64,000 bases of DNA. Origin: Roseofilum capinflatum BLCC-M114. Lineage in GTDB: Bacteria > Cyanobacteriota > Cyanobacteriia > Cyanobacteriales > Desertifilaceae. Below, one piece after another: positions 1 to 64,000 of this stretch. The position numbers were made by a program, and so were the translations under genes. The notes beneath the pieces are model-generated. The model was not told where the DNA came from and made no database searches. It saw only the letters and a program-made list of their open reading frames with translations. The stretch spans positions 1 to 64,000 of the forward strand of contig NZ_JAQOSO010000013.1 in the NCBI RefSeq assembly GCF_030068505.1, in the 5' to 3' direction. The stretch's first letter is position 1. The number at the start of each line of letters is the position of its first letter.

Positions 1-56
1 ACGGAGCAGTTGAGTCAGATTGATACTCTATTTTATGATAGTTGGGGCGATCGCCT
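1..56. repeat. 56-bp direct repeat, copy 1
   Basis: This stretch reads the same as 1098..1153 and starts at the first base of the window, so it may be longer. The right-hand copy covers the first two bases and the upstream region of the minus-strand gene at 62..1099. By analogy this copy probably marks the 5' end of another minus-strand paralogue just outside the window. Both copies end in a HIP1 octamer. Confidence 0.9.
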
Positions 57-61
57 TTCAC

Positions 62-1099
62 TCAACTTTCCTCAGCCTCACCAGAACTCCCAAACCGCTC
101 CAATAGCTCCTCACGAGAAGCACTCAAACACAAAGGCATAAACTCATCGGGAGGACACTTCAGTAAAGCATCAATAATCCCCAAAAGCGCCTCATCCAAC
201 TCACCAAAGCGAGTCCTTAACAACGCTTCAATCATCAAGCGCTGTTGCTCAAGTCCTTGTTGAAGTCCTTGTTGAACCCCCTGCTCAAGTCCTTGTTGAA
301 GTCCTTGTTGAAGTCCTTGTTGAACTCCTTGTCGAAGTCCCCGTTGAAGTCCTTGTTGAACTCCCTGCTCAAGTCCTTGTCGAATTCCTTCTTGAATGGT
401 ATCTTCTCGCCATTTTATATACGCTGGTGATAATTCCATCATTAACTCCTGATCGTCTTCGTCTAGTTCTATTTTAGTGGCTACATTAATTCGCCATATC
501 CCCACTAGCTCTAATATATTTCGCCGTTGAGGATCTTCTCTGGGTAATTCCAGCACTTCCTGAATTGCCCTTTTCTGTGTTCCTCCTTTCCCTAACATCC
601 TTAACCATAGGGTTTCTGGGATTTCTGGCAATTGATTAATGGCAATAATCCCCGTTTGGTTAATTTGTGCGAGTCGATAGACTCCTGTATAGCCATACTC
701 AGTATTCTCCTTAGCACCTAATTCTTCCAATAGCTTCTTAGATGCTGTTGGCGTTAAAATCCATAATTGAGGCAATTGTTGTTCTTCAAGAGTCGGTTTT
801 TCCCGTTTAGCTTGACGCTGTAGCTCTCCATGAACATAGAAAAGTTTGAGAATACAACTGCGAATCTCTGAGTGACTCGGACAATTGCGATAAGGTTCTA
901 ATAAACAAGGTTTAGCCGCTAATTGAGAGAGTAAACCCAATGCTGGAGGGTTACTTGGGGGTTCTGGGGATGGCTGGAAAATCAGATCGATTTGCAGGGT
1001 TTCCCCTGAAATTTCTCGGCTAATTTCCACTGTTCCCAGGGGTTCAAGCAGTTCTTTGAGGTATTGCTTGGCAAATTGGTCGTGGGGTTGGCGTGTCAC
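62..1099 (-). CDS. PD-(D/E)XK-like (Rpn/DUF4351-type) protein with repeat-coded tail
   Basis: 345 residues, GTG start at 1099. The N-terminal half (about 1-200) has the look of the cyanobacterial Rpn/transposase-like PD-(D/E)XK nucleases: an acidic residue in QIDLIFQPSPEP, a conserved EPYRNCPSHSEIR segment and a strand LWILTPTA. Residues about 235-285 are a run of four-residue QQGL/EQGV units coded by 12-bp tandem repeats, probably a coiled coil or spacer. The C-terminal 50 residues resemble the DUF4351-type tail of this family (LLRTRFGELDEALL). Nuclease activity is inferred only; the catalytic lysine was not located with certainty. The flanking 56-bp direct repeats suggest a tandem paralogue to the left. 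Confidence 0.6.
   Translation of the reverse strand: MTRQPHDQFAKQYLKELLEPLGTVEISREISGETLQIDLIFQPSPEPPSNPPALGLLSQLAAKPCLLEPYRNCPSHSEIRSCILKLFYVHGELQRQAKREKPTLEEQQLPQLWILTPTASKKLLEELGAKENTEYGYTGVYRLAQINQTGIIAINQLPEIPETLWLRMLGKGGTQKRAIQEVLELPREDPQRRNILELVGIWRINVATKIELDEDDQELMMELSPAYIKWREDTIQEGIRQGLEQGVQQGLQRGLRQGVQQGLQQGLQQGLEQGVQQGLQQGLEQQRLMIEALLRTRFGELDEALLGIIDALLKCPPDEFMPLCLSASREELLERFGSSGEAEES
249..396. repeat. 12-bp tandem repeat inside coding sequence
   Basis: About twelve copies of a unit close to AAGTCCTTGTTG, with variants (CTGCTC, CTTGTC, CCCGTT). Each codes four residues (Q-x-G-L/V) of the minus-strand protein. The unit is a multiple of three, so gain or loss of copies changes the tail length without a frameshift. 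Confidence 0.9.
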
Positions 1100-1153
1100 G
1101 GAGCAGTTGAGTCAGATTGATACTCTATTTTATGATAGTTGGGGCGATCGCCT
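1098..1153. repeat. 56-bp direct repeat, copy 2
   Basis: Identical to bases 1..56. It overlaps the first two bases of the start codon of the minus-strand gene ending at 62 and supplies its upstream region, so it may carry that gene's promoter and leader. Confidence 0.9.
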
Positions 1154-1219
1154 CCTCATCCCACAACCAAGAGAGTCGCTATAATCTTCCCCGCCCTTCC
1201 CAACCCGCTTAAACCTTGA

Positions 1220-1290
1220 TATAATAGGAAATTGGCTTCCCTGTATTCCCGGCTAAAAGAGCCAAAAACCCGATCGCTCTCACCATCGGG
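1220..1290 (+). promoter_or_regulatory. putative pnp promoter and leader hairpin
   Basis: A consensus -10 box TATAAT lies at 1220-1225; no good -35 is visible 16-18 bases upstream. The leader carries a small hairpin (CCCGAT 1269-1274 pairing with ATCGGG 1285-1290, 10-base loop). In enterobacteria pnp is autoregulated through a leader stem-loop; whether this one acts similarly is speculation. Confidence 0.3.
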
Positions 1291-1359
1291 TAAACAACAA
1301 TGTTAGGATTGCCACAGAGAAGAAACGAAAAGAAGTGTCAATAAAAGGTAACGAATTGC

Positions 1360-3513
1360 ATGGTAGAGATAGACAAGTCAATATCCTTTGACGGACGGGA
1401 TATTCGGCTCAAAGTGGGAATTCTTGCGCCTCAAGCTGGTGGTTCAGTTCTGATCCAATCGGGAGATACAGCAGTATTAGTCACGGCAACTCGTGCCGAA
1501 GCACGGGAAGGAATCGATTTTCTACCCCTACTGGTTGACTATGAAGAGCGACTCTATGCTGCGGGACGAGTACCGGGTGGATTTTTGCGGCGAGAAGGAA
1601 AACCGTCAGAAAAAGCCATCTTAACCAGTCGCTTAATCGATCGCCCCCTGCGTCCCCTATTTCCTTCCTGGTTACGGGATGATATTCAAGTGGTAGCCAC
1701 TACCCTGTCCATGGATGACCGGGTTCCCCCCGATATTTTAGCCGTCACGGGGTCATCTCTAGCCGTGATGTTAGCCAAAATCCCCTTTAACGGGCCCATG
1801 GCGGCGGTGCGGGTAGGCTTAGTGGGCGATGATTTTGTGATTAACCCCACCTATACAGAAGTGGAAAATGGCGACCTCGACCTGGTGGTAGCTGGCTCTC
1901 CCGATGGCGTGATTATGGTGGAATCAGGGGCAAATCAACTCCCGGAACAAGATATCATCGAGGCGATCGATTTTGGGTATGAAGCCGTTTGTGACTTAAT
2001 TAATGCCCAACGGGAATTAATGGCGGAAATGGGCATCGATTTAGTCACCGAAGAACCGCCAGCAGAAGACCCCACCTTGACCAATTTTATTAGCGATCGC
2101 ACCACGGAGAAAATTAAAGGGGTTCTCTCCCAATACGACCTGGATAAACCCAGCCGCGATCGACTCCTGGACGAAATTAAAGAAACCGAAGTATCCTCGG
2201 CGATCGCCGAATTAGCTGAAGATGACCCCATTCGTCAAGCCGCAGAAGCCGATGAGAAGGCGATCGGCAAAACCTTCAAAAGCTTGACCAAGAAACTCAT
2301 GCGTCAGCAAATTGTGGATGAGGGAGTGCGCGTCGATGGGCGCAAACTTGATCAAGTCCGCCCCATCTCCTGCATGGTGGGACTCTTACCTCCCAGGGTT
2401 CACGGTAGCGCCCTTTTTAACCGAGGCCTCACCCAAGTGATGTCCATCGTTACCCTGGGAACCTCCGGCGATGCTCAAGAACTCGATGACCTGCATCCCG
2501 ATGCCCAAAAACGCTATATCCATCACTACAACTTCCCTCCCTACTCTGTGGGAGAAACCAAACCCATGCGATCGCCCGGTCGTCGGGAAATTGGCCACGG
2601 CGCTCTCGCAGAACGGGCCATCATGCCCATATTACCGCCAAAAGAAGACTTCCCCTACGTGATTCGGGTCGTCTCCGAAGTCCTCTCCTCCAACGGCTCC
2701 ACCTCCATGGGATCGGTCTGTGGTTCAACTCTGAGCCTCATGGATGCCGGTGTCCCCATTTTGAAGCCCGTCAGTGGGGCAGCCATGGGTCTGATTAAAG
2801 AAGGAGATGAAGTCCGCATCCTGACCGATATCCAAGGGATCGAAGACTTTCTCGGTGATATGGACTTTAAGGTAGCCGGTACAGACTCCGGAATTACCGC
2901 CCTGCAACTGGATATGAAAATCACAGGATTGCCCGTAACCATAATTGCGGATGCCATCAAACAAGCCAAACCCGCTCGGCTACATATCCTAGAAAACATG
3001 CTCTCTACCCTCAGCACCCCTCGCGAAAGTTTATCCTCCTATGCTCCTCGGTTAATTAGTTTCAAAATTGACCCAGAAAAAATTGGTTTGGTGATTGGCC
3101 CTGGAGGAAAAACCATCAAAGGCATTACCGAACAAACCGGAGCCAAAGTCGATATCGAGGATAGCGGCACGGTCATGGTCTACAGCTTGGATGCCGAAAA
3201 AGCCCAACAAGCCCAGTACCTGATTGAAAGCATGACTAAAACCCTCACAGCAGGGGATGTCTATCTGGGTAAAGTCACTCGCATTATTCCCATTGGCGCA
3301 TTTGTAGAATTATTTCCCGGTAAAGAAGGGATGATCCATATTTCCCAGTTGGAAGATCGACGAGTGGGTAAAGTCGAAGATGTGGTCGCTGTCGGTGATG
3401 AAGTGATTGTTAAAGTCCGTGAAATTGATAATCGAGGACGCATCAATCTTACCCGTTTGGGGATTCATCCAGAGGAAGCAGAAAAAGCGAGAAAAGACGT
3501 TAAATCGTTTTAG
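1360..3513 (+). CDS. pnp: polyribonucleotide nucleotidyltransferase (PNPase)
   Basis: 717 residues, the usual length. PNPase degrades RNA 3' to 5' phosphorolytically, and in cyanobacteria it also makes heteropolymeric 3' tails. The order is that of the family: two RNase PH cores (about 1-220 and 315-540, with the second-core signatures FNRGLTQ and [14 protein letters not shown]), then a KH domain (about 560-615, IGPGGKTIK) and an S1 domain (about 625-695, [15 protein letters not shown]). The start ATG has an AAAGGTAA Shine-Dalgarno sequence about 8 bases upstream. It appears to be monocistronic; the next gene lies 154 bases on. Confidence 0.97.
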
Positions 3514-3667
3514 CGCTCGATCATCGCCACTGTTGCTTGTCAACCCTCGATAGTCAACCGTTCATTGGGTATGGGAGGAACTGTAGAGAAGACGTTTCGG
3601 CTGCTGGCCGACCTAAAAAGCAACTTATCCTGACTCGGATACTCAACGCTGTCAAAGAAAGAGAAAA

Positions 3668-4771
3668 GTGTTGTTCGTATCTGCTGCTATGAGTCACCAT
3701 GGTTTATTGGCCCTCAGTCTACTGGCCCAAGGGACAGTAGCCGATCTGGGCGACGGACTTCTCACCGTTCCCAAAATTGATGAACTAGATCCTCCCGTAC
3801 CCCAAGCATTCTCTGAACAGTCTTGGGCACAAATCGTTGAAGAAGTGTTGGACGATTTGCCCAAGGTTGATGAGTTTCAACCCCGGTTTAGCTCTGTGGA
3901 AACTTGGGTCTCTAAGTCAGATTTAAATCAATTTGAGCCGTTCCCTTCCTTCTCTCCTCAACTCCCGAAAGCCCCTGCGCCCCTTCCTTGGCGACCGGTA
4001 TCGGGAATGCAACTCTATCAACAACGACTAGCAGCCTTGCAAGCGGGTCAAATCTATACTCGTCTGCCTGCTGATAGTTTTGCCGATCGCTGGGCAAAAG
4101 CCACCCAACACCCCACCCATCAACAATGGCAAGGGTTATTAGAGCTAGAAGCTAAGGCGATCGCCACCGGTCAAGGAACAAATCGCCTCAATGTCTTAGT
4201 GGGAGACTCCCTCAGCGTCTGGTTTCCCCATGACCAACTCCCCCCAGGCAAATTATGGCTCAATCAAAGTGTGTCCGGAGAAGCCACCCGGCACATTCTC
4301 AAACGGTTGCATTTTCTCAACCCCACCCAACCCGATCGCATCTTTGTCCTAGCTGGGATTAATGATTTACGTCAGGGAGTCACCGATGAGGTGATTATGC
4401 AAAACTGGCGCACCCTGGTGCAAACCTTGCGTCAAAACCATCCCCGCTCAGAAATCGTTCTCCAGTCCCTATTACCCACCCGGTTAGCCGCTATTCCTAA
4501 TGAGCGTATTCGTCACCTCAATGGGCATTTAGCGGCGATCGCCCATCAACAAGGAGCCACCTATCTCAATCTCTATCCCCTATTTACCGACGACCAAGGC
4601 AACCTCGATCGCCACTTGACCACCGATGGCATTCACCTGAGTCACCAGGGTTACACCATTTGGCAACAAGCTCTCACCGACTATGAAAATCCGCAACGCT
4701 TAGATCGAAGCTATCATGCCACCAATGTAGATGGGGAGATGGGGAGATGGAGGAAGCCCCATAAGTTATGA
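3668..4771 (+). CDS. SGNH/GDSL-family hydrolase
   Basis: 367 residues from GTG 3668; a TTG at 3671 or ATG at 3689 are alternatives, but only the upstream starts have a purine-rich stretch before them. The C-terminal half (about 170-345) is an SGNH hydrolase: block I VLVGDSLSVW with the nucleophile Ser, block III AGINDLRQG, block V TDGIHLSHQGY with the Asp/His pair. The N-terminal third is proline-rich, and its short hydrophobic stretch (HHGLLALSLLAQG) could be a weak signal peptide. The substrate (acyl or acetyl ester, lipid or glycan) cannot be told from the sequence. Confidence 0.8.
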   Translation: MLFVSAAMSHHGLLALSLLAQGTVADLGDGLLTVPKIDELDPPVPQAFSEQSWAQIVEEVLDDLPKVDEFQPRFSSVETWVSKSDLNQFEPFPSFSPQLPKAPAPLPWRPVSGMQLYQQRLAALQAGQIYTRLPADSFADRWAKATQHPTHQQWQGLLELEAKAIATGQGTNRLNVLVGDSLSVWFPHDQLPPGKLWLNQSVSGEATRHILKRLHFLNPTQPDRIFVLAGINDLRQGVTDEVIMQNWRTLVQTLRQNHPRSEIVLQSLLPTRLAAIPNERIRHLNGHLAAIAHQQGATYLNLYPLFTDDQGNLDRHLTTDGIHLSHQGYTIWQQALTDYENPQRLDRSYHATNVDGEMGRWRKPHKL

Positions 4772-4823
4772 CCCATAGCAATTCACCTATGCTATCATAT
4801 AGATGGTGTATAGATGCTGTGCC

Positions 4824-5120
4824 ATGACTTCCAAACGCAAGTTAGTCACCTTTAAGACCGACGAAAAGCTCTGGAAAGACTTCAAAGCCGTTTGTGGCAA
4901 AACGACAGCGACAGAAGCGTTTATCAGCTTTATGGTTCGCTGTGTCGAACAGGGGGCACTGCCCTCCAATCAACCCACCCCCGAACAGCACGCAGCCCTA
5001 GAGCAACGGGTTACCACCTTAGAAACTCTGGTCATTCAAGGGCAGGAACAACTCTCACAGTTGACCCAAGACATCAATCAAATTCAAACTCATTTGGCGG
5101 GTGATTTGTCCGAAAAATAA
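4824..5120 (+). CDS. small protein, RHH-like N-terminus and coiled coil
   Basis: 98 residues from ATG 4824 (an in-frame GTG lies further up at 4803). The N-terminus, KRKLVTFKTDEKLWKDFKAV, has the alternating strand-then-helix look of ribbon-helix-helix DNA-binding or mobilisation proteins. Residues about 55-95 form a predicted coiled coil (LEQRVTTLETLVIQGQEQL). The stop codon lies 28 bases before the start of the next gene, so the two are probably cotranscribed. Function unknown; the DNA-binding suggestion is inference. Confidence 0.6.
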   Translation: MTSKRKLVTFKTDEKLWKDFKAVCGKTTATEAFISFMVRCVEQGALPSNQPTPEQHAALEQRVTTLETLVIQGQEQLSQLTQDINQIQTHLAGDLSEK

Positions 5121-5147
5121 GTGCAGTTAATAAAGGAGTTTAAAACC

Positions 5148-6071
5148 ATGCTGACTAGCGAACAACGTATTTTAGTGGTCTACAATATTTTAAGCGATTT
5201 AGAAACCCTCTTAGCTCTTTTGCAAGAGAGTGGTTATCCAGTCCAAACCCTATCCTATAGACAGGGAAGATCTACCAAAACCTTGAAAGATCCCCCTGAT
5301 TTAATCTTGATCGATCGCCGGGGTGAGCATCCAGCCGATCTCGCTGGCATCGAGTCCTTATGTCGTCAAGCTGTCAATGAATCCATTCCGATGCTGGCAA
5401 TGACCACCCTAGAAGATTTAATGGATCATTATTCTTTTTATCGCGATCATCAAATCGATTATATACTCTACACCTTTGAAGCCGAAGAATTATTATCGCG
5501 GTTAGAAACCCATCTACAAGTTTCCGATCAATTCCAAGACATTCAGCCCCAAGAAGAACAGGGTCATTTCCTTTCTGCGATCGCCGATTACCAACCCCTA
5601 CAACTCACCTGGATCGATCGTCTCAATCATGAGATTCGCACGCCCTTGCATGGTATTTTAGGTCATGTGCAAATGCTCTATAGCGAGTCAGATCTAACAC
5701 CACAACAACACTCTCACTTACGCATGATTGAAACCTGTAGTCATCAGGTTTTGGAAAGTATGCATCGGATACTTAATCCTACGGATCGGGAAAATTTTAG
5801 GGAAGGTCAGATTTCAGATTCTCAACCCTCAGCAGACGCTCCTTTAGATGCTTCCCAGGTTCCTCCGAGTCATGAACTGATGACCCTATATCAGGCGGCT
5901 CAAATTGGGGATATTGAGGTGATTGAGGAAGAAAGTTGGCGGCTCAAACGTTTGAATCCTGGTTATTCCCGGTTTGCCGATCGCATTCTAGAGTTGGCCC
6001 AACGGTTTGAAGACCGGGCGATCCTGAAGCTGATTTGCCAATGTACTCCCCTAGAAAAACGGGTCAGTTAA
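5148..6071 (+). CDS. receiver-like/HisKA protein lacking an ATPase domain
   Basis: 307 residues from ATG 5148, preceded by TAAAGGAG; an in-frame upstream GTG (5121) is less likely. Residues about 1-125 look like a receiver domain (RILVVYNILSDLETLLALL, LILIDRRG), but the usual acidic pocket is poorly conserved. A dimerisation/phosphoacceptor helix follows (LNHEIRTPLHGILGHVQML). No N, G1 or G2 box of a HATPase domain follows; instead the protein goes straight to a C-terminal helical segment like that found at the end of cyanobacterial hybrid kinases (compare the tail of 38054..39535). It could be phosphorylated in trans, act as a decoy, or be an internally deleted kinase. Confidence 0.7.
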   Translation: MLTSEQRILVVYNILSDLETLLALLQESGYPVQTLSYRQGRSTKTLKDPPDLILIDRRGEHPADLAGIESLCRQAVNESIPMLAMTTLEDLMDHYSFYRDHQIDYILYTFEAEELLSRLETHLQVSDQFQDIQPQEEQGHFLSAIADYQPLQLTWIDRLNHEIRTPLHGILGHVQMLYSESDLTPQQHSHLRMIETCSHQVLESMHRILNPTDRENFREGQISDSQPSADAPLDASQVPPSHELMTLYQAAQIGDIEVIEEESWRLKRLNPGYSRFADRILELAQRFEDRAILKLICQCTPLEKRVS

Positions 6072-6101
6072 GCGGTGAGACCTGGGAGTTAGGATTGGGC
6101 A

Positions 6102-6695
6102 TCAAGGGGAAAATAAACAAGGCTGTTGTATCGCGTTTTTGAGTAACTTTTGATACTCTGAATTTGTGATGATATAAGCGCCGAATCGGGCTAAGTGGGG
6201 ATTCATCATTTGCGCGTCGAAAAGCAGAAAGTGGCGATCGCGCAACCACTCCACTAATTTAACCATGGCTACTTTAGAACCATCGGGAATGCGAAAAAAC
6301 ATGGATTCCCCAATAAACGCTCCCCCAATAGCCAGGCCTAAAATGCCTCCAGCTAGAGTATCCTCTTGCCAGGTTTCAAAACTATGGGCCCATCCAGCGC
6401 GGTGGAGAGCGTAATAAATGGTTTTCAGTTCTGGGGAAATCCAGGTGGAGGGGCGATCGGCACACCCTTCGACAACGGCTTCAAAATCGCGGTTAATGGC
6501 AACGGAAAAGCGGTTTTGATTCAGAACTCGTTGCAGGGATTTCGGATATCGGAAGCGATCGTCGAGGGGGATTAGGGTACGAGCATTACTCGAATACCAG
6601 CCTAGAGTTGAGGAACCTTCTTCATCCTCATCATCAGCCATCAAGAACAAGCCTTGGCGATACCCGTCAATAATTAAGGGGATATCATAATCCAT
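6102..6695 (-). CDS. aat: leucyl/phenylalanyl-tRNA--protein transferase
   Basis: 197 residues, the short form usual in cyanobacteria. Aat adds Leu or Phe from aminoacyl-tRNA to N-terminal Arg/Lys of proteins, making N-degrons for ClpS/ClpAP-type proteolysis. Family features are visible: YRQGLFLM near the N-terminus, [20 protein letters not shown], a central [10 protein letters not shown](Q)[24 protein letters not shown] block, and [14 protein letters not shown], corresponding to the D-x-Q-x-x-x-x-H-L-x-S/R-x-G signature. An acidic insertion ([10 protein letters not shown]) lies where others read MA..D. It is divergent from the gene at 6753. Confidence 0.93.
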
Positions 6696-6752
6696 AATAG
6701 TTTATTATAATGCATCAATCTGAAGGTAACAGCAGAGCTACCATGAACTTCT

Positions 6753-7085
6753 ATGACTGAACCGATTCAACCCATTACCCTACCTCTGGCTGAAGATGCC
6801 CAACAGGAGGGCAAATGGTTACAGAAAAACCTGCATCAGTGGCTCGATCGAGAGTTTCTACCGGAACCAGTCAATCATGAGATTGCCCAACGAGCCACCC
6901 AAGTTTATGTACGACATCGATTGGAAGGGGAAACGGATTTGGGTTCCCTGGTAATTGCGATTGTCACTGAAATGCAGGGATTTGATTTTTCCGAAAGCTT
7001 TTATGGCGAATTTGCGATCGCCAATGCAGTTAGCGATTTATTACTCCAAAGTCTAGGTATTGATACGTGCTGCGGCCAAGGCTAG
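6753..7085 (+). CDS. conserved cyanobacterial hypothetical protein
   Basis: 110 residues, mostly helical, no membrane segment. The N-terminal half is rich in charged helices (WLQKNLHQWLDREFLPEPVNHEIAQRATQVYVRHR) and the C-terminus ends in CCGQG. I do not recognise a functional domain. The gene is divergent from aat and convergent with rpsN, with a hairpin terminator starting at its stop codon. Confidence 0.7.
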   Translation: MTEPIQPITLPLAEDAQQEGKWLQKNLHQWLDREFLPEPVNHEIAQRATQVYVRHRLEGETDLGSLVIAIVTEMQGFDFSESFYGEFAIANAVSDLLLQSLGIDTCCGQG

Positions 7086-7105
7086 GGATTGTCTGGCAAT
7101 CCCTA
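7083..7105. terminator. hairpin between convergent genes
   Basis: TAGGGATTG (7083-7091) pairs with CAATCCCTA (7097-7105) around a TCTGG loop. The first arm includes the stop codon of the plus-strand gene, and rpsN ends 8 bases further on, so it probably works for both directions although the U-tracts are short. Confidence 0.6.
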
Positions 7106-7112
7106 TCTTCCT

Positions 7113-7415
7113 CTACCAACTGGATTTGACTACACCGGGCAAGAGTCCCTCGTGAGCCATTTCCCGAATCATATGGCGAGATAGGCCAAAATCGCGGTAA
7201 TATCCTCTGGGACGACCGGTCGCCCAACAGCGATTACGCAAACGACTAGGAGCGCTATTGCGGGGCAGACGTTGGATTTGACGATGGATCTCAAACTTCT
7301 CCCCTGGATCGTCAGCTTTACGGAACTGCTCAATTAACTCTTGGCGCTTTTGAGCATACTTCTGTACTAATCGTTGACGGTTCTTTTCCCGCTCAATCAT
7401 ACCCTTTTTAGCCAT
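7113..7415 (-). CDS. rpsN: 30S ribosomal protein S14
   Basis: 100 residues from ATG 7415 (a longer ORF begins at 7481, but [13 protein letters not shown] is the canonical start). This is the long, zinc-free cyanobacterial and plastid type S14, which sits in the head of the 30S subunit. The C-terminal signature [27 protein letters not shown] is intact apart from the usual variation. It is outside any ribosomal operon here, which is normal for cyanobacteria. Confidence 0.97.
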
Positions 7416-7504
7416 GGGTAATTTATTCACCTCTGTTCTAAAGACACCATTCTTCATTATAGCATAATTTCCAGTCTGCAAACCAGAGACTGATTAAAAC
7501 TTTT

Positions 7505-10500
7505 CTATTCCTTATTCCCTAATGGCTTGATGGGAATTTTAATCACGAATTCAGTCCCTTTTCCGGGTTCAGAAAAACAATCAATGAACCCTCCATGTTT
7601 TTCCACCACAATCTGATAACTAATAGACATCCCTAAGCCAGTTCCTTTACCTACGGGTTTCGTCGTAAAAAACGGATCAAACAATCGGCGTTTCACCTCT
7701 TCTGCCATCCCCTGGCCATTGTCTTGAATGCGAATAACCACATGGGGAACCTTCCAATCATCGAGTTTTCCCATTTCGGTTGTAATCGTAATTTGTCTTG
7801 GATCGTCTCGATTTTCTAGAGCGTCAATCCCATTACTAATAATATTCATGAACACTTGGTTGAGCTGACTGGCATGACATTCAACCTTGGGTAGCTCTCC
7901 ATAGTTTTTAATGATTTCAATGCCACCAAATGAGCCTTTCGCTTTCAGGCGATGCTGCAAAATTAGCAACGTATTATCAATTCCTTCATCAATTTCAACC
8001 CGTTTCATTTCCGCTTCATCTAACCGGGAGAAGTTCCGCAGAGATAGTACAATTTGACTAATGCGATCGGCTCCAACTTGCATTGACTCTAGCATTTTGG
8101 GTAAATCTTCCCGAAGGAAATCGATATCAATTTCTTCGGCTTCCTCTGCAATTTCTTCATCGGGTTCTGGATAGTGTTGCTGATAGAGGTCTAAGAGTCC
8201 TAAGAGGTCTTCAATATAATTACTGGTGTGTAGCAAGTTGCCATTAATAAAGTTCACGGGATTATTAATTTCATGGGCAATTCCTGCTACCATTTGCCCT
8301 AAACCCGACATTTTTTCTGTTTGTACTAACTGGGCTTGAGTTTGCTTGAGTTTCTTCAGGGTTTGTTCTAATTGTTGGGCTTGGGCTTGGGCATGAAACG
8401 CTGCGGCACGGGTTTGGGTATAGAGTTCGGATTGGTCAATGGCGATCGCCAGTTGGTCGCAGGCCGCTCGCAACAGATCGACCTCACTCTCCGTCCAGAC
8501 TCGTGATTTGTGACATTGACTACACAATATAGCCCCTAATTGACCCGTGTGGGTTTGCAGGGGAACCAATAATTGTGAGGTAATACCAAATTGAGCTAAT
8601 AACTCTTGATGATAGGGATGTTCCTCGCTATTGATGCGGGTATCATCGATGCGGAAAATTTCCAAAGACTGAAATTTTTCTATCAACTCATCTATTTCAG
8701 CAATGGAATACTCTCCTAATAAGGTGGGCAAATCTCGCTCTTGAGCTTCATGGGTAATGGTGAGAATTGGTGGATGGTCGATTTGAGTCTCTTTTCCAGG
8801 TAAAATACACCAGAGAAAATGACAGCGATCGATTTGCAAAAGATTGCGAATTTCATGGACGGCGGTATCTAAAATGGTATTGAGGTCTAAGGATTTACGA
8901 ATTTGACTGGCTAACCCAAATAATAAGCCTTCTCGACGACTAATTAATTCGGTTCTGGCCCAAGAACGGTCAATGGCCAGGGCGATCGCATCGGAAATCC
9001 AGGCTAACATCTGATAGAGTTCTTCGCTGAAGGGATGGCGGCCGAGGACTGCTAATACTCCCAGCAGTCGCTCTTCCACAATTAAGGGATATCCGGCAAA
9101 GGCTTGAATATGGTGGTCAGAAATCCAAGCTGGAGCGCCAATGCAGACATCATTGGCAGTCTGATTGGTACAGTAAGCCTGTTGGCGGGTAGCGATAAAG
9201 CCAATCACGGAAATGCCTAATGGAATTCTAGCCTGTAGGGGATCGGTGAGGGTAATCGGCCCGGATAAGGCTTGTAATTCTAACATTTGTGTTTGGGCAT
9301 CAAATGTCCAAATTCTAGCGCCAATGGCTCCGAGTTGGTCAATTAAAATTTGGGTGCAGCGATCTAGAAGGGCGGGTAAATCTCCTCCTTGTCCCAGGGT
9401 TTTTCCTACTTCAGCCGCTAAAGTAGACAGTTGCGATCGCTCCAATAAAGCTGCTTCTGCTTGTTTGCGCTCGGAAATATCGCGGATGGAAATCGATAAT
9501 CCCTCTGTGTAGGGATAGATCCCTACTTCTAACCACCCGGACAAACTGGAATTAAAAGTTTCTAGATGCTGGGCTTTTTGCTCAACTATCGCTTGGTTAC
9601 ATTCGGGTTTTAATATTTTTTGCCAAACTTCTGGTAATAAATCCCATAAAGGTTGTCCTAAAACTTTTTTATGTTCTGGAAATAAAAGCCGTTGAGCTTG
9701 GAGATTGATATAAGTGATATGATTGTTTCGATCGACTGTTAATAGGGAATCGCTGATACTTTCTAAGATTTTCGTGATTTTTTCGGCCTGTTTTTCAAAG
9801 CCGGCTTGGGTATCTTGGCGCTCGGTAATATCGCGAGAAACGGTAATCAGTTCTTGCAGTTCCTGAGTTTGGGGATCGTATAAGCGACCAATGGTGGTTT
9901 CAAACCATAAATAATGACCCTGTTTATGGGCCATGCGATAGGTTAGGGTACGAATATCGGTGGGATCGAGAAGCCGTTGACCGGCTTTTTGTAAGCTTTG
10001 TAAATCTTGGGGATGGAATAAGTCTTCGACGTGGGTTCCGAGCAGCTCTTGGGGGGTATAACCGAGTAAGCTTTCACAAGCGGGGGAGGCATACAAACAA
10101 ATCCCTTGGGGACTATAACGAGCGATTAAGTCTCGCGTTTTTTCGGTCATGATCCGGTAGCGAGCTTCGCTTTCTTGAAGCTGGGCTTCTATTTGTTTGC
10201 GATCGCTAATATCCATAAGTAGCCCATCCCAAATGATGCTGCCATCGCTCTCTAGGGTGGGTTGGGAAGCGCCTTGTAGCCAGCACATTCCTTTTTGAGG
10301 ATGCAACCATCTGCCTTCCCACTTCCAAGGGGCGAGTTGGTCGGCTGACTGTTGAATGGTGTCTTGAAAATGGGGTTGGTCTTCTGGATGTACCCGGTCT
10401 AAGATCAGATCTGCGTCCTGTTGAATCATGGCTCCATCAAATCCAAATACCTGGAAACAACTGGGACTGATGTAGGGAAAGCTGGCTTTTCCTTCGGCAG

Positions 10501-10945
10501 AGCGGCGAAATTGATAGATAACTCCAGGAAGATTGATGGCCAGTTTTTGGATTTGGCGTTGATCTTTTGCTTCCTCAGTTGGGGCGGATTGAGGGGTCAG
10601 TTGAATCAGCCAGCGTTTTGCAGGTGGGGATAAGGGGATAATCTCGACATTAACTGACTGGACTGGAGAATGCTGGAGTGTCCAAGTATAGTGTTGGCGA
10701 TCGCGTTTGGGGAGAATTTCTTTTAGATTGACTTGGCTGAGATCCCAGGGAAAAAAGCTCTTGAGAGGTTTACCGACTAAATCCCTGACGGTAGCCTGAT
10801 GGAGTCGGGCATAGGCATAATTAAGAGAAATTAAGGTTGTGTCTTGGTCAATAATGCCCAGGGCCACTGAGGTTTGATTCCAGGCTACTGAGAGTAGGGA
10901 AGGCTGGGGGATCATGGTCAGGTCGATAAATTCAGATTCTGCCAT
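7505..10945 (-). CDS. multi-PAS/GAF sensor histidine kinase
   Basis: 1,146 residues from ATG 10945 (an in-frame TTG at 10966 is possible). From the N-terminus: about four PAS-type domains to residue 500, two of them followed by PAC-like WEGRWLHPQ / YLWFETTIGRLYDP segments; two GAF domains (about 515-680 and 690-860); a coiled coil; a HisKA domain with GLGQMVAGIAHEINNPVNF; and a complete HATPase domain (N box NQVFMNIISNGIDAL, G1 DNGQGMAEE, F box FDPFFTTKP, G2 GKGTGLGMSI). No transmembrane helix, so it is probably a soluble sensor. No response regulator is adjacent, so its partner is unknown. Confidence 0.9.
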   Translation of the reverse strand: MAESEFIDLTMIPQPSLLSVAWNQTSVALGIIDQDTTLISLNYAYARLHQATVRDLVGKPLKSFFPWDLSQVNLKEILPKRDRQHYTWTLQHSPVQSVNVEIIPLSPPAKRWLIQLTPQSAPTEEAKDQRQIQKLAINLPGVIYQFRRSAEGKASFPYISPSCFQVFGFDGAMIQQDADLILDRVHPEDQPHFQDTIQQSADQLAPWKWEGRWLHPQKGMCWLQGASQPTLESDGSIIWDGLLMDISDRKQIEAQLQESEARYRIMTEKTRDLIARYSPQGICLYASPACESLLGYTPQELLGTHVEDLFHPQDLQSLQKAGQRLLDPTDIRTLTYRMAHKQGHYLWFETTIGRLYDPQTQELQELITVSRDITERQDTQAGFEKQAEKITKILESISDSLLTVDRNNHITYINLQAQRLLFPEHKKVLGQPLWDLLPEVWQKILKPECNQAIVEQKAQHLETFNSSLSGWLEVGIYPYTEGLSISIRDISERKQAEAALLERSQLSTLAAEVGKTLGQGGDLPALLDRCTQILIDQLGAIGARIWTFDAQTQMLELQALSGPITLTDPLQARIPLGISVIGFIATRQQAYCTNQTANDVCIGAPAWISDHHIQAFAGYPLIVEERLLGVLAVLGRHPFSEELYQMLAWISDAIALAIDRSWARTELISRREGLLFGLASQIRKSLDLNTILDTAVHEIRNLLQIDRCHFLWCILPGKETQIDHPPILTITHEAQERDLPTLLGEYSIAEIDELIEKFQSLEIFRIDDTRINSEEHPYHQELLAQFGITSQLLVPLQTHTGQLGAILCSQCHKSRVWTESEVDLLRAACDQLAIAIDQSELYTQTRAAAFHAQAQAQQLEQTLKKLKQTQAQLVQTEKMSGLGQMVAGIAHEINNPVNFINGNLLHTSNYIEDLLGLLDLYQQHYPEPDEEIAEEAEEIDIDFLREDLPKMLESMQVGADRISQIVLSLRNFSRLDEAEMKRVEIDEGIDNTLLILQHRLKAKGSFGGIEIIKNYGELPKVECHASQLNQVFMNIISNGIDALENRDDPRQITITTEMGKLDDWKVPHVVIRIQDNGQGMAEEVKRRLFDPFFTTKPVGKGTGLGMSISYQIVVEKHGGFIDCFSEPGKGTEFVIKIPIKPLGNKE

Positions 10946-10990
10946 ACTTCTTGAGTTCGTCAGCAATTACAGCGCTGGGCGCTGATAATG

Positions 10991-11010
10991 GGTCATCGGT
11001 CATCGGTCAT
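10991..11010. repeat. heptamer tandem repeat GGTCATC
   Basis: Nearly three copies of the heptamer GGTCATC in the spacer between the sensor kinase and ureD. Heptameric short tandem repeats of this kind are typical of filamentous cyanobacterial intergenic DNA. Confidence 0.8.
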
Positions 11011-11033
11011 GATAGGATCGAGCCTAGCCAAGG

Positions 11034-11062
11034 GTTAGATCCCTATTTTTAGGATATCTAAC
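11034..11062 (+). promoter_or_regulatory. inverted repeat upstream of ureD
   Basis: GTTAGAT (11034-11040) and ATCTAAC (11056-11062) form a 7-bp inverted repeat with a 15-base spacer about 110 bases before ureD. It could be an operator. I looked for a GTA-N8-TAC NtcA box between 10966 and 11170 and found none. Confidence 0.25.
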
Positions 11063-11170
11063 TATTGGGGTCTAGTTGGGAAGTTTTGGAGATTTTTAAG
11101 GTAGATTCTCGACCTAAATGTTACTCGAAGATCCCTTTGATTGGTCTTGATCGCGGTTGGCAATAGGTAA

Positions 11171-12034
11171 ATGCTTGATTCTACACAATCAAGATTGAAT
11201 GTTCAGTCTACTCAATGGCAGGGGAAGTTGTCGGTTCAGTATCGGTTGTCCTCTGGCCGAACTTATCCCGTGGTTGAGGAGATGGTTGCGCCTCTGAAGC
11301 TACAACGTCCATTTTACCCTCTGGGATCGCAAAACTGCCAGAGTGTTCTTTTGCATACGGCGGGGGGGATGGTGGGGGGCGATCGCCTTTCTGTGTCTTT
11401 GCATCTGATGCCGGAAACGTCTGTATTCTGGACGACTCCTGCGGCGACTAAGGTGTATCGCTCTGGGGGAGAGATGGCTCAAACTCAGGTACGGATAAGG
11501 ATTGAGCCGGGGGCGAGGTTAACTTGGTTTCCTTTAGAGACGATTTTGTTTGATGGCGCTCGCTATCAACAAGAGGTCGAGGTGGAGTTGTCTCCTGGTG
11601 CGATTTGGTGTTGCTGGGAGTGGACAAGGTTGGGGCGCACTGCCCTAGGGGAGGGCTTCGATCGCGGACACTGGCGCTCTCGAACCCAGGTCACCCGGCA
11701 GGGAATGCCCCTCTGGATTGATTCCCAGGGGAGTTTGACCCAGGAGGGGGGTTTAGGAGCTGATTATGGTTTGGGAGGCTATCCGGTGGTGGGGTCGCTC
11801 TGTTGGTTGGGAGGGGCGATCGGGCGATCGCTCCTAGAAGACATCCGCGCTGTTTTTCCGGGTTCTGAAAAAAAGTTTTCCGTTGGCGTGACTCGACTGC
11901 CCGATGGCTTGCTCTGTCGCTATCGAGGAAATTCGACTGAAGAGGGAAAGTCTTTATTTATGGGGGTTTGGCGGATTTTGTGCCAAGCTCATGGAGAAGA
12001 GAATTGGTTGAGGCCTAGAGTTTGGCCAATGTAG
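11171..12034 (+). CDS. ureD: urease accessory protein UreD
   Basis: 287 residues. UreD (UreH) is the scaffold chaperone that binds the urease apoenzyme and, with UreF and UreG, delivers nickel. Family signatures are visible: [58 protein letters not shown], and [20 protein letters not shown]. It is first in a ureD-ureA-ureB cluster, with ureA beginning 82 bases downstream. ureC, ureE, ureF and ureG are not in the window. Confidence 0.93.
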
Positions 12035-12116
12035 CATGTCTATCTTATTTTGCCATTTTGGGATAAAATTGTCAATAAATGCTATAAAAAAAGGTAGGTT
12101 AACTGGCTTAGGGATT

Positions 12117-12422
12117 ATGCAACTCACCCCCCAAGAAAAAGATAAGTTATTGATTTTTACGGCTGCGATGTTGGCAGAAAGACGGAAAGAAAAAGGGCTG
12201 AAGCTGAATTATCCGGAAGCGGTGGCCTATATTTCATCAGCCATTCTGGAAGGAGCTAGGGAAGGAAAAACGGTGGCAGAATTGATGCAATTGGGGACAA
12301 CCCTGTTAAGCCAAGAAGAGGTGATGGATGGCATTGGTGAATTGTTAGCGGAAGTGCAAGTGGAAGCGACGTTTCCCGATGGCACAAAATTAGTCACGGT
12401 TCATAATCCCATTCGTTCGTGA
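12117..12422 (+). CDS. ureA: urease subunit gamma
   Basis: 101 residues from ATG 12117; the longer open frame from 12036 is not supported, because the family begins [14 protein letters not shown]. UreA is one of the three structural subunits of the nickel enzyme that hydrolyses urea to ammonia and carbamate. The length and the motifs [23 protein letters not shown] and [18 protein letters not shown] are canonical. ureB starts 11 bases after the stop. Confidence 0.97.
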
Positions 12423-12433
12423 GGTAAGGTCTT

Positions 12434-12742
12434 ATGATTCCTGGAGAACTGTTGGTTGAGCCTGGAGAAATTGAACTGAATGGCGATCGCCCCACGGTGA
12501 CCCTTTTCGTAGCCAATTTGGGTGATCGACCGATTCAAGTCGGCTCCCATTTCCACTTTTATGAAGTCAATTCGGCTCTGAGCTTTGAGCGCGATCGGGC
12601 CCTAGGAATGCGCCTGGATATTCCCGCCGGAACCGCCGTCCGGTTCGAGCCAGGGGATGAACGAGAAGTCACCCTTGTCCCCTTTGTCGGCAGTCGCCAA
12701 GTCTACGGCTTCCAAGCTCAGATTAACGGCCCTTTAGACTAG
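12434..12742 (+). CDS. ureB: urease subunit beta
   Basis: 102 residues, a normal length for UreB. Signatures include the N-terminal MIPGELL, the block [34 protein letters not shown], and [13 protein letters not shown]. It is the last urease gene in this cluster: the expected catalytic subunit gene ureC does not follow, and an unrelated DUF4079 gene comes next after an 80-base spacer with a small palindromic repeat (GCGAGCAAGATGCTCGC). Confidence 0.97.
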
Positions 12743-12822
12743 ATATAGCCAGCGAGCAAGATGCTCGCACCCCCATTTTGTGATAAGTTAAGTTTTGTAA
12801 ACTACTTCTCACGGAGACACCC

Positions 12823-13293
12823 ATGGAAATTCCAGAATCCATTAAACTATGGAGTCAGTTCTTCCATCCCTTTTTAATGTGGGTTTTATTAGCCCTGATC
12901 CTCTATAGCATGTATCTCGGTTTCAAGATTCGCGAAACCCGCAGCGCTACCGGTGACGCAAAAAAAGAATTAATCAAAGGAAAATTTAACGCCAGACACC
13001 ATCAACTCAGTTCCATTATTCTCGCCCTCATGGTAATGGGAACCCTAGGCGGAATGGCGGTTACTTACATTAATAATGGTAAGCTCTTTGTCGGGCCCCA
13101 TTTAATCGTCGGTTTAACCATGACTGGGGTAATTTCGATTTCGGCTGCCCTTACCCCTTGGATGCAAAAAGGCAATGATTTGGCTCGCTATAGCCACATT
13201 ACCCTGAATACGATTTTAGTCGGTTTGTTTGCTTGGCAAGCCTTTACCGGTCTAGAAATTGTTAACCGGATTTTAGAGAAAATGTTCTCTTAA
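12823..13293 (+). CDS. DUF4079 integral membrane protein
   Basis: 156 residues with about four membrane helices (around 14-33, 62-82, 91-112 and 124-145) and His residues at helix ends (FFHPFLMW, NARHHQLSS, GPHLIVG, YSHITLN) that resemble cytochrome-b561-like haem-binding positions. DUF4079 proteins are common in cyanobacteria and chloroplasts with no settled function. RBS ACGGAGA lies before ATG. The haem suggestion is inference from the His pattern. Confidence 0.8.
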   Translation: MEIPESIKLWSQFFHPFLMWVLLALILYSMYLGFKIRETRSATGDAKKELIKGKFNARHHQLSSIILALMVMGTLGGMAVTYINNGKLFVGPHLIVGLTMTGVISISAALTPWMQKGNDLARYSHITLNTILVGLFAWQAFTGLEIVNRILEKMFS

Positions 13294-13309
13294 AAACCCC
13301 TATAGGTAA

Positions 13310-13329
13310 GGTGGGCAGCACTGCCCACC
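13310..13329. terminator. perfect inverted repeat between convergent genes
   Basis: GGTGGGCAG (13310-13318) pairs with CTGCCCACC (13321-13329). It sits between the convergent DUF4079 and DUF1997 genes, so it may terminate both. The same GGTGGGCAG/CTGCCCACC arms recur at 45892-45948, so it is also a member of an interspersed palindrome family. Confidence 0.55.
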
Positions 13330-13348
13330 CTACTGGTCACTTTGCCTA

Positions 13349-14026
13349 TTACCCATTTTTCGGTTGACGGGGAAAACGGCGATCGTAGGTGTGGTGAAAA
13401 TCCTTGAGAATTTTATGATTGAGACAATTGGAAACTTGACGGACAATTTGGGCTAAGAGGCGATCGCCCGTTTTTTGAATCAAGCCTTGGGGCAGAGCAT
13501 GAATAAATTGGGGGAAGTGAACCTTAACTTTTAAGTCTAATGTCCATTGGGCATAGGTCATCGCTCCCTCTTCGCCTACCCGATCCAATGCTTCCACCAA
13601 CTCCATAGAAGAGCGAAAATCTACCTCATATCCCAGATCCATGCCATCATCTGGGATAGGAATAGACTCAATGGTATACACCCCTTGCAGTTGGGGTTTC
13701 ATTTCTAAGCCCACTTTCGGCTCCACATCATAGCCAAATGCACCGAATTGACCAATAATTAACGCATAGCCATTCTTCGCAATTTGCCGGACTTTCATGG
13801 GAGAAGCACAACGGCAAAACCATCCCTGATGATCGTCGAGATAGTCCGCAACCATTTGGGGATGAGCGTTAAATAATAGTTTTCCTTGAGCTAAGGTAGA
13901 AAATTGGAACGGTTCCTTAAGGCTCTCTTCCTGTCCCGCATTTTCCAAGGAAGTATACTCTGGAACTGCGCCCAAAACTACATCCGATGAATTTTGGTAG
14001 GTTTCTAAACTCGATTGAAGCTTCAT
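13349..14026 (-). CDS. DUF1997 (SRPBCC-like) protein
   Basis: 225 residues, no signal peptide or membrane helix. The central part (about 45-215) matches the cyanobacterial/plant DUF1997 family as I recognise it: QMVADYLDDHQGWFCRCASPMKV, then GYALIIGQFGAFGYDVEPKVGLEM, then FPQFIHALPQGLIQKTGDRLLAQIVRQVSNCLNHKILKDFH. The fold is thought to be SRPBCC-like, binding a hydrophobic ligand. Specific function is unknown. Confidence 0.8.
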   Translation of the reverse strand: MKLQSSLETYQNSSDVVLGAVPEYTSLENAGQEESLKEPFQFSTLAQGKLLFNAHPQMVADYLDDHQGWFCRCASPMKVRQIAKNGYALIIGQFGAFGYDVEPKVGLEMKPQLQGVYTIESIPIPDDGMDLGYEVDFRSSMELVEALDRVGEEGAMTYAQWTLDLKVKVHFPQFIHALPQGLIQKTGDRLLAQIVRQVSNCLNHKILKDFHHTYDRRFPRQPKNG

Positions 14027-14163
14027 GATTCTGAACTATCCCCATAATTGGACAATTGGCTGCTGGGATAGGAATTATCACCAGCAGATTTACTCAATCC
14101 TACAAATGATTTGATCTCCGATTTCTAGCTCAATTGGGTGAATCAAGTTGATCTATGTTTTAG

Positions 14164-14220
14164 TGTACAAATCTACCTTTATTTTCCTATAATCCAGATC
14201 ACACCCTGGCAGAGATCTGG
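14164..14220 (+). promoter_or_regulatory. putative promoter and inverted repeat before the SDR gene
   Basis: A -35-like TGTACA (14164-14169) and a consensus -10 TATAAT (14188-14193) are separated by 18 bases. Immediately downstream CCAGATC (14194-14200) and GATCTGG (14214-14220) form a 7-bp inverted repeat, placed where a repressor or leader hairpin would act. The predicted leader of the SDR gene would be about 110 bases. Confidence 0.45.
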
Positions 14221-14308
14221 ATCGACTGAGGTCTGAAAACCCTTATAAAACCAAGGTCTAGCCTGTAATGTTAATATTTGTAGAGAAATCTTAAAAACCT
14301 GGAAAACG

Positions 14309-14965
14309 ATGAAAGCATTTGTAGCTGGAGCAACTGGAGAGACCGGAAAACGGATTGTTCACGAGCTAGTTAAGCGCGAGATTCCGACGATCGCCTTGGT
14401 GCGCGATGTGCAAGCAGCTCGCTCCATTCTCCCCGATGAAGTAGAGTTGGTGACTGGGGATTTGCTCAATCGAGACAGTCTCAAACAAGCATTAGGCGAT
14501 AGCACCGTCGTGTTAAGCGCTCTCGGTGCAAGACCGAGTTTAGACCCCACGGGCCCCTATCAGGTAGACTATGAAGGGATTAAAAACCTGGTAGAAGTGT
14601 GCAAAGACAAGCAAATTGAACAGTTAGTGGTGGTGTCTTCCCTCTGTGTGTCCCAGTTTTTCCATCCTCTGAACTTGTTTTGGTTAGTCTTATGGTGGAA
14701 AAAACAGGGTGAAGAGTATCTGATGAAAAGTGGCTTACCCTACACCATTGTCCGTCCTGGGGGATTAAAAAACGAAGACAATACCCAGGCGATCGTCATG
14801 TCCAAGGCTGATACCCTATTTGAAGGCACTATTCCTCGTCAGAAAGTGGCTCAAGTCTGTGTAGAAGCCCTATTCTGTCCAGAGTCTCGGAATAAAATCG
14901 TGGAAATTGTCACCCAGGAACAAGCCGCAGAAAAAAGCTTTTCTGAACTGTTTGCCGCAGTTTGA
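14309..14965 (+). CDS. atypical SDR family NAD(P)-binding protein
   Basis: 218 residues with an N-terminal Rossmann motif GATGETGKRI, the atypical-SDR glycine signature GATGxTG. The usual catalytic YxxxK is not clearly present; residues around VVSSLCVSQFFHP replace it. C-terminal VRPGGLKNED and KVAQVCVEAL resemble the plant/cyanobacterial NAD(P)H-binding (SDR_a5) proteins such as the Ycf39/Tic62 relatives. It could be a redox enzyme or a non-catalytic NADP sensor. Confidence 0.8.
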   Translation: MKAFVAGATGETGKRIVHELVKREIPTIALVRDVQAARSILPDEVELVTGDLLNRDSLKQALGDSTVVLSALGARPSLDPTGPYQVDYEGIKNLVEVCKDKQIEQLVVVSSLCVSQFFHPLNLFWLVLWWKKQGEEYLMKSGLPYTIVRPGGLKNEDNTQAIVMSKADTLFEGTIPRQKVAQVCVEALFCPESRNKIVEIVTQEQAAEKSFSELFAAV

Positions 14966-15036
14966 TGGGTATGAAGGTTGGTTGTAAGGGGGCCGAGGCG
15001 ATCGTATAATCGAAATCGGAAGTAATTTAGATTACG

Positions 15037-18006
15037 ATGGTTAATCGGTTCCAGGAAAACAATGAGAGTCTCCCCAGGGTAGATTATAGAGACATCCTCG
15101 ATCGCATTGTACAGGCGATCGCCAATCAGCCCGGTTTATTTCGAGTTTCCGATGATTCTAGACGTTTGCTGGTTAATCTGGAGGCGATCGCTCATCAGAT
15201 AGCCCAGCAAAACCTCACCGATCCGATCCTCGGTTCAGATCGGGGGGTTCGTGCTGCTACTGTCAATTTTAGCCCCTCCTGCGCTACCCAATTTCCCGAT
15301 CAAATTCGAGCCATTAGACAAGCACTCCTAGAGCAACTGCAATTGAGCTTAAGGGCAAAAAACTTAGAAACCAGCGCCTTTTTGTCCAGTTTACTTCAGG
15401 ATTTCTCCACCTTTCAGAATTCAGCGCCCCGTTTAGATTTAAGTTATCCCTTTACCGCTTATACGGGCTTACAAAAAGAACGGTTACAGATTCAATCCCC
15501 TGGCTCAATTAAATTTCATAAGTTAACCATCACCGTCGATGGTGCGGATCGGTTTGACCAGCATTTACCCGAAGAATTGAGGCGTTATCTCTCTGAACAG
15601 CTTCATCCTGAAACCGATGAACAGCAAGGCGAGCTAGAAGATGTTCTCACCGATCTCATCAGAGAAGAAAATTCCGATCTGGATCGGCTAAAGCGGCTCA
15701 TGGATACGGAAGTTTTGGGACAACTGAAAAAAGCAGCAAAAATTCAGTATTTAGAATATTTAGAGCAAAATATTAATGCTTCCAAACATCCAGAGGTCGT
15801 TTATCTCAGGGATTTGATTCGTCGTCTGAAAGCCTTGAATGATTATATTGCCGATCCCAATAAAGCGGACGCAGAATATGCATTTTCTTATCAAGGAAAA
15901 CCTGTCAATTTTCGCCCACTCTTCTCTCGTGCAGAAGCCTTAGATATTTTACCTGTTATTCCCATCATTGAAGGCTACTTAGGCGAAACGACAGATCCCC
16001 TCCATCACAGAAGACAATTTATTTTTGGACTGAAACTAAAATTCAATGGCCCAGTGCAAAATCAGGGCGGCGAAAATGCTTTTGATTATTACTGTAGTTT
16101 GCTCGATCTAGACCGAGAAGAAAATCAGGCTGTAGCTCGGAGTCAATATGGTCTAGAAAAGATTTTCAAAGTCGCATTTTTATATTTCTTCATTTTTGCC
16201 TCCGATTGCGATCCAGAGGCAGAAGAATATAATTATACTGATGAGTTAAACTACGATCCAGTCAGTCGTTTTGAAGCGAAAATTTTAGGGACACTGCAAG
16301 GAGATAACGATGAGGCAAAAGTCAGTCTGTTACGAGGAATTCGCCGAGGATTAGAGCAATTTAAGACTAAGAAAAAAATCAAGTGCTTGGTCGAATTAGT
16401 CAAAGAGACCTTAAAACAGAGAAGGGTTTTACCGGCTGATGAACAGTGTATTCATGTGGGGGTGAGGAAGACGTTATTAGAAACAGATGTCGATCAGATT
16501 TTGCAGCGCTCGACTGTGTTTAAGGAAGTTTTAAGAGGCAACCCAAAACAGTGTCTTCAGTATTTAGCTCTGGGAGAAGCAGCAGTCAATCCGGATATTT
16601 TCTGCCAATTACCGGTTACCATAAAGATAGAAGATATTCGCTATGCCGAAACGAGCGATTCTCAATCTTTTTCTATGAGCTATAATCTGGAGCGTCTCCA
16701 GAGTTTTCCGGTGCTGCTCATGCCTAGGAAATGTCGTGCTTCTCAAGAATATAGCACGTTAAAAAATCGGAAGCTTGTCTTATTCGAGGTGGATACACAA
16801 GCGAATCAAAACTTAGATCATCAACCAGCTTTTTTGTATCGCTTTACCTTTACGCTGCTCTTCTACATTGTCGTTCAACAGTTAGCCAGTTATCTCCCCA
16901 ATCGGGAAAACCTATTTATTCCTATTGTCCGCTTTCATTTAACCAATAAAAACAATTCATCCCCCCTGGAAGAATTCATGCTGAATTTGTCGGTTACTGT
17001 CTCCCATTTGCTGAATGAAGAGAAAATACTGGCTAACTTCCAAGGCTTTGATATTAAAACAAACAATATTCATAAAACCAGAAATGGTCTCAGTTCTCTC
17101 TATTCTCGACTGCCTAAAGTTTTCTCCTTTGATAACCGAGAGGAAACGCCTCAATTAGAAAAGTTAGCTATTATTGTGGTCTCCAGTCGCGAAACTGATG
17201 CCCATTATCAAACGGATAAGGAGCAGCATTTATCTAATTTAATGGGAGAAGTAGTGAGCGTTACTCGTCGGCAAGATGCTCGAATAGAGATTAATTGTTT
17301 AAGTACCTTTGCTGATTCTTATTCACGCTCAGAACTGTTTAAGAATCCCTTAGTTCTCCGAGATAAAATAACAGAACTCTATCAGCAAGGATATCGGCAT
17401 TTTGTTTATATTGCCAAAGCGCCCTATACCAGCAGCTTAAATATGACGGTTGAAGAGGATCGCCTGTTTTTTATGTCGCGATCGCTGATTCGTTGTCTAC
17501 GAGATAATAACCCGGATATTCTTATTTATCCGATGTTTTTTGATAAATATTATGTGCGCTCTTCTATGAATCTAAAACCCAAATCTTTGTATGTCCAAGA
17601 TATCCGCGAGTTAACCCAGTTGGTGAACGATCCGAGTCAGCAAGCTGTGGTGTTTTTTAATTTGTTTAATGGGCTGAAAGTAGGGAAAGATGACGAGCGC
17701 TTTTATAATGGAGTCATTTCCTATGCTACCCTGTTAAATACCTATAATGGAATTTTGGATAATGAAGTGATTTATCAAGGATTGCTCCATGAAGGGGAGT
17801 TAAAACATGATATTTTACAGTATTTGACCCTGTTTCATTTTTCTCGTTATGAAGCAACACGAAATATTAGTTTAAAGCTCGATCCCTATCAAAATATTAT
17901 TGGGGATTATTCGGTGGGTAAGTTGTCTTTGTTTAAGCATATGAATGGGAAGTCAGAGTTTAATTCTTTGGCGTTTCTGACCGAAGTGAAAAAGGCTTTG
18001 ATTTGA
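15037..18006 (+). CDS. large protein of unknown family (989 aa)
   Basis: I do not recognise this protein. The first ~150 residues are helical (RVDYRDILDRIVQAIANQPG). Residues about 150-180 look like a beta segment (HKLTITVDGADRFD). Residues 180-480 are charged and mostly helical. Residues about 700-960 look like an alternating alpha/beta fold, with strands LAIIVVSSRETDAHY, HFVYIAKAPY, LIYPMFFDKYYV and QAVVFFNLFNGL. No Walker motif, zinc cluster or membrane helix is obvious. Base usage is AT-richer and the protein more Lys/Asn-rich than its neighbours, which could reflect transfer. It is a single gene, followed by repeat DNA and a toxin-antitoxin pair. Confidence 0.75.
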   Translation: MVNRFQENNESLPRVDYRDILDRIVQAIANQPGLFRVSDDSRRLLVNLEAIAHQIAQQNLTDPILGSDRGVRAATVNFSPSCATQFPDQIRAIRQALLEQLQLSLRAKNLETSAFLSSLLQDFSTFQNSAPRLDLSYPFTAYTGLQKERLQIQSPGSIKFHKLTITVDGADRFDQHLPEELRRYLSEQLHPETDEQQGELEDVLTDLIREENSDLDRLKRLMDTEVLGQLKKAAKIQYLEYLEQNINASKHPEVVYLRDLIRRLKALNDYIADPNKADAEYAFSYQGKPVNFRPLFSRAEALDILPVIPIIEGYLGETTDPLHHRRQFIFGLKLKFNGPVQNQGGENAFDYYCSLLDLDREENQAVARSQYGLEKIFKVAFLYFFIFASDCDPEAEEYNYTDELNYDPVSRFEAKILGTLQGDNDEAKVSLLRGIRRGLEQFKTKKKIKCLVELVKETLKQRRVLPADEQCIHVGVRKTLLETDVDQILQRSTVFKEVLRGNPKQCLQYLALGEAAVNPDIFCQLPVTIKIEDIRYAETSDSQSFSMSYNLERLQSFPVLLMPRKCRASQEYSTLKNRKLVLFEVDTQANQNLDHQPAFLYRFTFTLLFYIVVQQLASYLPNRENLFIPIVRFHLTNKNNSSPLEEFMLNLSVTVSHLLNEEKILANFQGFDIKTNNIHKTRNGLSSLYSRLPKVFSFDNREETPQLEKLAIIVVSSRETDAHYQTDKEQHLSNLMGEVVSVTRRQDARIEINCLSTFADSYSRSELFKNPLVLRDKITELYQQGYRHFVYIAKAPYTSSLNMTVEEDRLFFMSRSLIRCLRDNNPDILIYPMFFDKYYVRSSMNLKPKSLYVQDIRELTQLVNDPSQQAVVFFNLFNGLKVGKDDERFYNGVISYATLLNTYNGILDNEVIYQGLLHEGELKHDILQYLTLFHFSRYEATRNISLKLDPYQNIIGDYSVGKLSLFKHMNGKSEFNSLAFLTEVKKALI

Positions 18007-18010
18007 TAAA

Positions 18011-18210
18011 GGGTTGCCCTCATCCCCTAGCCCCTTCTCCCGTGGGCGCTGCCCTGCTTGCCCTGAGCGAAGTCGAAGGGAGCGAAGTCGAAGGGAGCGA
18101 AGTCGAAGGGAGCGAAGTCGAAGGGAGAAGGGGAGCAGAAGTCCCTCTCCCGTGGGAGAGGGATTAGGGAGAGGGCATTTCCTGTTGCACAACTCATTTA
18201 GACTAGCTAT
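18011..18210. repeat. interspersed repeat with four 15-bp tandem units
   Basis: The element carries four exact copies of AGCGAAGTCGAAGGG (18066-18125), flanked by arms CCCCTTCTCCCGTGGG and CCCTCTCCCGTGGGAGAGGG. An inverted relative with three 15-bp units lies at 61955..62131, sharing the ends (GTTG-CAACTCATTTAG and CTCATCCCC). It starts right after the stop of the 989-residue gene and contains no believable gene. Confidence 0.85.
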
Positions 18211-18278
18211 AGCTTATGGGGCGATCGCTCTCTGAGCTATAATCACCCTAAGTTTGCACCATTTTTTGGGTACTCTCA

Positions 18279-18521
18279 ATGAAATTAGACCGTATTACCA
18301 GCAATCCCAAACGGATGAATGGTCAACCCTGTATTCGCAATCTTCGCCTTACCGTTCGTCGAGTCATTGAACTACTAGCAACTTATCCAGATCGGGAAGA
18401 ACTCTATCGAGAGTTTCCCCAACTAGAGGAAGAAGATATCCGACAAGCTCTCATTTTTGCCTCTTCTTACCTTGATGATCGCATCATTGAACTTCCCAAC
18501 TCTTATGAAACTGTTGCTTGA
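18279..18521 (+). CDS. DUF433 family antitoxin
   Basis: 80 residues. It matches the DUF433 family, small helix-turn-helix proteins that serve as antitoxins to PIN-like toxins: DRITSNPKRMNGQPCIRN at the N-terminus and then a helical ELLATYPDREELYREFPQLEEEDIRQAL. Its 3' end overlaps the toxin gene by 17 bases in another frame, indicating translational coupling. Confidence 0.85.
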   Translation: MKLDRITSNPKRMNGQPCIRNLRLTVRRVIELLATYPDREELYREFPQLEEEDIRQALIFASSYLDDRIIELPNSYETVA

Positions 18522-18879
18522 TCAAGGATTGCCACTCTTAACAGCAGCATTATTACGTGAGGCAAGTATTGAGGCGATCCATATTAGTGAAATGGGAATG
18601 TGTGAAGCTGAAGATGCTGAAATTATCCAAAAAGCTAAAGAAGAGGGATATATAGTGGCTACTCTTGATGCAGATTTCCACAGTTTACTCGCGCTTGATG
18701 AAGCCACCTCTCCCTCAGTGATTCGTATTCGGATGGAAAGATTACGTGCTAAAGCAATGAGCGATTTATTGCTTATGGTAATTGCAGAATGTGAGCAAGA
18801 GTTGACAGAAGGAGCAGCAGTTACAGTTGAGCCAAACCGTATTCGTATTCGTCGATTACCCTTGGTATCTGATCTCTAA
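18505..18879 (+). CDS. DUF5615 PIN-like toxin
   Basis: 124 residues from ATG 18505, inside the 3' end of the DUF433 gene. MKLLLDQGLPLLTAALL carries the first PIN-like Asp; the central VATLDADFHSLLAL carries the second acidic group. This is the DUF5615/Mut7-C-like nuclease class commonly paired with DUF433. Presumed role: RNase toxin restrained by the upstream antitoxin. A longer frame starts at 18457 but would overlap the antitoxin more and lacks the family N-terminus. Confidence 0.85.
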   Translation: MKLLLDQGLPLLTAALLREASIEAIHISEMGMCEAEDAEIIQKAKEEGYIVATLDADFHSLLALDEATSPSVIRIRMERLRAKAMSDLLLMVIAECEQELTEGAAVTVEPNRIRIRRLPLVSDL

Positions 18880-18900
18880 TTTCATGCTGCCTCATCTATG

Positions 18901-19048
18901 ATATCAAGTCCGATTGTTCATGTCCGCGAAGCGGAAATACCATGATTAAAAATTTAGGGAGCGAGACGCTCCCACTCCAGTAATATCAAGGGATTAGAGG
19001 AGTGCGGGCATCTTGCCCGCTTCTTCACCCTTTATCCGGACTTGATAT
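18901..19048. mobile_element. MITE-like repeat A with GATATCAAGTCCG-type ends
   Basis: 148 bp bounded by ATATCAAGTCCG (18901-18912) and its complement CGGACTTGATAT (19037-19048). Inside are two palindromes, GGGAGCGAGACGCTCCC and GCGGGCATCTTGCCCGC, joined by a CACTCCAGTAATATCAAGGG linker. Close relatives lie at 35644-35766 and about 41990-42087. The right end supplies the first two bases of the start codon of the next gene. No transposase is encoded; non-autonomous mobility is inferred. Confidence 0.75.
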
Positions 19049-19556
19049 GAACTCTTCTCACACCCTAACGGTAACACGCAACAACCAAACCTTTGGGGTG
19101 GAAATCTCCATTCATCCCCCAAGCGCTTATATTCAGGAACATCTTCAGGAGTTATTACCCAGTTGGCAAAAAGATCCTGTATCGGTAATTATTTTCCTGC
19201 AACAAGCGCAGATGTCCTTAACTGAAATTTCTCCAGAAGTCGAAGCCGAAAAACAAATACTTTGGGAAAATTTTATCCGATGGTCGGACTTAGTGGCAGA
19301 CTCATTAGGCGATCGCGGTTATGTCACCGATGTCTTCGATCCGCGCACCGGATATCCTCGCCGATCTTCTCCCGGAACCCTTCACCATAGCGATGTTCCT
19401 GCCGTTCATGCTACTCTAGGATATCCCATCGAAAAAAACGGCGACTGTGCCGCCATTGTTCACCCCCATTGGGGAAGTGCCGTTTATCCGAGTGTCATGA
19501 TCTCTACTGCTCCCCTATCCGAAATCTTCACCGCACTCCAGCGCGAAGTTCTGTAA
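19047..19556 (+). CDS. MMADHC (CblD)-like protein
   Basis: 169 residues from ATG 19047. The second half, with DPRTGYPRRSSPGTLHHSDV, then LGYPIEKNGDCAAIV, then HPHWGSAVYPSVMIST, resembles the C-terminal domain of methylmalonic aciduria and homocystinuria type D protein, a cobalamin-trafficking factor in animals; relatives of unproven role occur in cyanobacteria. No catalytic motif is evident. The start codon overlaps the end of a mobile repeat and no Shine-Dalgarno sequence is visible, so expression signals may have been altered. An upstream extension (to 19002) would be coded by repeat DNA and is not credible. Confidence 0.6.
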   Translation: MNSSHTLTVTRNNQTFGVEISIHPPSAYIQEHLQELLPSWQKDPVSVIIFLQQAQMSLTEISPEVEAEKQILWENFIRWSDLVADSLGDRGYVTDVFDPRTGYPRRSSPGTLHHSDVPAVHATLGYPIEKNGDCAAIVHPHWGSAVYPSVMISTAPLSEIFTALQREVL

Positions 19557-19618
19557 AATGTGCGGGATCAGCTTTTTCGCCATTATAGCTAGAAAAACTA
19601 TCAATTACTAAAAACGCA

Positions 19619-20446
19619 ATGATGAACTGGAAACCGTACCTTACGGGAATTTTAATCTTAGGACTTCTGGGTTGTCAGGAAGCGCCAAGTCAATTTGACG
19701 ATACCACTGACCAACTCAATCAGGCGATTTGTATCGAGGATTGGGAGGGCGCGATCGCGATCCTCGATCATATCATCCCAGATTATCCTAAAAGTCAAAC
19801 TACATTAGGAGAATATCGTGATCGCCTGCAAAAACTTTCTGAAACAGGGTTAAGCGATGTACATCAGTTAGATTATGACTGTACTAACGAATCGCTCCCC
19901 AAGACTGAAGAAACACCCCTCAGCGACCGTGTAGAAAGCTATAACGAGCAAATCGAATACGGGATGAGCTACGCTGAAGTCGCTACAATTATCGGTCGTC
20001 CGGGGAAAATAAACTATCTTTATTCCTCATATACGTGGAGAGATGAGCATGGCAATTTCCTCTCTGCAAAGTTTTCTGACGACCAGTTGGATAATTTGAA
20101 TGTTGATGAGATTAGGGACTGTGAAGACAACAATCCTCGCTGTATCGCTGTTGATATTACCACTCCTGTTCCTGCGGTTGAGTTTAAAGAGATTGCAGCC
20201 CGTTTTGAAAGAGGTATGAACGCTGAAGCTGTTTTAGAACAGCTTTTGCAGGAATTAGGAGAACCCGAAAGTCAGAGGGAACGGGTTGATTATCAGTGGC
20301 AGTTTGCAGAAGCAACCGATCCCGATCCTAATAATTGCACGCTGAACGTTTCTTTTAGCAACGTTAAAAGTGAGATGGTTGAACTTACTTTAAACAACGA
20401 TCGTGTATCTTCCAACCAGGCTGACTGTTTATACGATGATAGATAA
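19619..20446 (+). CDS. lipoprotein with SmpA/OmlA-like repeats
   Basis: 275 residues; ATG at 19619 or 19622. A lipoprotein signal peptide ends at the lipobox LLGC (Cys about 19), so it is probably anchored in a membrane facing the periplasm. Residues about 110-150 (IEYGMSYAEVATIIGRPGKI...YTWRDEHGN) and 190-260 (FERGMNAEAVLEQLLQELGEP) look like two copies of the SmpA/BamE-type fold, which in other proteins assists outer-membrane assembly or binds beta-lactamase. Function here unknown. Confidence 0.75.
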   Translation: MMNWKPYLTGILILGLLGCQEAPSQFDDTTDQLNQAICIEDWEGAIAILDHIIPDYPKSQTTLGEYRDRLQKLSETGLSDVHQLDYDCTNESLPKTEETPLSDRVESYNEQIEYGMSYAEVATIIGRPGKINYLYSSYTWRDEHGNFLSAKFSDDQLDNLNVDEIRDCEDNNPRCIAVDITTPVPAVEFKEIAARFERGMNAEAVLEQLLQELGEPESQRERVDYQWQFAEATDPDPNNCTLNVSFSNVKSEMVELTLNNDRVSSNQADCLYDDR

Positions 20447-20524
20447 CAATAGTGAGTGATACTTAAATCCTCACTTGACAAACCCAGACGCGATCGCTGA
20501 ATTAGCATTGGATTCCTCAGTTTT

Positions 20525-21220
20525 TTAATTTTTAATTTTTAATTGCTTCTGTCGATACCAACGGGCAATTTGATGCAGATCTACGCCCAAAAAAGCAGCA
20601 ATTAGCACCCCTTGATTAATGGCAGTAGTGCGCCAAATGCCTAATCTTTGCCAACGTCGAGCAGAGGTAACCACGGGAAGGGGAGCGATCGCAATTTTTC
20701 CCCATGATTTCAGCGCTTGAATTAAGCGCCAATCCTCTAAAATCGGTAACTCTGGGAATCCTCCCACCTGCTCGAAGGTGGCACGGGATAAAAAAATGGC
20801 TTGATCTCCGTAAGGAAGTTGAAATAGGTGCGATCGCCACCTCACCCCCCATTCCACCACCCGATAGCCCCAGTTTTCCCCCTCTATCGCCAACTCAAAC
20901 GCCCCCGCAACCACCCCCGGTTGCTGCAAAATATCCCCTACCCATCGGTCATAATCGGCAGATAACTGAGTATCTCCATGTAAAAACAATAAATAATCTC
21001 CCCTCGCCTTTCTCGCCCCCTCATTCATTTGATGTCCCCGTCCCGGACTCGTTTGTATGACCTCAATGCCCTCTTGTTTTAAGCACTCCACCGTCCCATC
21101 CGTAGACCCTCCATCCACCACAATAATCTCCACCTCTTTGCCTTGCTTCACCCTAGCTACAGTAGACAAAATTCGATCCGCTTCATTCAGAACTGGAATA
21201 ATCACTGAAATCCTACTCAT
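20525..21220 (-). CDS. family 2 glycosyltransferase (TIGR04283-type)
   Basis: 231 residues. GT-A fold with the N-terminal SVIIPVLNEADRI, the nucleotide-binding VVDGGSTDGTVE and the metal-site region LFLHGDTQLSADYD. The segments SPGRGHQMNEGA and LPYGDQAIFLSRATFEQVGGFPELPILEDW are characteristic of the TIGR04283 family, some members of which are tied to arsenosugar biosynthesis. No arsenic genes are nearby, so the substrate is open. A C-terminal hydrophobic segment (INQGVLIAAFLGV) may touch the membrane. Confidence 0.88.
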   Translation of the reverse strand: MSRISVIIPVLNEADRILSTVARVKQGKEVEIIVVDGGSTDGTVECLKQEGIEVIQTSPGRGHQMNEGARKARGDYLLFLHGDTQLSADYDRWVGDILQQPGVVAGAFELAIEGENWGYRVVEWGVRWRSHLFQLPYGDQAIFLSRATFEQVGGFPELPILEDWRLIQALKSWGKIAIAPLPVVTSARRWQRLGIWRTTAINQGVLIAAFLGVDLHQIARWYRQKQLKIKN

Positions 21221-21305
21221 ACTCTACCTTTTCCTGATAAAATAAGTTAAAGTATTATTCAAAACAATCAATTGATCGAAGATCAAAATTAAATTTTTAT
21301 TGCTC

Positions 21306-22661
21306 ATGTTTCCCCGTCTGCCCGATTCTATTCAACTGCGCCCCTATCAACAGCAAGCGGTGAAGAATTGGTTTGCCAATCAAGGACGGGGAACCCTGAA
21401 AATGGCCACCGGAAGCGGTAAAACCATTACCGCTTTAGCCATTGTAACAGAACTCTATCAATGCATTGATTTACAAGCCTTAATTGTAGTTTGTCCCTAC
21501 CGTCATTTAGTAGCCCAATGGGGGCGAGAATGCCAGAGTTTTGGCATGGTTCCCATTTTAGCCTTTGAAAGTGTACGTCATTGGCAACAAGAGCTATCCA
21601 CACAACTGTATAACGTCCAAGCTAAAAGGCAACCCTTTCTCTGTGTGATTACCACCAATTCCACCTTAATGGGGAATGGGTTTCAGTCCCAATTACCCTA
21701 TTTTCCCTCCAAAACCTTGATTGTCGGAGATGAAGCCCATAACCTAGGAACAGCCAAATTAGAAGAGAGTTTACCCGCCCAAGTGGGACTGCGGTTAGCC
21801 CTTTCTGCCACACCAGAACGGTTTTTCGATCACACCGGAACAGAGGCCATTTTTAATTATTTTGGCCCGGTGATTCCCCCGGAACTCACCTTAAAAGATG
21901 CCATTGACCAAGGCGCTCTCGTCCATTATTTGTATTATCCGGTGTTGGTGCATTTAACGGAAACAGAAGCCTATCAATATGCAAAATTAACCACCCGTAT
22001 TGGTTGGGCCTTGTCTGCGGGGGAGAAATTAGAAGACAATGAGAGATTAACAACCTTATTGATCCGGCGTTCTAGATTAATTGCCAATGCCCAACAGAAA
22101 CTCGATCAACTGCGAGCCATTATGCAACCTCGCCTACACACCAGCCACACCCTCTTCTACTGTGGCGATGGAGCCGCCGAAACCCAAACCAGCACTTCAG
22201 ATCGGCAAATTGCCGCCGTTACCCAACTCTTAGGGGTAGAATTGGGCTATCGAGTCAATACCTATACCGCCCACACCTCCCTATCCCAACGGGAAACCCT
22301 GCGTCACCAATTTGAACGAGGAGAGCTGCAAGGCTTAATTGCCATGCGCTGCTTAGATGAAGGAGTCGATATTCCCGCCATTCAAACCGCAGTCATTCTT
22401 GCCAGCAGTCGCAACCCCCGGCAATTTATCCAACGTCGCGGGCGAATTTTGCGCCCCCATCCCCGTAAACAACGGGCCACCTTATTTGATATGATTGTCG
22501 TTCCTCCCCCTTTAGATCGACAAACCTGGGACGTAGAACGGAACCTACTCAGGAAAGAGTTACAGCGATTTGTGGAGTTTGCCGACTTAGCCGATAATGC
22601 GGGAGAAGCTCGCCGGCAATTATTAGGACTTCAAAAAGAATACGGACTTCTCGATCTGTAA
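21306..22661 (+). CDS. DEAH-type helicase, DNA phosphorothioation-linked restriction type
   Basis: 451 residues from ATG 21306 (TTG at 21300 is upstream). Superfamily II helicase: Q-like LRPYQQQAVKNW, motif I MATGSGKTI, motif II VGDEAH, motif III LALSATPERF, motif V EGVDIP, motif VI QRRGRILRP. Size and overall pattern match the helicase family recurrently linked to dnd clusters and annotated as the phosphorothioation-system restriction enzyme (TIGR04095). The nearby dndD gene supports this. No separate nuclease domain is visible, so cleavage would need a partner or a motif I cannot see. Confidence 0.75.
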   Translation: MFPRLPDSIQLRPYQQQAVKNWFANQGRGTLKMATGSGKTITALAIVTELYQCIDLQALIVVCPYRHLVAQWGRECQSFGMVPILAFESVRHWQQELSTQLYNVQAKRQPFLCVITTNSTLMGNGFQSQLPYFPSKTLIVGDEAHNLGTAKLEESLPAQVGLRLALSATPERFFDHTGTEAIFNYFGPVIPPELTLKDAIDQGALVHYLYYPVLVHLTETEAYQYAKLTTRIGWALSAGEKLEDNERLTTLLIRRSRLIANAQQKLDQLRAIMQPRLHTSHTLFYCGDGAAETQTSTSDRQIAAVTQLLGVELGYRVNTYTAHTSLSQRETLRHQFERGELQGLIAMRCLDEGVDIPAIQTAVILASSRNPRQFIQRRGRILRPHPRKQRATLFDMIVVPPPLDRQTWDVERNLLRKELQRFVEFADLADNAGEARRQLLGLQKEYGLLDL

Positions 22662-22700
22662 GATTGGGTACAATTAGGAAGAATCTTGTAGTGAGTGCTT

Positions 22701-22967
22701 ATGAGTGTCAGTTATTCCAATGGTTTTATGGGACGGATTTCCCGGATTTTTGCCGCCAAGAAATCGGGATATAAAACCGCTTCAACGGACTCCTCTTCAA
22801 CCCATGACTCAGTTTTAGAACCTCTCAAACAATCCTCCCCAGAAGTGCAACAGGTGGTGAAACGGGTTTTGCAAGTAGAAAAAGATAAGTTACATTTGTC
22901 TAGTCCTCGCAATATTAATGATGATATCCTCAAGATTATTCAGGAAGAAGTGAGAGAGCCTTGGTAG
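22701..22967 (+). CDS. small hypothetical protein between helicase and dndD
   Basis: 88 residues from ATG 22701, 39 bases after the helicase. Low-complexity Ser/Lys N-terminus, then a charged amphipathic helix (EVQQVVKRVLQVEKDKL) and a DILKIIQEEVREPW tail. It is not a DndE (no matching signature). The position between two Dnd-type genes suggests cotranscription and possibly a small partner of the helicase or DndD. Confidence 0.6.
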   Translation: MSVSYSNGFMGRISRIFAAKKSGYKTASTDSSSTHDSVLEPLKQSSPEVQQVVKRVLQVEKDKLHLSSPRNINDDILKIIQEEVREPW

Positions 22968-23051
22968 GGAGTCGGGAGGCAATAGGCAAACCGTAATTAA
23001 TGATTTTTAATTTTTATTTTTTTAATTTTCAATTGAATCAGGGGAACGCGA

Positions 23052-25112
23052 ATGAAATTACTATCAATTAGATTGGGTAACTTCCGGCAATTTTATGGGA
23101 AAACGCCAGAAGTTAATTTTGCCAGTGGAGAGCAAAATATTACTATCATTCATGGGAATAATGGAGCAGGAAAAACTACGCTGCTGAATGCGTTTACTTG
23201 GGTGTTATATGAACGGTTTACAGCAGCCTTTGCAGCTCCAGATCAATTGGTCAATAAACGCGCTCTCTCGGAAGTGGAAGAGGGAAAAGCTGTTGAATGT
23301 TCTGTAGAATTGCAGTTTGAACATAATTATCAGCGCTATCGGGTCAAGCGACTTTGCCGAGCTTATAATCGAGGAAAAACGGTCGAATATGGTAAAACTG
23401 AATGTTCCATGTGGGTATCGGGAGATGATGGCCGATGGCGCTTAACCGATCAGCCCCTAGATGAGGTCATTGGGCGCATTTTGCCTAGTAGTTTACATCA
23501 ATATTTCTTTTTTGATGGGGAGCGGATTGAGTCTTGGGGACGGGAGGAGAAAAAGGGGGAAATTGCGGAAGCGACGAAGGAATTGTTAGGGGTAGAAGTA
23601 TTCGATCGCGCCCTGCGACATCTGAAGGAATCTCAGAAAAGTTTTGAAGGTGAATTAGGGAGTATTGGTGACCCACAAACGAAACAGTTATTAAGGGAAA
23701 AAGATGAATTGGAGCAAAAACGGAAAAGTTTGAGCGATCGCCAAGCAGAAATTGCTCAAGAATTAAATTCCCATACTCAGATTAAAGAAGAGCTAAACAA
23801 CGAGTTGCGTGCCCTCAGTGGAGCGGAAGAACTGCAACAGCGCCGGGCAGATTTGGAGAAGCAACAACAAGATTTAAGGCAGCGCTTAAAGCAAATTAAA
23901 TCAGAGCTAAAGCGAGAAATTTCTAATCAAGCCTATACCGTATTTTTACCCTCAGCCATTGAAAAATTTAGGGGTTTAATGGAACAGTTACGCCACCGGG
24001 GAGAGTTACCTAGGGGAATTAAACAGCAGTTTGTCCAAGATTTACTCGCCCAACAAAAATGTATTTGTGGAACCCATTTAGCCCAAGGCAGTCAGGCTTA
24101 TACTTTAGTCGCGCAATGGATGAATAAGTCAGGGGTGGGAGATGTGGAGGAAAGTGCCTTGAGGTTGTTGGGGGAGGTGTCGGAGTTGGAAAATAAGGCA
24201 GAGTCATTCTGGAAGACTCTGAATTCACTGCGCGATGAGATGAATGAAAAGCGTCAAGAGTTATCAGTAATTGAAACTCAATTCGATACGGTTAAATCTA
24301 AGCTGAGAAATTATCCTGATTTGGATATTCAAAACTTGCAGAAGCGCTTGGATAAAACTGAATCTCGGATGAGTGAGTTGGAGCGAGAAACGGGGTCTAA
24401 TGAACAGAAAATTCAGATATTAGAGGGTGATATTGCTCAAAAAGATAAGCAAGTTTCTAAGCATCAATCGAAGGAGAAGAAACAGCAGTTAGCGCAAAAA
24501 CGGATTCAGGTTACGGGTGAGGCAATGGTCTGCATTAAGGAGATGAAAAATCGCTTGGATACGGAGTTTCGTCTAGAGTTGGAACGGCGAGTGCAGGAGA
24601 TTTTTCAGCAGATTTCGTTTACTCCCTATGCTCCCCAACTGAGTGAAAAATACGAGTTAAGCTTACTGGATAAGAGTACCTTATTTGAACAGCCGGTCGC
24701 TGCGTCCACGGGAGAAAATCAGATTCTGAGTTTATCTTTTATTGGCGCAATTATGGATCGGGTGCGGCAATGGAGCCAAGATCAAATGCATCTGGGGCCC
24801 GATAGTAGCACGTTTCCGATGGTGATGGATTCTCCCTTTGGCAGTTTGGATGAGGTGTATCGTCGGCAAGTGGCGAAAGCGCTGCCCCAACTGGCTTCTC
24901 AGCTTGTGGTATTGGTGAGTAAAACCCAGTGGAGAGGGGAAGTTGAGGAGGAAATGACCGATCGCATTCAACAAGAGTATGTGTTAGTCTATCATTCTCC
25001 TAAACCCAACTGTGAAGCTGACTCCCTCTCTAGATTGGGTCAACAGTATCCCCTGGTGAAACCCAGCGATAATGAATTTGAGTATACGGAAATTATCGCC
25101 ATTCGGGATTAA
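23052..25112 (+). CDS. dndD: DNA sulfur modification protein DndD
   Basis: 686 residues, the usual size for DndD, an SMC/Rad50-like ATPase of the phosphorothioation system. Walker A GNNGAGKT (35-42), the characteristic HQYFFFDGERIE (149-160), two long coiled coils (about 205-290 and 370-505) around a hinge with a C-x-C (C337, C339) in KCICGTHL, and a Walker B/D-loop MDSPFGSLDE near 595. The gene is preceded by AGGGGAACGCGA before ATG. dndB, dndC and dndE are absent from the window, so the S-transferring half of the system is not adjacent. Confidence 0.88.
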   Translation: MKLLSIRLGNFRQFYGKTPEVNFASGEQNITIIHGNNGAGKTTLLNAFTWVLYERFTAAFAAPDQLVNKRALSEVEEGKAVECSVELQFEHNYQRYRVKRLCRAYNRGKTVEYGKTECSMWVSGDDGRWRLTDQPLDEVIGRILPSSLHQYFFFDGERIESWGREEKKGEIAEATKELLGVEVFDRALRHLKESQKSFEGELGSIGDPQTKQLLREKDELEQKRKSLSDRQAEIAQELNSHTQIKEELNNELRALSGAEELQQRRADLEKQQQDLRQRLKQIKSELKREISNQAYTVFLPSAIEKFRGLMEQLRHRGELPRGIKQQFVQDLLAQQKCICGTHLAQGSQAYTLVAQWMNKSGVGDVEESALRLLGEVSELENKAESFWKTLNSLRDEMNEKRQELSVIETQFDTVKSKLRNYPDLDIQNLQKRLDKTESRMSELERETGSNEQKIQILEGDIAQKDKQVSKHQSKEKKQQLAQKRIQVTGEAMVCIKEMKNRLDTEFRLELERRVQEIFQQISFTPYAPQLSEKYELSLLDKSTLFEQPVAASTGENQILSLSFIGAIMDRVRQWSQDQMHLGPDSSTFPMVMDSPFGSLDEVYRRQVAKALPQLASQLVVLVSKTQWRGEVEEEMTDRIQQEYVLVYHSPKPNCEADSLSRLGQQYPLVKPSDNEFEYTEIIAIRD

Positions 25113-25159
25113 CGACGGTATGTTTCCGCTCCGCAACCTTGCCCATGACTGATAGCGCT

Positions 25160-26671
25160 CTAATCCTGGAAAATCATCAGGCTTCCCGTATAACACGCCA
25201 CCCATACTTGATGGGTCTGGGGGTCATAGGTGATACCAATGGGAGCGGCTTCGGTGGAAACTGTTTGCAAGACTTTCATATCTTGGGTACGAACTTTGCT
25301 CAGGGTATCGGAGTTGTAATTGACCACATATAAAAATTGTCCATCTTCCGATAACACCATGCTGCGGGGAGCGCTTCCAGTGGAGACTTTACTAACAATT
25401 TCCCCGGTCTTGAGGTCGAGTTTACCCACTTCGTTATCCAGATTAAAACTGACATACAAGTAGGATTCTAGGGGGTCTAAATTTAAGTGTCGGGGGGTAA
25501 TTCCCACTTGGTTAAACCATTGCACAGAATAGTCATTGAGGTTAACTTTAGCGATATCGTCCGATCCCATGATGGCGACATAGGCAAACTGAGATTGGGC
25601 ATCGACTTCAATTCCTCTGGGATAGGCATCGAGGGGAATGCGCTTAATTTCTTGATTCTGTTGGGTGTCGATGATGCTTAAGTCCCAGCTACACCAGTTG
25701 GACACGAGAACCAGGCGGTTATTGGGGGTGGTGGCCACATATTTGGGCACAGATCCCACCCAGATGACGTTTTCAATTTGTAGGGTTTGGGTGTTGATGC
25801 GATAGAGGGTGGAGGGGTCAAAGTTGGCATCGGGATGGCAGACATCATCCCCAGGATGGTTAAATCCGGGGCCGTACATTTGATAGTTGGAGACCCAGGC
25901 ATATTTACCGTTGTGGGAAAAGGCGGCTTCTACGGGAGATCCTTGGAAGAGTCCGCTATATTCGGCATGACCGAAGGCTTCTAAATCGACGCGATCGGGA
26001 ATTGTGCCCACTAGATTATACTCCCGGTCGTAGACGGTGACGGTGTGGGAGTACATCATATTTTGGGCGAAGAAGAGACCGTTTCCGGAATGGACGATGG
26101 ATTTGGGGGAGAGGTTACCGCGAATCACATGCTGGAGTGTCATGGGGGTGGGATCGGCCCAGAGGGTCTCTTGAACGGTGTCGAGTTGCTGTTGATACTC
26201 GGCTTTTAGGTTGGGAATCTGGGGAAATTGGGGATGATTGGGGGGGAGGGTGTCGAGGGTGGCGATCGCCTCTTGCCAATAGGATTTGACTGTTCTCCAT
26301 TGGGCCTTCGTCTGGGCTGTTGCGGTTAAAGAAATGGCCTGGTTTACCGCATTTTCCACCTCTTGCCAGCGATCGCCGGTGGATTCGGGTTCCGGTTCAG
26401 ATGTCGGGATTTCCCACTCATAGAGCGATCGCGCCACCTCTCCCTCTGGCATTAAAATTTCTATGGCAAATACATAAGTGCCAAGAATAGAGGCAGGTAA
26501 AGAAATCCCTAAACAGAAGGCTTTGAAGCGCCACAGTCGTCCATATCTTTTGCGTACCTGGCGATAAACCCGTTTGGCAGGCTTCAGCCTTGGAGGAGGA
26601 GCCGGAAGTTTTGCCAAAGCTTGGCTCGGAGATTTGACTAATTTAGAGGGAGTATGGGTGAGTAATACCAT
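25160..26671 (-). CDS. YVTN/YncE-like beta-propeller protein
   Basis: 503 residues. Short cytoplasmic basic N-terminus, one membrane helix (about 53-72, FCLGISLPASILGTYVFAI), then a helical linker and a propeller from about 180 made of YVTN-type repeats (YAWVSNYQM, LVLVSNWCSWDLSIID, FAYVAIMGSDDIAKV, YLYVSFNLDNEVGKL, FLYVVNYNSDTLSKV, VWVACYTGSLMIF). Probably membrane-anchored with the propeller outside the cytoplasm. Ligand unknown. It converges with dndD. Confidence 0.85.
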   Translation of the reverse strand: MVLLTHTPSKLVKSPSQALAKLPAPPPRLKPAKRVYRQVRKRYGRLWRFKAFCLGISLPASILGTYVFAIEILMPEGEVARSLYEWEIPTSEPEPESTGDRWQEVENAVNQAISLTATAQTKAQWRTVKSYWQEAIATLDTLPPNHPQFPQIPNLKAEYQQQLDTVQETLWADPTPMTLQHVIRGNLSPKSIVHSGNGLFFAQNMMYSHTVTVYDREYNLVGTIPDRVDLEAFGHAEYSGLFQGSPVEAAFSHNGKYAWVSNYQMYGPGFNHPGDDVCHPDANFDPSTLYRINTQTLQIENVIWVGSVPKYVATTPNNRLVLVSNWCSWDLSIIDTQQNQEIKRIPLDAYPRGIEVDAQSQFAYVAIMGSDDIAKVNLNDYSVQWFNQVGITPRHLNLDPLESYLYVSFNLDNEVGKLDLKTGEIVSKVSTGSAPRSMVLSEDGQFLYVVNYNSDTLSKVRTQDMKVLQTVSTEAAPIGITYDPQTHQVWVACYTGSLMIFQD

Positions 26672-26932
26672 GGAAATAAGAGCTACACCGAGTCAGGGCC
26701 AGTTGTTTTTCAGGGTAGCGATCGGGGATACTCAAAGATAGTCTGACCCCACCCCTGTTTCTTATCCTAGGATTGTACCCAGTTTTGGCCCTTGCGAGGA
26801 ACCCTTTTGACCTCATCAGCGATCGAGTGTGGCGATCGCCTTGAGCGGGTTTCTCTATGTGCCTCTACTGCCTTCACCTCCAACCTTTGCCATCTCAATT
26901 TCTGATTGCTCAATGTATAGGATACTCTCGTC

Positions 26933-28048
26933 ATGAAAAAAATACTGGTTATTGAAGACGATCCCGATGTGCGGGACATCATACTCGATGTGCTAGAAGC
27001 CGAACAGTATTGGGTCATTGGCGCAGAACAGGGTCGTCGGGGGGTTGACTTGGCGATCGCCCATCTGCCGGACTTAATTATTTGTGATGTTATGATGCCA
27101 GAGTTAGATGGTTATGGCGTTCTCAGAGAACTGCAACATCAACCTCAAACCGCCACCATTCCCTTTATTTTTCTCACCGCTAAATCCACCAAATTTGACC
27201 AGCGTCAAGGGATGGAATTGGGAGCTGATGATTATATTACCAAACCGTTCATGCGGACAGAACTCTTAAGCGCGATCGCGACTCGATTGAAAAAACAAAA
27301 GATTCAAACCGAGAAAGCACAAACCCAACTCGATGAACTTCGTCATAGCATTGCCCTCTCCTTACCCCATGAACTCCGCACTCCCTTAAATGGTATTTTA
27401 GCCTCCTCGGAACTGTTACAACAAGAGTTCCAGAATTTAGAGGTTCAAGAGATTGCGGAACTGCTCGATAATATTCATGTTTCTGCCAAACGACTGTATC
27501 GGTTAATTATAAACTTCTTACTATATGCCGATTTGGAATTAATTAAAACTGATAAAAAACGATTACAATCCCTCAAAAAACAGTCAACTGAATATCCGAG
27601 TTTAGCAATACAAGAAATAAGTCTGAGTGTGGCTAGGAAACAGCCAAGATCTCGTACTTCTGATTTGAAGTTCAACCTCCAAGATGCAACTCTAGGTATG
27701 GATCAGAAAAGTTTCATTAAAATTTTGGAAGAAGTATTAGATAATGCTTTTAAGTTCTCCAAGGTGGGAACCCCGATTACTATTTTCAGTGAAATTGAAG
27801 GAGATTTTTATCATGTATCGATTGGCGATCGCGGACGAGGGATGAGCGCAGAACAAATTACCCGATTGGGTGCTTACCAACAATTTGACCGCAAAATCCA
27901 TGAACAACAGGGATCGGGACTAGGGTTGTCAATTGTGAAACAAATAGTCAATTTATACGGGGGTAATTTTGGCATTGATAGCGTCCTAGATCGAGGGACA
28001 ACCATCCACATTCTCTTGCCGAGAGTACCGGAAGTTGACGATTTTTGA
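26933..28048 (+). CDS. response regulator-histidine kinase hybrid
   Basis: 371 residues. Receiver domain first (about 1-120) with the acidic pair EDD, phosphoacceptor D in LIICDVMMPELDGYG and K in DDYITKPF. A short coiled coil, then HisKA (LSLPHELRTPLNGILASSELL) and a HATPase domain with N box LEEVLDNAFKFSKVG, G1 DRGRGM and G2 GSGLGLSIV. This is the N-terminal-receiver arrangement common in cyanobacteria, soluble and probably taking phosphate from another kinase. Confidence 0.92.
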   Translation: MKKILVIEDDPDVRDIILDVLEAEQYWVIGAEQGRRGVDLAIAHLPDLIICDVMMPELDGYGVLRELQHQPQTATIPFIFLTAKSTKFDQRQGMELGADDYITKPFMRTELLSAIATRLKKQKIQTEKAQTQLDELRHSIALSLPHELRTPLNGILASSELLQQEFQNLEVQEIAELLDNIHVSAKRLYRLIINFLLYADLELIKTDKKRLQSLKKQSTEYPSLAIQEISLSVARKQPRSRTSDLKFNLQDATLGMDQKSFIKILEEVLDNAFKFSKVGTPITIFSEIEGDFYHVSIGDRGRGMSAEQITRLGAYQQFDRKIHEQQGSGLGLSIVKQIVNLYGGNFGIDSVLDRGTTIHILLPRVPEVDDF

Positions 28049-28085
28049 TACACTAGAATTACAGTTGTTGTTAGGTGAGATACTG

Positions 28086-28274
28086 ATGAGTCTATTTGAA
28101 GATCGAGATCAAATGCATTTGCCCTCTGTATTTATTGGGGGTGAATATAATTGGCAAGCGCAAATTAATTCGGTGCAAGCAGAAGGCCAAAAAATCCGTC
28201 GCTTACGCCAACAGTGGAGTTCGGAACGTCCCAGTCACTTAAATCATTCCAAGGGAAGTCCAAAATCTCAGTAA
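28086..28274 (+). CDS. small hypothetical protein
   Basis: 62 residues from ATG 28086, 37 bases after the hybrid kinase. Charged, with the segment QAQINSVQAEGQKIRRLRQQW and a low-complexity tail. No recognised domain. The stop codon ends one base before the end of the convergent AAA ATPase gene. Confidence 0.5.
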   Translation: MSLFEDRDQMHLPSVFIGGEYNWQAQINSVQAEGQKIRRLRQQWSSERPSHLNHSKGSPKSQ

Positions 28275-28275
28275 C

Positions 28276-29697
28276 TCAGGTTCTCTGCCAGCCTGAAGGG
28301 AGGGTTAAAAAGGCACGTTGTAAATGCTCTTGGGTAATGGGGGTTTCTGGGGATTCAAGGGTGGCGAAAATATGGGCTTGATGGGCGATCGCCTGAATTT
28401 GTCCTCCAGTGAGTTTCCAGCGCTGCGCGATGTCTTCCCAGTCTATGCTGGAACTGATGGGAAGTTCTGGGGGAAAGGCTTGTTTCCAGAGTTGGAGGCG
28501 ATCGCCCTTTTCCGGACAAGGAAAGGCTAAAATCTGCTCTACGATCCCTTCTCTGAGCCAGGTTTGCAACCCCACAGACCCTTGATAGGCCGGATCGAGG
28601 CTTAAAATGGTTATGCCTAGGTGCTGCTGGCGATCGCGCAAAAATCCATAAACTGGGGTTTGCACACCGCGTTTTAACCACAAATGGGCCGATCGAATCA
28701 GCAAAAGGGGAATCTGGAGCGCCTGAAGATCGGATAATCCAGCGATCGGATCGGGCCAAAGCTGAAGATCGACTTCAGTAATCTTTCGGTTTAAATCTGT
28801 GGCGATCGCTTCAGTGGCTGTCGTTTTTCCAGTTCCAGACCGTCCACAAAAAACCAGAATTTGTCCGGGATGAATTCCCCTGAATGCGGTCTCCTGATGA
28901 TGGCAATAGCGGTAGGCAATAGAGTTAAGCTGTTCCTGTAAACTGGCACTGACGATCAAATCTGACCCAGAGGTTTTGGGACGATACGATTTAATCTTCA
29001 GCCTGTCCCTGGTGGGGTGCAACAAAGCGTCTAAACTCTGCCGATCGGGGCGATCGGCTAACAGATAATTAATTAAACTCGGAGCCAGTTTAACCCGACT
29101 GTGTAGAAACGTTTCTGAGTCTGGGGGGCAAAATTCGACTAAACCCAATTGGGTTAAAACCGACCTAGAGGTGAGACTCATTCGCGCTTCTCTCCATTGG
29201 CGATCGCCCCGACAAAACAAGCGTAAAATCAGATCGACAGTGGGTAAATGGCTGTTGGGATCGTCTTGTAAATACTGGTAGAGACGGGAATAGCGGTGAT
29301 TGACTTCTGGCGCTAAACTGGCTAAGACCAGGTGTTTTTCAAACAAACTTAAATCGGCGCGATCGCAGAGCATGGGTAATCCTAAGAGAATTCCTTGCTC
29401 GTGACTAGACTGAATTTTTTGTTCTAATTGTTGCTGATAGTTTAACCCCTGAGACTTGTGGGCAAAAACTTCTAATTTTCCAATCTCATCCCGTCCTACC
29501 GTTCCATCTAGGGTAACTAACCCTTTCCACCAATCACTACTGGCCCGATCGCCTGGAGTTTTCGCCACCCGATCGATGGCTTTTCGCTCCCGTTGTCGTT
29601 TCGCCACCGCTAAACGCAGAACGCGATCGAGCCAATTAAACTCGGTTCTCAAATAGCCCCAGTTATCATTAAAGGGAGTCGTGCGATCGCTGGCCAT
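28276..29697 (-). CDS. AAA-type ATPase, orphan
   Basis: 473 residues. The N-terminal half is helical (WGYLRTEFNWLDRVLRLAVAKRQRERKAID). The C-terminal half is an AAA ATPase with Walker A FCGRSGTGKTTATEAIA (about 285-300). At the Walker B position the sequence reads IPLLLIRSAHLW, without the usual Asp-Glu. The layout (N-terminal LD-rich helices, central winged-helix-like part, late AAA domain) resembles the ATPase of contractile-injection clusters, but no tail genes are near. One base separates its stop codon from the next gene upstream on the same strand. Confidence 0.75.
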   Translation of the reverse strand: MASDRTTPFNDNWGYLRTEFNWLDRVLRLAVAKRQRERKAIDRVAKTPGDRASSDWWKGLVTLDGTVGRDEIGKLEVFAHKSQGLNYQQQLEQKIQSSHEQGILLGLPMLCDRADLSLFEKHLVLASLAPEVNHRYSRLYQYLQDDPNSHLPTVDLILRLFCRGDRQWREARMSLTSRSVLTQLGLVEFCPPDSETFLHSRVKLAPSLINYLLADRPDRQSLDALLHPTRDRLKIKSYRPKTSGSDLIVSASLQEQLNSIAYRYCHHQETAFRGIHPGQILVFCGRSGTGKTTATEAIATDLNRKITEVDLQLWPDPIAGLSDLQALQIPLLLIRSAHLWLKRGVQTPVYGFLRDRQQHLGITILSLDPAYQGSVGLQTWLREGIVEQILAFPCPEKGDRLQLWKQAFPPELPISSSIDWEDIAQRWKLTGGQIQAIAHQAHIFATLESPETPITQEHLQRAFLTLPSGWQRT

Positions 29698-31047
29698 TCA
29701 GTTATCCTGTTTTCCTGGGGTTGAACTGAGATACTGACAGACTTGGGGGGTTAGCACTTGGGCGGCGATCGCATGACCTTGAGCATTCCAATGGCCCCCA
29801 CATTCTACTGCATTGGCAAACCCATGTAAGCACACCTGATTCTCCTCGGCATAGGTTTGCAGGGTTGGCGCTAAAGTCACCACCGGAAAATTGAGGCGAT
29901 CGCCCAAAGCCTTAATCCGATTGTCCGGATAAAATAAATCCGTAATCTCATTACTCGCCACAAACCCATCGCGAAACCCTTGATTAGGGTTCACTTGCAC
30001 CTCATTAGTTAAGGTTACTACCATAAATTCTGCATCCTTCTCTTGCACTTCCTCATGCATCAATGCCATCAAATCCTCCGTCACTCGCCAAGCCTGTTCC
30101 CAAGTTTGATCCTCTGGCTCCCGATACAAATAATTATAAGTATACTGGCGCAAAGCTTCCAGTTCTCGATTTTTCATATCCTTTTCCACAGTCCGAACCA
30201 ACTGCAAAATCCGGGAATGATCGACTAACCAACCCGGCAACATATCCACCCTCGATAAATTATAGGGCGGTAGAGTTTTATCCGGATTTCGGAAGGACAT
30301 ATCCGGCTCTAATTCTCCCTGATTGTTATAAACAAAATAGGGACGATTGCGAGCATCTAAAGGCCTATAATTATCAGCGATATCATTGCCCGTAAAGACG
30401 GCTAAGAGTACCAGATCGGGGTTATAGGGCCACCCATCCCGACGCAAACGCAATAACTGTTGTCCGGTTCCATAGTTGGTTACGCCAAAATTAATCACTT
30501 CGACAGTTTTTCCCTGGAGCGCCCCACACTCTTTTAATCCCTGTTCCATTAACCACCAATAGGTTTGCTCTAGGGGGACTTGCAGCGCTTCAGAAAAAGA
30601 ATCGCCCAAAATGGCAATGCGGAACGTATTGGGGGGTTTTTCCAAAGGATGTTCGCGATCGCGCAATCCAGCACTGTTAATCTCAATATAGGCTTCTCCT
30701 TCGGCAGTCCACCATCCCGCCATCCCTGCTCTATGACTCCATCCCAAATCCTCATCCGTTTGAAAAAAGTTCGGTTGCGGGGTTCCCGGTGCAGGCTTTG
30801 GGGGCGCATTTCTCTGGGACGGCAAAACCATCTCCTGAGCTGGAGGGGGTGAAGGGGATGGGGTTGGAGAGGGTTCCACAGGAGAAGGACTGGGTTCTGG
30901 AGGAGCCGAAGCTTGGGGTTGGGGTTTCGCTTGAGGCGGAATATTAGCAATGCGTAACCCCACTTCTGCAACCAAGAGGGCAAAGACTACGCTTCCCGCA
31001 GCTAACCCCAGATTACCCATCCATGTTTTTAACCCGTTTGTCTTCAT
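29698..31047 (-). CDS. membrane-anchored SGNH hydrolase-like protein
   Basis: 449 residues from ATG 31047 (the open frame continues to a TTG at 31140). N-terminal membrane helix (LGLAAGSVVFALLVAEVGLRIA), a Pro/Ser-rich linker (about 45-80), then an SGNH fold: GDSFSEALQVPLEQTY (nucleophile Ser), INFGVTNYGTGQQ, FTGNDIADN and a late GHWNAQGH (Asn/His). The SGNH domain is probably outside the cytoplasm. Family relatives acetylate or deacetylate envelope polysaccharides; the exact role is not known. It abuts the AAA ATPase gene at a one-base junction. Confidence 0.82.
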   Translation of the reverse strand: MKTNGLKTWMGNLGLAAGSVVFALLVAEVGLRIANIPPQAKPQPQASAPPEPSPSPVEPSPTPSPSPPPAQEMVLPSQRNAPPKPAPGTPQPNFFQTDEDLGWSHRAGMAGWWTAEGEAYIEINSAGLRDREHPLEKPPNTFRIAILGDSFSEALQVPLEQTYWWLMEQGLKECGALQGKTVEVINFGVTNYGTGQQLLRLRRDGWPYNPDLVLLAVFTGNDIADNYRPLDARNRPYFVYNNQGELEPDMSFRNPDKTLPPYNLSRVDMLPGWLVDHSRILQLVRTVEKDMKNRELEALRQYTYNYLYREPEDQTWEQAWRVTEDLMALMHEEVQEKDAEFMVVTLTNEVQVNPNQGFRDGFVASNEITDLFYPDNRIKALGDRLNFPVVTLAPTLQTYAEENQVCLHGFANAVECGGHWNAQGHAIAAQVLTPQVCQYLSSTPGKQDN

Positions 31048-31136
31048 TGAGAATTTGAGCGTTGAGAGTTCTAGAAGCTCTGATTTTAGCAGTTCACTGA
31101 ACCAGTTGTTTGAAAATGCTATATCTGAGGGAAGTC

Positions 31137-31835
31137 TCAAAGTTCACTGGGATCGATTCCCAGTTCTCGGAGCTTGGCGATCGCCCGATCGCGCTCTTGC
31201 TGAATCTGATTTCGTTCCTCCTGAATGCGATCGCGCTCTTGCTGAATGCGATCGCGCTCTTCCATCACCTCCTCCGGATCTTGAAAAGGTTTTCCATTGG
31301 GATAAAACACCGCTAAACCATCAGCGAATAATTCAAAGCGAATCTCTAAGAGCGGAGATGTCCAGGGTAAATTCAGAGGAGTAATCAATATAAAATCCTC
31401 CTCTTGATCTCCCCTGACGTATCCCCAAAAATCACGAGATTCTGGGTTATAAAAAAACATCTCCAGAACCCCATGTTTTTGATAAAATATCTGTTTTGCC
31501 AGCATCTCACTATTAGAGTTACTCGGTGACAAAATTTCAAAGACAACTTGGGGAGCAATATTATCTTCTTCCCATTGTTTATAACTCCCGCGATCGCCAG
31601 GAGGTCGGCCAAAAACAACCATGGCATCAGGCGCTTGGGCTGGGGCAGGAGGCGCATCGACCTGAATTGGATACCAGAGTAAATCCCCAGCAACAAATAC
31701 CTTTTGCTGGGCAAATAAGCGCCTTAAATTACTCACTAGGTAAACAATCCATCGATATTGAACCGTGTTTTCAGCCATGGGTAACCCATCGGAGTCAGGA
31801 TAAAGGATTTGCGGTGTACTGGGAGCTTGAACCAT
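31137..31835 (-). CDS. Uma2 family endonuclease
   Basis: 232 residues. PD-(D/E)XK fold of the Uma2/DUF820 family, expanded in cyanobacteria: APDAMVVFGRPPGD with the first Asp, then QVVFEILSPSNS (E-I-L-S-P motif), then KQIFYQKHGVLEMFFYNPES. The C-terminus (about 195-225) is a coiled coil of 7-residue ERDRIQQ units coded by 21-bp DNA repeats rich in GCGATCGC. Members are thought to be DNases, but their biological role is unclear. Confidence 0.9.
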   Translation of the reverse strand: MVQAPSTPQILYPDSDGLPMAENTVQYRWIVYLVSNLRRLFAQQKVFVAGDLLWYPIQVDAPPAPAQAPDAMVVFGRPPGDRGSYKQWEEDNIAPQVVFEILSPSNSNSEMLAKQIFYQKHGVLEMFFYNPESRDFWGYVRGDQEEDFILITPLNLPWTSPLLEIRFELFADGLAVFYPNGKPFQDPEEVMEERDRIQQERDRIQEERNQIQQERDRAIAKLRELGIDPSEL

Positions 31836-31931
31836 TCACGATTTCCCTCAGTGCTGATTGCAGATATTTTGAGTATTATATCGCCTATGATAGATAGAGT
31901 AGTTTCAAGCGATGAGTAACCGGACAAGATC

Positions 31932-34751
31932 TTGCCTTCATCCTCCCGCCCTCTCCTACTGCTCATTGACGGACATTCCTTAGCCTTCCGTGCCTATTAT
32001 GCCTTTGCTAAAGGCAGGGATGGAGGGTTAAAAACCCGTAGCGGTATTCCCACCAGTATCTGCTTTGGCTTTCTCAATTCCCTGTTTGAAGTCCTGGAAA
32101 AAGAACATCCCCAAGCCTTAGCCATAGCATTCGATCGCGCTGAAGCCACATTTCGTCATGATGCAGATGTAAACTATAAAGCCAACCGTCAGGAAACCCC
32201 AGAGGATTTTATCCAGGATCTGCATAACCTACAGCAGATTTTAGCCGCGCTCCAGGTGTGTATTGCTACTTGTGCGGGGTATGAAGCCGATGATGTTTTG
32301 GCGACGTTAGCCGAGCGGGGAAGTGAAGCAGGGTATCAGGTGAAGATCTTAACCGGCGATCGCGACTTATTCCAACTCGTCGATACGGAAAAAGCAATTA
32401 GCATCCTGTATCTTGCCGGTGGTAGCCAAAAACGGGATACCGCAGCCAATGAATTCCATCCACCACAAGTCAAAGAAAAAATGGGCGTTCACCCCCACCA
32501 AATTGTAGATTATAAAGCCCTGTGCGGCGATCCCTCAGACAACATTCCTGGGGTTAAAGGCATTGGGGATAAAACTGCCGTCAAACTGCTACAAGAGTAC
32601 GGCACATTAGATGAAATTTATGCATCGCTAGATCGCATCAAAGGCGCAATGCAAAAGAAACTCAGAGAAGGGAAAGATAATGCCTATCATTCCCAGTTTC
32701 TCGCCCAAATTACCGCTCAAGTTCCCCTCGAACTCACCCTAGAAGAATGTCATCTGCAAGGTTTTGCCCCCCAACCCCTAGCGGAATTATTCCAAACCTT
32801 AGAATTAGAAAAATTTAGCCGAAAATTCGATTATTTCCAAGCACTGTTAGGAGGAAAAGTAGAAGAAGTTCGAGAAATTGAGCCTGAGAGTACCGATCCA
32901 GAACTAGATTTTTGGACAGCAGCCGAAACCGAAGCCGCGCAAGCCGAAAAGCAGTTACCCTTTACTCCGATTATCATCGACACCGAGCAAAAATTAACCG
33001 ATTTAATCGAAAAGCTCAAAACCTGCCAAAATCCCCAACTTCCCGTCGCTTGGGATACAGAAACCACCGCACTAGAACCCAGGGATGCCGAATTAGTCGG
33101 TTTAGGGTGCTGTTTTCAGCAAGATCAAACCCTCACCGTTGCCTATATTCCTCTCAACCATAAACGGGGACAGAATTTAGACCAAAACTACACCCTAGAA
33201 CTACTGCGCCCCCTGCTCGAAGATCCCGCCTATCCAAAAGTCTTACAAAATGCCAAATTTGACCGCTTAATCCTCAAAAATCAAGGCATTAACCTTCAAG
33301 GCGTTGTTCTCGATACCCTGCTTGCCAGTTATGTTTTAAATCCCGACAGTAATCATGGTTTGAGTGCTTTAGCGCTACAAGAATTAGGCATCGATTCCCA
33401 AAGTTACGAGCAACTCGTTCCCAAAGGAAAAACTATTGCCGATATCGATATTTCTCTAGTTGCCCAATATTGTGGCATGGATGCCTATGTTACGTTTCAG
33501 CTTGTCCCAATCTTTGCCGAAAAACTCAGCCAAATTCCCAAACTTCAGCAGCTTTTAAAGGAAGTTGAACTACCCTTAGAGCCGATTTTAGCTCAGATGG
33601 AATGGACAGGCATTTGTATCGATACGGATTATCTGAAAACCCTTTCTGAGGAATTAACAGATAAACTGAAAACGATTGAAGCGCAAGCTTATGAAGCTGC
33701 CGGAGAAGAATTCAATTTACGTTCCCCCAAGCAAGTCAGCACCCTATTGTTTGATACACTGAAACTGCCAAAAGTCCGCAAAACTAAAACTGGATATTCT
33801 ACGGATGCGGCAACCTTAGAAAAACTTCAAGCCAATCATCCGACGAAAGTGGTTGAGGCAATTTTAGACTATCGCACCTTAGATAAATTAAATTCTACCT
33901 ATGTGGATGCTCTACCCAAATTAGTCCATCCGCAAACCCAACGAGTACATACGGATTTTAACCAAGCGGTTACCAGTACGGGACGCTTATCTTCTTCTCA
34001 CCCGAATTTACAAAATATTCCCATTCGCACAGAATTTTCACGCCAAATCAGAAAAGCGTTTATTCCTCAGTCGGGATGGACATTAGTTTCGGCTGATTAT
34101 TCACAAATTGAGTTAAGAATTTTAGCCCATTTAAGTGAAGATCCCACCCTGGTTGAGGCTTATAATAATTACCATGATATCCATAAAGTGACGGCTCAAT
34201 TGCTATTTAATCGCCAGGAAATCACCCCGGAAGAGCGCCGTTTGGGGAAAGTGATCAATTTTGGGGTTGTTTATGGCATGGGGGCGCAACGATTCGCGAG
34301 GGAAATGGGGGTAAGTACGGCAGAAGGGAAGGCATTTATTGACCGTTTTTATGACCAATATCCCAAAGTATTTGAGTATTTGGAAGATACGAAACAACGG
34401 GCAATGAAGGAAGGATTTGTGGAAACGATTTGGGGAAGACGGCGCTATTTTGAGTTTCAACAGAGTGCGAAAAGGAAGGATGAATTATTACGAGCGGCGG
34501 CGAATGCACCGATTCAAGGTTCGAGTGCTGATTTGATTAAGATGGCGATGGTGCAATTGGATCAAGTTTTGCGTCCCTATCAGGCGCGGATGCTGCTGCA
34601 AGTTCATGATGAGTTGGTGTTGGAAATGCCGCCGGAGGAATGGGAGGAGTTGGCGGAGAAAATTAAAGAGACGATGGAAAATGTAGTTGCTTTAAAAATT
34701 CCTTTGGCGGTAGAAATTCATCAAGGGAAGAGTTGGATGGAGGCTAAGTAA
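31932..34751 (+). CDS. polA: DNA polymerase I
   Basis: 939 residues from a TTG start (31932), the only start that keeps the N-terminal LLLIDGHSLAFRAYYA. It fills gaps in repair and removes primers. 5'-3' exonuclease domain about 1-295 (GYEADDVLATL, LTGDRDLFQLV, GVKGIGDKTAVKLL); 3'-5' exonuclease about 345-530 with the metal-binding DTETT, so proofreading should be active; polymerase about 545-939 with motif A SADYSQIELRILAHLS, motif B RRLGKVINFGVVYGMG and motif C LLQVHDELVLE. Slightly longer than the E. coli enzyme. Confidence 0.97.
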   Translation: MPSSSRPLLLLIDGHSLAFRAYYAFAKGRDGGLKTRSGIPTSICFGFLNSLFEVLEKEHPQALAIAFDRAEATFRHDADVNYKANRQETPEDFIQDLHNLQQILAALQVCIATCAGYEADDVLATLAERGSEAGYQVKILTGDRDLFQLVDTEKAISILYLAGGSQKRDTAANEFHPPQVKEKMGVHPHQIVDYKALCGDPSDNIPGVKGIGDKTAVKLLQEYGTLDEIYASLDRIKGAMQKKLREGKDNAYHSQFLAQITAQVPLELTLEECHLQGFAPQPLAELFQTLELEKFSRKFDYFQALLGGKVEEVREIEPESTDPELDFWTAAETEAAQAEKQLPFTPIIIDTEQKLTDLIEKLKTCQNPQLPVAWDTETTALEPRDAELVGLGCCFQQDQTLTVAYIPLNHKRGQNLDQNYTLELLRPLLEDPAYPKVLQNAKFDRLILKNQGINLQGVVLDTLLASYVLNPDSNHGLSALALQELGIDSQSYEQLVPKGKTIADIDISLVAQYCGMDAYVTFQLVPIFAEKLSQIPKLQQLLKEVELPLEPILAQMEWTGICIDTDYLKTLSEELTDKLKTIEAQAYEAAGEEFNLRSPKQVSTLLFDTLKLPKVRKTKTGYSTDAATLEKLQANHPTKVVEAILDYRTLDKLNSTYVDALPKLVHPQTQRVHTDFNQAVTSTGRLSSSHPNLQNIPIRTEFSRQIRKAFIPQSGWTLVSADYSQIELRILAHLSEDPTLVEAYNNYHDIHKVTAQLLFNRQEITPEERRLGKVINFGVVYGMGAQRFAREMGVSTAEGKAFIDRFYDQYPKVFEYLEDTKQRAMKEGFVETIWGRRRYFEFQQSAKRKDELLRAAANAPIQGSSADLIKMAMVQLDQVLRPYQARMLLQVHDELVLEMPPEEWEELAEKIKETMENVVALKIPLAVEIHQGKSWMEAK

Positions 34752-34986
34752 TGAGTAATGGAGAAAATCTAAAGGGATTGCTTTTTGGGATAAAATAGGT
34801 TATGCTTAAAGATGGATAATAACGCGACTTAGTTTCAGGTGCTGATACCCGGAAGAATTCAGCTCATCAACCGTAAAGGATTCCAGCGTTAACTAGGAGT
34901 TGAAATCAGTAAGAAATTGCACAGTTGATGATGTTCTTCCTCCAGGTGAATGACTCAATATTCAATATCATAAAGGAGATCAAATC

Positions 34987-35238
34987 GTGGCAAGCATTAT
35001 GCATTGGATGGAAGAAGGCAGAGAAAAAGGTAAGCATGAGCAAGCAGTGGCAATGATTTTGCTGCAACTGCCTTGGAAAATTGGGGCGGTTAAGCCCTAT
35101 TTACAGGAAGAAATTGAGGCGCTTTCTCTGCCCGCTCTAGAGGATCTATCCATTGCGTTGCTGAAGTTTTCGGACTCTGACGATCTGGAATTGTGGTTAG
35201 AGCGCACAGCGAGAAAAAGCCCCCTGATGATTTCTTAA
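34987..35238 (+). CDS. DUF4351-type C-terminal fragment protein
   Basis: 83 residues from GTG 34987, with a strong AAAGGAG seven bases before it. The second half, GAVKPYLQEEIEALSLPALEDLSIALLKFSDSDDLELWL, is the DUF4351 domain normally found at the end of Rpn/PD-(D/E)XK proteins. Here it stands alone after a short charged start (EEGREKGKHEQAVAM), so it is either a stand-alone DUF4351 gene or the remnant of a longer one. The 235 bases before it hold nothing I can identify. Confidence 0.55.
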   Translation: MASIMHWMEEGREKGKHEQAVAMILLQLPWKIGAVKPYLQEEIEALSLPALEDLSIALLKFSDSDDLELWLERTARKSPLMIS

Positions 35239-35261
35239 TGGCGCTTCGCATGGCAGAAGGG

Positions 35262-35289
35262 TAATAGGTAATGGGTAATAGGAAAACTA
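35262..35289. repeat. heptamer repeats of the GGTAATA type
   Basis: A few degenerate copies of the heptamer seen at 52181-52227 (GGGTAATAGGTAATGGGTAATAGG). Typical cyanobacterial short tandem repeats. Confidence 0.6.
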
Positions 35290-35378
35290 TTTTTCACGCT
35301 ATAATTCCCATTTTCCAGGCTTTTTATTAATATCAAATCATTAAATGTTTGCTACTTTCTGTGTACTGTAGAGACATG

Positions 35379-35448
35379 GTGGGTTCGTGCGGGTTTCCGC
35401 AAGCGGACATGAATACAAAAATAGTTGTCAGTCTACAAGATTTGGGTA
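35379..35448. repeat. 70-bp dispersed repeat, copy 1
   Basis: Reads the same as 42850..42919 over 70 bases, beginning GTGGGTTCGTGCGGGTTTCC and ending AAGATTTGGGTA. It contains a small inverted repeat (GTTTCCGCAAGCGGAC). Not coding. Confidence 0.9.
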
Positions 35449-35459
35449 TAATATCATGT

Positions 35460-35620
35460 CCGAATAATCAACTATAACAAGTCATTGCGAATGGAACGCA
35501 GTGAAATGAAGCAATCTCGATCATCTCGGTAATTGTAGCGATTGCTTCCCTGCGGTCGCAATGACAACTCAAATCCATTAATCAACAATGTACCTCATAG
35601 CAGCGCGAAGCGCTGTAACC
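35460..35620. repeat. REP-type palindromic element (CATTGCGAA...TCGCAATGACA)
   Basis: Imperfect palindrome with GTCATTGCGAATGG and GATTGCTTCC...CGCAATGACA arms, followed by the small palindrome CAGCGCGAAGCGCTGTA (35601-35617). The same arrangement occurs at 37690-37840 and 37863-37970. No gene is present in 35239-35806; the interval is filled by repeats. Confidence 0.8.
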
Positions 35621-35643
35621 CGCCCCTACAACCATGTCTCATT

Positions 35644-35766
35644 AAAAATCTAGGGAGCGAGACGCTCCCACTCCAGTAATATTAAGGGATTGGAGGAGTG
35701 CGGGCATCTTGCCCGCTTGTCTTTTCTGATTTTCATGTCCGCTTGCGGAAACCGGACTTGATATCA
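35644..35766. mobile_element. MITE-like repeat B
   Basis: Same internal structure as 18901..19048: TAGGGAGCGAGACGCTCCCA, CACTCCAGTAATATTAAGGG, GCGGGCATCTTGCCCGC, and a right end CCGGACTTGATATC (35753-35766). The left end is joined to other repeats rather than to a clean terminal sequence. It ends about 40 bases from the stop codon of the HEAT-repeat gene. Confidence 0.7.
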
Positions 35767-35806
35767 CTATTACCTATTACCGATTACCAATGCGTAGCGC
35801 GTAGCG

Positions 35807-36469
35807 CTAGTAGGTGTTTTGGGCGGCGATCGCCACTTGTTCCACCGGATCTTGAGCCAGTCGCTTCAGTGCAGACTCTACCCCTTCCCCTTGTGCCCCC
35901 AAACGGTGCAGAGCTTGGGCAACTCGGTGGCGAACTTGCCAGTCGGGATCGTCCACTAAGGGAAATAACAGCTCCACGGCTTCCCCATTGCCCAATTCTC
36001 CCAAGGAACTGACGGCTGCGGCACGAACTAAATCGGTGGAGGAGTCGAGGGCTTGTTGGAGCAGACTCAAGGCACGAGGATCGCCCAATTCTCCCAAGGT
36101 TGCGACAATGCTCATCTGTAACAGCCATTCCTGAGTGTTGTGATAGGCTTGTTCTAAATCGGGATAAGCTTCAGTTAAGTGCAACGCGCCAATGCCATCA
36201 GCCGCCGCCGCTTTCACATCCACTTCTGGATCGTTTTCCAGGCGATCGCGCAAAATCTTTAAACTTTCTTCTCGGTTTGCCTCTCCCACTGTCGATAACT
36301 GACTCACTGCTGCATAGCGCACCCGCACATTATTATCGGTGACTAAGCCTTGAATCTTCGGGAATGCCACGGCTGGATCGAGCAGACGCAACATATTCAC
36401 CCCTCGCAGGCGATCGCCATAATTTTCCGAATCCAATAATTGCTGAACTGATTCCGGGGTTACACTCAT
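35807..36469 (-). CDS. nblB: HEAT-repeat protein, NblB-like
   Basis: 220 residues built of about five HEAT-like repeats (RVRYAAVSQLSTVGE, VDVKAAAADGIGALH, LLQMSIVATLGELGD, LVRAAAVSSLGELG, WQVRHRVAQALHRLG). The N-terminus SVTPESVQQLLDSENYGDRLRGVN matches the phycobilisome-degradation protein NblB as I know it, a relative of the CpcE/F bilin lyases that takes part in pigment loss on nutrient starvation. No cpc/apc genes are adjacent. A generic phycocyanobilin-lyase-like role is the alternative. Confidence 0.75.
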   Translation of the reverse strand: MSVTPESVQQLLDSENYGDRLRGVNMLRLLDPAVAFPKIQGLVTDNNVRVRYAAVSQLSTVGEANREESLKILRDRLENDPEVDVKAAAADGIGALHLTEAYPDLEQAYHNTQEWLLQMSIVATLGELGDPRALSLLQQALDSSTDLVRAAAVSSLGELGNGEAVELLFPLVDDPDWQVRHRVAQALHRLGAQGEGVESALKRLAQDPVEQVAIAAQNTY

Positions 36470-36509
36470 AGAATTAAAACACTCTTAATCGGGTTATCAG
36501 GAACACAGT

Positions 36510-36971
36510 TTAAGCCTGAGAATCGAGATCGCGCAAAATATCCCCTCTGGTGAGGATACCCACCAATTTCTGCGCCTCATCTAAAACTGGCAACCGGCGG
36601 ATATTATGCTTTTGCATCACCTTGGCTGCATCGCGCAAAGAGCGATCGCCAGTAACCGAGATGGGGCGATCGCTCATCACCTCACCCACCGTCAACCCCA
36701 TTGCCTTGCGTAAATCCTTCTCATAGGTTGAGGGATTTTCCAAATAAATCACACTATCCAACAACATGATATAAGGCGGCGGCTCCACTCCCGTTTCCTG
36801 CCACATCAAATCCGCCTCTGAGATTACCCCAATCAGCTTATGCTCTGCATCGACAACGGGCAAACCACTAATACGGTGTTCTACCAACAGGTGAATCGCC
36901 TCCTTCAAGGACGTATCCGGGCGAACCACCAAGGGGTCTTTGGTCATGACATCAGCGACGGTTTTCGGCAT
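36510..36971 (-). CDS. CBS-domain protein
   Basis: 153 residues from ATG 36971; an in-frame ATG at 37010 would give 166. Two CBS motifs: VADVMTKDPLVVRPDTSLKEAI with HRISGLPVVD and GVISEADLM, and then TVGEVMSDRPISVTGDRSLRDAA with HNIRRLPVLD and GILTRGDIL. Between them lies a spacer (MLLDSVIYLENPSTYEKDL) typical of this cyanobacterial form. Such Bateman modules bind adenosine nucleotides; the partner protein is unknown. It is the next gene upstream of the NblB-like gene on the same strand, 40 bases away. Confidence 0.9.
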   Translation of the reverse strand: MPKTVADVMTKDPLVVRPDTSLKEAIHLLVEHRISGLPVVDAEHKLIGVISEADLMWQETGVEPPPYIMLLDSVIYLENPSTYEKDLRKAMGLTVGEVMSDRPISVTGDRSLRDAAKVMQKHNIRRLPVLDEAQKLVGILTRGDILRDLDSQA

Positions 36972-37130
36972 AGGGGCCTCTCCCAACAATTTGGTATTGA
37001 GTGTAACCATTATAGGGGAAATGGGGAGATGGGGGAATGGGAGAGATAGAGAGGATGGTGCAGATAAGGACTTCTTCAGTCGTCAGAGCGACCTATTTTG
37101 GGGCGATCGCCATTTGTTTAACTCAATCTC

Positions 37131-37595
37131 CTAAAGAAAGTGATACTCAGAAAACATCGCAGCTTGTCCTTGATATTGCTGATGTTGATCCAGGAGATTC
37201 CAGAGCATGACATCTTTAATCAGTATTCGTTTACCGGTACTTGATATTCGCACCCCAGAATAACCTTTGGCATAGCCTTTTGTAGAGGTATCAGTAAGGA
37301 CTTGATTTCTATCTTCCTGGCCCATAGGTTCAGTAGTTGTACGGGAAGGAGTTTGTCTTAAATCTTCCCAACTTAATTCCCATAATCTTAAACCTTGACG
37401 GTTGCCATAATTGTAAATTGGATCAGCTTGATTACTATGAGAAAAAATCACAAACGGAGCTTCAAATAACTGTTGTGCCAGCTCTATTGGTGCTTGCTCC
37501 ATATTCAATAAGGGAAAGCCAAACCAGTGCTGATAACTGTTGAGAATGAGTTGAGTCTGATCGATAACGGTTGGTTCTTGCCAGGGAAAATCCAT
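37131..37595 (-). CDS. MEKHLA domain protein
   Basis: 154 residues from ATG 37595. The whole protein matches the MEKHLA domain, a PAS-related module also found at the end of plant HD-ZIP III factors: LILNSYQHWFGFPLL, APFVIFSHSNQADPIYNYGN, LWELSWEDLRQTPSRTTTEP, GYAKGYSGVRISSTGKRI. Stand-alone MEKHLA proteins are common in cyanobacteria; a ligand-binding or redox-sensing role is presumed. Confidence 0.88.
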   Translation of the reverse strand: MDFPWQEPTVIDQTQLILNSYQHWFGFPLLNMEQAPIELAQQLFEAPFVIFSHSNQADPIYNYGNRQGLRLWELSWEDLRQTPSRTTTEPMGQEDRNQVLTDTSTKGYAKGYSGVRISSTGKRILIKDVMLWNLLDQHQQYQGQAAMFSEYHFL

Positions 37596-37668
37596 GAAAG
37601 TGCTGTTTTTGCTTTTACAATAGATACCATACACTGTAGCAAGCGATCGTAGGTTGGGTGGAGGAATG

Positions 37669-38056
37669 ATATCAAGTCCGATGAATCAGTTGTAATCTGT
37701 CATTGCGAAGGTCGCGGAAGCGGAATGAAGCAATCTCAACCATCTCCATCGTCTTGGTGATTGCTTCCCTGCGATCGCAATAACAACTCAAAATCTATGA
37801 ATCAAAGATCTACCTTATAGCAGCGCGAAGCGCTGTATCAAGTCCGTTGGATCAGTTATAGCATGTCATTGCGAATGGAACGCAGTGGAATGAAGCAATC
37901 TCAACCATCTCGCTAATTGTAGCGTTAGCGAAGCTTGCGCGAAGCGCGAATGCTTCCCTGCGGTCGCAATGACAACTGTTTAACCGGACTTGATATAAAC
38001 TCGGCGATTGCTTCCCTGCGATCGCAATGACAAGTGTTTAAGCGGATTTGATATCA
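37669..38056. mobile_element. composite repeat D with GATATCAAGTCCG-type ends
   Basis: Starts GATATCAAGTCCG (37669-37681) and ends GCGGATTTGATATCA at 38056, with an internal CGGACTTGATAT (about 37984-37995) and an internal TATCAAGTCCG (37836-37846), so it looks like two or three elements nested or joined. The bodies are REP palindromes (GTCATTGCGAA ... CGCAATGACAA). The final TGATATC includes the stop codon (complement of 38054-38056) of the minus-strand histidine kinase gene. Confidence 0.7.
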
Positions 38057-39535
38057 CTCAAGTAAACTGTTCAACTGATGTTTAATCTTGGGAAACTCTT
38101 CTAGAGTGACCGGTAGAGAAACCAAATCTAACTGATCGAGTTGATGACCCAATAATTTGGCATAGTTTTGCAGAGCGGAAAACTGATATTCTTTTGCCCA
38201 TTGGTGTAACTTGAGAATAAACTCATCGATGGCAGAAACTTCCAAGGTCTGACAAAGAGTTGGCCATTCGTGTCTTTCTGCCTCTTCTAACAGAGGAATC
38301 AATTCCGATAGCTTCTCTTTTTCCTCAGCCGATAGAGGTAAGATACAGGAGGCAATCTCCTGACTCTCAGGGGGCTGAACCTCGGTCGTCTGATTGGAGA
38401 AAATCCGTTCGATTTCGCGGGCCAAATCTTGCTTGAGAACTGGTTTTTGTAAAAAGCCTTGAGCTAGAATTGGCCACGTTGACATAGAGTCTTTTTTAAC
38501 AGAAGCTGTCACGATGATCACGGGAATGTCTTGGGTATTGCGATCTTGTTTGAGAATTTGTAGCACCGCTTGTCCATCCAGATCAGGCATAACCAGATCG
38601 AGCAAGATCAGATCGGGTTGATGTTCTTGTACCAGTTCTATCGCCTTATAGCCATTGGCTGCGGATAAGAGGTTGCAGTTGGGGAAATCGAGATAGGCTT
38701 GCAGGAGTTTGCGATTGGATTCGACATCATCAACAATCAGGATAGATAAGCTCTCTTTGCTTTCTAGAACTGCTTTTAGAGAAGTCTCTAGGTCAGTAGA
38801 GTCTAATCTAGATGATAACGTCTGTATGGCAGTAAGATTGGGGAAACGAACGGTAAAGGTACTGCCTTTCTGGAGTTGGCTGTCCAGAGCAATACTGCCT
38901 CCCATTATATCAACTAAACGGCGAGTAATGGTTAAGCCTAAACCTGTCCCACTCGGTTTGTAACTAGAGGATTCCTTCGACTGTTGGAACGGTTCAAAAA
39001 TAATGGCTTGGTCAGCGTCTGAAATGCCCCGTCCTGTATCGGAAACCTGAATTTCTAAATCGATTTTTGCAGGGGAGGGTTGGTCGGGACTCGATTTGTC
39101 GAAGTCAGGGGACGTAGAGGATAAAGCAGCATTGACTCGAATGGTAATCTGTCCTTGGTTCGTAAATTTGATCGCATTGCTCACAAGATTGAACAGAATT
39201 TGTCGTAGACGCACGGGATCAATTTCGATGATTTCTGGCAACTGATCGCTAATCTCTACAATGAGGTCAATACCTTTAGCTTCCACTTGGAAAGCAAAGC
39301 TCTGTTGTATCTCTGAGAGCAAAGGGCGAATGGCAACTTCCTCATAGTCGAGGGAGAGTTGACCCGCTTCTATTTTGGACAGATCGAGAATATCATTGAT
39401 CAGAGTCAGTAGGGTATGTCCATTGGACTGAATCAGTTGCACATATTCTTGGGCAACCTCCTCTTGTATTTGGATTTCTAGGAGCTGGGAAAATCCCAAA
39501 ATGGCATTCATGGGGGTACGAATTTCGTGGCTCAT
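38054..39535 (-). CDS. histidine kinase-receiver, 3' half of a split CheB-CheR-kinase
   Basis: 493 residues from ATG 39535, which overlaps the upstream stop codon as ATGA. It begins abruptly at MSHEIRTPMNAILGFSQLL, the phosphoacceptor motif itself, so the first part of the dimerisation helix is missing from the ORF. In the same frame the upstream bases code STANRIKSEFLANMSHEIR, the canonical kinase sequence, open only back to 39577. HATPase N box NLVSNAIKF, G1 DTGRGI, G2 GTGLGLTI; then a receiver domain with LDLVMPDLDG and a helical tail (about 410-493). Most simply it is the end of a single fusion protein broken by a frameshift. Confidence 0.85.
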   Translation of the reverse strand: MSHEIRTPMNAILGFSQLLEIQIQEEVAQEYVQLIQSNGHTLLTLINDILDLSKIEAGQLSLDYEEVAIRPLLSEIQQSFAFQVEAKGIDLIVEISDQLPEIIEIDPVRLRQILFNLVSNAIKFTNQGQITIRVNAALSSTSPDFDKSSPDQPSPAKIDLEIQVSDTGRGISDADQAIIFEPFQQSKESSSYKPSGTGLGLTITRRLVDIMGGSIALDSQLQKGSTFTVRFPNLTAIQTLSSRLDSTDLETSLKAVLESKESLSILIVDDVESNRKLLQAYLDFPNCNLLSAANGYKAIELVQEHQPDLILLDLVMPDLDGQAVLQILKQDRNTQDIPVIIVTASVKKDSMSTWPILAQGFLQKPVLKQDLAREIERIFSNQTTEVQPPESQEIASCILPLSAEEKEKLSELIPLLEEAERHEWPTLCQTLEVSAIDEFILKLHQWAKEYQFSALQNYAKLLGHQLDQLDLVSLPVTLEEFPKIKHQLNSLLE

Positions 39536-41532
39536 ATTGGCGAGAAATTCGCTTTTGATGCGGTTGGCAGTTGATCTTCAGTATTAACGGTGTAGAGTTC
39601 TTCATTGACAGAGTGCAGTTCTTCATTGGTACTTTGCAGCTCTTCGTTGGAGGCTAATAATTCTTCATTAGTGGCTTGTTGTTCCTCATTGGTTGTTTCT
39701 AGCTCTTCAATGGTGGCTTGTAAGTTTTCTCTGCTTTTTTGTAACTCATATTCGAGTTCCAGAATTCTTTGGCTCGATTCTACATCGGGCTGGAATGTCT
39801 CAGAGTCAAATGATATAGAAGGAAACTGCTTTTCGTTTTCAATGATGAGCATCAGAAAGCTACCTGAATTGACTTTCCCTTCGTGGTATATGGCTTCTAA
39901 ATTAACGGATTGAATGGTATCATTTTCAGGCCAGGGGATACTGCTGTATAGAATCGTACAGTCTTTTCGTTTGGCAAAGACACTAAATGCGGTGGAGATA
40001 ATCGGATCGAATCGCTGGGGCGAAGTTGAAGAGGCGAGGGGTTTAGGTCGGACGGGAAGTGAATATTCCAGATTTTGGGTCAGGTTAGTTAGACGAATAT
40101 GACGACGTTTTCGATAAAGTTTACTATGTTCGTGGATGGTATCAAATTCTCCGATGATGTCACCGGGGTTTTCTGCTGACCCTAGAAACAAAATTCCTTT
40201 TGGCACTAAAGAAAAGTGGAGCATCCGCAGGACATGCTGCTGAAGTTGAGGTTGCATGTAAATGAGGGCGTTGCGACAGGTGATCAAATGCATTCGGGTA
40301 AATCCGGCATTTTTGGCTAGGTTATGGGGGGCAAAAATGATGCTCGATCGGATGTTGCGGGAAATGGAGAACTGGCGATCGCGAAGGGTAAAATGGTTTT
40401 GTAATCGCTCTGGGGTGATATCCGTGGCAATGCTTTGGGGATATACGCCCTGGGCTGCTTTCGCTAAGGCCGCAGAATCAATATCTGTCGCAAAAATTTT
40501 AACGGATATATCTTTGCCTAAACGGGCCACGACTTCATGAACCAGGATGGCCATGGAATAGGCTTCTTCTCCGGTGGAACAAGCGGTTACCCAAATTCTC
40601 AGTTGTTGTCCATCTTCGATGCTATGGATTAACTGAGGCAAAACGGTTTGTTCTACATGAAACCAGGCTTCAGGGTCTCGAAAAAACTGGGTGACCCCGA
40701 TCATTAAATCGTCTTTTAAGAGTGCCCGTTCTTGGGCGGAGAGGCGAAGATGATCGATATATTCCTCCAGTTTATGATGTCCACTCAGGGAACAGCGACG
40801 ATAAACCCGACGGGTGAGGGTACTGAGTTTGTAGTGGGAAAAATCAATATCTTCGTATTGGTTGAGAATTTCAGTGATTTGGTGGACGTGCTGGGAGGGT
40901 AATTCCGCCATCAGGCCTTGGTTAGGAGAATTACCGGATAGCTGCATTTGCAGAATTTGATAAATGGTTCGAGCTATATCCGCAGGAGAGAGAACTTGAT
41001 CGATGAGACCTGTGCCAATGGCGCTTTGGGGCATTCCATCAAATTCGGCGGTACTTGGGGACTGGACAAAGGTCAAGCCTCCTGATTCACTAATGTGTTG
41101 TAATCCTTTCGTGCCATCACTGCCTGTGCCGGAAAGCACGATGCCAATGCCCTGATTCCCCCGATCTTTAGCTAAAGAACTGAAGAAAATGTCAATGGGA
41201 AAGTTGGGTTGCTGACGGGGAAATTCATTTTGTTCAATCAGTTTGAGCCGCCCGCTTTCAAGGACTAAATTATTGCGAGGGGGAATGAGGTAGATGGTGT
41301 TTTGCTCAATTTCCATCTCCCCTTCGACTCGCCTGACAGCGATCCGAGTGCGCCGCTCTAAAAGTTCTTTCATTAAGCTTTTGAAGTCAGGAGAGAGGTG
41401 CTGAATGACGACGAATGTGGCTCCACTATCAGCAGGCATGTTGTCAAAAAACTCTTCTAGAGCGCGGAGTCCTCCAGCAGATGCACCAATACCGACAACA
41501 GGCCAACGGGTTGGTTCTTTAGTCATTTTCAC
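39532..41532 (-). CDS. CheB-CheR fusion (methylesterase-methyltransferase), 5' half
   Basis: 666 residues. CheB domain about 1-195 with the Ser site GIGASAGGL, His in IQHLSPDF and Asp in GTGSDGTKG. CheR domain about 210-480 with YRRCSLSGH, TQFFRDPEAWF and the SAM motif WVTACSTGEEAYS. A coiled coil near 590-650 (repeated TNEELLASNEEL, then NEELYTVNTED) leads, in known homologues, into PAS and kinase domains; here it runs out of frame and stops at 39532. Such proteins control tactic or regulatory kinases. No other chemotaxis gene is in the window. Confidence 0.9.
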   Translation of the reverse strand: MKMTKEPTRWPVVGIGASAGGLRALEEFFDNMPADSGATFVVIQHLSPDFKSLMKELLERRTRIAVRRVEGEMEIEQNTIYLIPPRNNLVLESGRLKLIEQNEFPRQQPNFPIDIFFSSLAKDRGNQGIGIVLSGTGSDGTKGLQHISESGGLTFVQSPSTAEFDGMPQSAIGTGLIDQVLSPADIARTIYQILQMQLSGNSPNQGLMAELPSQHVHQITEILNQYEDIDFSHYKLSTLTRRVYRRCSLSGHHKLEEYIDHLRLSAQERALLKDDLMIGVTQFFRDPEAWFHVEQTVLPQLIHSIEDGQQLRIWVTACSTGEEAYSMAILVHEVVARLGKDISVKIFATDIDSAALAKAAQGVYPQSIATDITPERLQNHFTLRDRQFSISRNIRSSIIFAPHNLAKNAGFTRMHLITCRNALIYMQPQLQQHVLRMLHFSLVPKGILFLGSAENPGDIIGEFDTIHEHSKLYRKRRHIRLTNLTQNLEYSLPVRPKPLASSTSPQRFDPIISTAFSVFAKRKDCTILYSSIPWPENDTIQSVNLEAIYHEGKVNSGSFLMLIIENEKQFPSISFDSETFQPDVESSQRILELEYELQKSRENLQATIEELETTNEEQQATNEELLASNEELQSTNEELHSVNEELYTVNTEDQLPTASKANFSPI

Positions 41533-41789
41533 GTATGTTTAGAAAACTTATGTATACCTGTAGCATCGAAGTGATTTGTTTTTTACTTCAAAAGAATGAT
41601 GATCCGTTTTATTTTGGATACGACAGTCCTCATTGAATCATTATAAACCAAAAATGATTTTGGGATTGGGAAAGTTGGAAATAGAAGATTTGACTTTTAA
41701 AAATCGGCAAAAGCTATATTTTACAAGGATTTTAGCCTGTCCCGGCACTGGCTAACAGTCCTAAAAATTTCCTATATTAGCCATAGAAA

Positions 41790-41948
41790 ATGACAAACTT
41801 ACTGGCGATCGCCGAGAAGCTTTTAGCAAAACATGAGCGATGTTGGAGAAACGAGGTTAGGGAACTCCGACTAAGCATCAAAAAGCACGACTTTCTGCTC
41901 TTCGGGGGAATGGGAGCAGTGAACCCTAGACCCAAGTCTAGGGAGTGA
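41790..41948 (+). CDS. possible small ORF (52 aa)
   Basis: ATG at 41790, TGA ending 41948; the product is basic with MTNLLAIAEKLLAKHERCW at its start. No clear Shine-Dalgarno sequence and no recognised family. It may be a gene fragment. The preceding stretch 41533-41789 contains nothing I can identify, and the remainder of the gap to 42403 is repeat DNA. Confidence 0.25.
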   Translation: MTNLLAIAEKLLAKHERCWRNEVRELRLSIKKHDFLLFGGMGAVNPRPKSRE

Positions 41949-41989
41949 TGGATTCTGGCTATCTTGAAAAACTGCCATTTAGATGTACC

Positions 41990-42087
41990 ACAGAGGGAGC
42001 AAGACGCTCCCACTCCAGTAATATCAAGGGATGAGAGGAGTGCGGGCATCTTGCCCGCTTTTTCACCCTTTATCCTGACTTGATATC
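41990..42087. mobile_element. MITE-like repeat C
   Basis: GGGAGCAAGACGCTCCC, CACTCCAGTAATATCAAGGG, GCGGGCATCTTGCCCGC and a right end CCTGACTTGATATC: the third member of the family at 18901..19048, with small changes and no clear left terminal sequence. Confidence 0.7.
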
Positions 42088-42120
42088 AGAAGCCGGGTTT
42101 CTCCAAGAAACCCGGCTTCT
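42088..42120. repeat. 33-bp hairpin (GAAACCCGGCTTCT palindrome)
   Basis: A perfect 14-bp stem, AGAAGCCGGGTTTC with GAAACCCGGCTTCT, around a TCCAA loop. It is joined directly to the end of MITE-like repeat C. A familiar cyanobacterial interspersed palindrome; it could act as a transcription barrier but lacks a U-tract. Confidence 0.85.
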
Positions 42121-42137
42121 ATCCCCAGATCTATGTT

Positions 42138-42375
42138 ATATCAAGTCCGGTTAAAGACTTGTCATGGCGATCGCAGGGAAGCAAGCGATCGCCAAATCCC
42201 CGATATTGCTGAGATTGCTTCGTTCCGCTCTGCTCCATTCGCGCTTCGCGTTTCGCGTTTCACGCAAGCTTCGCTTTTCATGTCCGCGAAGCCCAAACGC
42301 AATGACAGAATCATAGCTGATTATTTGGACTTTCTTACTCATTACTTAACAGCGCGTTGTGCTGTAATAATTAGC
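42138..42375. repeat. ATATCAAGTCCG-ended REP-type repeat E
   Basis: Begins ATATCAAGTCCG (42138-42149), followed by a degenerate REP body (CTTGTCATGGCGATCGC ... GAGATTGCTTCGTTCC) and a CGC-rich stretch with GCGTTTCGCGTTTCACGC and a TAACAGCGCGTTGTGCTGTA palindrome. Coding frames crossing it are not credible. Confidence 0.65.
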
Positions 42376-42403
42376 AAGTGATGTTATTCCCCTATTCCCT
42401 AAG

Positions 42404-42847
42404 ATGTCTTCTCACCAAGTTTTCGAGCAATCGATTGAGATTAAGGCCAATGCAACGACCGTAGAGCGCTGTTTTACTCAATTGGACTTAATGCACCAAT
42501 GGCTCAATCCGATGTTGGAATGTCAACCGGTGGGGGAGTGGAGTACGGAAAAGGGCAGTCAATCGCGGTTTATGATTAAAATTCCGGTGATTCAACCGAT
42601 GCTGAGGAGTACGGTGATTGAGCGGGAACCGGGGTTAGTGGTGTGGCAGTTTGAGGGATTTTTTCAAGGATGCGATCGCTGGGAATGTCAACCGATAGAG
42701 TCTGGAACCCGCCTCATTAACCGGTTTGAGTTTGAAATTCCCAATCCGTTAATTGCGTTTGGGTTTAATCAATTTGCGGCGGCTTGGACTCAAAAAGATA
42801 TGAAAGCACAACTGATACGCCTCCAGCAAGTCGCACAGAGAATCTAG
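42404..42847 (+). CDS. SRPBCC family protein
   Basis: 147 residues with the START/Bet v1-like pattern: an N-terminal strand FEQSIEIKANATTVERCFTQLDLMHQWLNP, central SRFMIKIPVIQ and LVVWQFEGFFQGCDRWECQPIESGTRLINRFEFEIPN, and a long C-terminal helix FAAAWTQKDMKAQLIRLQQVA. Such folds bind hydrophobic ligands or act as cyclases; no specific function can be assigned. A 70-bp dispersed repeat starts three bases after the stop. Confidence 0.8.
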   Translation: MSSHQVFEQSIEIKANATTVERCFTQLDLMHQWLNPMLECQPVGEWSTEKGSQSRFMIKIPVIQPMLRSTVIEREPGLVVWQFEGFFQGCDRWECQPIESGTRLINRFEFEIPNPLIAFGFNQFAAAWTQKDMKAQLIRLQQVAQRI

Positions 42848-42849
42848 CA

Positions 42850-42919
42850 GTGGGTTCGTGCGGGTTTCCGCAAGCGGACATGAATACAAAAATAGTTGTC
42901 AGTCTACAAGATTTGGGTA
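42850..42919. repeat. 70-bp dispersed repeat, copy 2
   Basis: Identical, by reading, to 35379..35448. It follows the stop codon of the SRPBCC gene by two bases and lies about 155 bases before mutL. Confidence 0.9.
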
Positions 42920-43074
42920 AAACCCGCCCCTTGTATCTACATGAATTAAACGATCGCCCATCCCCTCTCCCCATTACCAGCCCGTAGCGCCATATGCGAA
43001 AATAGGGAAGGCGTTTAGATTCCCTATCCATTATCGATTCTCCTGTCTCTACCATCCAATCCTTACCGCCAGAT

Positions 43075-44712
43075 GTGGTGCATCGGATCGCTGCGGGTGA
43101 GGTGATTGACTCGATCGCCGCCGTGGTTCGAGAATTAGTGGAAAATGCCCTCGATGCGGGTGCGACGCGCTTGGAAATTGAGATTTGGCCGCAACAATGG
43201 CGCGTCAGAGTGGCGGATAATGGTGAGGGAATGAATCGAGAAGATTTAATTCAAGCCGCGCGATCGCATACAACCAGTAAAATTCATACCATTACTGACC
43301 TCGATCGCATTACCAGTTTAGGCTTTCGTGGCGAAGCCCTCCATAGTTTAGCCCAACTTTCCCAACTGGAAATCTGGAGTCGGGGCAGTGCAGGGGAAGG
43401 ATGGCGCGTACAGTATAACGCTTTGGGGGAACCGGATATTATTGATGCCGTGGCGATCGCCCCTGGTACAATCGTAGAGATTTCCCATCTGTTTGAAACT
43501 TGGGCATTGCGTCGTCAAGGGTTTCCCTCCCCTCCCCAACAATTACGAGCCATTCAAACCCTGATTCAAAATATTGCTCTCTGTCATCCCCATATTGCCT
43601 GGAAACTCAGCCAAGACTCGCGCCCCTGGTTTACCATTAGTCCAGGGAAGAATGCCCAATCCATTTTGCCCCAACTGCTGCGGGATGTACAGGTGAACGA
43701 TCTCTGCTTTCGGGAAGTTGCCCTAGAGCAGGAGGGACTGAATCCAGAATCAGATAACTTAGAATTGGTCTTAGGCTTACCCGATCGCTGTCATCGCGGT
43801 AAACCGGATTGGGTTAAAATCGCCGTTAATGGGCGTTTGGTGCAATGTCCCGAACTCGAAAATACGGCGATCGCCGCCATGAGTCGCACCGTACCCAACA
43901 AACGCTACCCCGTGTGCTTTCTCCATTTGCATCTATCCTGCGATCGCATTGACTGGAACCGTCATCCTGCTAAATCTCAAATCTATCTTCATCCCCTCAA
44001 ACCTCTGCAAGATGCGGTACAAGAAGCAATTTGTGATGCACTAAAACTCAGTGATATTACTCTCCCCCAAGCCGTTCACCAAGAGCGAGTCGGCCAACTG
44101 CTCCGAGCCTCCGAAAAGTCTGGTTCCTACCAAGTCGCGCCCAAATCCAATGCCCCCACAGCCTTAGCACTCAAAGCAGTGGCTCAAGTGCGCCAAACCT
44201 ACATCGTCGCCGAGCATCCAGGAGGACTCTGGTTAGTCGAGCAACATATTGCCCATGAGCGCATTTTATACGAGGAATTGTGCGATCGCTGGCAGTTAGT
44301 CCCCCTCGACCCCCCCATCATCCTCAACCACCTCACTCCCAAACACATCGAACAACTCATCCGTATCGGTTTAGACGTAGACCCCTTTGGCGAAGGACTC
44401 CACGCCATCCGCAACGCTCCCCAACTCCTCCAACAACGGGACGATTGCGCCGAAGCTCTACGGGAACTCGCCACCGGAGGAGACTTAGAAACCGCTCAAG
44501 TTGCCACAGCCTGCCGCAGTGCCATCCGCAACGGTACACCCCTGAGCATACCTGAAATGCAAGATATCCTAGACCAGTGGCAAAGAACCCGCAATCCCCA
44601 CACCTGCCCCCATGGTCGCCCCATATACCTATCTCTAGAGGAAACCTCCCTCGCCCGATTTTTCCGCCGCCATTGGGTGATTGGTAAAAGTCACGGCATT
44701 CAAGAGCGCTAG
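43075..44712 (+). CDS. mutL: DNA mismatch repair protein MutL
   Basis: 545 residues from GTG 43075. N-terminal GHKL ATPase (about 1-310): IAAGEVID, ELVENALDAGA, DNGEGM, TSKI and GFRGEAL are present. The C-terminal domain has EQHIAHERILYE, close to the DQHA-x2-E-x4-E endonuclease motif but with Glu and Ile at two positions. Homologues begin about 5-15 residues earlier with I-x-x-LP-x-x-V, and the frame upstream does code IQSLPPD before the GTG, open back to TAG at 43003, yet contains no ATG, GTG or TTG. The real start may be ATT at 43030 or the GTG. Confidence 0.93.
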   Translation: MVHRIAAGEVIDSIAAVVRELVENALDAGATRLEIEIWPQQWRVRVADNGEGMNREDLIQAARSHTTSKIHTITDLDRITSLGFRGEALHSLAQLSQLEIWSRGSAGEGWRVQYNALGEPDIIDAVAIAPGTIVEISHLFETWALRRQGFPSPPQQLRAIQTLIQNIALCHPHIAWKLSQDSRPWFTISPGKNAQSILPQLLRDVQVNDLCFREVALEQEGLNPESDNLELVLGLPDRCHRGKPDWVKIAVNGRLVQCPELENTAIAAMSRTVPNKRYPVCFLHLHLSCDRIDWNRHPAKSQIYLHPLKPLQDAVQEAICDALKLSDITLPQAVHQERVGQLLRASEKSGSYQVAPKSNAPTALALKAVAQVRQTYIVAEHPGGLWLVEQHIAHERILYEELCDRWQLVPLDPPIILNHLTPKHIEQLIRIGLDVDPFGEGLHAIRNAPQLLQQRDDCAEALRELATGGDLETAQVATACRSAIRNGTPLSIPEMQDILDQWQRTRNPHTCPHGRPIYLSLEETSLARFFRRHWVIGKSHGIQER

Positions 44713-44758
44713 GAATTCAAGAACGGAAACTATATCAAACACCAAAACCACAAGCAGA

Positions 44759-44905
44759 TTATCCCTCATATGACGTACACTCGAATTCCCCATGATGCTC
44801 TTGAACAATAATTTGATACGCACTCGTCAGACCCAATCCAGTTCCTTGACCAATAGGTTTAGTGCTGAAAAAAGGATCAAAAATCTTACCCCTAATAAAA
44901 GCACC
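44759..44905 (-). pseudogene. remnant of a histidine kinase HATPase C-terminus
   Basis: Forty-eight codons read [20 protein letters not shown], then [20 protein letters not shown], ending at TAA (44759-44761). This is the F box, G2 box and end of a GHKL ATPase domain, similar to the end of the kinase at 7505..10945. Nothing upstream in that frame extends it, and the HTH gene begins soon after, so it is the stump of a deleted kinase gene. Confidence 0.8.
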
Positions 44906-44932
44906 AAATAGAATAAAAATATTGACGTTATT

Positions 44933-45409
44933 TCAACTCTTCATTGATTGAATTACTTGGATTTCGTCTAAATCTACTTGCATGATGGCCTGTTGTAGAG
45001 AAACGCCTAAAACTGTCGCTACTTCTACAATTTCCATAAAGCTGCATTCCCGGTAATGGCTATCCTCATTGTCATAAATTCGTTCTGGTTCAATGTTTAA
45101 AAGGCTGGCGAGTTCTTCCTGAGTTAATTGGGCAGCAATTCGGGCTTTGATTAGAACATCGGGAAGTTTGGTTAAACTCTCCACAGTTACCTGAATGGGT
45201 TGATGAGGGTGAGCATAGGTTAAGCTTTCGTATTCAGCAATTTCTGATTGCAGTTGTTCTACTTGATAGTGTAATGCTTCTTGATTCAGTTGCCACTTTT
45301 GTGGGTTATGCATTTTAAGCTCGGTTGAGCATTCCAAATCAGCAATAGATTTTTGTAATTTGTCAATCCATTCTTGAGTGATTTCATACTCTTGTTGGTT
45401 TTTAATCAT
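44933..45409 (-). CDS. helix-turn-helix protein, probable antitoxin
   Basis: 158 residues from ATG 45409, overlapping the upstream stop as ATGA (45406-45409); a start at 45418 is less likely. The N-terminal half is coiled coil (LQKSIADLECSTELKM, LQSEIAEYESL). The C-terminal half (about 85-150) is an HTH of the Cro/XRE type: LIKARIAAQLTQEELASLLN followed by VEVATVLGVSLQQAI. The coupling to a nucleotidyltransferase-like gene suggests it neutralises and autoregulates. Confidence 0.75.
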   Translation of the reverse strand: MIKNQQEYEITQEWIDKLQKSIADLECSTELKMHNPQKWQLNQEALHYQVEQLQSEIAEYESLTYAHPHQPIQVTVESLTKLPDVLIKARIAAQLTQEELASLLNIEPERIYDNEDSHYRECSFMEIVEVATVLGVSLQQAIMQVDLDEIQVIQSMKS

Positions 45410-45852
45410 GGCTCCCACCTCATTAAGTCAATAGCAATAATGCCTTTGGCATTACCTTGTCTATCCTGTTGAAAAAAATCTAAAGAGCTATTGCCATAGT
45501 TTCCTACGGGTTGGCTACAGGGAAATAGTTCACCTTTATATTTTGCTTTTTGGGCATTGCGGTCATAAAAATTCAGTAACTGAGGGGCATTCGCTCTCAG
45601 ATCATCGATATTTAAAGTTTCTAGGTCGTAACAAGCATCAAAATCACCGGGTTGAGGTTCGTTGGTAACAAAACTGCCGTTAATATAAATGGTTCGGCAT
45701 CCAGCAGCTTTAAGTTCACCCATGGCTAACTCTAATCCTTGAATCATACGAGATCTAAGAAAGTTAGTCCCAAACCTCTGTTTAAATTCTTCCCATTCGC
45801 AAACATATACACCAGGAGGCAGATTACCATTATGGTCAAATTTAGGAATCAT
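45406..45852 (-). CDS. DUF6932-type putative nucleotidyltransferase
   Basis: 148 residues. FDHNGNLPPGVYVCEWEEF at the start and TIYINGSFVTNEPQPGDFDA in the middle: a G-S-F ... D-x-D pattern like minimal nucleotidyltransferases. The family I take it to be, DUF6932, is typically paired with another small gene. Here the HTH gene starts within its stop codon. By analogy with nucleotidyltransferase toxins it may modify a tRNA or protein; that is inference. Confidence 0.65.
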   Translation of the reverse strand: MIPKFDHNGNLPPGVYVCEWEEFKQRFGTNFLRSRMIQGLELAMGELKAAGCRTIYINGSFVTNEPQPGDFDACYDLETLNIDDLRANAPQLLNFYDRNAQKAKYKGELFPCSQPVGNYGNSSLDFFQQDRQGNAKGIIAIDLMRWEP

Positions 45853-45891
45853 TTGGATTCTGGGGAAGCTAACAAGAAGACAGCCGAGTAG

Positions 45892-45948
45892 GTAGGGTGG
45901 GCAGAAGAGGGTTATGCCATTTCTCCTGCCATATCCTGCCCACCCTAC
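45892..45948. repeat. 13-bp inverted repeat GTAGGGTGGGCAG
   Basis: GTAGGGTGGGCAG (45892-45904) and CTGCCCACCCTAC (45936-45948) are perfect complements around a 31-base loop; the arms match the hairpin at 13310-13329. It lies between the stop of chlG and the start of the nucleotidyltransferase-like gene, both on the minus strand, and could terminate transcription entering chlG from upstream or be a mobile palindrome. Confidence 0.75.
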
Positions 45949-45962
45949 GATGTAGTTGCTGA

Positions 45963-46967
45963 TTATATGCCTGCGTGGCCTAAAGCCATGGCGGTCACTA
46001 ACATTCCGAGAACGAGGAATGGTTGGGCGCTGGCTTGGTATTTGACATCGTTTTCTAGGGGATTTCGGAGGAAATACATATCTTGGAAGGTGATTTGGGG
46101 AATGACGAAGAGGAGGAGAATGGTGGCATAGAAATTTTCGTGAATGCTGATGAGATAGGCGGCAACTCCGGCTTGGAAGACATCAATCATTAGCACGCAA
46201 ATCCAGGCGGCTGTTCCTACTCCGAACATGACGGGAAGGGATTTTAAGCCGAGTTTGGTATCTCCTTCGACGCTCTTGAAGTCGTTAACGATCGCAATCC
46301 CCAATCCCGAAAGGCTGTAAAATAGGGTCAAAATGGCGATCGTCCAGTTCATTTGTCCAAACAGAGCATGACCGGCCCACCAGGGAAAGGCGATATAACT
46401 TGCACCCAAGGCATAGTTACCGAGCCAACCATTTTGCTTGAGTTTCAGGGGGGGAGCAGAATAGATATAAGAAATATAGCTACCAAAAACAGCGATCGCC
46501 GTAATCACCTTCACCTGATGCCCCGCCCAAATATCCAAGCCATAGGCCAGGAACACCCCGGACAATAATAAAATCCAAATCTGAGCCTCTACCTGGTCTG
46601 TAGAAATGGCTCCAGAGGGAATCGGTCGATAGGGTTCATTAATGGCATCAATTTCCGCGTCGTAATAATCATTCATGGTTTGGGTATAGCCCACCATCAA
46701 GGGCCCCGACAGCAGCATACAAGCAGCCGCCATCAACACATTCTCGAAAGTCCAGGTAAACCCCCCAGAAGAAACCGCCCCACACAGCACCCCCCAAATC
46801 AGAGGAATCCAAGTAATGGGTTTCATCAACTGGAGGCGAATCTTCCAAATATTGGTTTCTTTGGTCTCTGCACCCTTCATCCCTAGCATTTGCCGGGTTT
46901 GAGCGCTGTTTCCCCGTCGCCGTCTTCGGGACGAAGTGGGCTTGGCTGCGGTATCGTCGTTGCTCAT
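45963..46967 (-). CDS. chlG: chlorophyll synthase ChlG
   Basis: 334 residues. A UbiA-type membrane prenyltransferase that esterifies chlorophyllide with phytyl or geranylgeranyl diphosphate, the last step of chlorophyll a synthesis. Basic cytoplasmic N-terminus, about eight membrane helices, first Asp-rich motif NDYYDAEIDAINEPYRPIPSG and second NDFKSVEGDTKLGLKSLP. Length is normal. The ArsA-like gene precedes it on the same strand with a 42-base gap, so the two may be cotranscribed. Confidence 0.96.
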   Translation of the reverse strand: MSNDDTAAKPTSSRRRRRGNSAQTRQMLGMKGAETKETNIWKIRLQLMKPITWIPLIWGVLCGAVSSGGFTWTFENVLMAAACMLLSGPLMVGYTQTMNDYYDAEIDAINEPYRPIPSGAISTDQVEAQIWILLLSGVFLAYGLDIWAGHQVKVITAIAVFGSYISYIYSAPPLKLKQNGWLGNYALGASYIAFPWWAGHALFGQMNWTIAILTLFYSLSGLGIAIVNDFKSVEGDTKLGLKSLPVMFGVGTAAWICVLMIDVFQAGVAAYLISIHENFYATILLLFVIPQITFQDMYFLRNPLENDVKYQASAQPFLVLGMLVTAMALGHAGI

Positions 46968-47009
46968 AAATCCAAATATCCTACGCTCCTAAACTTCCCA
47001 TACTAATGA

Positions 47010-48179
47010 TTAAAATGAAATCCTTAAATACCGATCCTGGAACTTAGCGCCTTTCACCGGTTGGCCGCTCAGGGGAGGAGGCAATAAGATATTGCGCCGT
47101 TGGTCTCCAGCTTCAATGGTGATTTCTGGCCCGTATTGGGTGAGTTTAACCTGTTTCTTATCAAATCCGGGTAAAAATAAACTCACAGTCTTTTGACCCA
47201 CATCAATGGCGATCGCTTTCGGCGCTTGGTCTGCCTGAGTAAAGTCCGGTAGCGCCTTTTGCAAGACTTGCCAATTTTTACTCCGATCAAAGGGGACAAT
47301 ACTGATCCCCAAAGGTTCAAATTGAGCAGTGGCGGTACTCACGTCCATCTCCTCATGATCGAAGGTATCATATAGTTCTTGAAAGCTATTAGCCGTCTCT
47401 GCTGCCTGGGTATCCGGAAGCACCGACTTATTCAAAATTACCCCTCCTACAGTTACCCCCACTTGTTGGGCACTGCCCCATAAATTCATCGCCTTAGCCA
47501 GGGCAGTTTTATCTCCAGTGGTTACTAAGTAGGCTGCCACCCGATTGGGATCGGCAACTGCTGCTTTGCCTTCATCCAAGGTTGAGTTAGCATCTTGGGT
47601 GGGAGCGGCAAAATTATCCTTAGACAGGTCTACATTCAAAATGGCGCTACTAATGGGGCCCAAAAACGGCGAGAGGGCTTGGCCCACATCCGACTTGACG
47701 ATCACATCCCGGAACCGACGGATATACCAACTCATAATTTCCGGCGTTCCCAACATTCTCAGAGTTTCGCGATCGCCGTCTCCATCATAAACAATCACAT
47801 CATATTTTCCGTTTTGGTCATAATCCCGCAGAGCATACAGAGCCAGCGCTCCATCCATCCCCGGCAATACTCCCAGCTCTTGACCAAAGACTTCCTTAAA
47901 AAACGGCTTCTGCAAATACCGCGCTTCCAGTTGCTTCACATCTTCCCAACTGCGCTCTAATAAAGCAGCACTCCGGAGGTTAACCGCCTCCAAATTCGGT
48001 TCAATGGGCGCAGGAGTCCCCTCCACGGGTTGGCCCAACATTAACCCAATCACCGCAGGCGGTTCAGACAGGGCCAACAGCACCCGTTTTCCCGCACTGG
48101 CCATTTGTTTAGCTGTAGCAATGGCTAGGGTTGTTTTACCCGTGCCACCCTTACCCAAAAATGTCAGAATCAGAGCCAT
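47010..48179 (-). CDS. ArsA/Get3-like ATPase
   Basis: 389 residues. P-loop GKGGTGKTT near the N-terminus, switch-like DVIVYDGDGD, and a C-terminal (about 300-389) beta-rich segment like the ArsA HSP20-type domain (VKLTQYGPEITIEAGDQRRNILLP). The cyanobacterial/plastid form of Get3; the eukaryotic enzyme chaperones tail-anchored membrane proteins, whereas arsenite-efflux partners (ArsB) are absent here. No CxxC dimer-zinc motif is visible. Placement next to chlG hints at a role in membrane protein or pigment assembly, as inference. Confidence 0.85.
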   Translation of the reverse strand: MALILTFLGKGGTGKTTLAIATAKQMASAGKRVLLALSEPPAVIGLMLGQPVEGTPAPIEPNLEAVNLRSAALLERSWEDVKQLEARYLQKPFFKEVFGQELGVLPGMDGALALYALRDYDQNGKYDVIVYDGDGDRETLRMLGTPEIMSWYIRRFRDVIVKSDVGQALSPFLGPISSAILNVDLSKDNFAAPTQDANSTLDEGKAAVADPNRVAAYLVTTGDKTALAKAMNLWGSAQQVGVTVGGVILNKSVLPDTQAAETANSFQELYDTFDHEEMDVSTATAQFEPLGISIVPFDRSKNWQVLQKALPDFTQADQAPKAIAIDVGQKTVSLFLPGFDKKQVKLTQYGPEITIEAGDQRRNILLPPPLSGQPVKGAKFQDRYLRISF

Positions 48180-48291
48180 GTCTGTTATTCACCCTTCACA
48201 ATCACGCTGTTGTCCCAGTTTAGCGTTTTCATCGGTTCCCAGTGACCAACGGCCAAGCCAATGGTCACTGTTGGTTATCGATGGAGTCGTC

Positions 48292-48486
48292 TTAAACCGC
48301 CACTAGCTCTTCTTCAAAGAACCAGGTAGAAAATTGACCAAAGTCAACCACAAAACCGACCCCCGACCCATCGACCATTTTATAGCCGGTGATTGTCCCT
48401 ACAGGGTTCTGCTTGATTTTATCTACCAGATTAGCAGGGATGCGATCGATTAAACCCTTTACTTTTACCTTCTGACCAATATCCAT
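48292..48486 (-). CDS. petP: cytochrome b6f complex subunit PetP
   Basis: 64 residues matching DUF2862/PetP: DIGQKVKVKGLIDRI, GTITGYKMVDGSGVGFVVDF and FSTWFFEEELVAV. PetP is a small soluble SH3-like subunit on the cytoplasmic side of the cyanobacterial b6f complex that influences linear electron flow. No other pet gene is adjacent. Confidence 0.85.
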   Translation of the reverse strand: MDIGQKVKVKGLIDRIPANLVDKIKQNPVGTITGYKMVDGSGVGFVVDFGQFSTWFFEEELVAV

Positions 48487-48701
48487 TTATTCCATCTATT
48501 TATTGATGTTCTCCAATTCCACAGTTTATAGCAATCGGGGATCATTAGCCGAATCTTTCCTCTCTAAGTCTCTGGTCAGTCACACGAGAGAGTAGACAGT
48601 TGAGAATCAGCAATGGAAAATAGACACTTGAAAGTGGACTGATGTGTGGGCAACCCTCATCCCCCAATTTTCTCATCGAGTTTTACCGGAAGACCTAGTT
48701 T

Positions 48702-49259
48702 ATGTTGCTTGAAAATTGGCCAGAAATCCTGTTCATCTTCACCATGCGATTAGGAGATGTTTCCTTGGGAACGCTCAGAATTAGTATGCTGGTTCGAGGA
48801 TATCGGTTGGTCGCGGCTGCCTTGAGTTTTCTAGAATCTCTCCTCTGGCTAATTGCTACCGCCAAAGTGCTGACGAGTCTCCAGAATCCGAGTCAGTTTG
48901 TCGCTTTTGCGGGGGGCTATGCCATGGGTACATTTGTGGGTTCGACCATTGAGCAATGGTTGGCTCTAGGCGACAATCTTCTGCGGGTGATTGCCCCCAT
49001 TGATTCCCCTCCTGTGGCGGATGCATTACACAAGTTAGGGTTACAAGCTACGGTTCTCAATGCCCAGGGAGATAAAGGAGAAGTGCGGATTGTCTTCTGT
49101 ATCATCCCAGCCCGTAAGCGAGAGTTGGTCTTAAAAACTGTGGGGTTGGTAAATCCCAATGCCCTCACCACTATTGAACAAATTACCACAGCCGATTTAC
49201 AGCGCTATAGCATACCGAAAAATTTTTCGGGTTGGTTCACCCGGTTGAAACGTCGTTAA
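48702..49259 (+). CDS. UPF0316-type membrane protein (DUF5698/DUF2179)
   Basis: 185 residues. Three membrane helices in the first 90 residues (MRLGDVSLGTLRISMLVRGYR is the conserved N-terminal signature) and a soluble C-terminal DUF2179 domain with GVT-like core LGLQATVLNAQGDKGEVRI and IIPARKRELVLKTV. The family is broadly distributed and functionally uncharacterised; some members bind nucleotide second messengers, but that is not shown here. Confidence 0.85.
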   Translation: MLLENWPEILFIFTMRLGDVSLGTLRISMLVRGYRLVAAALSFLESLLWLIATAKVLTSLQNPSQFVAFAGGYAMGTFVGSTIEQWLALGDNLLRVIAPIDSPPVADALHKLGLQATVLNAQGDKGEVRIVFCIIPARKRELVLKTVGLVNPNALTTIEQITTADLQRYSIPKNFSGWFTRLKRR

Positions 49260-49310
49260 GGTGGGACAAAAAGAGCAATCAACTCTCAAGGCTTGTGCCT
49301 CCCTTTAATT

Positions 49311-49338
49311 GAAAAAAAGCCCGACTACATCGGGCTTT
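49311..49338. terminator. bidirectional Rho-independent terminator
   Basis: AAAGCCCGA (49316-49324) and TCGGGCTTT (49330-49338) form a strong stem with a CTACA loop. On the minus strand it is followed by seven Ts, the complement of A 49312-49318, so it is a textbook terminator for psb30; on the plus strand it lies 50 bases after the UPF0316 gene with a shorter U-run. Confidence 0.9.
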
Positions 49339-49362
49339 AGTGCGTAAGGAGTGAACGATAAA

Positions 49363-49494
49363 CTAGAGGTCGCCACCTCGCAAAAATAGAACAAAGATAA
49401 CGGCTGGGCCAGCTACCACTACTAATGTTAGCATTAATAGCTGGGCTATGAGTATCCAATCGATGCCGGTGAACAAATTCGTGATAAAATCCAT
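49363..49494 (-). CDS. psb30: photosystem II protein Psb30 (Ycf12)
   Basis: 43 residues, too short for common ORF cut-offs. The single membrane helix (LIAQLLMLTLVVVAGPAVIF, about 15-34) and the short C-terminal LFLRGGDL match Ycf12/Psb30, a small subunit at the edge of photosystem II near cytochrome b559. ATG at 49494 has GGAGGAG seven bases upstream. A Rho-independent terminator follows the stop by about 25 bases. Confidence 0.9.
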   Translation of the reverse strand: MDFITNLFTGIDWILIAQLLMLTLVVVAGPAVIFVLFLRGGDL

Positions 49495-49648
49495 GTCTCC
49501 TCCACTCTCAACCCTAGGAGTTGATGCAATTTAATAAATAGAATGCAACTTCTGATTCTACATGGGGATTGACCCCAGGTTTTAAGGAAGTTAACAAAAC
49601 TCAATAAAGTGTAGCCCAATTCCCCAATCCAGCTTACGGAGTAGCTTT

Positions 49649-50014
49649 ATGGCAACTTGGCGTTGTATTAAACACTGTGGTGCGTGCTGCCACCTCGATC
49701 CAGACGAGAGACCGGATCTAGACCAATACCTATCCCCTAGTGAGTTAGACCTCTACTACAGTTTGGTGGGCCCTGATGGCTGGTGCGTCCACTTCGACCA
49801 TTTAACCAAAGAATGTACCATTTATCCAGATCGTCCTTCATTCTGTCGGGTGCAACCGGATGTCTATGAACGGATGTTTGGGATTGAACCTAATGAGTTG
49901 AATGATTTTGCTATAGACTGCTGTGAAGAACAAATTGAGGGGGTTTATGGCGATCGCTCCTTGGAGTTGCTCCGCTTTCGCCGTGAAGTGGGTTTAGAGA
50001 CCCAGGAGAGGTAA
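49649..50014 (+). CDS. YkgJ-type cysteine-cluster protein
   Basis: 121 residues with the metal-binding signature C-x3-C-x2-C-C (CIKHCGACC) at the N-terminus and CTIYPDRPSFCRVQP in the middle, as in YkgJ/UPF0153 proteins, which probably bind zinc or an iron-sulfur cluster. A further C-C pair occurs at FAIDCCEEQ. Function not established. Converges with the ion channel gene 8 bases away. Confidence 0.9.
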   Translation: MATWRCIKHCGACCHLDPDERPDLDQYLSPSELDLYYSLVGPDGWCVHFDHLTKECTIYPDRPSFCRVQPDVYERMFGIEPNELNDFAIDCCEEQIEGVYGDRSLELLRFRREVGLETQER

Positions 50015-50021
50015 GCTATAG

Positions 50022-50849
50022 CTATCCCTGGGTGACTCGGTTGGAGGTCTCTAACCTCTCACTTAAACTACAGCCACAGTGCTTACAAAATTTAGCGTCT
50101 GGATCGTGCAACAATAAACCGCAGTTTCGACATTCAACCCGCACTTTTTGCGAGTCTTGAATAAAGTGTTTGATTAAATTACCCACTTGCCAAGGAATTA
50201 AGGCAATTCCGGTTAAAATCATGGCTAAGGTGATCCAACGTCCCGCTTCGGAAAGGGGAGTAATATCCCCAAATCCGACGGTGGTCATGGTGACGATGCA
50301 AAAGTAAAGAGCGTCGAAAAAATGGCGAAAGGCTTGGGAATTGATGGCATGTTCAATTTGGTAAATTAAGCCTGAATAGACGAAAATGATCGAAAATAGG
50401 GTGAAAACTATGCGGCTAACAATTAGGTAGTCTTCTGATTTAATGATTCCGAGGAAAGTTTTGGCCCGTAGATAGCGAAGCAGATGGAAGATCCGAAACC
50501 AGATTAAGTTTTCGGAGATTCCGATTTCGAGGCCGAATAGACTGAAAATAAAGGGAATAAAGATAAATAGATCGATGATAGAATAAATACTTAAGAAATA
50601 ATCGAGTTTGTTTTCGGCACACCAGAAGCGCAAGAGGTATTCTATAATAAAACTGATTAAAATCCAGGTGTTGGCTAGATCTAAGACTCGATGGAGATCG
50701 GGGGGGAGATCGTAGGTTTGAATGACGAAAATGGCCGCAGAGATCAGGACTAGGGTGATGATGCTGAGGTTGAAAATTTTTCCGAGTAGAGTCTCGATAC
50801 CCAGCCATTGACTGAGGGTTTGCCGTGGAGAAATGGGCTGAGAAGTCAA
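50022..50849 (-). CDS. voltage-gated-type potassium channel with C-terminal zinc ribbon
   Basis: 275 residues, six transmembrane helices and a pore loop with the selectivity filter TTVGFGD. The S4 region (WFRIFHLLRYLRAKT) has only a few basic residues, so voltage sensing may be weak. After S6 a short cytoplasmic tail ends in a four-cysteine zinc ribbon (CRNCGLLLHD... FCKHCGCS). This fusion of a 6TM K+ channel to a zinc ribbon is found in cyanobacteria; the zinc ribbon might tether a partner. Confidence 0.88.
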   Translation of the reverse strand: MTSQPISPRQTLSQWLGIETLLGKIFNLSIITLVLISAAIFVIQTYDLPPDLHRVLDLANTWILISFIIEYLLRFWCAENKLDYFLSIYSIIDLFIFIPFIFSLFGLEIGISENLIWFRIFHLLRYLRAKTFLGIIKSEDYLIVSRIVFTLFSIIFVYSGLIYQIEHAINSQAFRHFFDALYFCIVTMTTVGFGDITPLSEAGRWITLAMILTGIALIPWQVGNLIKHFIQDSQKVRVECRNCGLLLHDPDAKFCKHCGCSLSERLETSNRVTQG

Positions 50850-50882
50850 AATAATTAATACTTAATAATTAATGCCCGATTG

Positions 50883-50909
50883 AGTAGGGGGGCATTGCAC
50901 CACCCTACT
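50883..50909. terminator. inverted repeat AGTAGGG/CCCTACT
   Basis: AGTAGGGGGG (50883-50892) pairs with CCACCCTACT (50900-50909) around a 7-base loop, with one mismatch. It lies 11 bases after the stop of the minus-strand gene at 50920..51309 and may terminate it; it resembles the GTAGGGTGGG palindromes elsewhere. Confidence 0.45.
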
Positions 50910-50919
50910 ACTCTGAATA

Positions 50920-51309
50920 TTAGCCCACAGAGGTTGGGGTGCGATCGCCTGCTTCCGTCTCTGTATTAACTTCAGCAGTTACATCGGTAACCACAGTTTC
51001 TACTTCATAGTCGAATTCTGCGGTTTCAGCTACTTGAGCAGTGGCTTGAGCAGCAGCTTTGCCTTTCATCATCAGGCCAGCCGCACCGATTCCACCAATA
51101 CCGGCTAAACCGGCGGCTACAGCCAGAGGGTTAACGCCGTCATGGGTATGGGGATGAGACACATCACTGATATAGGTATTGGGAGCCTTATTTCCGCCCA
51201 GGCCTTCACCAGCAGACTTGCTCAGGAAGCAGCCTTGAGCGGAAGCACCGAATGAGGTGGCGATCGCCAAACCCATGACACCACCAACGAAGTAGGAAAA
51301 TTTCATCAT
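50920..51309 (-). CDS. secreted hypothetical protein
   Basis: 129 residues (MM start; either Met). A signal peptide (FSYFVGGVMGLAIATSFGASAQG) is followed by a Gly-rich region, and a second hydrophobic stretch (NPLAVAAGLAGIGGIGAAGLMM, about 60-80), then an acidic Thr/Val-rich tail (VETVVTDVTAEVNTETEAGD). No domain recognised. Probably extracytoplasmic; the second hydrophobic segment could anchor it. Confidence 0.6.
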   Translation of the reverse strand: MMKFSYFVGGVMGLAIATSFGASAQGCFLSKSAGEGLGGNKAPNTYISDVSHPHTHDGVNPLAVAAGLAGIGGIGAAGLMMKGKAAAQATAQVAETAEFDYEVETVVTDVTAEVNTETEAGDRTPTSVG

Positions 51310-51403
51310 ATTAAAGCAGTTAAATAGGGTTTACATCCATTCAGATTAGGGTCAGACCCTAGGGGTTATTATGAATGATGCTCCATTTTACGGCAACTTA
51401 CCG

Positions 51404-52180
51404 TTATCTGAGTAACACTTGGGCAACGACGGGAAAGTGATCGGAGATCAACACCCCTTCCCATGGCGATCGCTCGACTTTGGCCGATAGAAGGGAGCAG
51501 CGAGCATCAACGTAAATGGTATCAACGGCATCCCATGCTTGACCGGTGAATTCATGATAGGTGTTTTGCTCTTCTGGGGGAATTTCTGCTAAGGCATCCA
51601 ACCAAGGCAGTTCCTCGCTCGATCCTTGGGCTAAAATTTGTCTGGGTTGACTGTGGGGAGAAGCATTAAAATCTCCCATGAGAAACCGATAGGAGTTGAG
51701 ATCGCCCCATTGATGCAGTTGACTTAAAATCAGTTGGGCGCTCAAGTCTCTGGCTAGGGCGCTGTTATAGTCGAGGTGGGTATTCCAAACGATTATGAGT
51801 TGATTTTCGGGGGTGACAAACTTGCCCCAGGTAACAAATCGAGCTTGATGATTGCCCCAGGAGGGGGTAATACTGCCGGGAGTTTCTGGCGTTTCACTTA
51901 ACCAAAATTCGCCCGATTCCAGACACTTGAGGCGCTGGGCATGATAGAAGATGGCACAGTATTCTCCTCTCCCATTGCCGTGGCGATCGCACCCAATACT
52001 CTGATAGTTGGGTAAGCGACGATGGAGGTCAAGCATTTGATGGGCTAAACATTCTTGGGTTCCGAGAATATCGGGTTGTTCTTGGCCGATCCATCCGGCT
52101 ATGGCTTCCCGTCTCACCTGCCAATTGGCATCCCCTGGATCGGGTTTGTCATAGCGAAGATTAGCAGTAATTAGTTTCAT
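51404..52180 (-). CDS. endonuclease/exonuclease/phosphatase family protein
   Basis: 258 residues from ATG 52180. DNase I-like fold: LITANLRYDKPD, GTQECLAHQMLDL (catalytic Glu), YCAIFYHAQRL, VWNTHLDYNSALAR, FLMGDFNASPHS and ISDHFPVVAQV at the end, with the His and Asp pairs expected of the family. The substrate may be nucleic acid or a phosphoester lipid. The in-frame extension to 52429 is coded by heptamer repeats and the duplicated gene fragment and is not credible. The heptamer array sits directly before the start codon, and no Shine-Dalgarno sequence is visible. Confidence 0.88.
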   Translation of the reverse strand: MKLITANLRYDKPDPGDANWQVRREAIAGWIGQEQPDILGTQECLAHQMLDLHRRLPNYQSIGCDRHGNGRGEYCAIFYHAQRLKCLESGEFWLSETPETPGSITPSWGNHQARFVTWGKFVTPENQLIIVWNTHLDYNSALARDLSAQLILSQLHQWGDLNSYRFLMGDFNASPHSQPRQILAQGSSEELPWLDALAEIPPEEQNTYHEFTGQAWDAVDTIYVDARCSLLSAKVERSPWEGVLISDHFPVVAQVLLR

Positions 52181-52227
52181 TAGGTAATAGGTAATAGGGA
52201 ATAGGTAATAGGCAATAGGCAATAGGG
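52181..52227. repeat. heptamer array TAGGTAA
   Basis: Six consecutive heptamers (TAGGTAA, TAGGTAA, TAGGGAA, TAGGTAA, TAGGCAA, TAGGCAA) and a partial seventh, abutting the start codon of the phosphatase-family gene. A classic cyanobacterial short tandem repeat; its length probably varies between strains. Confidence 0.9.
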
Positions 52228-52250
52228 TTGTGGTACATGGCTTTGAGCCT

Positions 52251-52475
52251 TTAAGACTGTACACCATAACAGCGCGAAGTGCTGTATTGCTCGAAGAGGC
52301 GATGGGTTGCGGGAATGACATTCTCATCGACCTCGAAGGCTCCGGTTTCAATGTCGATCGCCACGATTTTGCCCTCATTTCCGGCTTCGACTTGCTGCCG
52401 AATGCCAGATTCATAGAGTTCTTGCCCACGTCGGGCTAATTCTTCTTTGCTGTAGCGTCGTTGGCGGACTGCCAT
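52251..52475 (-). pseudogene. truncated duplicate of the gene at 53358..53633
   Basis: The first 64 residues are identical to those at 53358..53633 (start MAVRQRRYSKEELARRG); then the frame runs into a CAGCGCGAAGTGCTGTA palindrome and ends after ten unrelated residues. It lies in the left copy of the 238-bp duplication and lacks the C-terminal part and the protease partner gene, so it is a duplication remnant. Confidence 0.8.
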
Positions 52476-52522
52476 AGAATCGTCCTCAGTGATAATTTTG
52501 CCCTTCCATTTTACCGTGAGCG
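52285..52522. repeat. 238-bp direct duplication, left copy
   Basis: Matches 53443..53680 over 238 bases with two differences that I see (GTGATAATT against GTGGTAATT, and CTTCCATT against CTTCGATT). It holds the 5' two-thirds of the small gene and its upstream region, in the same orientation. Confidence 0.92.
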
Positions 52523-52571
52523 ATCGTGGCGATCGCTGAAGACCGGAGCTGGTTGGTCACAACAAGTTAAT

Positions 52572-52694
52572 TCAAAAAACTCTCATATTCATCATGATCT
52601 CCGATCCTAATCCAATAATAATCGTCACCTTTGAATCTTCAGGTGGCAATTGGGCATAGGCTTTCCAGAAATTAGCTGTCGCCAAGGATTTCAT
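52572..52694 (-). pseudogene. deleted HigB/RelE-type toxin
   Basis: The ATG at 52694 lies inside the antitoxin gene end. The first ~20 codons (KSLATANFWKAYAQLPPE) match the N-terminus of a family of cyanobacterial RelE/HigB-like toxins; then the frame changes and the canonical C-terminus, YYWIRIGDHDEYESFLN, is found in another frame down to TAA at 52567. The middle ~45 residues are missing. The toxin is therefore inactive. Confidence 0.7.
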
Positions 52695-52893
52695 CTAGAT
52701 CCCTCACGTTGTTTGCGGCGATATCTTTTTCGGCTTGAGCAATGAGGCGATCTAATTTTCCTGATGCTAAATCTGTTTCAATTTGCCGATCCCACATCTC
52801 ATCAAGATATTCTTGCAGCCACTTTGCCAGATGACGAACTTCACTCTCTGGCAATTGCTTAATAGCTGATTCAACTTCTAGCCGAGTAGTCAT
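52672..52893 (-). CDS. antitoxin-like protein (orphan)
   Basis: 73 residues from ATG 52893 (an in-frame ATG at 52905 adds four). The sequence EVESAIKQLPESEVRHLAKWLQEY and a C-terminal AEKDIAANNVRDLDEILGDS is characteristic of antitoxins of cyanobacterial RelE/HigB pairs. It overlaps the 5' end of a toxin gene that has lost its middle, so it is now an antitoxin without a toxin. Confidence 0.75.
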   Translation of the reverse strand: MTTRLEVESAIKQLPESEVRHLAKWLQEYLDEMWDRQIETDLASGKLDRLIAQAEKDIAANNVRDLDEILGDS

Positions 52894-52992
52894 AGGATAT
52901 TTCACTTCTCAACAGCATTTCTATAGTATCGCCAATTATGGTGGCCGATGGGGGGTTGGAGTGATCGCTGGGGTAGGTGTCCTATCTTGAGA

Positions 52993-53361
52993 TTACAAAG
53001 CTTCTATCTTAACGATACCACCCTCAACAGTATCAACCTGCAATCGATAACCATAGAGTAGCGCCATGCCCAGCAGGGGTTCCGTTTCCGACTCTGCAAT
53101 ATAAATTTCGCGGTACTGCCCATCCCAAATCACGAGCGCGGTGTATAAGTCGAACAAAGTTTCACTGCCATCGCCCAAGGTGACGATATCGGAAGCAATC
53201 CAAGGTAAATTAAGGGTAGTGATGATTGCAGATGATAGAGACAGAAACCCACTAAATCCTGTATCAATTACTGTATCGATAGTTTGCATCTGTCGATTCG
53301 AGATACCGACAACAACAGTAAGTGTTGCTTCACGACGTAAATTCACGACCCCCTGCATCAT
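52993..53361 (-). CDS. clan AA (retropepsin-like) aspartic protease
   Basis: 122 residues with the single-domain retropepsin motif TVIDTGFSGFLSLS (D-T-G) and the following strand VTLGDGSETLFDLYTALVIW; a later ESETEPLLGMALLYGYRLQV matches the psi-loop (I/L-L-G-x). Single-domain members act as homodimers. It overlaps the upstream gene (53358..53633) by 4 bases (ATGA), forming a two-gene operon like many cyanobacterial pairs of a small protein and an aspartic protease. Confidence 0.85.
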   Translation of the reverse strand: MMQGVVNLRREATLTVVVGISNRQMQTIDTVIDTGFSGFLSLSSAIITTLNLPWIASDIVTLGDGSETLFDLYTALVIWDGQYREIYIAESETEPLLGMALLYGYRLQVDTVEGGIVKIEAL

Positions 53362-53633
53362 AGATTTTGCTTTAGACTCCGTGCCCCAAAATGATCGACG
53401 GCGCGATGTCCGATTCTAATTACCCAAGGTTGGGCATCGGGATATTGCTCGAAGAGGCGATGGGTTGCGGGAATGACATTCTCATCGACCTCGAAGGCTC
53501 CGGTTTCAATGTCGATCGCCACGATTTTGCCCTCATTTCCGGCTTCGACTTGCTGCCGAATGCCAGATTCATAGAGTTCTTGCCCACGTCGGGCTAATTC
53601 TTCTTTGCTGTAGCGTCGTTGGCGGACTGCCAT
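53358..53633 (-). CDS. small protein paired with aspartic protease
   Basis: 91 residues. N-terminus basic (VRQRRYSKEELARRGQELYESGI), then GKIVAIDIETGAFEVDEN, and a C-terminal PDAQPWVIRIGHRAVDHFG. It looks like the antitoxin-like partner that commonly precedes clan AA proteases. It overlaps the protease by four bases. The first 215 bases are duplicated at 52251..52475. Confidence 0.75.
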   Translation of the reverse strand: MAVRQRRYSKEELARRGQELYESGIRQQVEAGNEGKIVAIDIETGAFEVDENVIPATHRLFEQYPDAQPWVIRIGHRAVDHFGARSLKQNL

Positions 53634-53680
53634 AGAATCGTCCTCAGTGGTAATTTTGCCCTTCGATTTTACCGTGAGCG
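53443..53680. repeat. 238-bp direct duplication, right copy
   Basis: Partner of 52285..52522. This copy holds the intact gene start and the region up to 47 bases before ATG. The 920 bases between the copies contain an orphan antitoxin and the aspartic protease. Confidence 0.92.
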
Positions 53681-53701
53681 GCTGGAGTTAGGTATGCTAT
53701 C

Positions 53702-53884
53702 TTAGGCTAAAAGGAGCAACAGGATAACGGCGATCGTGAGGCCAAACATGGCTCCTGCACCAAAGTCAGTGTCACTCACTTTCTGTAAGCGGTATTTCTC
53801 GCCTGTGGTAAGGTCGATCGCCTCGTCGTGGTTGGTGCGGATGAGGTGGCGATGATCGCGATCATAGTCAGGATGAGGGTACAT
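53702..53884 (-). CDS. small single-helix membrane protein
   Basis: 60 residues. A His/Asp-rich N-terminus (YPHPDYDRDHRHLIRTNHDEA) and a C-terminal helix GAMFGLTIAVILLLLLA. ATG preceded by ACGGAGAAAAGCC, a good Shine-Dalgarno sequence. Function unknown; topology would place the charged N-terminus in the cytoplasm or on the lumen side. Confidence 0.6.
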   Translation of the reverse strand: MYPHPDYDRDHRHLIRTNHDEAIDLTTGEKYRLQKVSDTDFGAGAMFGLTIAVILLLLLA

Positions 53885-53952
53885 GGCTTTTCTCCGTTGA
53901 TATAGTATGGTTCATGAAACAGGAGCTGAATAATCTCAGCTCCTTGCAAGCA

Positions 53953-54441
53953 TTAGCGCAGCCAAAGAGTAAAACGGAGTTTAGGCTTTGGGGGCAGATG
54001 GATGGCAATCAGCATTGCTTGCTGATTCAAAACGAGTCCAATACGGATAGTTTCGGCTACAAAGGGGCCAAAACTACTTTGGTCAACCAGGATCTGGCTC
54101 TTTTGACGGTTTGTACCCATCAATTCATAAACCAATGATGGGCCAGCGAGCATCTCAATCTCGTCATAAGTCCCGAAAACCATCATTAAGCGATTACTCT
54201 CAGCAGGTGTATTTCCCCAAATTCCCGTTATTGGAAGTTCCGAACCCCCCGAACAACTCTTTCTCACCCAGTCCTGCATCAATTTGTGCCCTTTAACTGG
54301 CACAAATGCCGCGATCTCCGAATCCATAACGGTCAGCCGGTGTTGTGGATCAAAGCTAGGCGATACAACAAGCTCTTGGGGCAGATTTTCAATGGGACTA
54401 CCCACCCTCTCCTGGTAGAGGGCTTTAGATTCTTTGTTCAT
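53953..54441 (-). CDS. hypothetical protein
   Basis: 162 residues. VVSPSFDPQHRLTVMDSEIA, then FVPVKGHKLMQDWVRKSC and a hydrophobic AETIRIGLVLNQQAMLIAIHLP near the end. No motif I recognise. ATG has TAAGGATA upstream. The gene is divergent from the ATPase operon, with an inverted repeat between them, and could belong to the same island. Confidence 0.6.
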   Translation of the reverse strand: MNKESKALYQERVGSPIENLPQELVVSPSFDPQHRLTVMDSEIAAFVPVKGHKLMQDWVRKSCSGGSELPITGIWGNTPAESNRLMMVFGTYDEIEMLAGPSLVYELMGTNRQKSQILVDQSSFGPFVAETIRIGLVLNQQAMLIAIHLPPKPKLRFTLWLR

Positions 54442-54478
54442 TGGTGTATCCTTAAGATAGATCTTTGAGATACGTTTT

Positions 54479-54520
54479 GAAAGCCGCCTCTACGTCCTAA
54501 CCAGATGTAGGGCGGCTTTC
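54479..54520. promoter_or_regulatory. long inverted repeat in the divergent spacer
   Basis: GAAAGCCGCC (54479-54488) pairs with GGCGGCTTTC (54511-54520), with an inner CTACGTC/GATGTAG stem. It lacks a U-tract on either side and lies between divergent genes, so it looks more like a regulatory or cruciform element, or a relic terminator, than an active one. Confidence 0.5.
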
Positions 54521-54643
54521 CTGTATCCACCCCAAATTTAGCATCAACGTTTCAATGCGTCAAGGAATGAAACATTATGAAGCATTAGGTTTTATGTTGG
54601 GAGTATACTAGAACTGTAAACCGATGACTATCCTCAAGGGTCT

Positions 54644-55993
54644 ATGCCCACTCCCCTCGATAACCTGAGTCCCGAAGAGCGGAAAGACTGGCGCGAGCTA
54701 GAGCAACGGCTGCAACAAGCTGGCGGCACGCTCACGGAGGTCAGTCAACGTGAATTAGCAGAGGAGTTCCATGTCTCCCCTGCTACCTTGAAGCGCAGGT
54801 TAGAGAAGTTCAAGGACGAGGGCTTGATTGATGTGGAGGTTGAAGGTAAGGGACGTTACAGCAAAACGACAATTACCCTGAGTGGGTATCAACCGCCATA
54901 TCAGGCATTGAATGAGCGGCCTATGAGTCCCTTAGTTGGAGTGTTGCCCTTGAATTCTCTCTTCCGTCTGGAGCGGGAGGCAGACCGTGCTTGTCAGCAA
55001 GCGTTTCAAATCCCGCGCACTTCCCGGATATTCCTCCGGCTCAAGGGCATCCGGCACAGTGGGAAATCAACCTCCTTGGCAGGTTTACGGGAGTGGCTAG
55101 AGCGAGAACAGGGGCATTGTGTTGGATATGTCAATCTGAGTAGCAGTGCGTTTTCCCCTAATGCTTTTGAGGATTTATCGAAACTGCTGTATGAATTCAC
55201 CAATGTCATTACCACTACCTTTCGGCCCTATCTCCGTAATCGAGAATTACCCGATTTGAAAACCCTTTGGCGCGATGATATTGCCTCCGGTCTCAATTGC
55301 GAAACCTACCTGGCTGACCATGTGTTTAGTCAACTTCCTACCCCTGCCACCCTTTTAATTGATGGATTAGACAAAGTGATAGGTCATCCTTCCACCCAAA
55401 ACGATTTTTGTAATATTCTTCGCACCTGGAATGAGGAGAAAATGAAGAATGTGGGCCAAGGGCCAATCATTTGGCCCAATATCGTGGTTGCCTATTCCAC
55501 CGAACCCTATCCCACCCATGGCATTGTTGGTTCTGTCTTCTACAATGTGGGTCTTGAGATTAACCTTTCAGAACTCACTGAGTCCGAGGTGACTGAACTG
55601 GCTGGCCATTATCAGTTGCCGGATTGGAACTCAAGCAAAACCCAGGAACTTATGAAGTGGGTGGGGGGACATCCGGCACTGATTCAAGAAGCTCTATTTT
55701 ATCTCTCTGGCTCAAAAACCCTAACCATTGCCGATTTAGGCGGGCCGAGATTGGGGTCAGATTTTTTCCGCAATCATCTTTTCGAGAAAATGCAGCTTCT
55801 ACAACCGGAAAAGCCGAGTCCATTGCTGACTTGTTTCCAAACCATCCTCAAGGGAGAAGACTGCCGAGATGAATATGCTAAGTTTCAGCTAGAGCAGGCT
55901 GGGTTGATTCAATTTGAAGCCGGAAAAACAGAAGTAATTGAACTCTATCGGCAGTATTTCGGCAAAGTTTTATCGCCACAAATCCCAAGGTAA
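54644..55993 (+). CDS. winged-helix AAA-like (AAA_35) ATPase
   Basis: 449 residues. The N-terminus (about 28-80) is a winged helix: VSQRELAEEFHVSPATLKRRLEKFKDEGLIDVEVEG. Then comes a P-loop NTPase of the AAA-like/STAND type: Walker A G135-I-R-H-S-G-K-S142, Walker B ATLLIDGLDKV (Asp240), and a C-terminal sensor/winged-helix part (LSELTESEVTELAGHYQLP, MKWVGGHPALIQEALFYLSG) typical of AAA_35 ATPases. It is the first gene of a two-gene operon with another AAA_35 protein 69 bases downstream. DNA binding by the wing suggests autoregulation or DNA sensing; inference. Confidence 0.8.
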   Translation: MPTPLDNLSPEERKDWRELEQRLQQAGGTLTEVSQRELAEEFHVSPATLKRRLEKFKDEGLIDVEVEGKGRYSKTTITLSGYQPPYQALNERPMSPLVGVLPLNSLFRLEREADRACQQAFQIPRTSRIFLRLKGIRHSGKSTSLAGLREWLEREQGHCVGYVNLSSSAFSPNAFEDLSKLLYEFTNVITTTFRPYLRNRELPDLKTLWRDDIASGLNCETYLADHVFSQLPTPATLLIDGLDKVIGHPSTQNDFCNILRTWNEEKMKNVGQGPIIWPNIVVAYSTEPYPTHGIVGSVFYNVGLEINLSELTESEVTELAGHYQLPDWNSSKTQELMKWVGGHPALIQEALFYLSGSKTLTIADLGGPRLGSDFFRNHLFEKMQLLQPEKPSPLLTCFQTILKGEDCRDEYAKFQLEQAGLIQFEAGKTEVIELYRQYFGKVLSPQIPR

Positions 55994-56062
55994 GAAAAGT
56001 CCCCGTTTCTAATACGGATTTAGGGAGATCAATAAAAAATCGGCAATTGGCTAAGGAGAAAG

Positions 56063-57943
56063 ATGGTTAATTACAATTTCTATGCAACTGAAGGAGGAGG
56101 ACTTGAACCAGACGCAAGTACCTATGTGGAGCGTCCCATCGACCAAGAACTCTATGAAGTCCTGAAGTCCTCTGATCGCCGTCACCGCGTCTGTGCTATC
56201 CTTGCCCCCCGGCAGATGGGGAAAACCAGTCTCATGACTCGCACAGCCCATCGCCTCACCGCAGAGGAGACAGCCATCTGCGTTACGATTAATTTGCAAG
56301 GATTGGGAACTGTAGATTCAGAATCAGCTCTGTGGTTCAACCTGCTGCGGCGCATTTGTCAAAAATTAGAAGACTCTACTTTGTTAACGCAACTTGACCA
56401 ATTTTGGCAGCAAAACAATCTTGTTCAACCTTCCAACCGCTTTCTGGAGTTTCTGAAAGATTGCGTGCTACCCAACTTGGCTTCTAAGTTGGTTGTGTTT
56501 TTGGATGAAATCCAAAATCTGGTGCAGTGGGGCGTACAAGATGGGGTAATGGGAGTCTTGCGTTCCTTGGTAGAGGAACAGGACTCTGGTCTGGACAAAC
56601 TGGCTTTTGTTTTGGTGGGGGTGGCTAAACCGAGTGATCTGTTGAAATCGAGTACAACCACAGTCTGGAATGTGGGCACATCCCTGACACTCACGGGGTT
56701 AACTGGGGACTGCGAACCCCTCCTGGAAGGGTTCCGAAATGTATGCCCCAATCCAGGAACGGTCATGGCCGATATTTTACAGTGGACAGGGGGTCAGCCG
56801 TTCCTCACCCAACGGCTATGCCAAGAAGTGAGGAATGCTGCGACACAAGGAACAGAGAGAGAACCAGCCCAGTTGGTTGAGCAGGTGGTGAAAGAACAGA
56901 TTATTGCTAACTGGCGACAGCAGGACAAACAGAACCACCTGCAAACGATTGACTATTGGTTCAATCGGCCATCAGGAGATCGGGACGAGCAGTTGGGCAG
57001 AGTAAAGTTAGCAGCACTTTCTCTGTATCGTCAGTTACTCCAAGAACAACCCGTTCACTTTTGGGGAACCGATCCCCAGTGGGATTTATTGACATCTGGC
57101 TTAGTGGTTAAAGAGGTTCATGGAGATTGTGAATTAAGGATTACAAATCAAATCTATCAGTCCGTGTTTGATTTAGCATGGGTTGAGAGGAAGGAGCAAC
57201 ATCTGAAAGAGCAAGGAGTTGAAATGGAAGATTTAAACAAAATTGTTGACCGAGATACCTTTATGCTCATCGATCAGAGCGGTTCCCTGCTCCGTAATGA
57301 TGGGGGAATAACCAGTCGCTGGGAACGGTTGCAAGAACAGTGCATGGGCGATATCAATGATATTTTGAACTATGACGAAAACGGTCAAAAGATTTGTGAC
57401 CAAATTATCATGATGCCCTACAACGTCAATCGTTATCGGGGCAATCGCTATCAAATTGACAGTCCAGCCCAAGCCGATAGTTTTTTCCCAGAAAATGCGC
57501 CCAAAGGCAATGCTAATGTTACGCCCACTCTACGCGAATGCTATCAGGAGTGGTTGGGGGAACGAGAAAAAATTACTGCCCAAGAGGTAGAAGCGGGTAC
57601 TGCTAGAGGGGCAATGTTTGTCATCTATATTGATGGTCAATTTGATGATTCTCCTGCCTTTGAAGACTTGGTTAAGGAGATGTGCAGCCGCATTGACGAT
57701 CAACGAATTTTTAAGATCATTATTCTGGGCTTTGGTAATGAAGTTAATGCCCGCTATTTTGATGAACTGGATGTAAACCAGCGTAAGGGTAACCCCATTT
57801 TTAGGGATGCCCATGGGAACCCCTCTAATGTGATTGTGTTTGAGTTGGTAGACGAGTTTGAGAATGAAGGGGTAGTCGAGGTGATGGAGCGGCAACTGAT
57901 CGACCCCAACACCACCCGCAAAGGCTTTGGCCAGTATGATTAG
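56063..57943 (+). CDS. AAA_35 ATPase fused to a vWA domain
   Basis: 626 residues. AAA-like ATPase: Walker A A48-P-R-Q-M-G-K-T55 (Gly replaced by Ala at the first position), Walker B LVVFLDEI (Asp148, Glu149), sensor region VLVGVAKPSDLLKSS and GGQPFLTQRLCQEV, then a winged-helix-like linker to about 380. Residues 395-626 form a von Willebrand A domain: DTFMLIDQSGSLL gives the MIDAS D404-x-S406-x-S408, VTPTL (487-489) the Thr, and VIYIDGQFDD the distal Asp524. RBS AAGGAGA precedes ATG. In most AAA_35 proteins WD40 or TPR repeats follow the ATPase; a vWA is unusual. Confidence 0.85.
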   Translation: MVNYNFYATEGGGLEPDASTYVERPIDQELYEVLKSSDRRHRVCAILAPRQMGKTSLMTRTAHRLTAEETAICVTINLQGLGTVDSESALWFNLLRRICQKLEDSTLLTQLDQFWQQNNLVQPSNRFLEFLKDCVLPNLASKLVVFLDEIQNLVQWGVQDGVMGVLRSLVEEQDSGLDKLAFVLVGVAKPSDLLKSSTTTVWNVGTSLTLTGLTGDCEPLLEGFRNVCPNPGTVMADILQWTGGQPFLTQRLCQEVRNAATQGTEREPAQLVEQVVKEQIIANWRQQDKQNHLQTIDYWFNRPSGDRDEQLGRVKLAALSLYRQLLQEQPVHFWGTDPQWDLLTSGLVVKEVHGDCELRITNQIYQSVFDLAWVERKEQHLKEQGVEMEDLNKIVDRDTFMLIDQSGSLLRNDGGITSRWERLQEQCMGDINDILNYDENGQKICDQIIMMPYNVNRYRGNRYQIDSPAQADSFFPENAPKGNANVTPTLRECYQEWLGEREKITAQEVEAGTARGAMFVIYIDGQFDDSPAFEDLVKEMCSRIDDQRIFKIIILGFGNEVNARYFDELDVNQRKGNPIFRDAHGNPSNVIVFELVDEFENEGVVEVMERQLIDPNTTRKGFGQYD

Positions 57944-58157
57944 CCTGCGCGATGGTTGAATGGTCATATGGGGAGAGTGGGGCGATCGCCCTGAATCAGA
58001 CAGAGGAATGGAGCGATCGCCATCTATGTTAACTCCGAATTTGAACCGACATCAATAAACAAGTCATTTGCACGCCACCTAGGGGAGACAAAATCACTGG
58101 CTTATCAGCACTATTAACTTGGATTTTCAGCTCTTGAGACGGAGGAGCCTTTGAGAA

Positions 58158-58994
58158 TTACTTGAACTGGCGATCGCCATACTGGAACTGATACCCAGTA
58201 TCCTTAATTTTCTGATTCGACACCCAAACATTATAGGGTCTGGGGTCGGGTAAGTTGGCATCCCAGGTCACGGCAGGATAGTCATGTACGCTCAAGAGGC
58301 GATCGAGGAAGTCTTGGCGGGTTAAATGGGCATCATCGACTAAATTATAGATGCCGTCTAATCCGTTCTGGCAACTGTGGGCGATCGCCCCCAGAATATC
58401 CTCTAAGTGAATCCAATTGGTAGCCTCTTGTCCGGTTCCAGGGCGTGCGGTTCCTGCCAGGGTGCGATAAATTTTAATTAATTCCCGATTGGGGCCGTAA
58501 ATTCCCCCCAAGCGCAAAATACAAACCTTACGTTCTGGTGTTTGGGCACTGAGGAGAACTCGCTCGGTTTCGGCTAAAATTTCTCCGTTCTCAGAAACGG
58601 GAGCTACTGGGGTGGTTTCGTCGGCGCTGTTCCCTTGGCGATCGCCATACACCTGATAACTACTGGTATAAATGATTTGTTGCACCTGGGGCGCAGTCTC
58701 TAGGGCAGAAACCAGATTTTGAGCCGTTTGTAAGTAAGTCTCCCGATAACCCTCTGGGGTGCGGTTGGTGCGTTTTGCTCCTACGCTGAGGAGAATAACA
58801 TCCTGGTCTTGGATGAGGTTCTGGAGTTGGGAGCGATCGCTTCCTGGTAAAACCATCACCTGATGGGCAATTTGCTGCAAATCCTGCACCCGTTCCGGTG
58901 TTGTCGTCGTCACCGTCACCTGATGCCCTTGATTGCTCCAATACCGACTACAGGCGCTTCCCACATAGCCACATCCAATAATTGCAATTTTCAT
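58158..58994 (-). CDS. NAD-dependent epimerase/dehydratase-like SDR
   Basis: 278 residues from ATG 58994 (longer frame to 59051 not needed). N-terminal Rossmann IIGCGYVGSACSRYW, the YeeZ/WcaG-type start. IIYTSSYQVYGDRQG carries the active-site Tyr region (S-S-x-x-V-Y-G), and GNSADETTPVAP, RVLRLGGIYGP and WIHLEDILGAI follow the extended-SDR order. Substrate unknown. Forty-three codons downstream of its stop stay open in frame; see the rejected list. Confidence 0.85.
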   Translation of the reverse strand: MKIAIIGCGYVGSACSRYWSNQGHQVTVTTTTPERVQDLQQIAHQVMVLPGSDRSQLQNLIQDQDVILLSVGAKRTNRTPEGYRETYLQTAQNLVSALETAPQVQQIIYTSSYQVYGDRQGNSADETTPVAPVSENGEILAETERVLLSAQTPERKVCILRLGGIYGPNRELIKIYRTLAGTARPGTGQEATNWIHLEDILGAIAHSCQNGLDGIYNLVDDAHLTRQDFLDRLLSVHDYPAVTWDANLPDPRPYNVWVSNQKIKDTGYQFQYGDRQFK

Positions 58995-59099
58995 GTCCTG
59001 CTCTGGGCTTTTTGAATAAACTGTACAAAAATTTCTGATACCTTTCACCATGGGGAAATCGGTTGATTGGATTGGCGATCGCCACTAACCCCATAGAGT

Positions 59100-59402
59100 T
59101 TAGGCTTCTTGCACCAAAACATAGGGTTGGACAATGAGAGCCTCAAACTGTTGCTCTTCGCTACGCTCCCAATGGTTTAATTGTTCCAGGGTGGGTTTAG
59201 TAATCAGTTGTTCGCTGATCCAGTGTTGTACAGAGGTGACTTCATCGGTAGCGATCGCCACTCCCACATCGACTAAATTCAATCCTTGATTCACCACCAC
59301 CACATTATCCCTAGCAATATGGGGTTTGAGCCACTGCCATTGTGCCCGATCCACTTCTTGGGTAAGGCGCTCCCGAATGTCTTCCATGTTTGAGGTTGTC
59401 AA
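59100..59402 (-). CDS. DUF2288 protein
   Basis: 100 residues matching the DUF2288 family (cyanobacteria and proteobacteria): RERLTQEVDRAQWQWLKPHIARDNVVVV, LNLVDVGVAIATDEVTSVQHWI and QQFEALIVQPYVLVQE. Function unknown. Upstream of it on the same strand is plsC, 23 bases away, so the two are probably cotranscribed. Confidence 0.85.
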   Translation of the reverse strand: MTTSNMEDIRERLTQEVDRAQWQWLKPHIARDNVVVVNQGLNLVDVGVAIATDEVTSVQHWISEQLITKPTLEQLNHWERSEEQQFEALIVQPYVLVQEA

Positions 59403-59425
59403 CTGTAATTTTGCACCTGCCTATT

Positions 59426-60064
59426 CTACCGTCCCAAGTCATGTAGTGCATGGATGGCATCTTTACAGGCTTCGGTTACCGGCTCTAACTCATCCCGTTT
59501 GGTGTTTTTTGGCGGATCGATTAAGGAGCCAATACGGACAGTTACCGGGACAGCACGGGGGATCGGAGTCTCTTTAACCAGGATTTTTTCTGTACCCCAT
59601 AAGCTCACGGGTAATAACGGAGCTTGAGCTTTGGCGGCGATCATAGCTGCGCCCAATTTGGGGGAGGTAATACGCCCATCTTTGGTGCGCGTGCCTTGTA
59701 AAAATAAGCCGGTTGCCCAGCCTTGTTCTAAAGCGGATAGGGCATTGCGAATGGCGCTGCGATCGGCAGATGCTCGTTCAACAGGATAGGCTCCGTATAA
59801 GGAAATAGCCTGTTTTAATACTGGAACCTTAAATAATTCTTCTTTGGCCATAAACGCGACCGGTCGCCGTACACAGTTCGAGACAATGGGCGGATCGAAA
59901 TGACTGGCATGGTTACTGACTACCACTAATGGCCCCTCTTGGGGGACGTTTTCAGCACCGTAAATCTGACCTTGAAAATACACATGCAGCATGGGACTGA
60001 CCACAGACCACTTGAAGAGGTTGTAAAGAATAAGGCTTTTCAAGGGTTCGCGGTTTTGAGTCAT
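59426..60064 (-). CDS. plsC: 1-acyl-sn-glycerol-3-phosphate acyltransferase
   Basis: 212 residues. PlsC acylates lysophosphatidic acid to phosphatidic acid in the membrane. Catalytic NHASHFD (H-x4-D), block II GAYPVERAS..RSAIRNAL, block III FLQGTRTKDGRI (usually EGTR, here QGTR) and block IV APLLPVSLWGTEKI. Short cyanobacterial form. The substitution Glu to Gln in block III is worth noting but occurs in some family members. Confidence 0.92.
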   Translation of the reverse strand: MTQNREPLKSLILYNLFKWSVVSPMLHVYFQGQIYGAENVPQEGPLVVVSNHASHFDPPIVSNCVRRPVAFMAKEELFKVPVLKQAISLYGAYPVERASADRSAIRNALSALEQGWATGLFLQGTRTKDGRITSPKLGAAMIAAKAQAPLLPVSLWGTEKILVKETPIPRAVPVTVRIGSLIDPPKNTKRDELEPVTEACKDAIHALHDLGR

Positions 60065-60095
60065 GGCTTGAATGAGTAATGAGTAATGGGTAAGT

Positions 60096-60899
60096 TTAGA
60101 GTTTGATTTTGGTTAATTGGTCTAATCTGAGCTGGTGGGAGGGACTGAGCAGCGCTTGCCAAGCGAGGAGGACGACACCGAGGGTTCCTAATGCAGTTCC
60201 AGAGGCGATCGCAAACACAATGATAATTTGATAGCGCACCGCATCTAAAGGGCTGGCTCCGGCCAAGATTTGACCGGTCATCATCCCCGGTAAACTCACC
60301 AGTCCCATCACCATCATTGAGTTAATAGTTGGAATCATCCCCCGACGGATGGCTTGTTTAACTTCCCCATGGGTGGCTTCCCATCGGGTTGCTCCTAGGC
60401 TCAGGAGGGTTTCAATTTTGCCCTGATTGGTGACTAAACTCTCCATAAACTGCTCTAATCCTAGGGAGACCCCATTTAAGGCATTTCCTAGAATCATACC
60501 CAACAGAGGGATTAAATATTGGGGATTATACCAGGGATCGACTTGAATTACAGCCAGGACAGAAAATTGGGTGATGAAGAAGGCCGCCACTAAAATGGAG
60601 AGGAAAGAGCGCCAATAGATCCCTACAAAGCGCCTTGAAGTGCGGTTAACCCCAGACATTCCGGCGATACTGGTCATTAGGACTGCCAGCAGCAAAATGG
60701 CGATCGGATTCGATAAAGAAAACAGCCAATTTAGCACATATCCAATGAGCAATAATTGCACGACCATGCGAATTGTGGCGATCGCCAACGTTTTCTCTAA
60801 TCCTAAGCGCAAATAAACCGATAATCCCATATTAATCAGAATGAGTAGGGATGAACTCACCAATTGAACCGAACTAATGGAAATATAGCTTGTGGACAT
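60096..60899 (-). CDS. fetB: FetB-type ABC transporter permease (UPF0014)
   Basis: 267 residues, about seven membrane helices. The conserved NGVSLGLEQFMESL, LSLGATRWEAT, and SLPGMMTGQILAGASPLDAVRYQI match UPF0014/FetB, the permease of the FetAB iron exporter in E. coli. The ATPase partner FetA is not adjacent (neighbours are plsC and an HD protein), so the ATP-binding subunit must be elsewhere or the role differs. Confidence 0.88.
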   Translation of the reverse strand: MSTSYISISSVQLVSSSLLILINMGLSVYLRLGLEKTLAIATIRMVVQLLLIGYVLNWLFSLSNPIAILLLAVLMTSIAGMSGVNRTSRRFVGIYWRSFLSILVAAFFITQFSVLAVIQVDPWYNPQYLIPLLGMILGNALNGVSLGLEQFMESLVTNQGKIETLLSLGATRWEATHGEVKQAIRRGMIPTINSMMVMGLVSLPGMMTGQILAGASPLDAVRYQIIIVFAIASGTALGTLGVVLLAWQALLSPSHQLRLDQLTKIKL

Positions 60900-60905
60900 T
60901 GGTTT

Positions 60906-61445
60906 CTACCACTTCATCATTGGTAATGGGTTAAAGGGGTTTTTCTTAAATTCTGCTTGACTTAAGCGCAGTAAGTTAGCATGAAATCCCAGATTAGGAA
61001 AAGTTTTCAAGACTTCTTGAATATAAATTCTGTGTAATCCAAACGATCGCCACCCCTGAGACACATCCACCCAATCTCCTTTCCTAAATACTTCTACTAA
61101 GGGGTACTCACAGTTCCGCACAGAGGTAAATTTGTGGTGCAAGTCAATCATCATGGTGATTTCTGTAGTCCATTCTTCCTTTCCTTGAGTTTTGAGGTAA
61201 GTTTTCGCCAGTTCAATGGATGGGGGTAAATAGTCCACGGTATCATTCGGCCAAATGCCGAGATCGTGGAAACACCCAGCAATGATTAACTTTTCGCGAT
61301 CGTCATCTTGGCAATTATGAAAAATAAAGCAGAAATTTAGCACTCGATAGACATGGTTTTTATATGACTCGTATTGACTGCCGATCGCCGATTTCCATTC
61401 TCCAAGAATGGATTCTAATAAAGGAATATGGGTTTCAATGGTCAT
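60906..61445 (-). CDS. HD-domain phosphohydrolase
   Basis: 179 residues. YKNHVYRVLNFC, then the HD pair AGCFHDLGIW and a further His motif MIDLHHKFT, giving the metal-site pattern H...HD...D of the HD superfamily. Likely a nucleotide or small-phosphate hydrolase; substrate unknown. It ends 6 bases before the FetB gene start on the same strand, and smpB precedes it, so smpB-HD-fetB-plsC may form one transcription unit. Confidence 0.82.
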   Translation of the reverse strand: MTIETHIPLLESILGEWKSAIGSQYESYKNHVYRVLNFCFIFHNCQDDDREKLIIAGCFHDLGIWPNDTVDYLPPSIELAKTYLKTQGKEEWTTEITMMIDLHHKFTSVRNCEYPLVEVFRKGDWVDVSQGWRSFGLHRIYIQEVLKTFPNLGFHANLLRLSQAEFKKNPFNPLPMMKW

Positions 61446-61452
61446 GGATGCA

Positions 61453-61920
61453 CTAAAAATTTTTCATAGCTCGTTGAATTTGCCGTTGATCGTCACGGCG
61501 TTTAATATCTTCGCGCTTGTCATGGAGTTTTTTGCCTCGTCCTAAGCCGACTGCCACTTTCACCCATCCGTTTTTTAAATAGAGTTTCAGGGGGATTAAG
61601 GTTAAACCTTTCTGTTCCACTTTACCAATGAGTTTGCGGATTTCGTCTTTGTGTAACAATAACCGGCGCGTGCGTAAGGGGTCATGATTAAAGTAATTCC
61701 CCGTGGTTTTATGGGGGGAAATATGCACATTCAATAAGACGGCTTCTTCGTTACGAATTAACACATAGCCATCTCGCAGATTAGCCCGTCCTTCGCGAAT
61801 CGATTTGACTTCGGTTCCCCGCAGTTCAACCCCAGCTTCATAGGTTTCTAGGATTTCATATAAGTATCGCGCTTTTCGGTTATCACTTAAAATTTTATGT
61901 CCACTGCCGGTTTTAGCCAT
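61453..61920 (-). CDS. smpB: SsrA-binding protein SmpB
   Basis: 155 residues, the usual length. SmpB carries tmRNA to stalled ribosomes for trans-translation. Signatures: NRKARYLYEILETYEAGVEL, GTEVKSIREGRANLRDGYVLI, HNHDPLRTRRLLLHK-type FNHDPLRTRRLLLHK, LIPLKLYLKNGWVKVAVGLGRGKKLHDKRE and the basic C-terminal tail RDDQRQIQRAMKNF. The tmRNA gene is not in the window. Confidence 0.97.
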   Translation of the reverse strand: MAKTGSGHKILSDNRKARYLYEILETYEAGVELRGTEVKSIREGRANLRDGYVLIRNEEAVLLNVHISPHKTTGNYFNHDPLRTRRLLLHKDEIRKLIGKVEQKGLTLIPLKLYLKNGWVKVAVGLGRGKKLHDKREDIKRRDDQRQIQRAMKNF

Positions 61921-61954
61921 GGTTTTTCCTCAATTACTATTTTCCTACAAGATT

Positions 61955-62131
61955 TTGCCCTCTCCCTAAATCCCTCTCCCAAGGGAGAGGGACTTTTGTT
62001 TTCTCCCCTTCTCCCTTCGACTTCGCTCCCTTCGGCTACGCTCCCTTCGACTTCGCTCAGGACAGCGCCTGCGGGAGAAGGGGTTGGGGGATGAGGGGGA
62101 ATCGTTGACAACTCATTTAGGTTTGCTATAT
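61955..62131. repeat. interspersed repeat with three 15-bp tandem units (inverted)
   Basis: Inverted relative of 18011..18210. It carries CCCTTCGACTTCGCT at 62013-62027 and 62043-62057, with a variant CCCTTCGGCTACGCT between them, flanked by CCCTCTCCCAAGGGAGAGGG and GGGAGAAGGGG...GGATGAGGGG. Non-coding, between smpB and the YciI gene. Confidence 0.85.
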
Positions 62132-62138
62132 CTTCTCT

Positions 62139-62405
62139 TCATTCAACGACAATACACCATTCATAGAGATCGTAAGTAACACAATGATTAAGGATTAAGG
62201 GATCTTGGTTGACGATCGCCTCGGCTTCTTCCCAAGATGGGGCTTCAAATATTAACATGCCACCGCCTCGTCTGTTCCAATACCCACTCCGTGCTTTATG
62301 TCCTTTATCTACTAGGCCTTGCACATAGGCTTTATGGGCAGGAACATATTGATCGAAGGTGGCTTTATCAACAATTCCGGATTCGATTTTGGCAAACCAA
62401 GGCAT
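62139..62405 (-). CDS. YciI family protein
   Basis: 88 residues: WFAKIESGIVDKATFDQYVPAHKAYVQGLVDKGHKARSGYW, then GGGMLIFEAPSWEEAEAIVNQDPLI and ending in a Cys-rich YDLYEWCIVVE. Matches the YciI/ferredoxin-like fold (His and Asp of the putative active site HKAYVQGL and NQDPL). Function uncertain in the family. Confidence 0.88.
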   Translation of the reverse strand: MPWFAKIESGIVDKATFDQYVPAHKAYVQGLVDKGHKARSGYWNRRGGGMLIFEAPSWEEAEAIVNQDPLILNHCVTYDLYEWCIVVE

Positions 62406-62449
62406 GATCGAAGAAGGGTTATGATTTGGGTAATTTTTTTATTCTAGCG

Positions 62450-63007
62450 ATGAATAGGACAATACAGCGTTTTTTTGTGGCCCTTGTGGTTCCGTCTGGG
62501 CTTCAGGAACAGGTGGAGCAGATCAAGCAGGAGTTTGGCGATCGCTACCAGAGTCGTAAGGCGTTTAATGCTCCTGCCCATATTACCCTGCAACCGCCCT
62601 TTGAGTGGGAACCCGATAATATCCAACAGGTGGAAGAGTCCTTAGCGGAGTTTGTGGGATATCATTCCCCCATCCCCATCCAACTTGACGGGTTCGCGGC
62701 CTTTCCTCCCAGAGTCATTTACGTTCATGTAGTCAAAACGCCTGAACTGATGGCCCTACAACCGGCTTTGATCGAGCATCTGCAAACCACCCTCCCAGAA
62801 ATTCAGCGCCCCCACCATCGAGCCTTTACCCCCCATGTTACGGTTGCCTTTCGGGACTTAACCCCCAAAAACTTTCGCCTGGCCTGGCCCCAGTTTGAGC
62901 ATCGCCCTTTCCAGGGAACCTTCACAGCTTCTAGTCTGACGCTCCTACACCATAACGGCCAACGCTGGCAGTCCTGTGCTGAGTTTCCCTTTACTGCAAA
63001 ATTGTAA
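62450..63007 (+). CDS. thpR: RNA 2',3'-cyclic phosphodiesterase (2'-5' RNA ligase family)
   Basis: 185 residues from ATG 62450 (the open frame extends to 62426, but MNRTIQRFFVAL fits the family start). Two HxTx motifs of the 2H phosphoesterase superfamily, HITLQPPF and HVTVAF, in the right order and spacing. Such enzymes hydrolyse 2',3'-cyclic phosphates or ligate tRNA halves in vitro. Divergent from the YciI gene. Confidence 0.9.
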   Translation: MNRTIQRFFVALVVPSGLQEQVEQIKQEFGDRYQSRKAFNAPAHITLQPPFEWEPDNIQQVEESLAEFVGYHSPIPIQLDGFAAFPPRVIYVHVVKTPELMALQPALIEHLQTTLPEIQRPHHRAFTPHVTVAFRDLTPKNFRLAWPQFEHRPFQGTFTASSLTLLHHNGQRWQSCAEFPFTAKL

Positions 63008-63024
63008 AGTTTTGTTTATATCAC

Positions 63025-63056
63025 TGGACAGTCACCAAAACCGTATCGTACACTAC
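63025..63056 (+). promoter_or_regulatory. putative gifB promoter with NtcA box
   Basis: A perfect NtcA consensus GTA-N8-TAC lies at 63043-63056 (GTATCGTACACTAC). A promoter can be drawn with -35 TGGACA (63025-63030) and -10 TACACT (63049-63054), 18 bases apart, so the NtcA box covers the -10 box. In Synechocystis NtcA represses the gif genes; a box in this place would be compatible with repression. Function inferred, but the box is exact. Confidence 0.8.
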
Positions 63057-63082
63057 AGAAAGATAGAAAAGCAAGGATAAAT

Positions 63083-63149
63083 CGTTCATCTTAATTCACT
63101 TCGAGTGGAGTCGAGTAAGACGGAAGTAAGGAGAAATCCTGAAGGAACG
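63083..63149 (+). ncRNA. glutamine riboswitch (glnA RNA type)
   Basis: P1 is CGTTC (63083-63087) with GAACG (63145-63149). TCTTA (63088-63092) pairs with TAAGA (63116-63120) and encloses a small hairpin CACTTCGAGTG. The conserved block GACGGAAGTAAGG (63119-63131) and CCTGAAGGAACG (63138-63149) are the signature of the glutamine-I riboswitch, with a AGGA-GAAA-TCCT hairpin between. It is followed about 55 bases later by the gifB start. In Synechocystis such a glutamine riboswitch controls gifB. Confidence 0.85.
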
Positions 63150-63204
63150 CGCCTCTATTAACGATGAAACAAAGCGAGTTTGATTATCTTAGGAGGCGAA
63201 AGCT

Positions 63205-63663
63205 ATGGAACTTCGTTATCGCGGACTTACTTACGAATATAATGCCCCCGTTGTCGAAATGGGAGAAGAAAAAGTTGGTGGAACCTATCGCGGTTTAGAA
63301 TGGCGGTTCCGCAACATCAAGAAAGCACCCGTCATGCAAGCCAACTTGGATCTGAAATATCGCGGACTGAGCTATCATGTCGGCAGCGAAGCGAAAGCAC
63401 CCCAAGCGGTTCCAGAAGTTGCACCGGTTACCCCAGTGGTTGCTGCTGTAGCATCGGTGGCTGAATCAGTGACTGAAAAAGCACGTGCTTTGATGATTTC
63501 CCGCGATCGCAGCATCAAAACCCGTCAACAAGCCATGCTCGGCCGTTTAGCCACAGAAGTCGGCTTAACTGCTGATGCTGGAAAATGCTGGAGCCGCATT
63601 CAAGGTAAAATTCAACCCACTTTCCGGGTTAACTATGAGCATCATATCGGTTCTTACAGCTAG
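63205..63663 (+). CDS. gifB: glutamine synthetase inactivating factor IF17-like
   Basis: 152 residues. Residues about 90-152 (TEKARALMISRDRSIKTRQQ, then MLGRLATEVG, then GKCWSRIQGKIQPTFRVNYE) match the IF7/IF17 inhibitory module, which binds and inactivates glutamine synthetase when nitrogen is plentiful. The N-terminal part has DUF4278-like YRG units (LRYRGLTY 3-10, TYRG 27-30, KYRGLSY 51-57) and a Pro/Val linker. Length is close to the known IF17. RBS TAGGAGGCG before ATG. Preceded by an NtcA box and a glutamine riboswitch, followed by a terminator. Confidence 0.88.
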   Translation: MELRYRGLTYEYNAPVVEMGEEKVGGTYRGLEWRFRNIKKAPVMQANLDLKYRGLSYHVGSEAKAPQAVPEVAPVTPVVAAVASVAESVTEKARALMISRDRSIKTRQQAMLGRLATEVGLTADAGKCWSRIQGKIQPTFRVNYEHHIGSYS

Positions 63664-63710
63664 AACCCCTGGTTTGGATGAGCTTCTTAGTTGGTAGACA
63701 ATCAGTCTTA

Positions 63711-63743
63711 ATCTCCCTCCAAGACTCTTGGGGGGAGATTTTT
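63711..63743 (+). terminator. Rho-independent terminator after gifB
   Basis: ATCTCCCTCCAAG (63711-63723) pairs with CTTGGGGGGAGAT (63727-63739) over 13 bp with one wobble, followed by TTTTT. It lies about 50 bases past the gifB stop codon. Confidence 0.9.
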
Positions 63744-63794
63744 AGGATTGAGGGATAAAAACCTAAAAATGTATAATATTATACTCAATAAAAT

Positions 63795-64000
63795 TTAATT
63801 TCCGGAACTTAAAGTATCTCGAAGCTTTTCCTCAAATGCTATCAGCTTTTGAGTGATATCCTTAAGCTTTTGTATCTTTTCAGGCTCAGATGAATTGAAA
63901 CTATAGAAAACTCGACGTTCTTCATTAATTTCAAGCTGGAGAATAGAGCAATAACTTTTAATACTTCTCCATTTAGCCTCACGCTTGGATGGATTCAGGA
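63795..64000 (-). CDS. partial hypothetical protein (C-terminus, runs off window)
   Basis: Sixty-eight codons read from the right edge: LNPSKREAKWRSIKSYCSIL, then QLEINEERRVFYSF, then EPEKIQKLKDITQKLIAFEE and ending LSSGN with TAA at 63795-63797. No stop in frame to the window end, and codon usage is lysine-rich and AT-biased. No domain recognised; the start lies beyond 64000. Confidence 0.6.
   Translation of the reverse strand, partial: LNPSKREAKWRSIKSYCSILQLEINEERRVFYSFNSSEPEKIQKLKDITQKLIAFEEKLRDTLSSGN

What the first reader, a model, noticed from the sequence alone, without database searches (positions are those of the whole stretch)
54644..57943. Two-gene ATPase system: winged-helix AAA_35 plus AAA_35-vWA fusion
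Seen: two adjacent AAA-like ATPases 69 bp apart, both with Walker A/B; the first starts with a winged helix, the second ends in a vWA domain with intact MIDAS residues (D404, S406, S408, T487, D524). It lies in an island with toxin-antitoxin debris and duplications. In most AAA_35 proteins WD40 or TPR repeats follow the ATPase; a vWA domain in that place suggests metal-dependent protein binding by a sensor ATPase. This resembles the logic of vWA/ATPase conflict systems, but I know of no named system with this pair.
Basis: partly seen in the sequence, partly recalled or inferred. Interest (0 to 1): 0.75.

Follow-up and report, generated by a model that had tools for sequence, protein, structure and literature searches.

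The report
Split two-ATPase switch with vWA sensor
Two neighbouring cyanobacterial genes encode a matched pair of immune-receptor-like ATPases, one with a DNA-binding head and one with a metal-dependent binding tail; they seem to belong to a large, little-described class of paired switches whose end domains are swapped like plug-in modules.

Summary
Gene 1 (54644-55993) is HTH + AAA_35; gene 2 (56063-57943) is AAA_35 + vWA. AlphaFold2 models and fold searches show STAND/NB-ARC-like ATPase cores in both and a vWA fold at gene-2 residues 397-615. In 388 genomes of the order at least 29 ATPase-vWA copies were listed; 27 have a gene-1 homologue in the fetched stretch, 20 directly upstream. The window pair sits on a ~6 kb segment absent at the matching site of four sister species. 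Best reading: a split, NLR-like ATP switch with a vWA sensor and an HTH output. Defence is plausible, not shown; no MoxR gene is nearby.

The parts
54644..55993 (+). Gene 1 (P1): N-terminal winged HTH (about aa 10-80) + AAA_35/STAND-like ATPase (aa 94-441), 449 aa
55061..55069 (+). Gene 1 Walker A G140-K141-S142, intact
55361..55366 (+). Gene 1 Walker B D240-G241: Gly where the catalytic Glu should be; Glu absent in 33 of 33 distinct homologues
56063..57943 (+). Gene 2 (P2): AAA_35/STAND-like ATPase (aa 5-371) + vWA (aa 397-615), 626 aa
56204..56227 (+). Gene 2 Walker A APRQMGKT (aa 48-55)
56504..56509 (+). Gene 2 Walker B D148-E149, canonical
57251..57907 (+). vWA domain of gene 2 (aa 397-615)
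57272..57286 (+). MIDAS motif D404-Q-S406-G-S408
57527..57529 (+). Likely MIDAS threonine T489 (in place of T487)
   Evidence: by conservation only
57632..57634 (+). MIDAS D524
52178..58142 (.). About 6-kb segment holding the pair; absent at the matching site of G001, G002 and G003, and in G005 together with 0.6 kb of the left flank
52285..53680 (.). Two 238-nt copies (52285-52522 and 53443-53680, 99% identical) in the segment, around a clan-AA aspartic-protease gene (52993-53361)

Best explanation
The two genes encode the halves of a split STAND (NLR-like) molecular switch. P1 (HTH-NTPase) and P2 (NTPase-vWA) form a heteromeric ATPase. P1 should bind ATP but hydrolyse it poorly or not at all, since it lacks the catalytic glutamate; P2 is the hydrolysing, timing subunit. 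The vWA is the sensing or gripping end: through its MIDAS metal it binds an acidic or extended peptide of a target. Ligand binding and nucleotide exchange in P2 drive assembly with P1, so that several HTH domains are presented together and bind DNA, giving a transcriptional or autoregulatory output. Shown here: domains and predicted folds, conserved pairing and order, asymmetric Walker B, module swapping, fusion proteins, patchy distribution. Inferred: the heteromer, which end senses and which end acts, the ATP cycle, the DNA output. The likely setting is biological conflict (phage or other invader), also inferred.
For: Pairing: at least 29 ATPase-vWA copies in 27 of 388 genomes (at most 3 candidates per genome were scored and the list is cut); 27 of 29 have a gene-1 homologue in the fetched stretch, 20 directly upstream and 7 in a larger cluster. 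From the other side, 35 gene-1 copies in 33 of 388 genomes, 30 of them with a vWA module at the locus, one broken locus included. Folds: both cores best match archaeal ATPases 2qen and 2fna, then CED-4 and plant NLRs. Asymmetry: Glu missing in 33/33 gene 1, kept in 21/21 two-gene partners. Fusions that join the ends: HTH-vWA proteins, HTH-AAA_35-vWA in Symploca (L137), HTH-NB-ARC-vWA in Tolypothrix (L133). The HTH of gene-1 proteins aligns with that of HTH-vWA proteins over 91 columns (hhalign probability 99.8, E 2e-28). Module exchange at one site, G003 against G005, with the break at gene-2 aa ~405. Co-divergence r = 0.97 over 18 pairs, 0 of 2000 permutations as high. General class: 46 of 65 P2-type AAA_35 have a P1-type within 10 kb; random placement mean 1.1, maximum 7 in 2000 trials. 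P1 heads seen: GerE-HTH+TIR, trypsin+TIR, cyclase+TIR, patatin; P2 tails seen: WD40, CHAT, amidase (ten proteins).
Against: No complex was modelled or measured. The window's own winged HTH is not among the 17 of 33 gene-1 proteins whose HTH hits the HTH-vWA profile. Loss of the Glu need not abolish hydrolysis. The mirror correlation can come from shared descent. 19 of 65 P2-type proteins had no P1-type within 10 kb, and 5 of 20 chosen P2-type loci showed none in the stretch. Two ATPase-vWA loci (G099, G100) show no gene 1 in the fetched stretch. No regular defence neighbours were found and PADLOC matches to the two proteins are weak and partial. Loci in two families (L050, L101, L051) share the same neighbour genes, so not all copies look mobile.
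Confidence: 0.55

Rival explanations
1. An anti-phage, abortive-infection-like system in which the tail of gene 2 is or holds the effector, and gene 1 is sensor and autorepressor.
For: Patchy presence, island setting and decaying copies; the second ATPase elsewhere carries HEPN_Swt1 plus dynamin, CHAT or amidase tails, which look like effectors; PemK/MazF-type toxin genes beside two loci (L053, L108, ten flanking proteins scanned).
Against: A vWA has no toxic activity that I know of (recalled); few PADLOC neighbours and no control set; in viral contigs only one relative, matching the AAA part alone; on plasmids no match covering 80% of gene 2, though 41 records match its AAA part.
Confidence: 0.25
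2. A chaperone-like remodelling machine: P2 works as ATPase plus vWA co-chaperone (like MoxR with its vWA partners) on a cellular client, with gene 1 as regulatory subunit.
For: MIDAS residues kept; ATPase plus vWA is a known client-remodelling couple (Kaur 2020, section 8); dynamin and DO-GTPase2 genes in the larger clusters suggest remodelling of complexes.
Against: STAND-like, not MoxR-clade, cores; no MoxR match on the window's contig; no conserved client gene beside the pair among the flanks compared.
Confidence: 0.2

Closest known systems
STAND NTPases (CED-4/Apaf-1/plant NLR, MalT, bacterial Avs)
   Same: NB-ARC-like ATPase core in both proteins; a domain for output at one end and one for sensing at the other
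   Different: Split over two proteins; one half lacks the catalytic Glu; a vWA stands where repeats usually are
MoxR-vWA ternary conflict systems (VMAP, iSTAND, iSTAND2, TERNS3; Kaur et al. 2020 and 2021, sections and passages seen)
   Same: ATPase plus vWA, an inactive STAND partner in some, modular tails, found in filamentous cyanobacteria
   Different: No MoxR gene on the contig; the vWA is fused to an AAA_35/STAND-like ATPase; nothing follows the vWA
AAA_35-WD40 proteins of cyanobacteria
   Same: Same ATPase family; second-type AAA_35 proteins are mostly near a first-type one too (46 of 65)
   Different: vWA instead of WD40; the first partner has lost its catalytic Glu in 33 of 33, against 4 of 15 in other pairs
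DO-GTPase systems (Kaur et al. 2020)
   Same: A larger relative holds a DO-GTPase2 gene (PF19993, E 2e-11, L109)
   Different: Dynamin and AAA_35 partners instead; the ~300-aa neighbour gave no Pfam hit and was not tested against GAP1; the window pair has no GTPase; the paper calls DO-GTPase systems nearly absent from cyanobacteria

Membership tests
Pfam AAA_35 (PF14516) | Score over the curated cut-off of 27 bits | tested here: met
   173 and 78 bits
STAND NTPase | NB-ARC-like ATPase fold | tested here: met
   Predicted models only: 2qen Z 20.1 (gene 2) and 18.3 (gene 1); CED-4 and NLR chains Z 15 to 18
STAND NTPase | Second acidic residue in Walker B, gene 2 | tested here: met
   D148-E149; DE in 21/21 two-gene partners
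STAND NTPase | Second acidic residue in Walker B, gene 1 | tested here: not met
   D240-G241; Glu absent in 33/33
STAND NTPase | C-terminal sensor repeats | tested here: not met
   A vWA is at that place; WD40 is there in some other pairs
MoxR-vWA ternary systems | MoxR ATPase encoded beside the vWA gene | tested here: not met
   AAA_3 matches on C40 and (below cut-off) C84, bpMoxR on C40; the window is on C13
MoxR-vWA ternary systems | Third component VMAP, iSTAND, iSTAND2 or TERNS3 | tested here: inconclusive
   No such Pfam name among the nine window proteins and ten flanking proteins scanned; gene 1 could be called an inactive STAND, but it was not compared with iSTAND profiles
vWA domain | vWA fold with MIDAS DxSxS, Thr and Asp | tested here: met
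TerY-like vWA | Clear sequence kinship | tested here: inconclusive
   Only weak hits (23-28% identity) to ~210-aa, often tandem genes; the name TerY is recalled, from no call
Known defence systems (PADLOC 2023) | Strong full-length match | tested here: not met
   Best E 5e-4 (HTH part of a CARF model) and 1.1e-3 (P-loop part of PDC-S01)

The most novel reading that the evidence does not exclude
Cyanobacteria hold a large class of split NLRs: tandem AAA_35/STAND pairs in which P1 carries the output head (HTH, TIR, trypsin, cyclase, patatin) and P2 the sensor or second effector tail (WD40, vWA, CHAT, amidase, HEPN-dynamin). They work as obligate heteromers, like paired plant NLRs, and exchange the tail as a cassette. 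The window pair is the vWA branch, in which P1 has become a catalytically dead subunit.
Probability: 0.45. Interest if true: 0.82.

Novelty: new variant of a known kind. Interest (0 to 1): 0.64.

Why it matters
Paired NLRs (sensor plus helper) are central to plant immunity. A bacterial class of paired STAND-like ATPases (up to 21 AAA_35 matches in one of 16 genomes) with exchangeable ends would be a simple system for asking how a two-ATPase receptor divides sensing, timing and output, and would suggest a function for many proteins that records name only 'AAA-like domain-containing protein'.

Tried and rejected
MoxR-vWA membership: rejected for lack of a MoxR match near the pair. A conserved third gene beside the two-gene loci: not found among 97 flanking proteins of 18 loci compared with each other; the genes that recur beside L050, L051 and L101 gave no Pfam hit where scanned and look like lipoprotein or housekeeping genes to me. 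A regular defence island: not shown; 78 of the 97 flanking proteins were scanned (those of L109, L111, L113 and L114 left out); 53 PADLOC models matched, 25 were shown, each with one member; no control set. PHROGs: no hit at E 0.001 for either window protein. No PDB sequence matched the gene-1 profile at E 0.1; the vWA profile's best was Plasmodium TRAP, E 4.8e-4. Promoter-like and terminator-like sites were within about one standard deviation of shuffles. I saw no target-site duplication at the segment's edges. A roadblock-like reading of the exchanged tail in G004/G005 was my own guess; Pfam gave nothing over a cut-off, so I drop it. That the short ORF 52672-52905 is an antitoxin is also only an impression; its best matches are E 0.011 and 0.013.

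Papers: nine searches. In the titles, abstract starts and passages that I saw, nothing describes AAA_35 pairs. The whole-word search for AAA_35 gave five papers, four of them on other subjects by title; the fifth, PMC11119718, names it once (one passage). Of Kaur 2020 (PMC7159879) I saw the abstract, sections 8, 20, 27 and 29, and passages; of Kaur 2021 (PMC8195603) and PMC10907252 passages only. The library is open-access only, so absence from print is not shown.

Rows dropped or choices before counts: identical proteins were counted once; its nine ATPase-vWA proteins outside the two-gene form are seven from larger clusters plus L090 and L091. In one search loci L095-L098, L116, L117, L124, L128, L134, L136, L137, L142, L145, L179, L182 and L183 were left out as redundant or broken, and the script's group P2other holds six AAA_35-dynamin and two exchanged-tail proteins that it did not label apart; the tree was the quick method and warned of long branches, the window's gene 1 among them. 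One search used 18 of 21 two-gene loci (three near-copies left out). The 20 loci were picked by me from the top of the list, not at random; the 16 genomes were picked for having few contigs. In one search the cut of 150 bits between the two types was set by eye, and rows of broken copies are included.
Full report
What is there. Two co-directional genes 69 bp apart encode a 449-aa and a 626-aa protein. Pfam gives HTH_24 plus AAA_35 for gene 1 and AAA_35 for gene 2. The vWA end of gene 2 escapes Pfam in the window protein at E up to 1 but is hit in relatives. The AlphaFold2 model of gene 2 (25-row alignment, mean pLDDT 85.4, pTM 0.71) aligns at residues 5-371 with archaeal ATPases 2qen and 2fna (Z 20.1 and 18.6) and with CED-4 and plant NLRs (Z about 15-16), and at 397-615 with the vWA domains of RGLG1 (6k88, Z 16.5, rmsd 2.8, 184 residues), BON1 and Rpn10 (Z about 15-16). 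Gene 1 (10-row alignment, pLDDT 80.1, pTM 0.68) aligns at 94-441 with the same ATPases (2qen Z 18.3; CED-4 Z 17.6). Both are STAND-like, one with a DNA-binding head and one with a vWA tail. These are predicted models.

Recurrence. A search of 59 relatives with the vWA domain gave matches in 45, most of them weak; six further long ATPase-vWA frames stood out, and in all seven loci, the window included, a gene-1 homologue (34-41% identity) lies directly upstream. A profile search of 388 genomes of the order listed 29 ATPase-vWA copies in 27 genomes, a lower bound because at most three candidates per genome were scored and the list was cut. With the DNA fetched, 27 of 29 have a gene-1 homologue in the stretch: 20 directly upstream, 7 at the head of a larger cluster. 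G099 and G100 show dynamin, GTPase and a third gene beside the ATPase-vWA gene and no gene 1 in the stretch. Searched from gene 1, 33 of 388 genomes (17 of 149 genera) hold 35 copies: 20 with ATPase-vWA, 7 in the larger cluster, two with another tail (G004, G005), one with the dynamin cluster and no vWA in the stretch (G296), one with the dynamin cluster and two stand-alone vWA genes (G284), one fused directly to the vWA (G121), two broken loci (G331, G348) and one at a contig end (G374). A sample of 386 genomes of the phylum gave 6 with gene 1, all in the same order. A scan of 84,980 species with two narrow peptide patterns of the vWA returned 32 loci, all cyanobacterial by title; 9 of these 32 are ATPase-vWA loci, counting L128 and L119, the rest being other architectures or fragments.

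Asymmetry. In 33 of 33 distinct gene-1 proteins the catalytic Glu of Walker B is absent (31 DG, 1 EG, 1 DN) while the P-loop is kept, one with K to R. In 21 of 21 two-gene partners DE is kept. In the larger clusters the AAA_35-dynamin protein downstream of gene 1 keeps DE in 8 of 8, while the ATPase-vWA decays (DE in 3 of 9, the two loci without gene 1 included) and in L114 and L115 loses the first MIDAS Asp. In other AAA_35 pairs the first type keeps the Glu in 11 of 15 readable cases and the second in 26 of 26. One fully canonical ATPase per pair is a consistent reading.

Exchanged ends. Seven loci (L109-L115) show a larger form: gene 1, AAA_35-dynamin, a small GTPase, an unannotated protein of about 250-390 aa, and ATPase-vWA. 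HEPN_Swt1 was found in three of five AAA_35-dynamin proteins scanned; the GTPase of L109 is DO-GTPase2; in L110 and L111 other genes lie between. In the window's genus, the window and G003 have ATPase-vWA, G004 and G005 another tail, G001 and G002 no gene 1 at the threshold. G003 and G005 hold the pair at the same site: DNA is 87% identical up to residue ~405 of gene 2 in both, with matching flanks further out; after that point G003 has the vWA and G005 a tail of about 146 aa without a vWA profile match. The tail of G004 corresponds to a small separate gene of G005. The same vWA family occurs in HTH-vWA proteins (own genome C115 and others), HTH-NB-ARC-vWA (L133), beside an FGE-sulfatase domain (L146), alone near a kinase gene (L118), and fused to gene 1 in Symploca (L137). 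The HTH of 17 of 33 gene-1 proteins is recognised by the HTH-vWA profile, the window's winged version not among them; the profile-profile match covers 91 columns.

A general class. The own genome has six AAA_35 matches, five over the cut-off; four of the five form two head-to-tail pairs (this one, and GerE-TIR-AAA_35 followed by AAA_35-X on C51). Of 20 second-type AAA_35 loci that I chose, 13 have a first-type as the next AAA_35 gene upstream on the same strand, 1 downstream, 1 an edge fragment and 5 none; three of the five have under 2 kb of upstream DNA in the stretch. In 16 genomes with few contigs, 46 of 65 second-type matches have a first-type within 10 kb (random placement: mean 1.1, maximum 7 in 2000 trials), 26 of 65 have it as nearest upstream AAA_35 on the same strand within 6 kb, and 38 of 61 first-type matches have a second-type within 10 kb. 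A quick tree of 110 ATPase domains separates the two types (SH-aLRT 100); gene 1 of the vWA/dynamin group is one clade (100), its partners one clade at 94. Heads and tails seen in ten proteins scanned: GerE+TIR, trypsin+TIR, cyclase+TIR, patatin; WD40, CHAT, amidase.

Mobility. Window 52178-58142 is missing at the matching site of G001, G002 and G003, where the flanks lie 12 to 71 bp apart; G005 lacks it with 0.6 kb of the left flank; in G004 only the right flank matched, at 68%. The pairs of G003 and G005 lie on other contigs than this site. The segment also holds a clan-AA protease gene and a 238-nt duplication. Against general mobility, L050, L101 and L051, of two families, share neighbour genes. 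The genus is inferred to be Roseofilum: G003, of the same genus, has the contig length and gene content of R. halophilum BLCC-M91.

How it most likely works. By established STAND logic (recalled), ligand binding at the C-terminal end releases ADP, ATP binding drives assembly, and the N-terminal domains act by proximity. Here the chain is split: gene 2 senses through its vWA and hydrolyses; gene 1 binds ATP with little or no turnover and presents the HTH. Shown: anatomy, pairing, asymmetry, exchange of ends. Inferred: heteromer, direction of signal, DNA output, conflict role.

What is known. Kaur 2020 describes MoxR-vWA, iSTAND and DO-GTPase systems and says the last are nearly absent from cyanobacteria; 'dynamin' and 'AAA_35' do not occur in its main text. 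Kaur 2021 adds iSTAND2 and TERNS3 as MoxR-vWA systems (passages). I found no description of the pairs in what I saw of the searches.

Noticed in passing
L109-L115 (G080, G173, G214, G246, G187, G081, G233): Larger cluster: gene 1, AAA_35-(HEPN)-dynamin, small GTPase (DO-GTPase2 in L109), unannotated protein starting MDIYVQSRGF or similar, ATPase-vWA; I did not find it described.
   Followed up: partly
L092:4641-6296 and L053:6135-8099: Sister species carry different C-terminal domains on gene 2 at the same genomic site, with the break at residue ~405.
   Followed up: yes
L137:7570-9735 (Symploca), same locus as L180: Single protein joining a gene-1-type HTH-AAA_35 directly to the vWA.
   Followed up: partly
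L133:7795-9642 (Tolypothrix): HTH + NB-ARC + the same vWA in one protein.
   Followed up: partly
L179 (G348): The whole larger cluster is present as broken pieces, which points to a dispensable system.
   Followed up: no
window 52285-52522 and 53443-53680: 238-nt duplication, 99% identical, inside the segment; the first copy abuts the start of the preceding gene.
   Followed up: no
L015:2648-6992 (own genome, contig C51): Second pair of the same genome: GerE-TIR-AAA_35 followed by AAA_35 with an unknown tail of about 450 aa.
   Followed up: partly
L100:8872-10633 (G101): Two stand-alone copies of the vWA module directly downstream of the pair.
   Followed up: no
L005:1345-1872 (own genome, contig C11): The C-terminal half of the vWA module is joined to an unrelated N-terminus of about 55 aa in one short ORF.
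   Followed up: no
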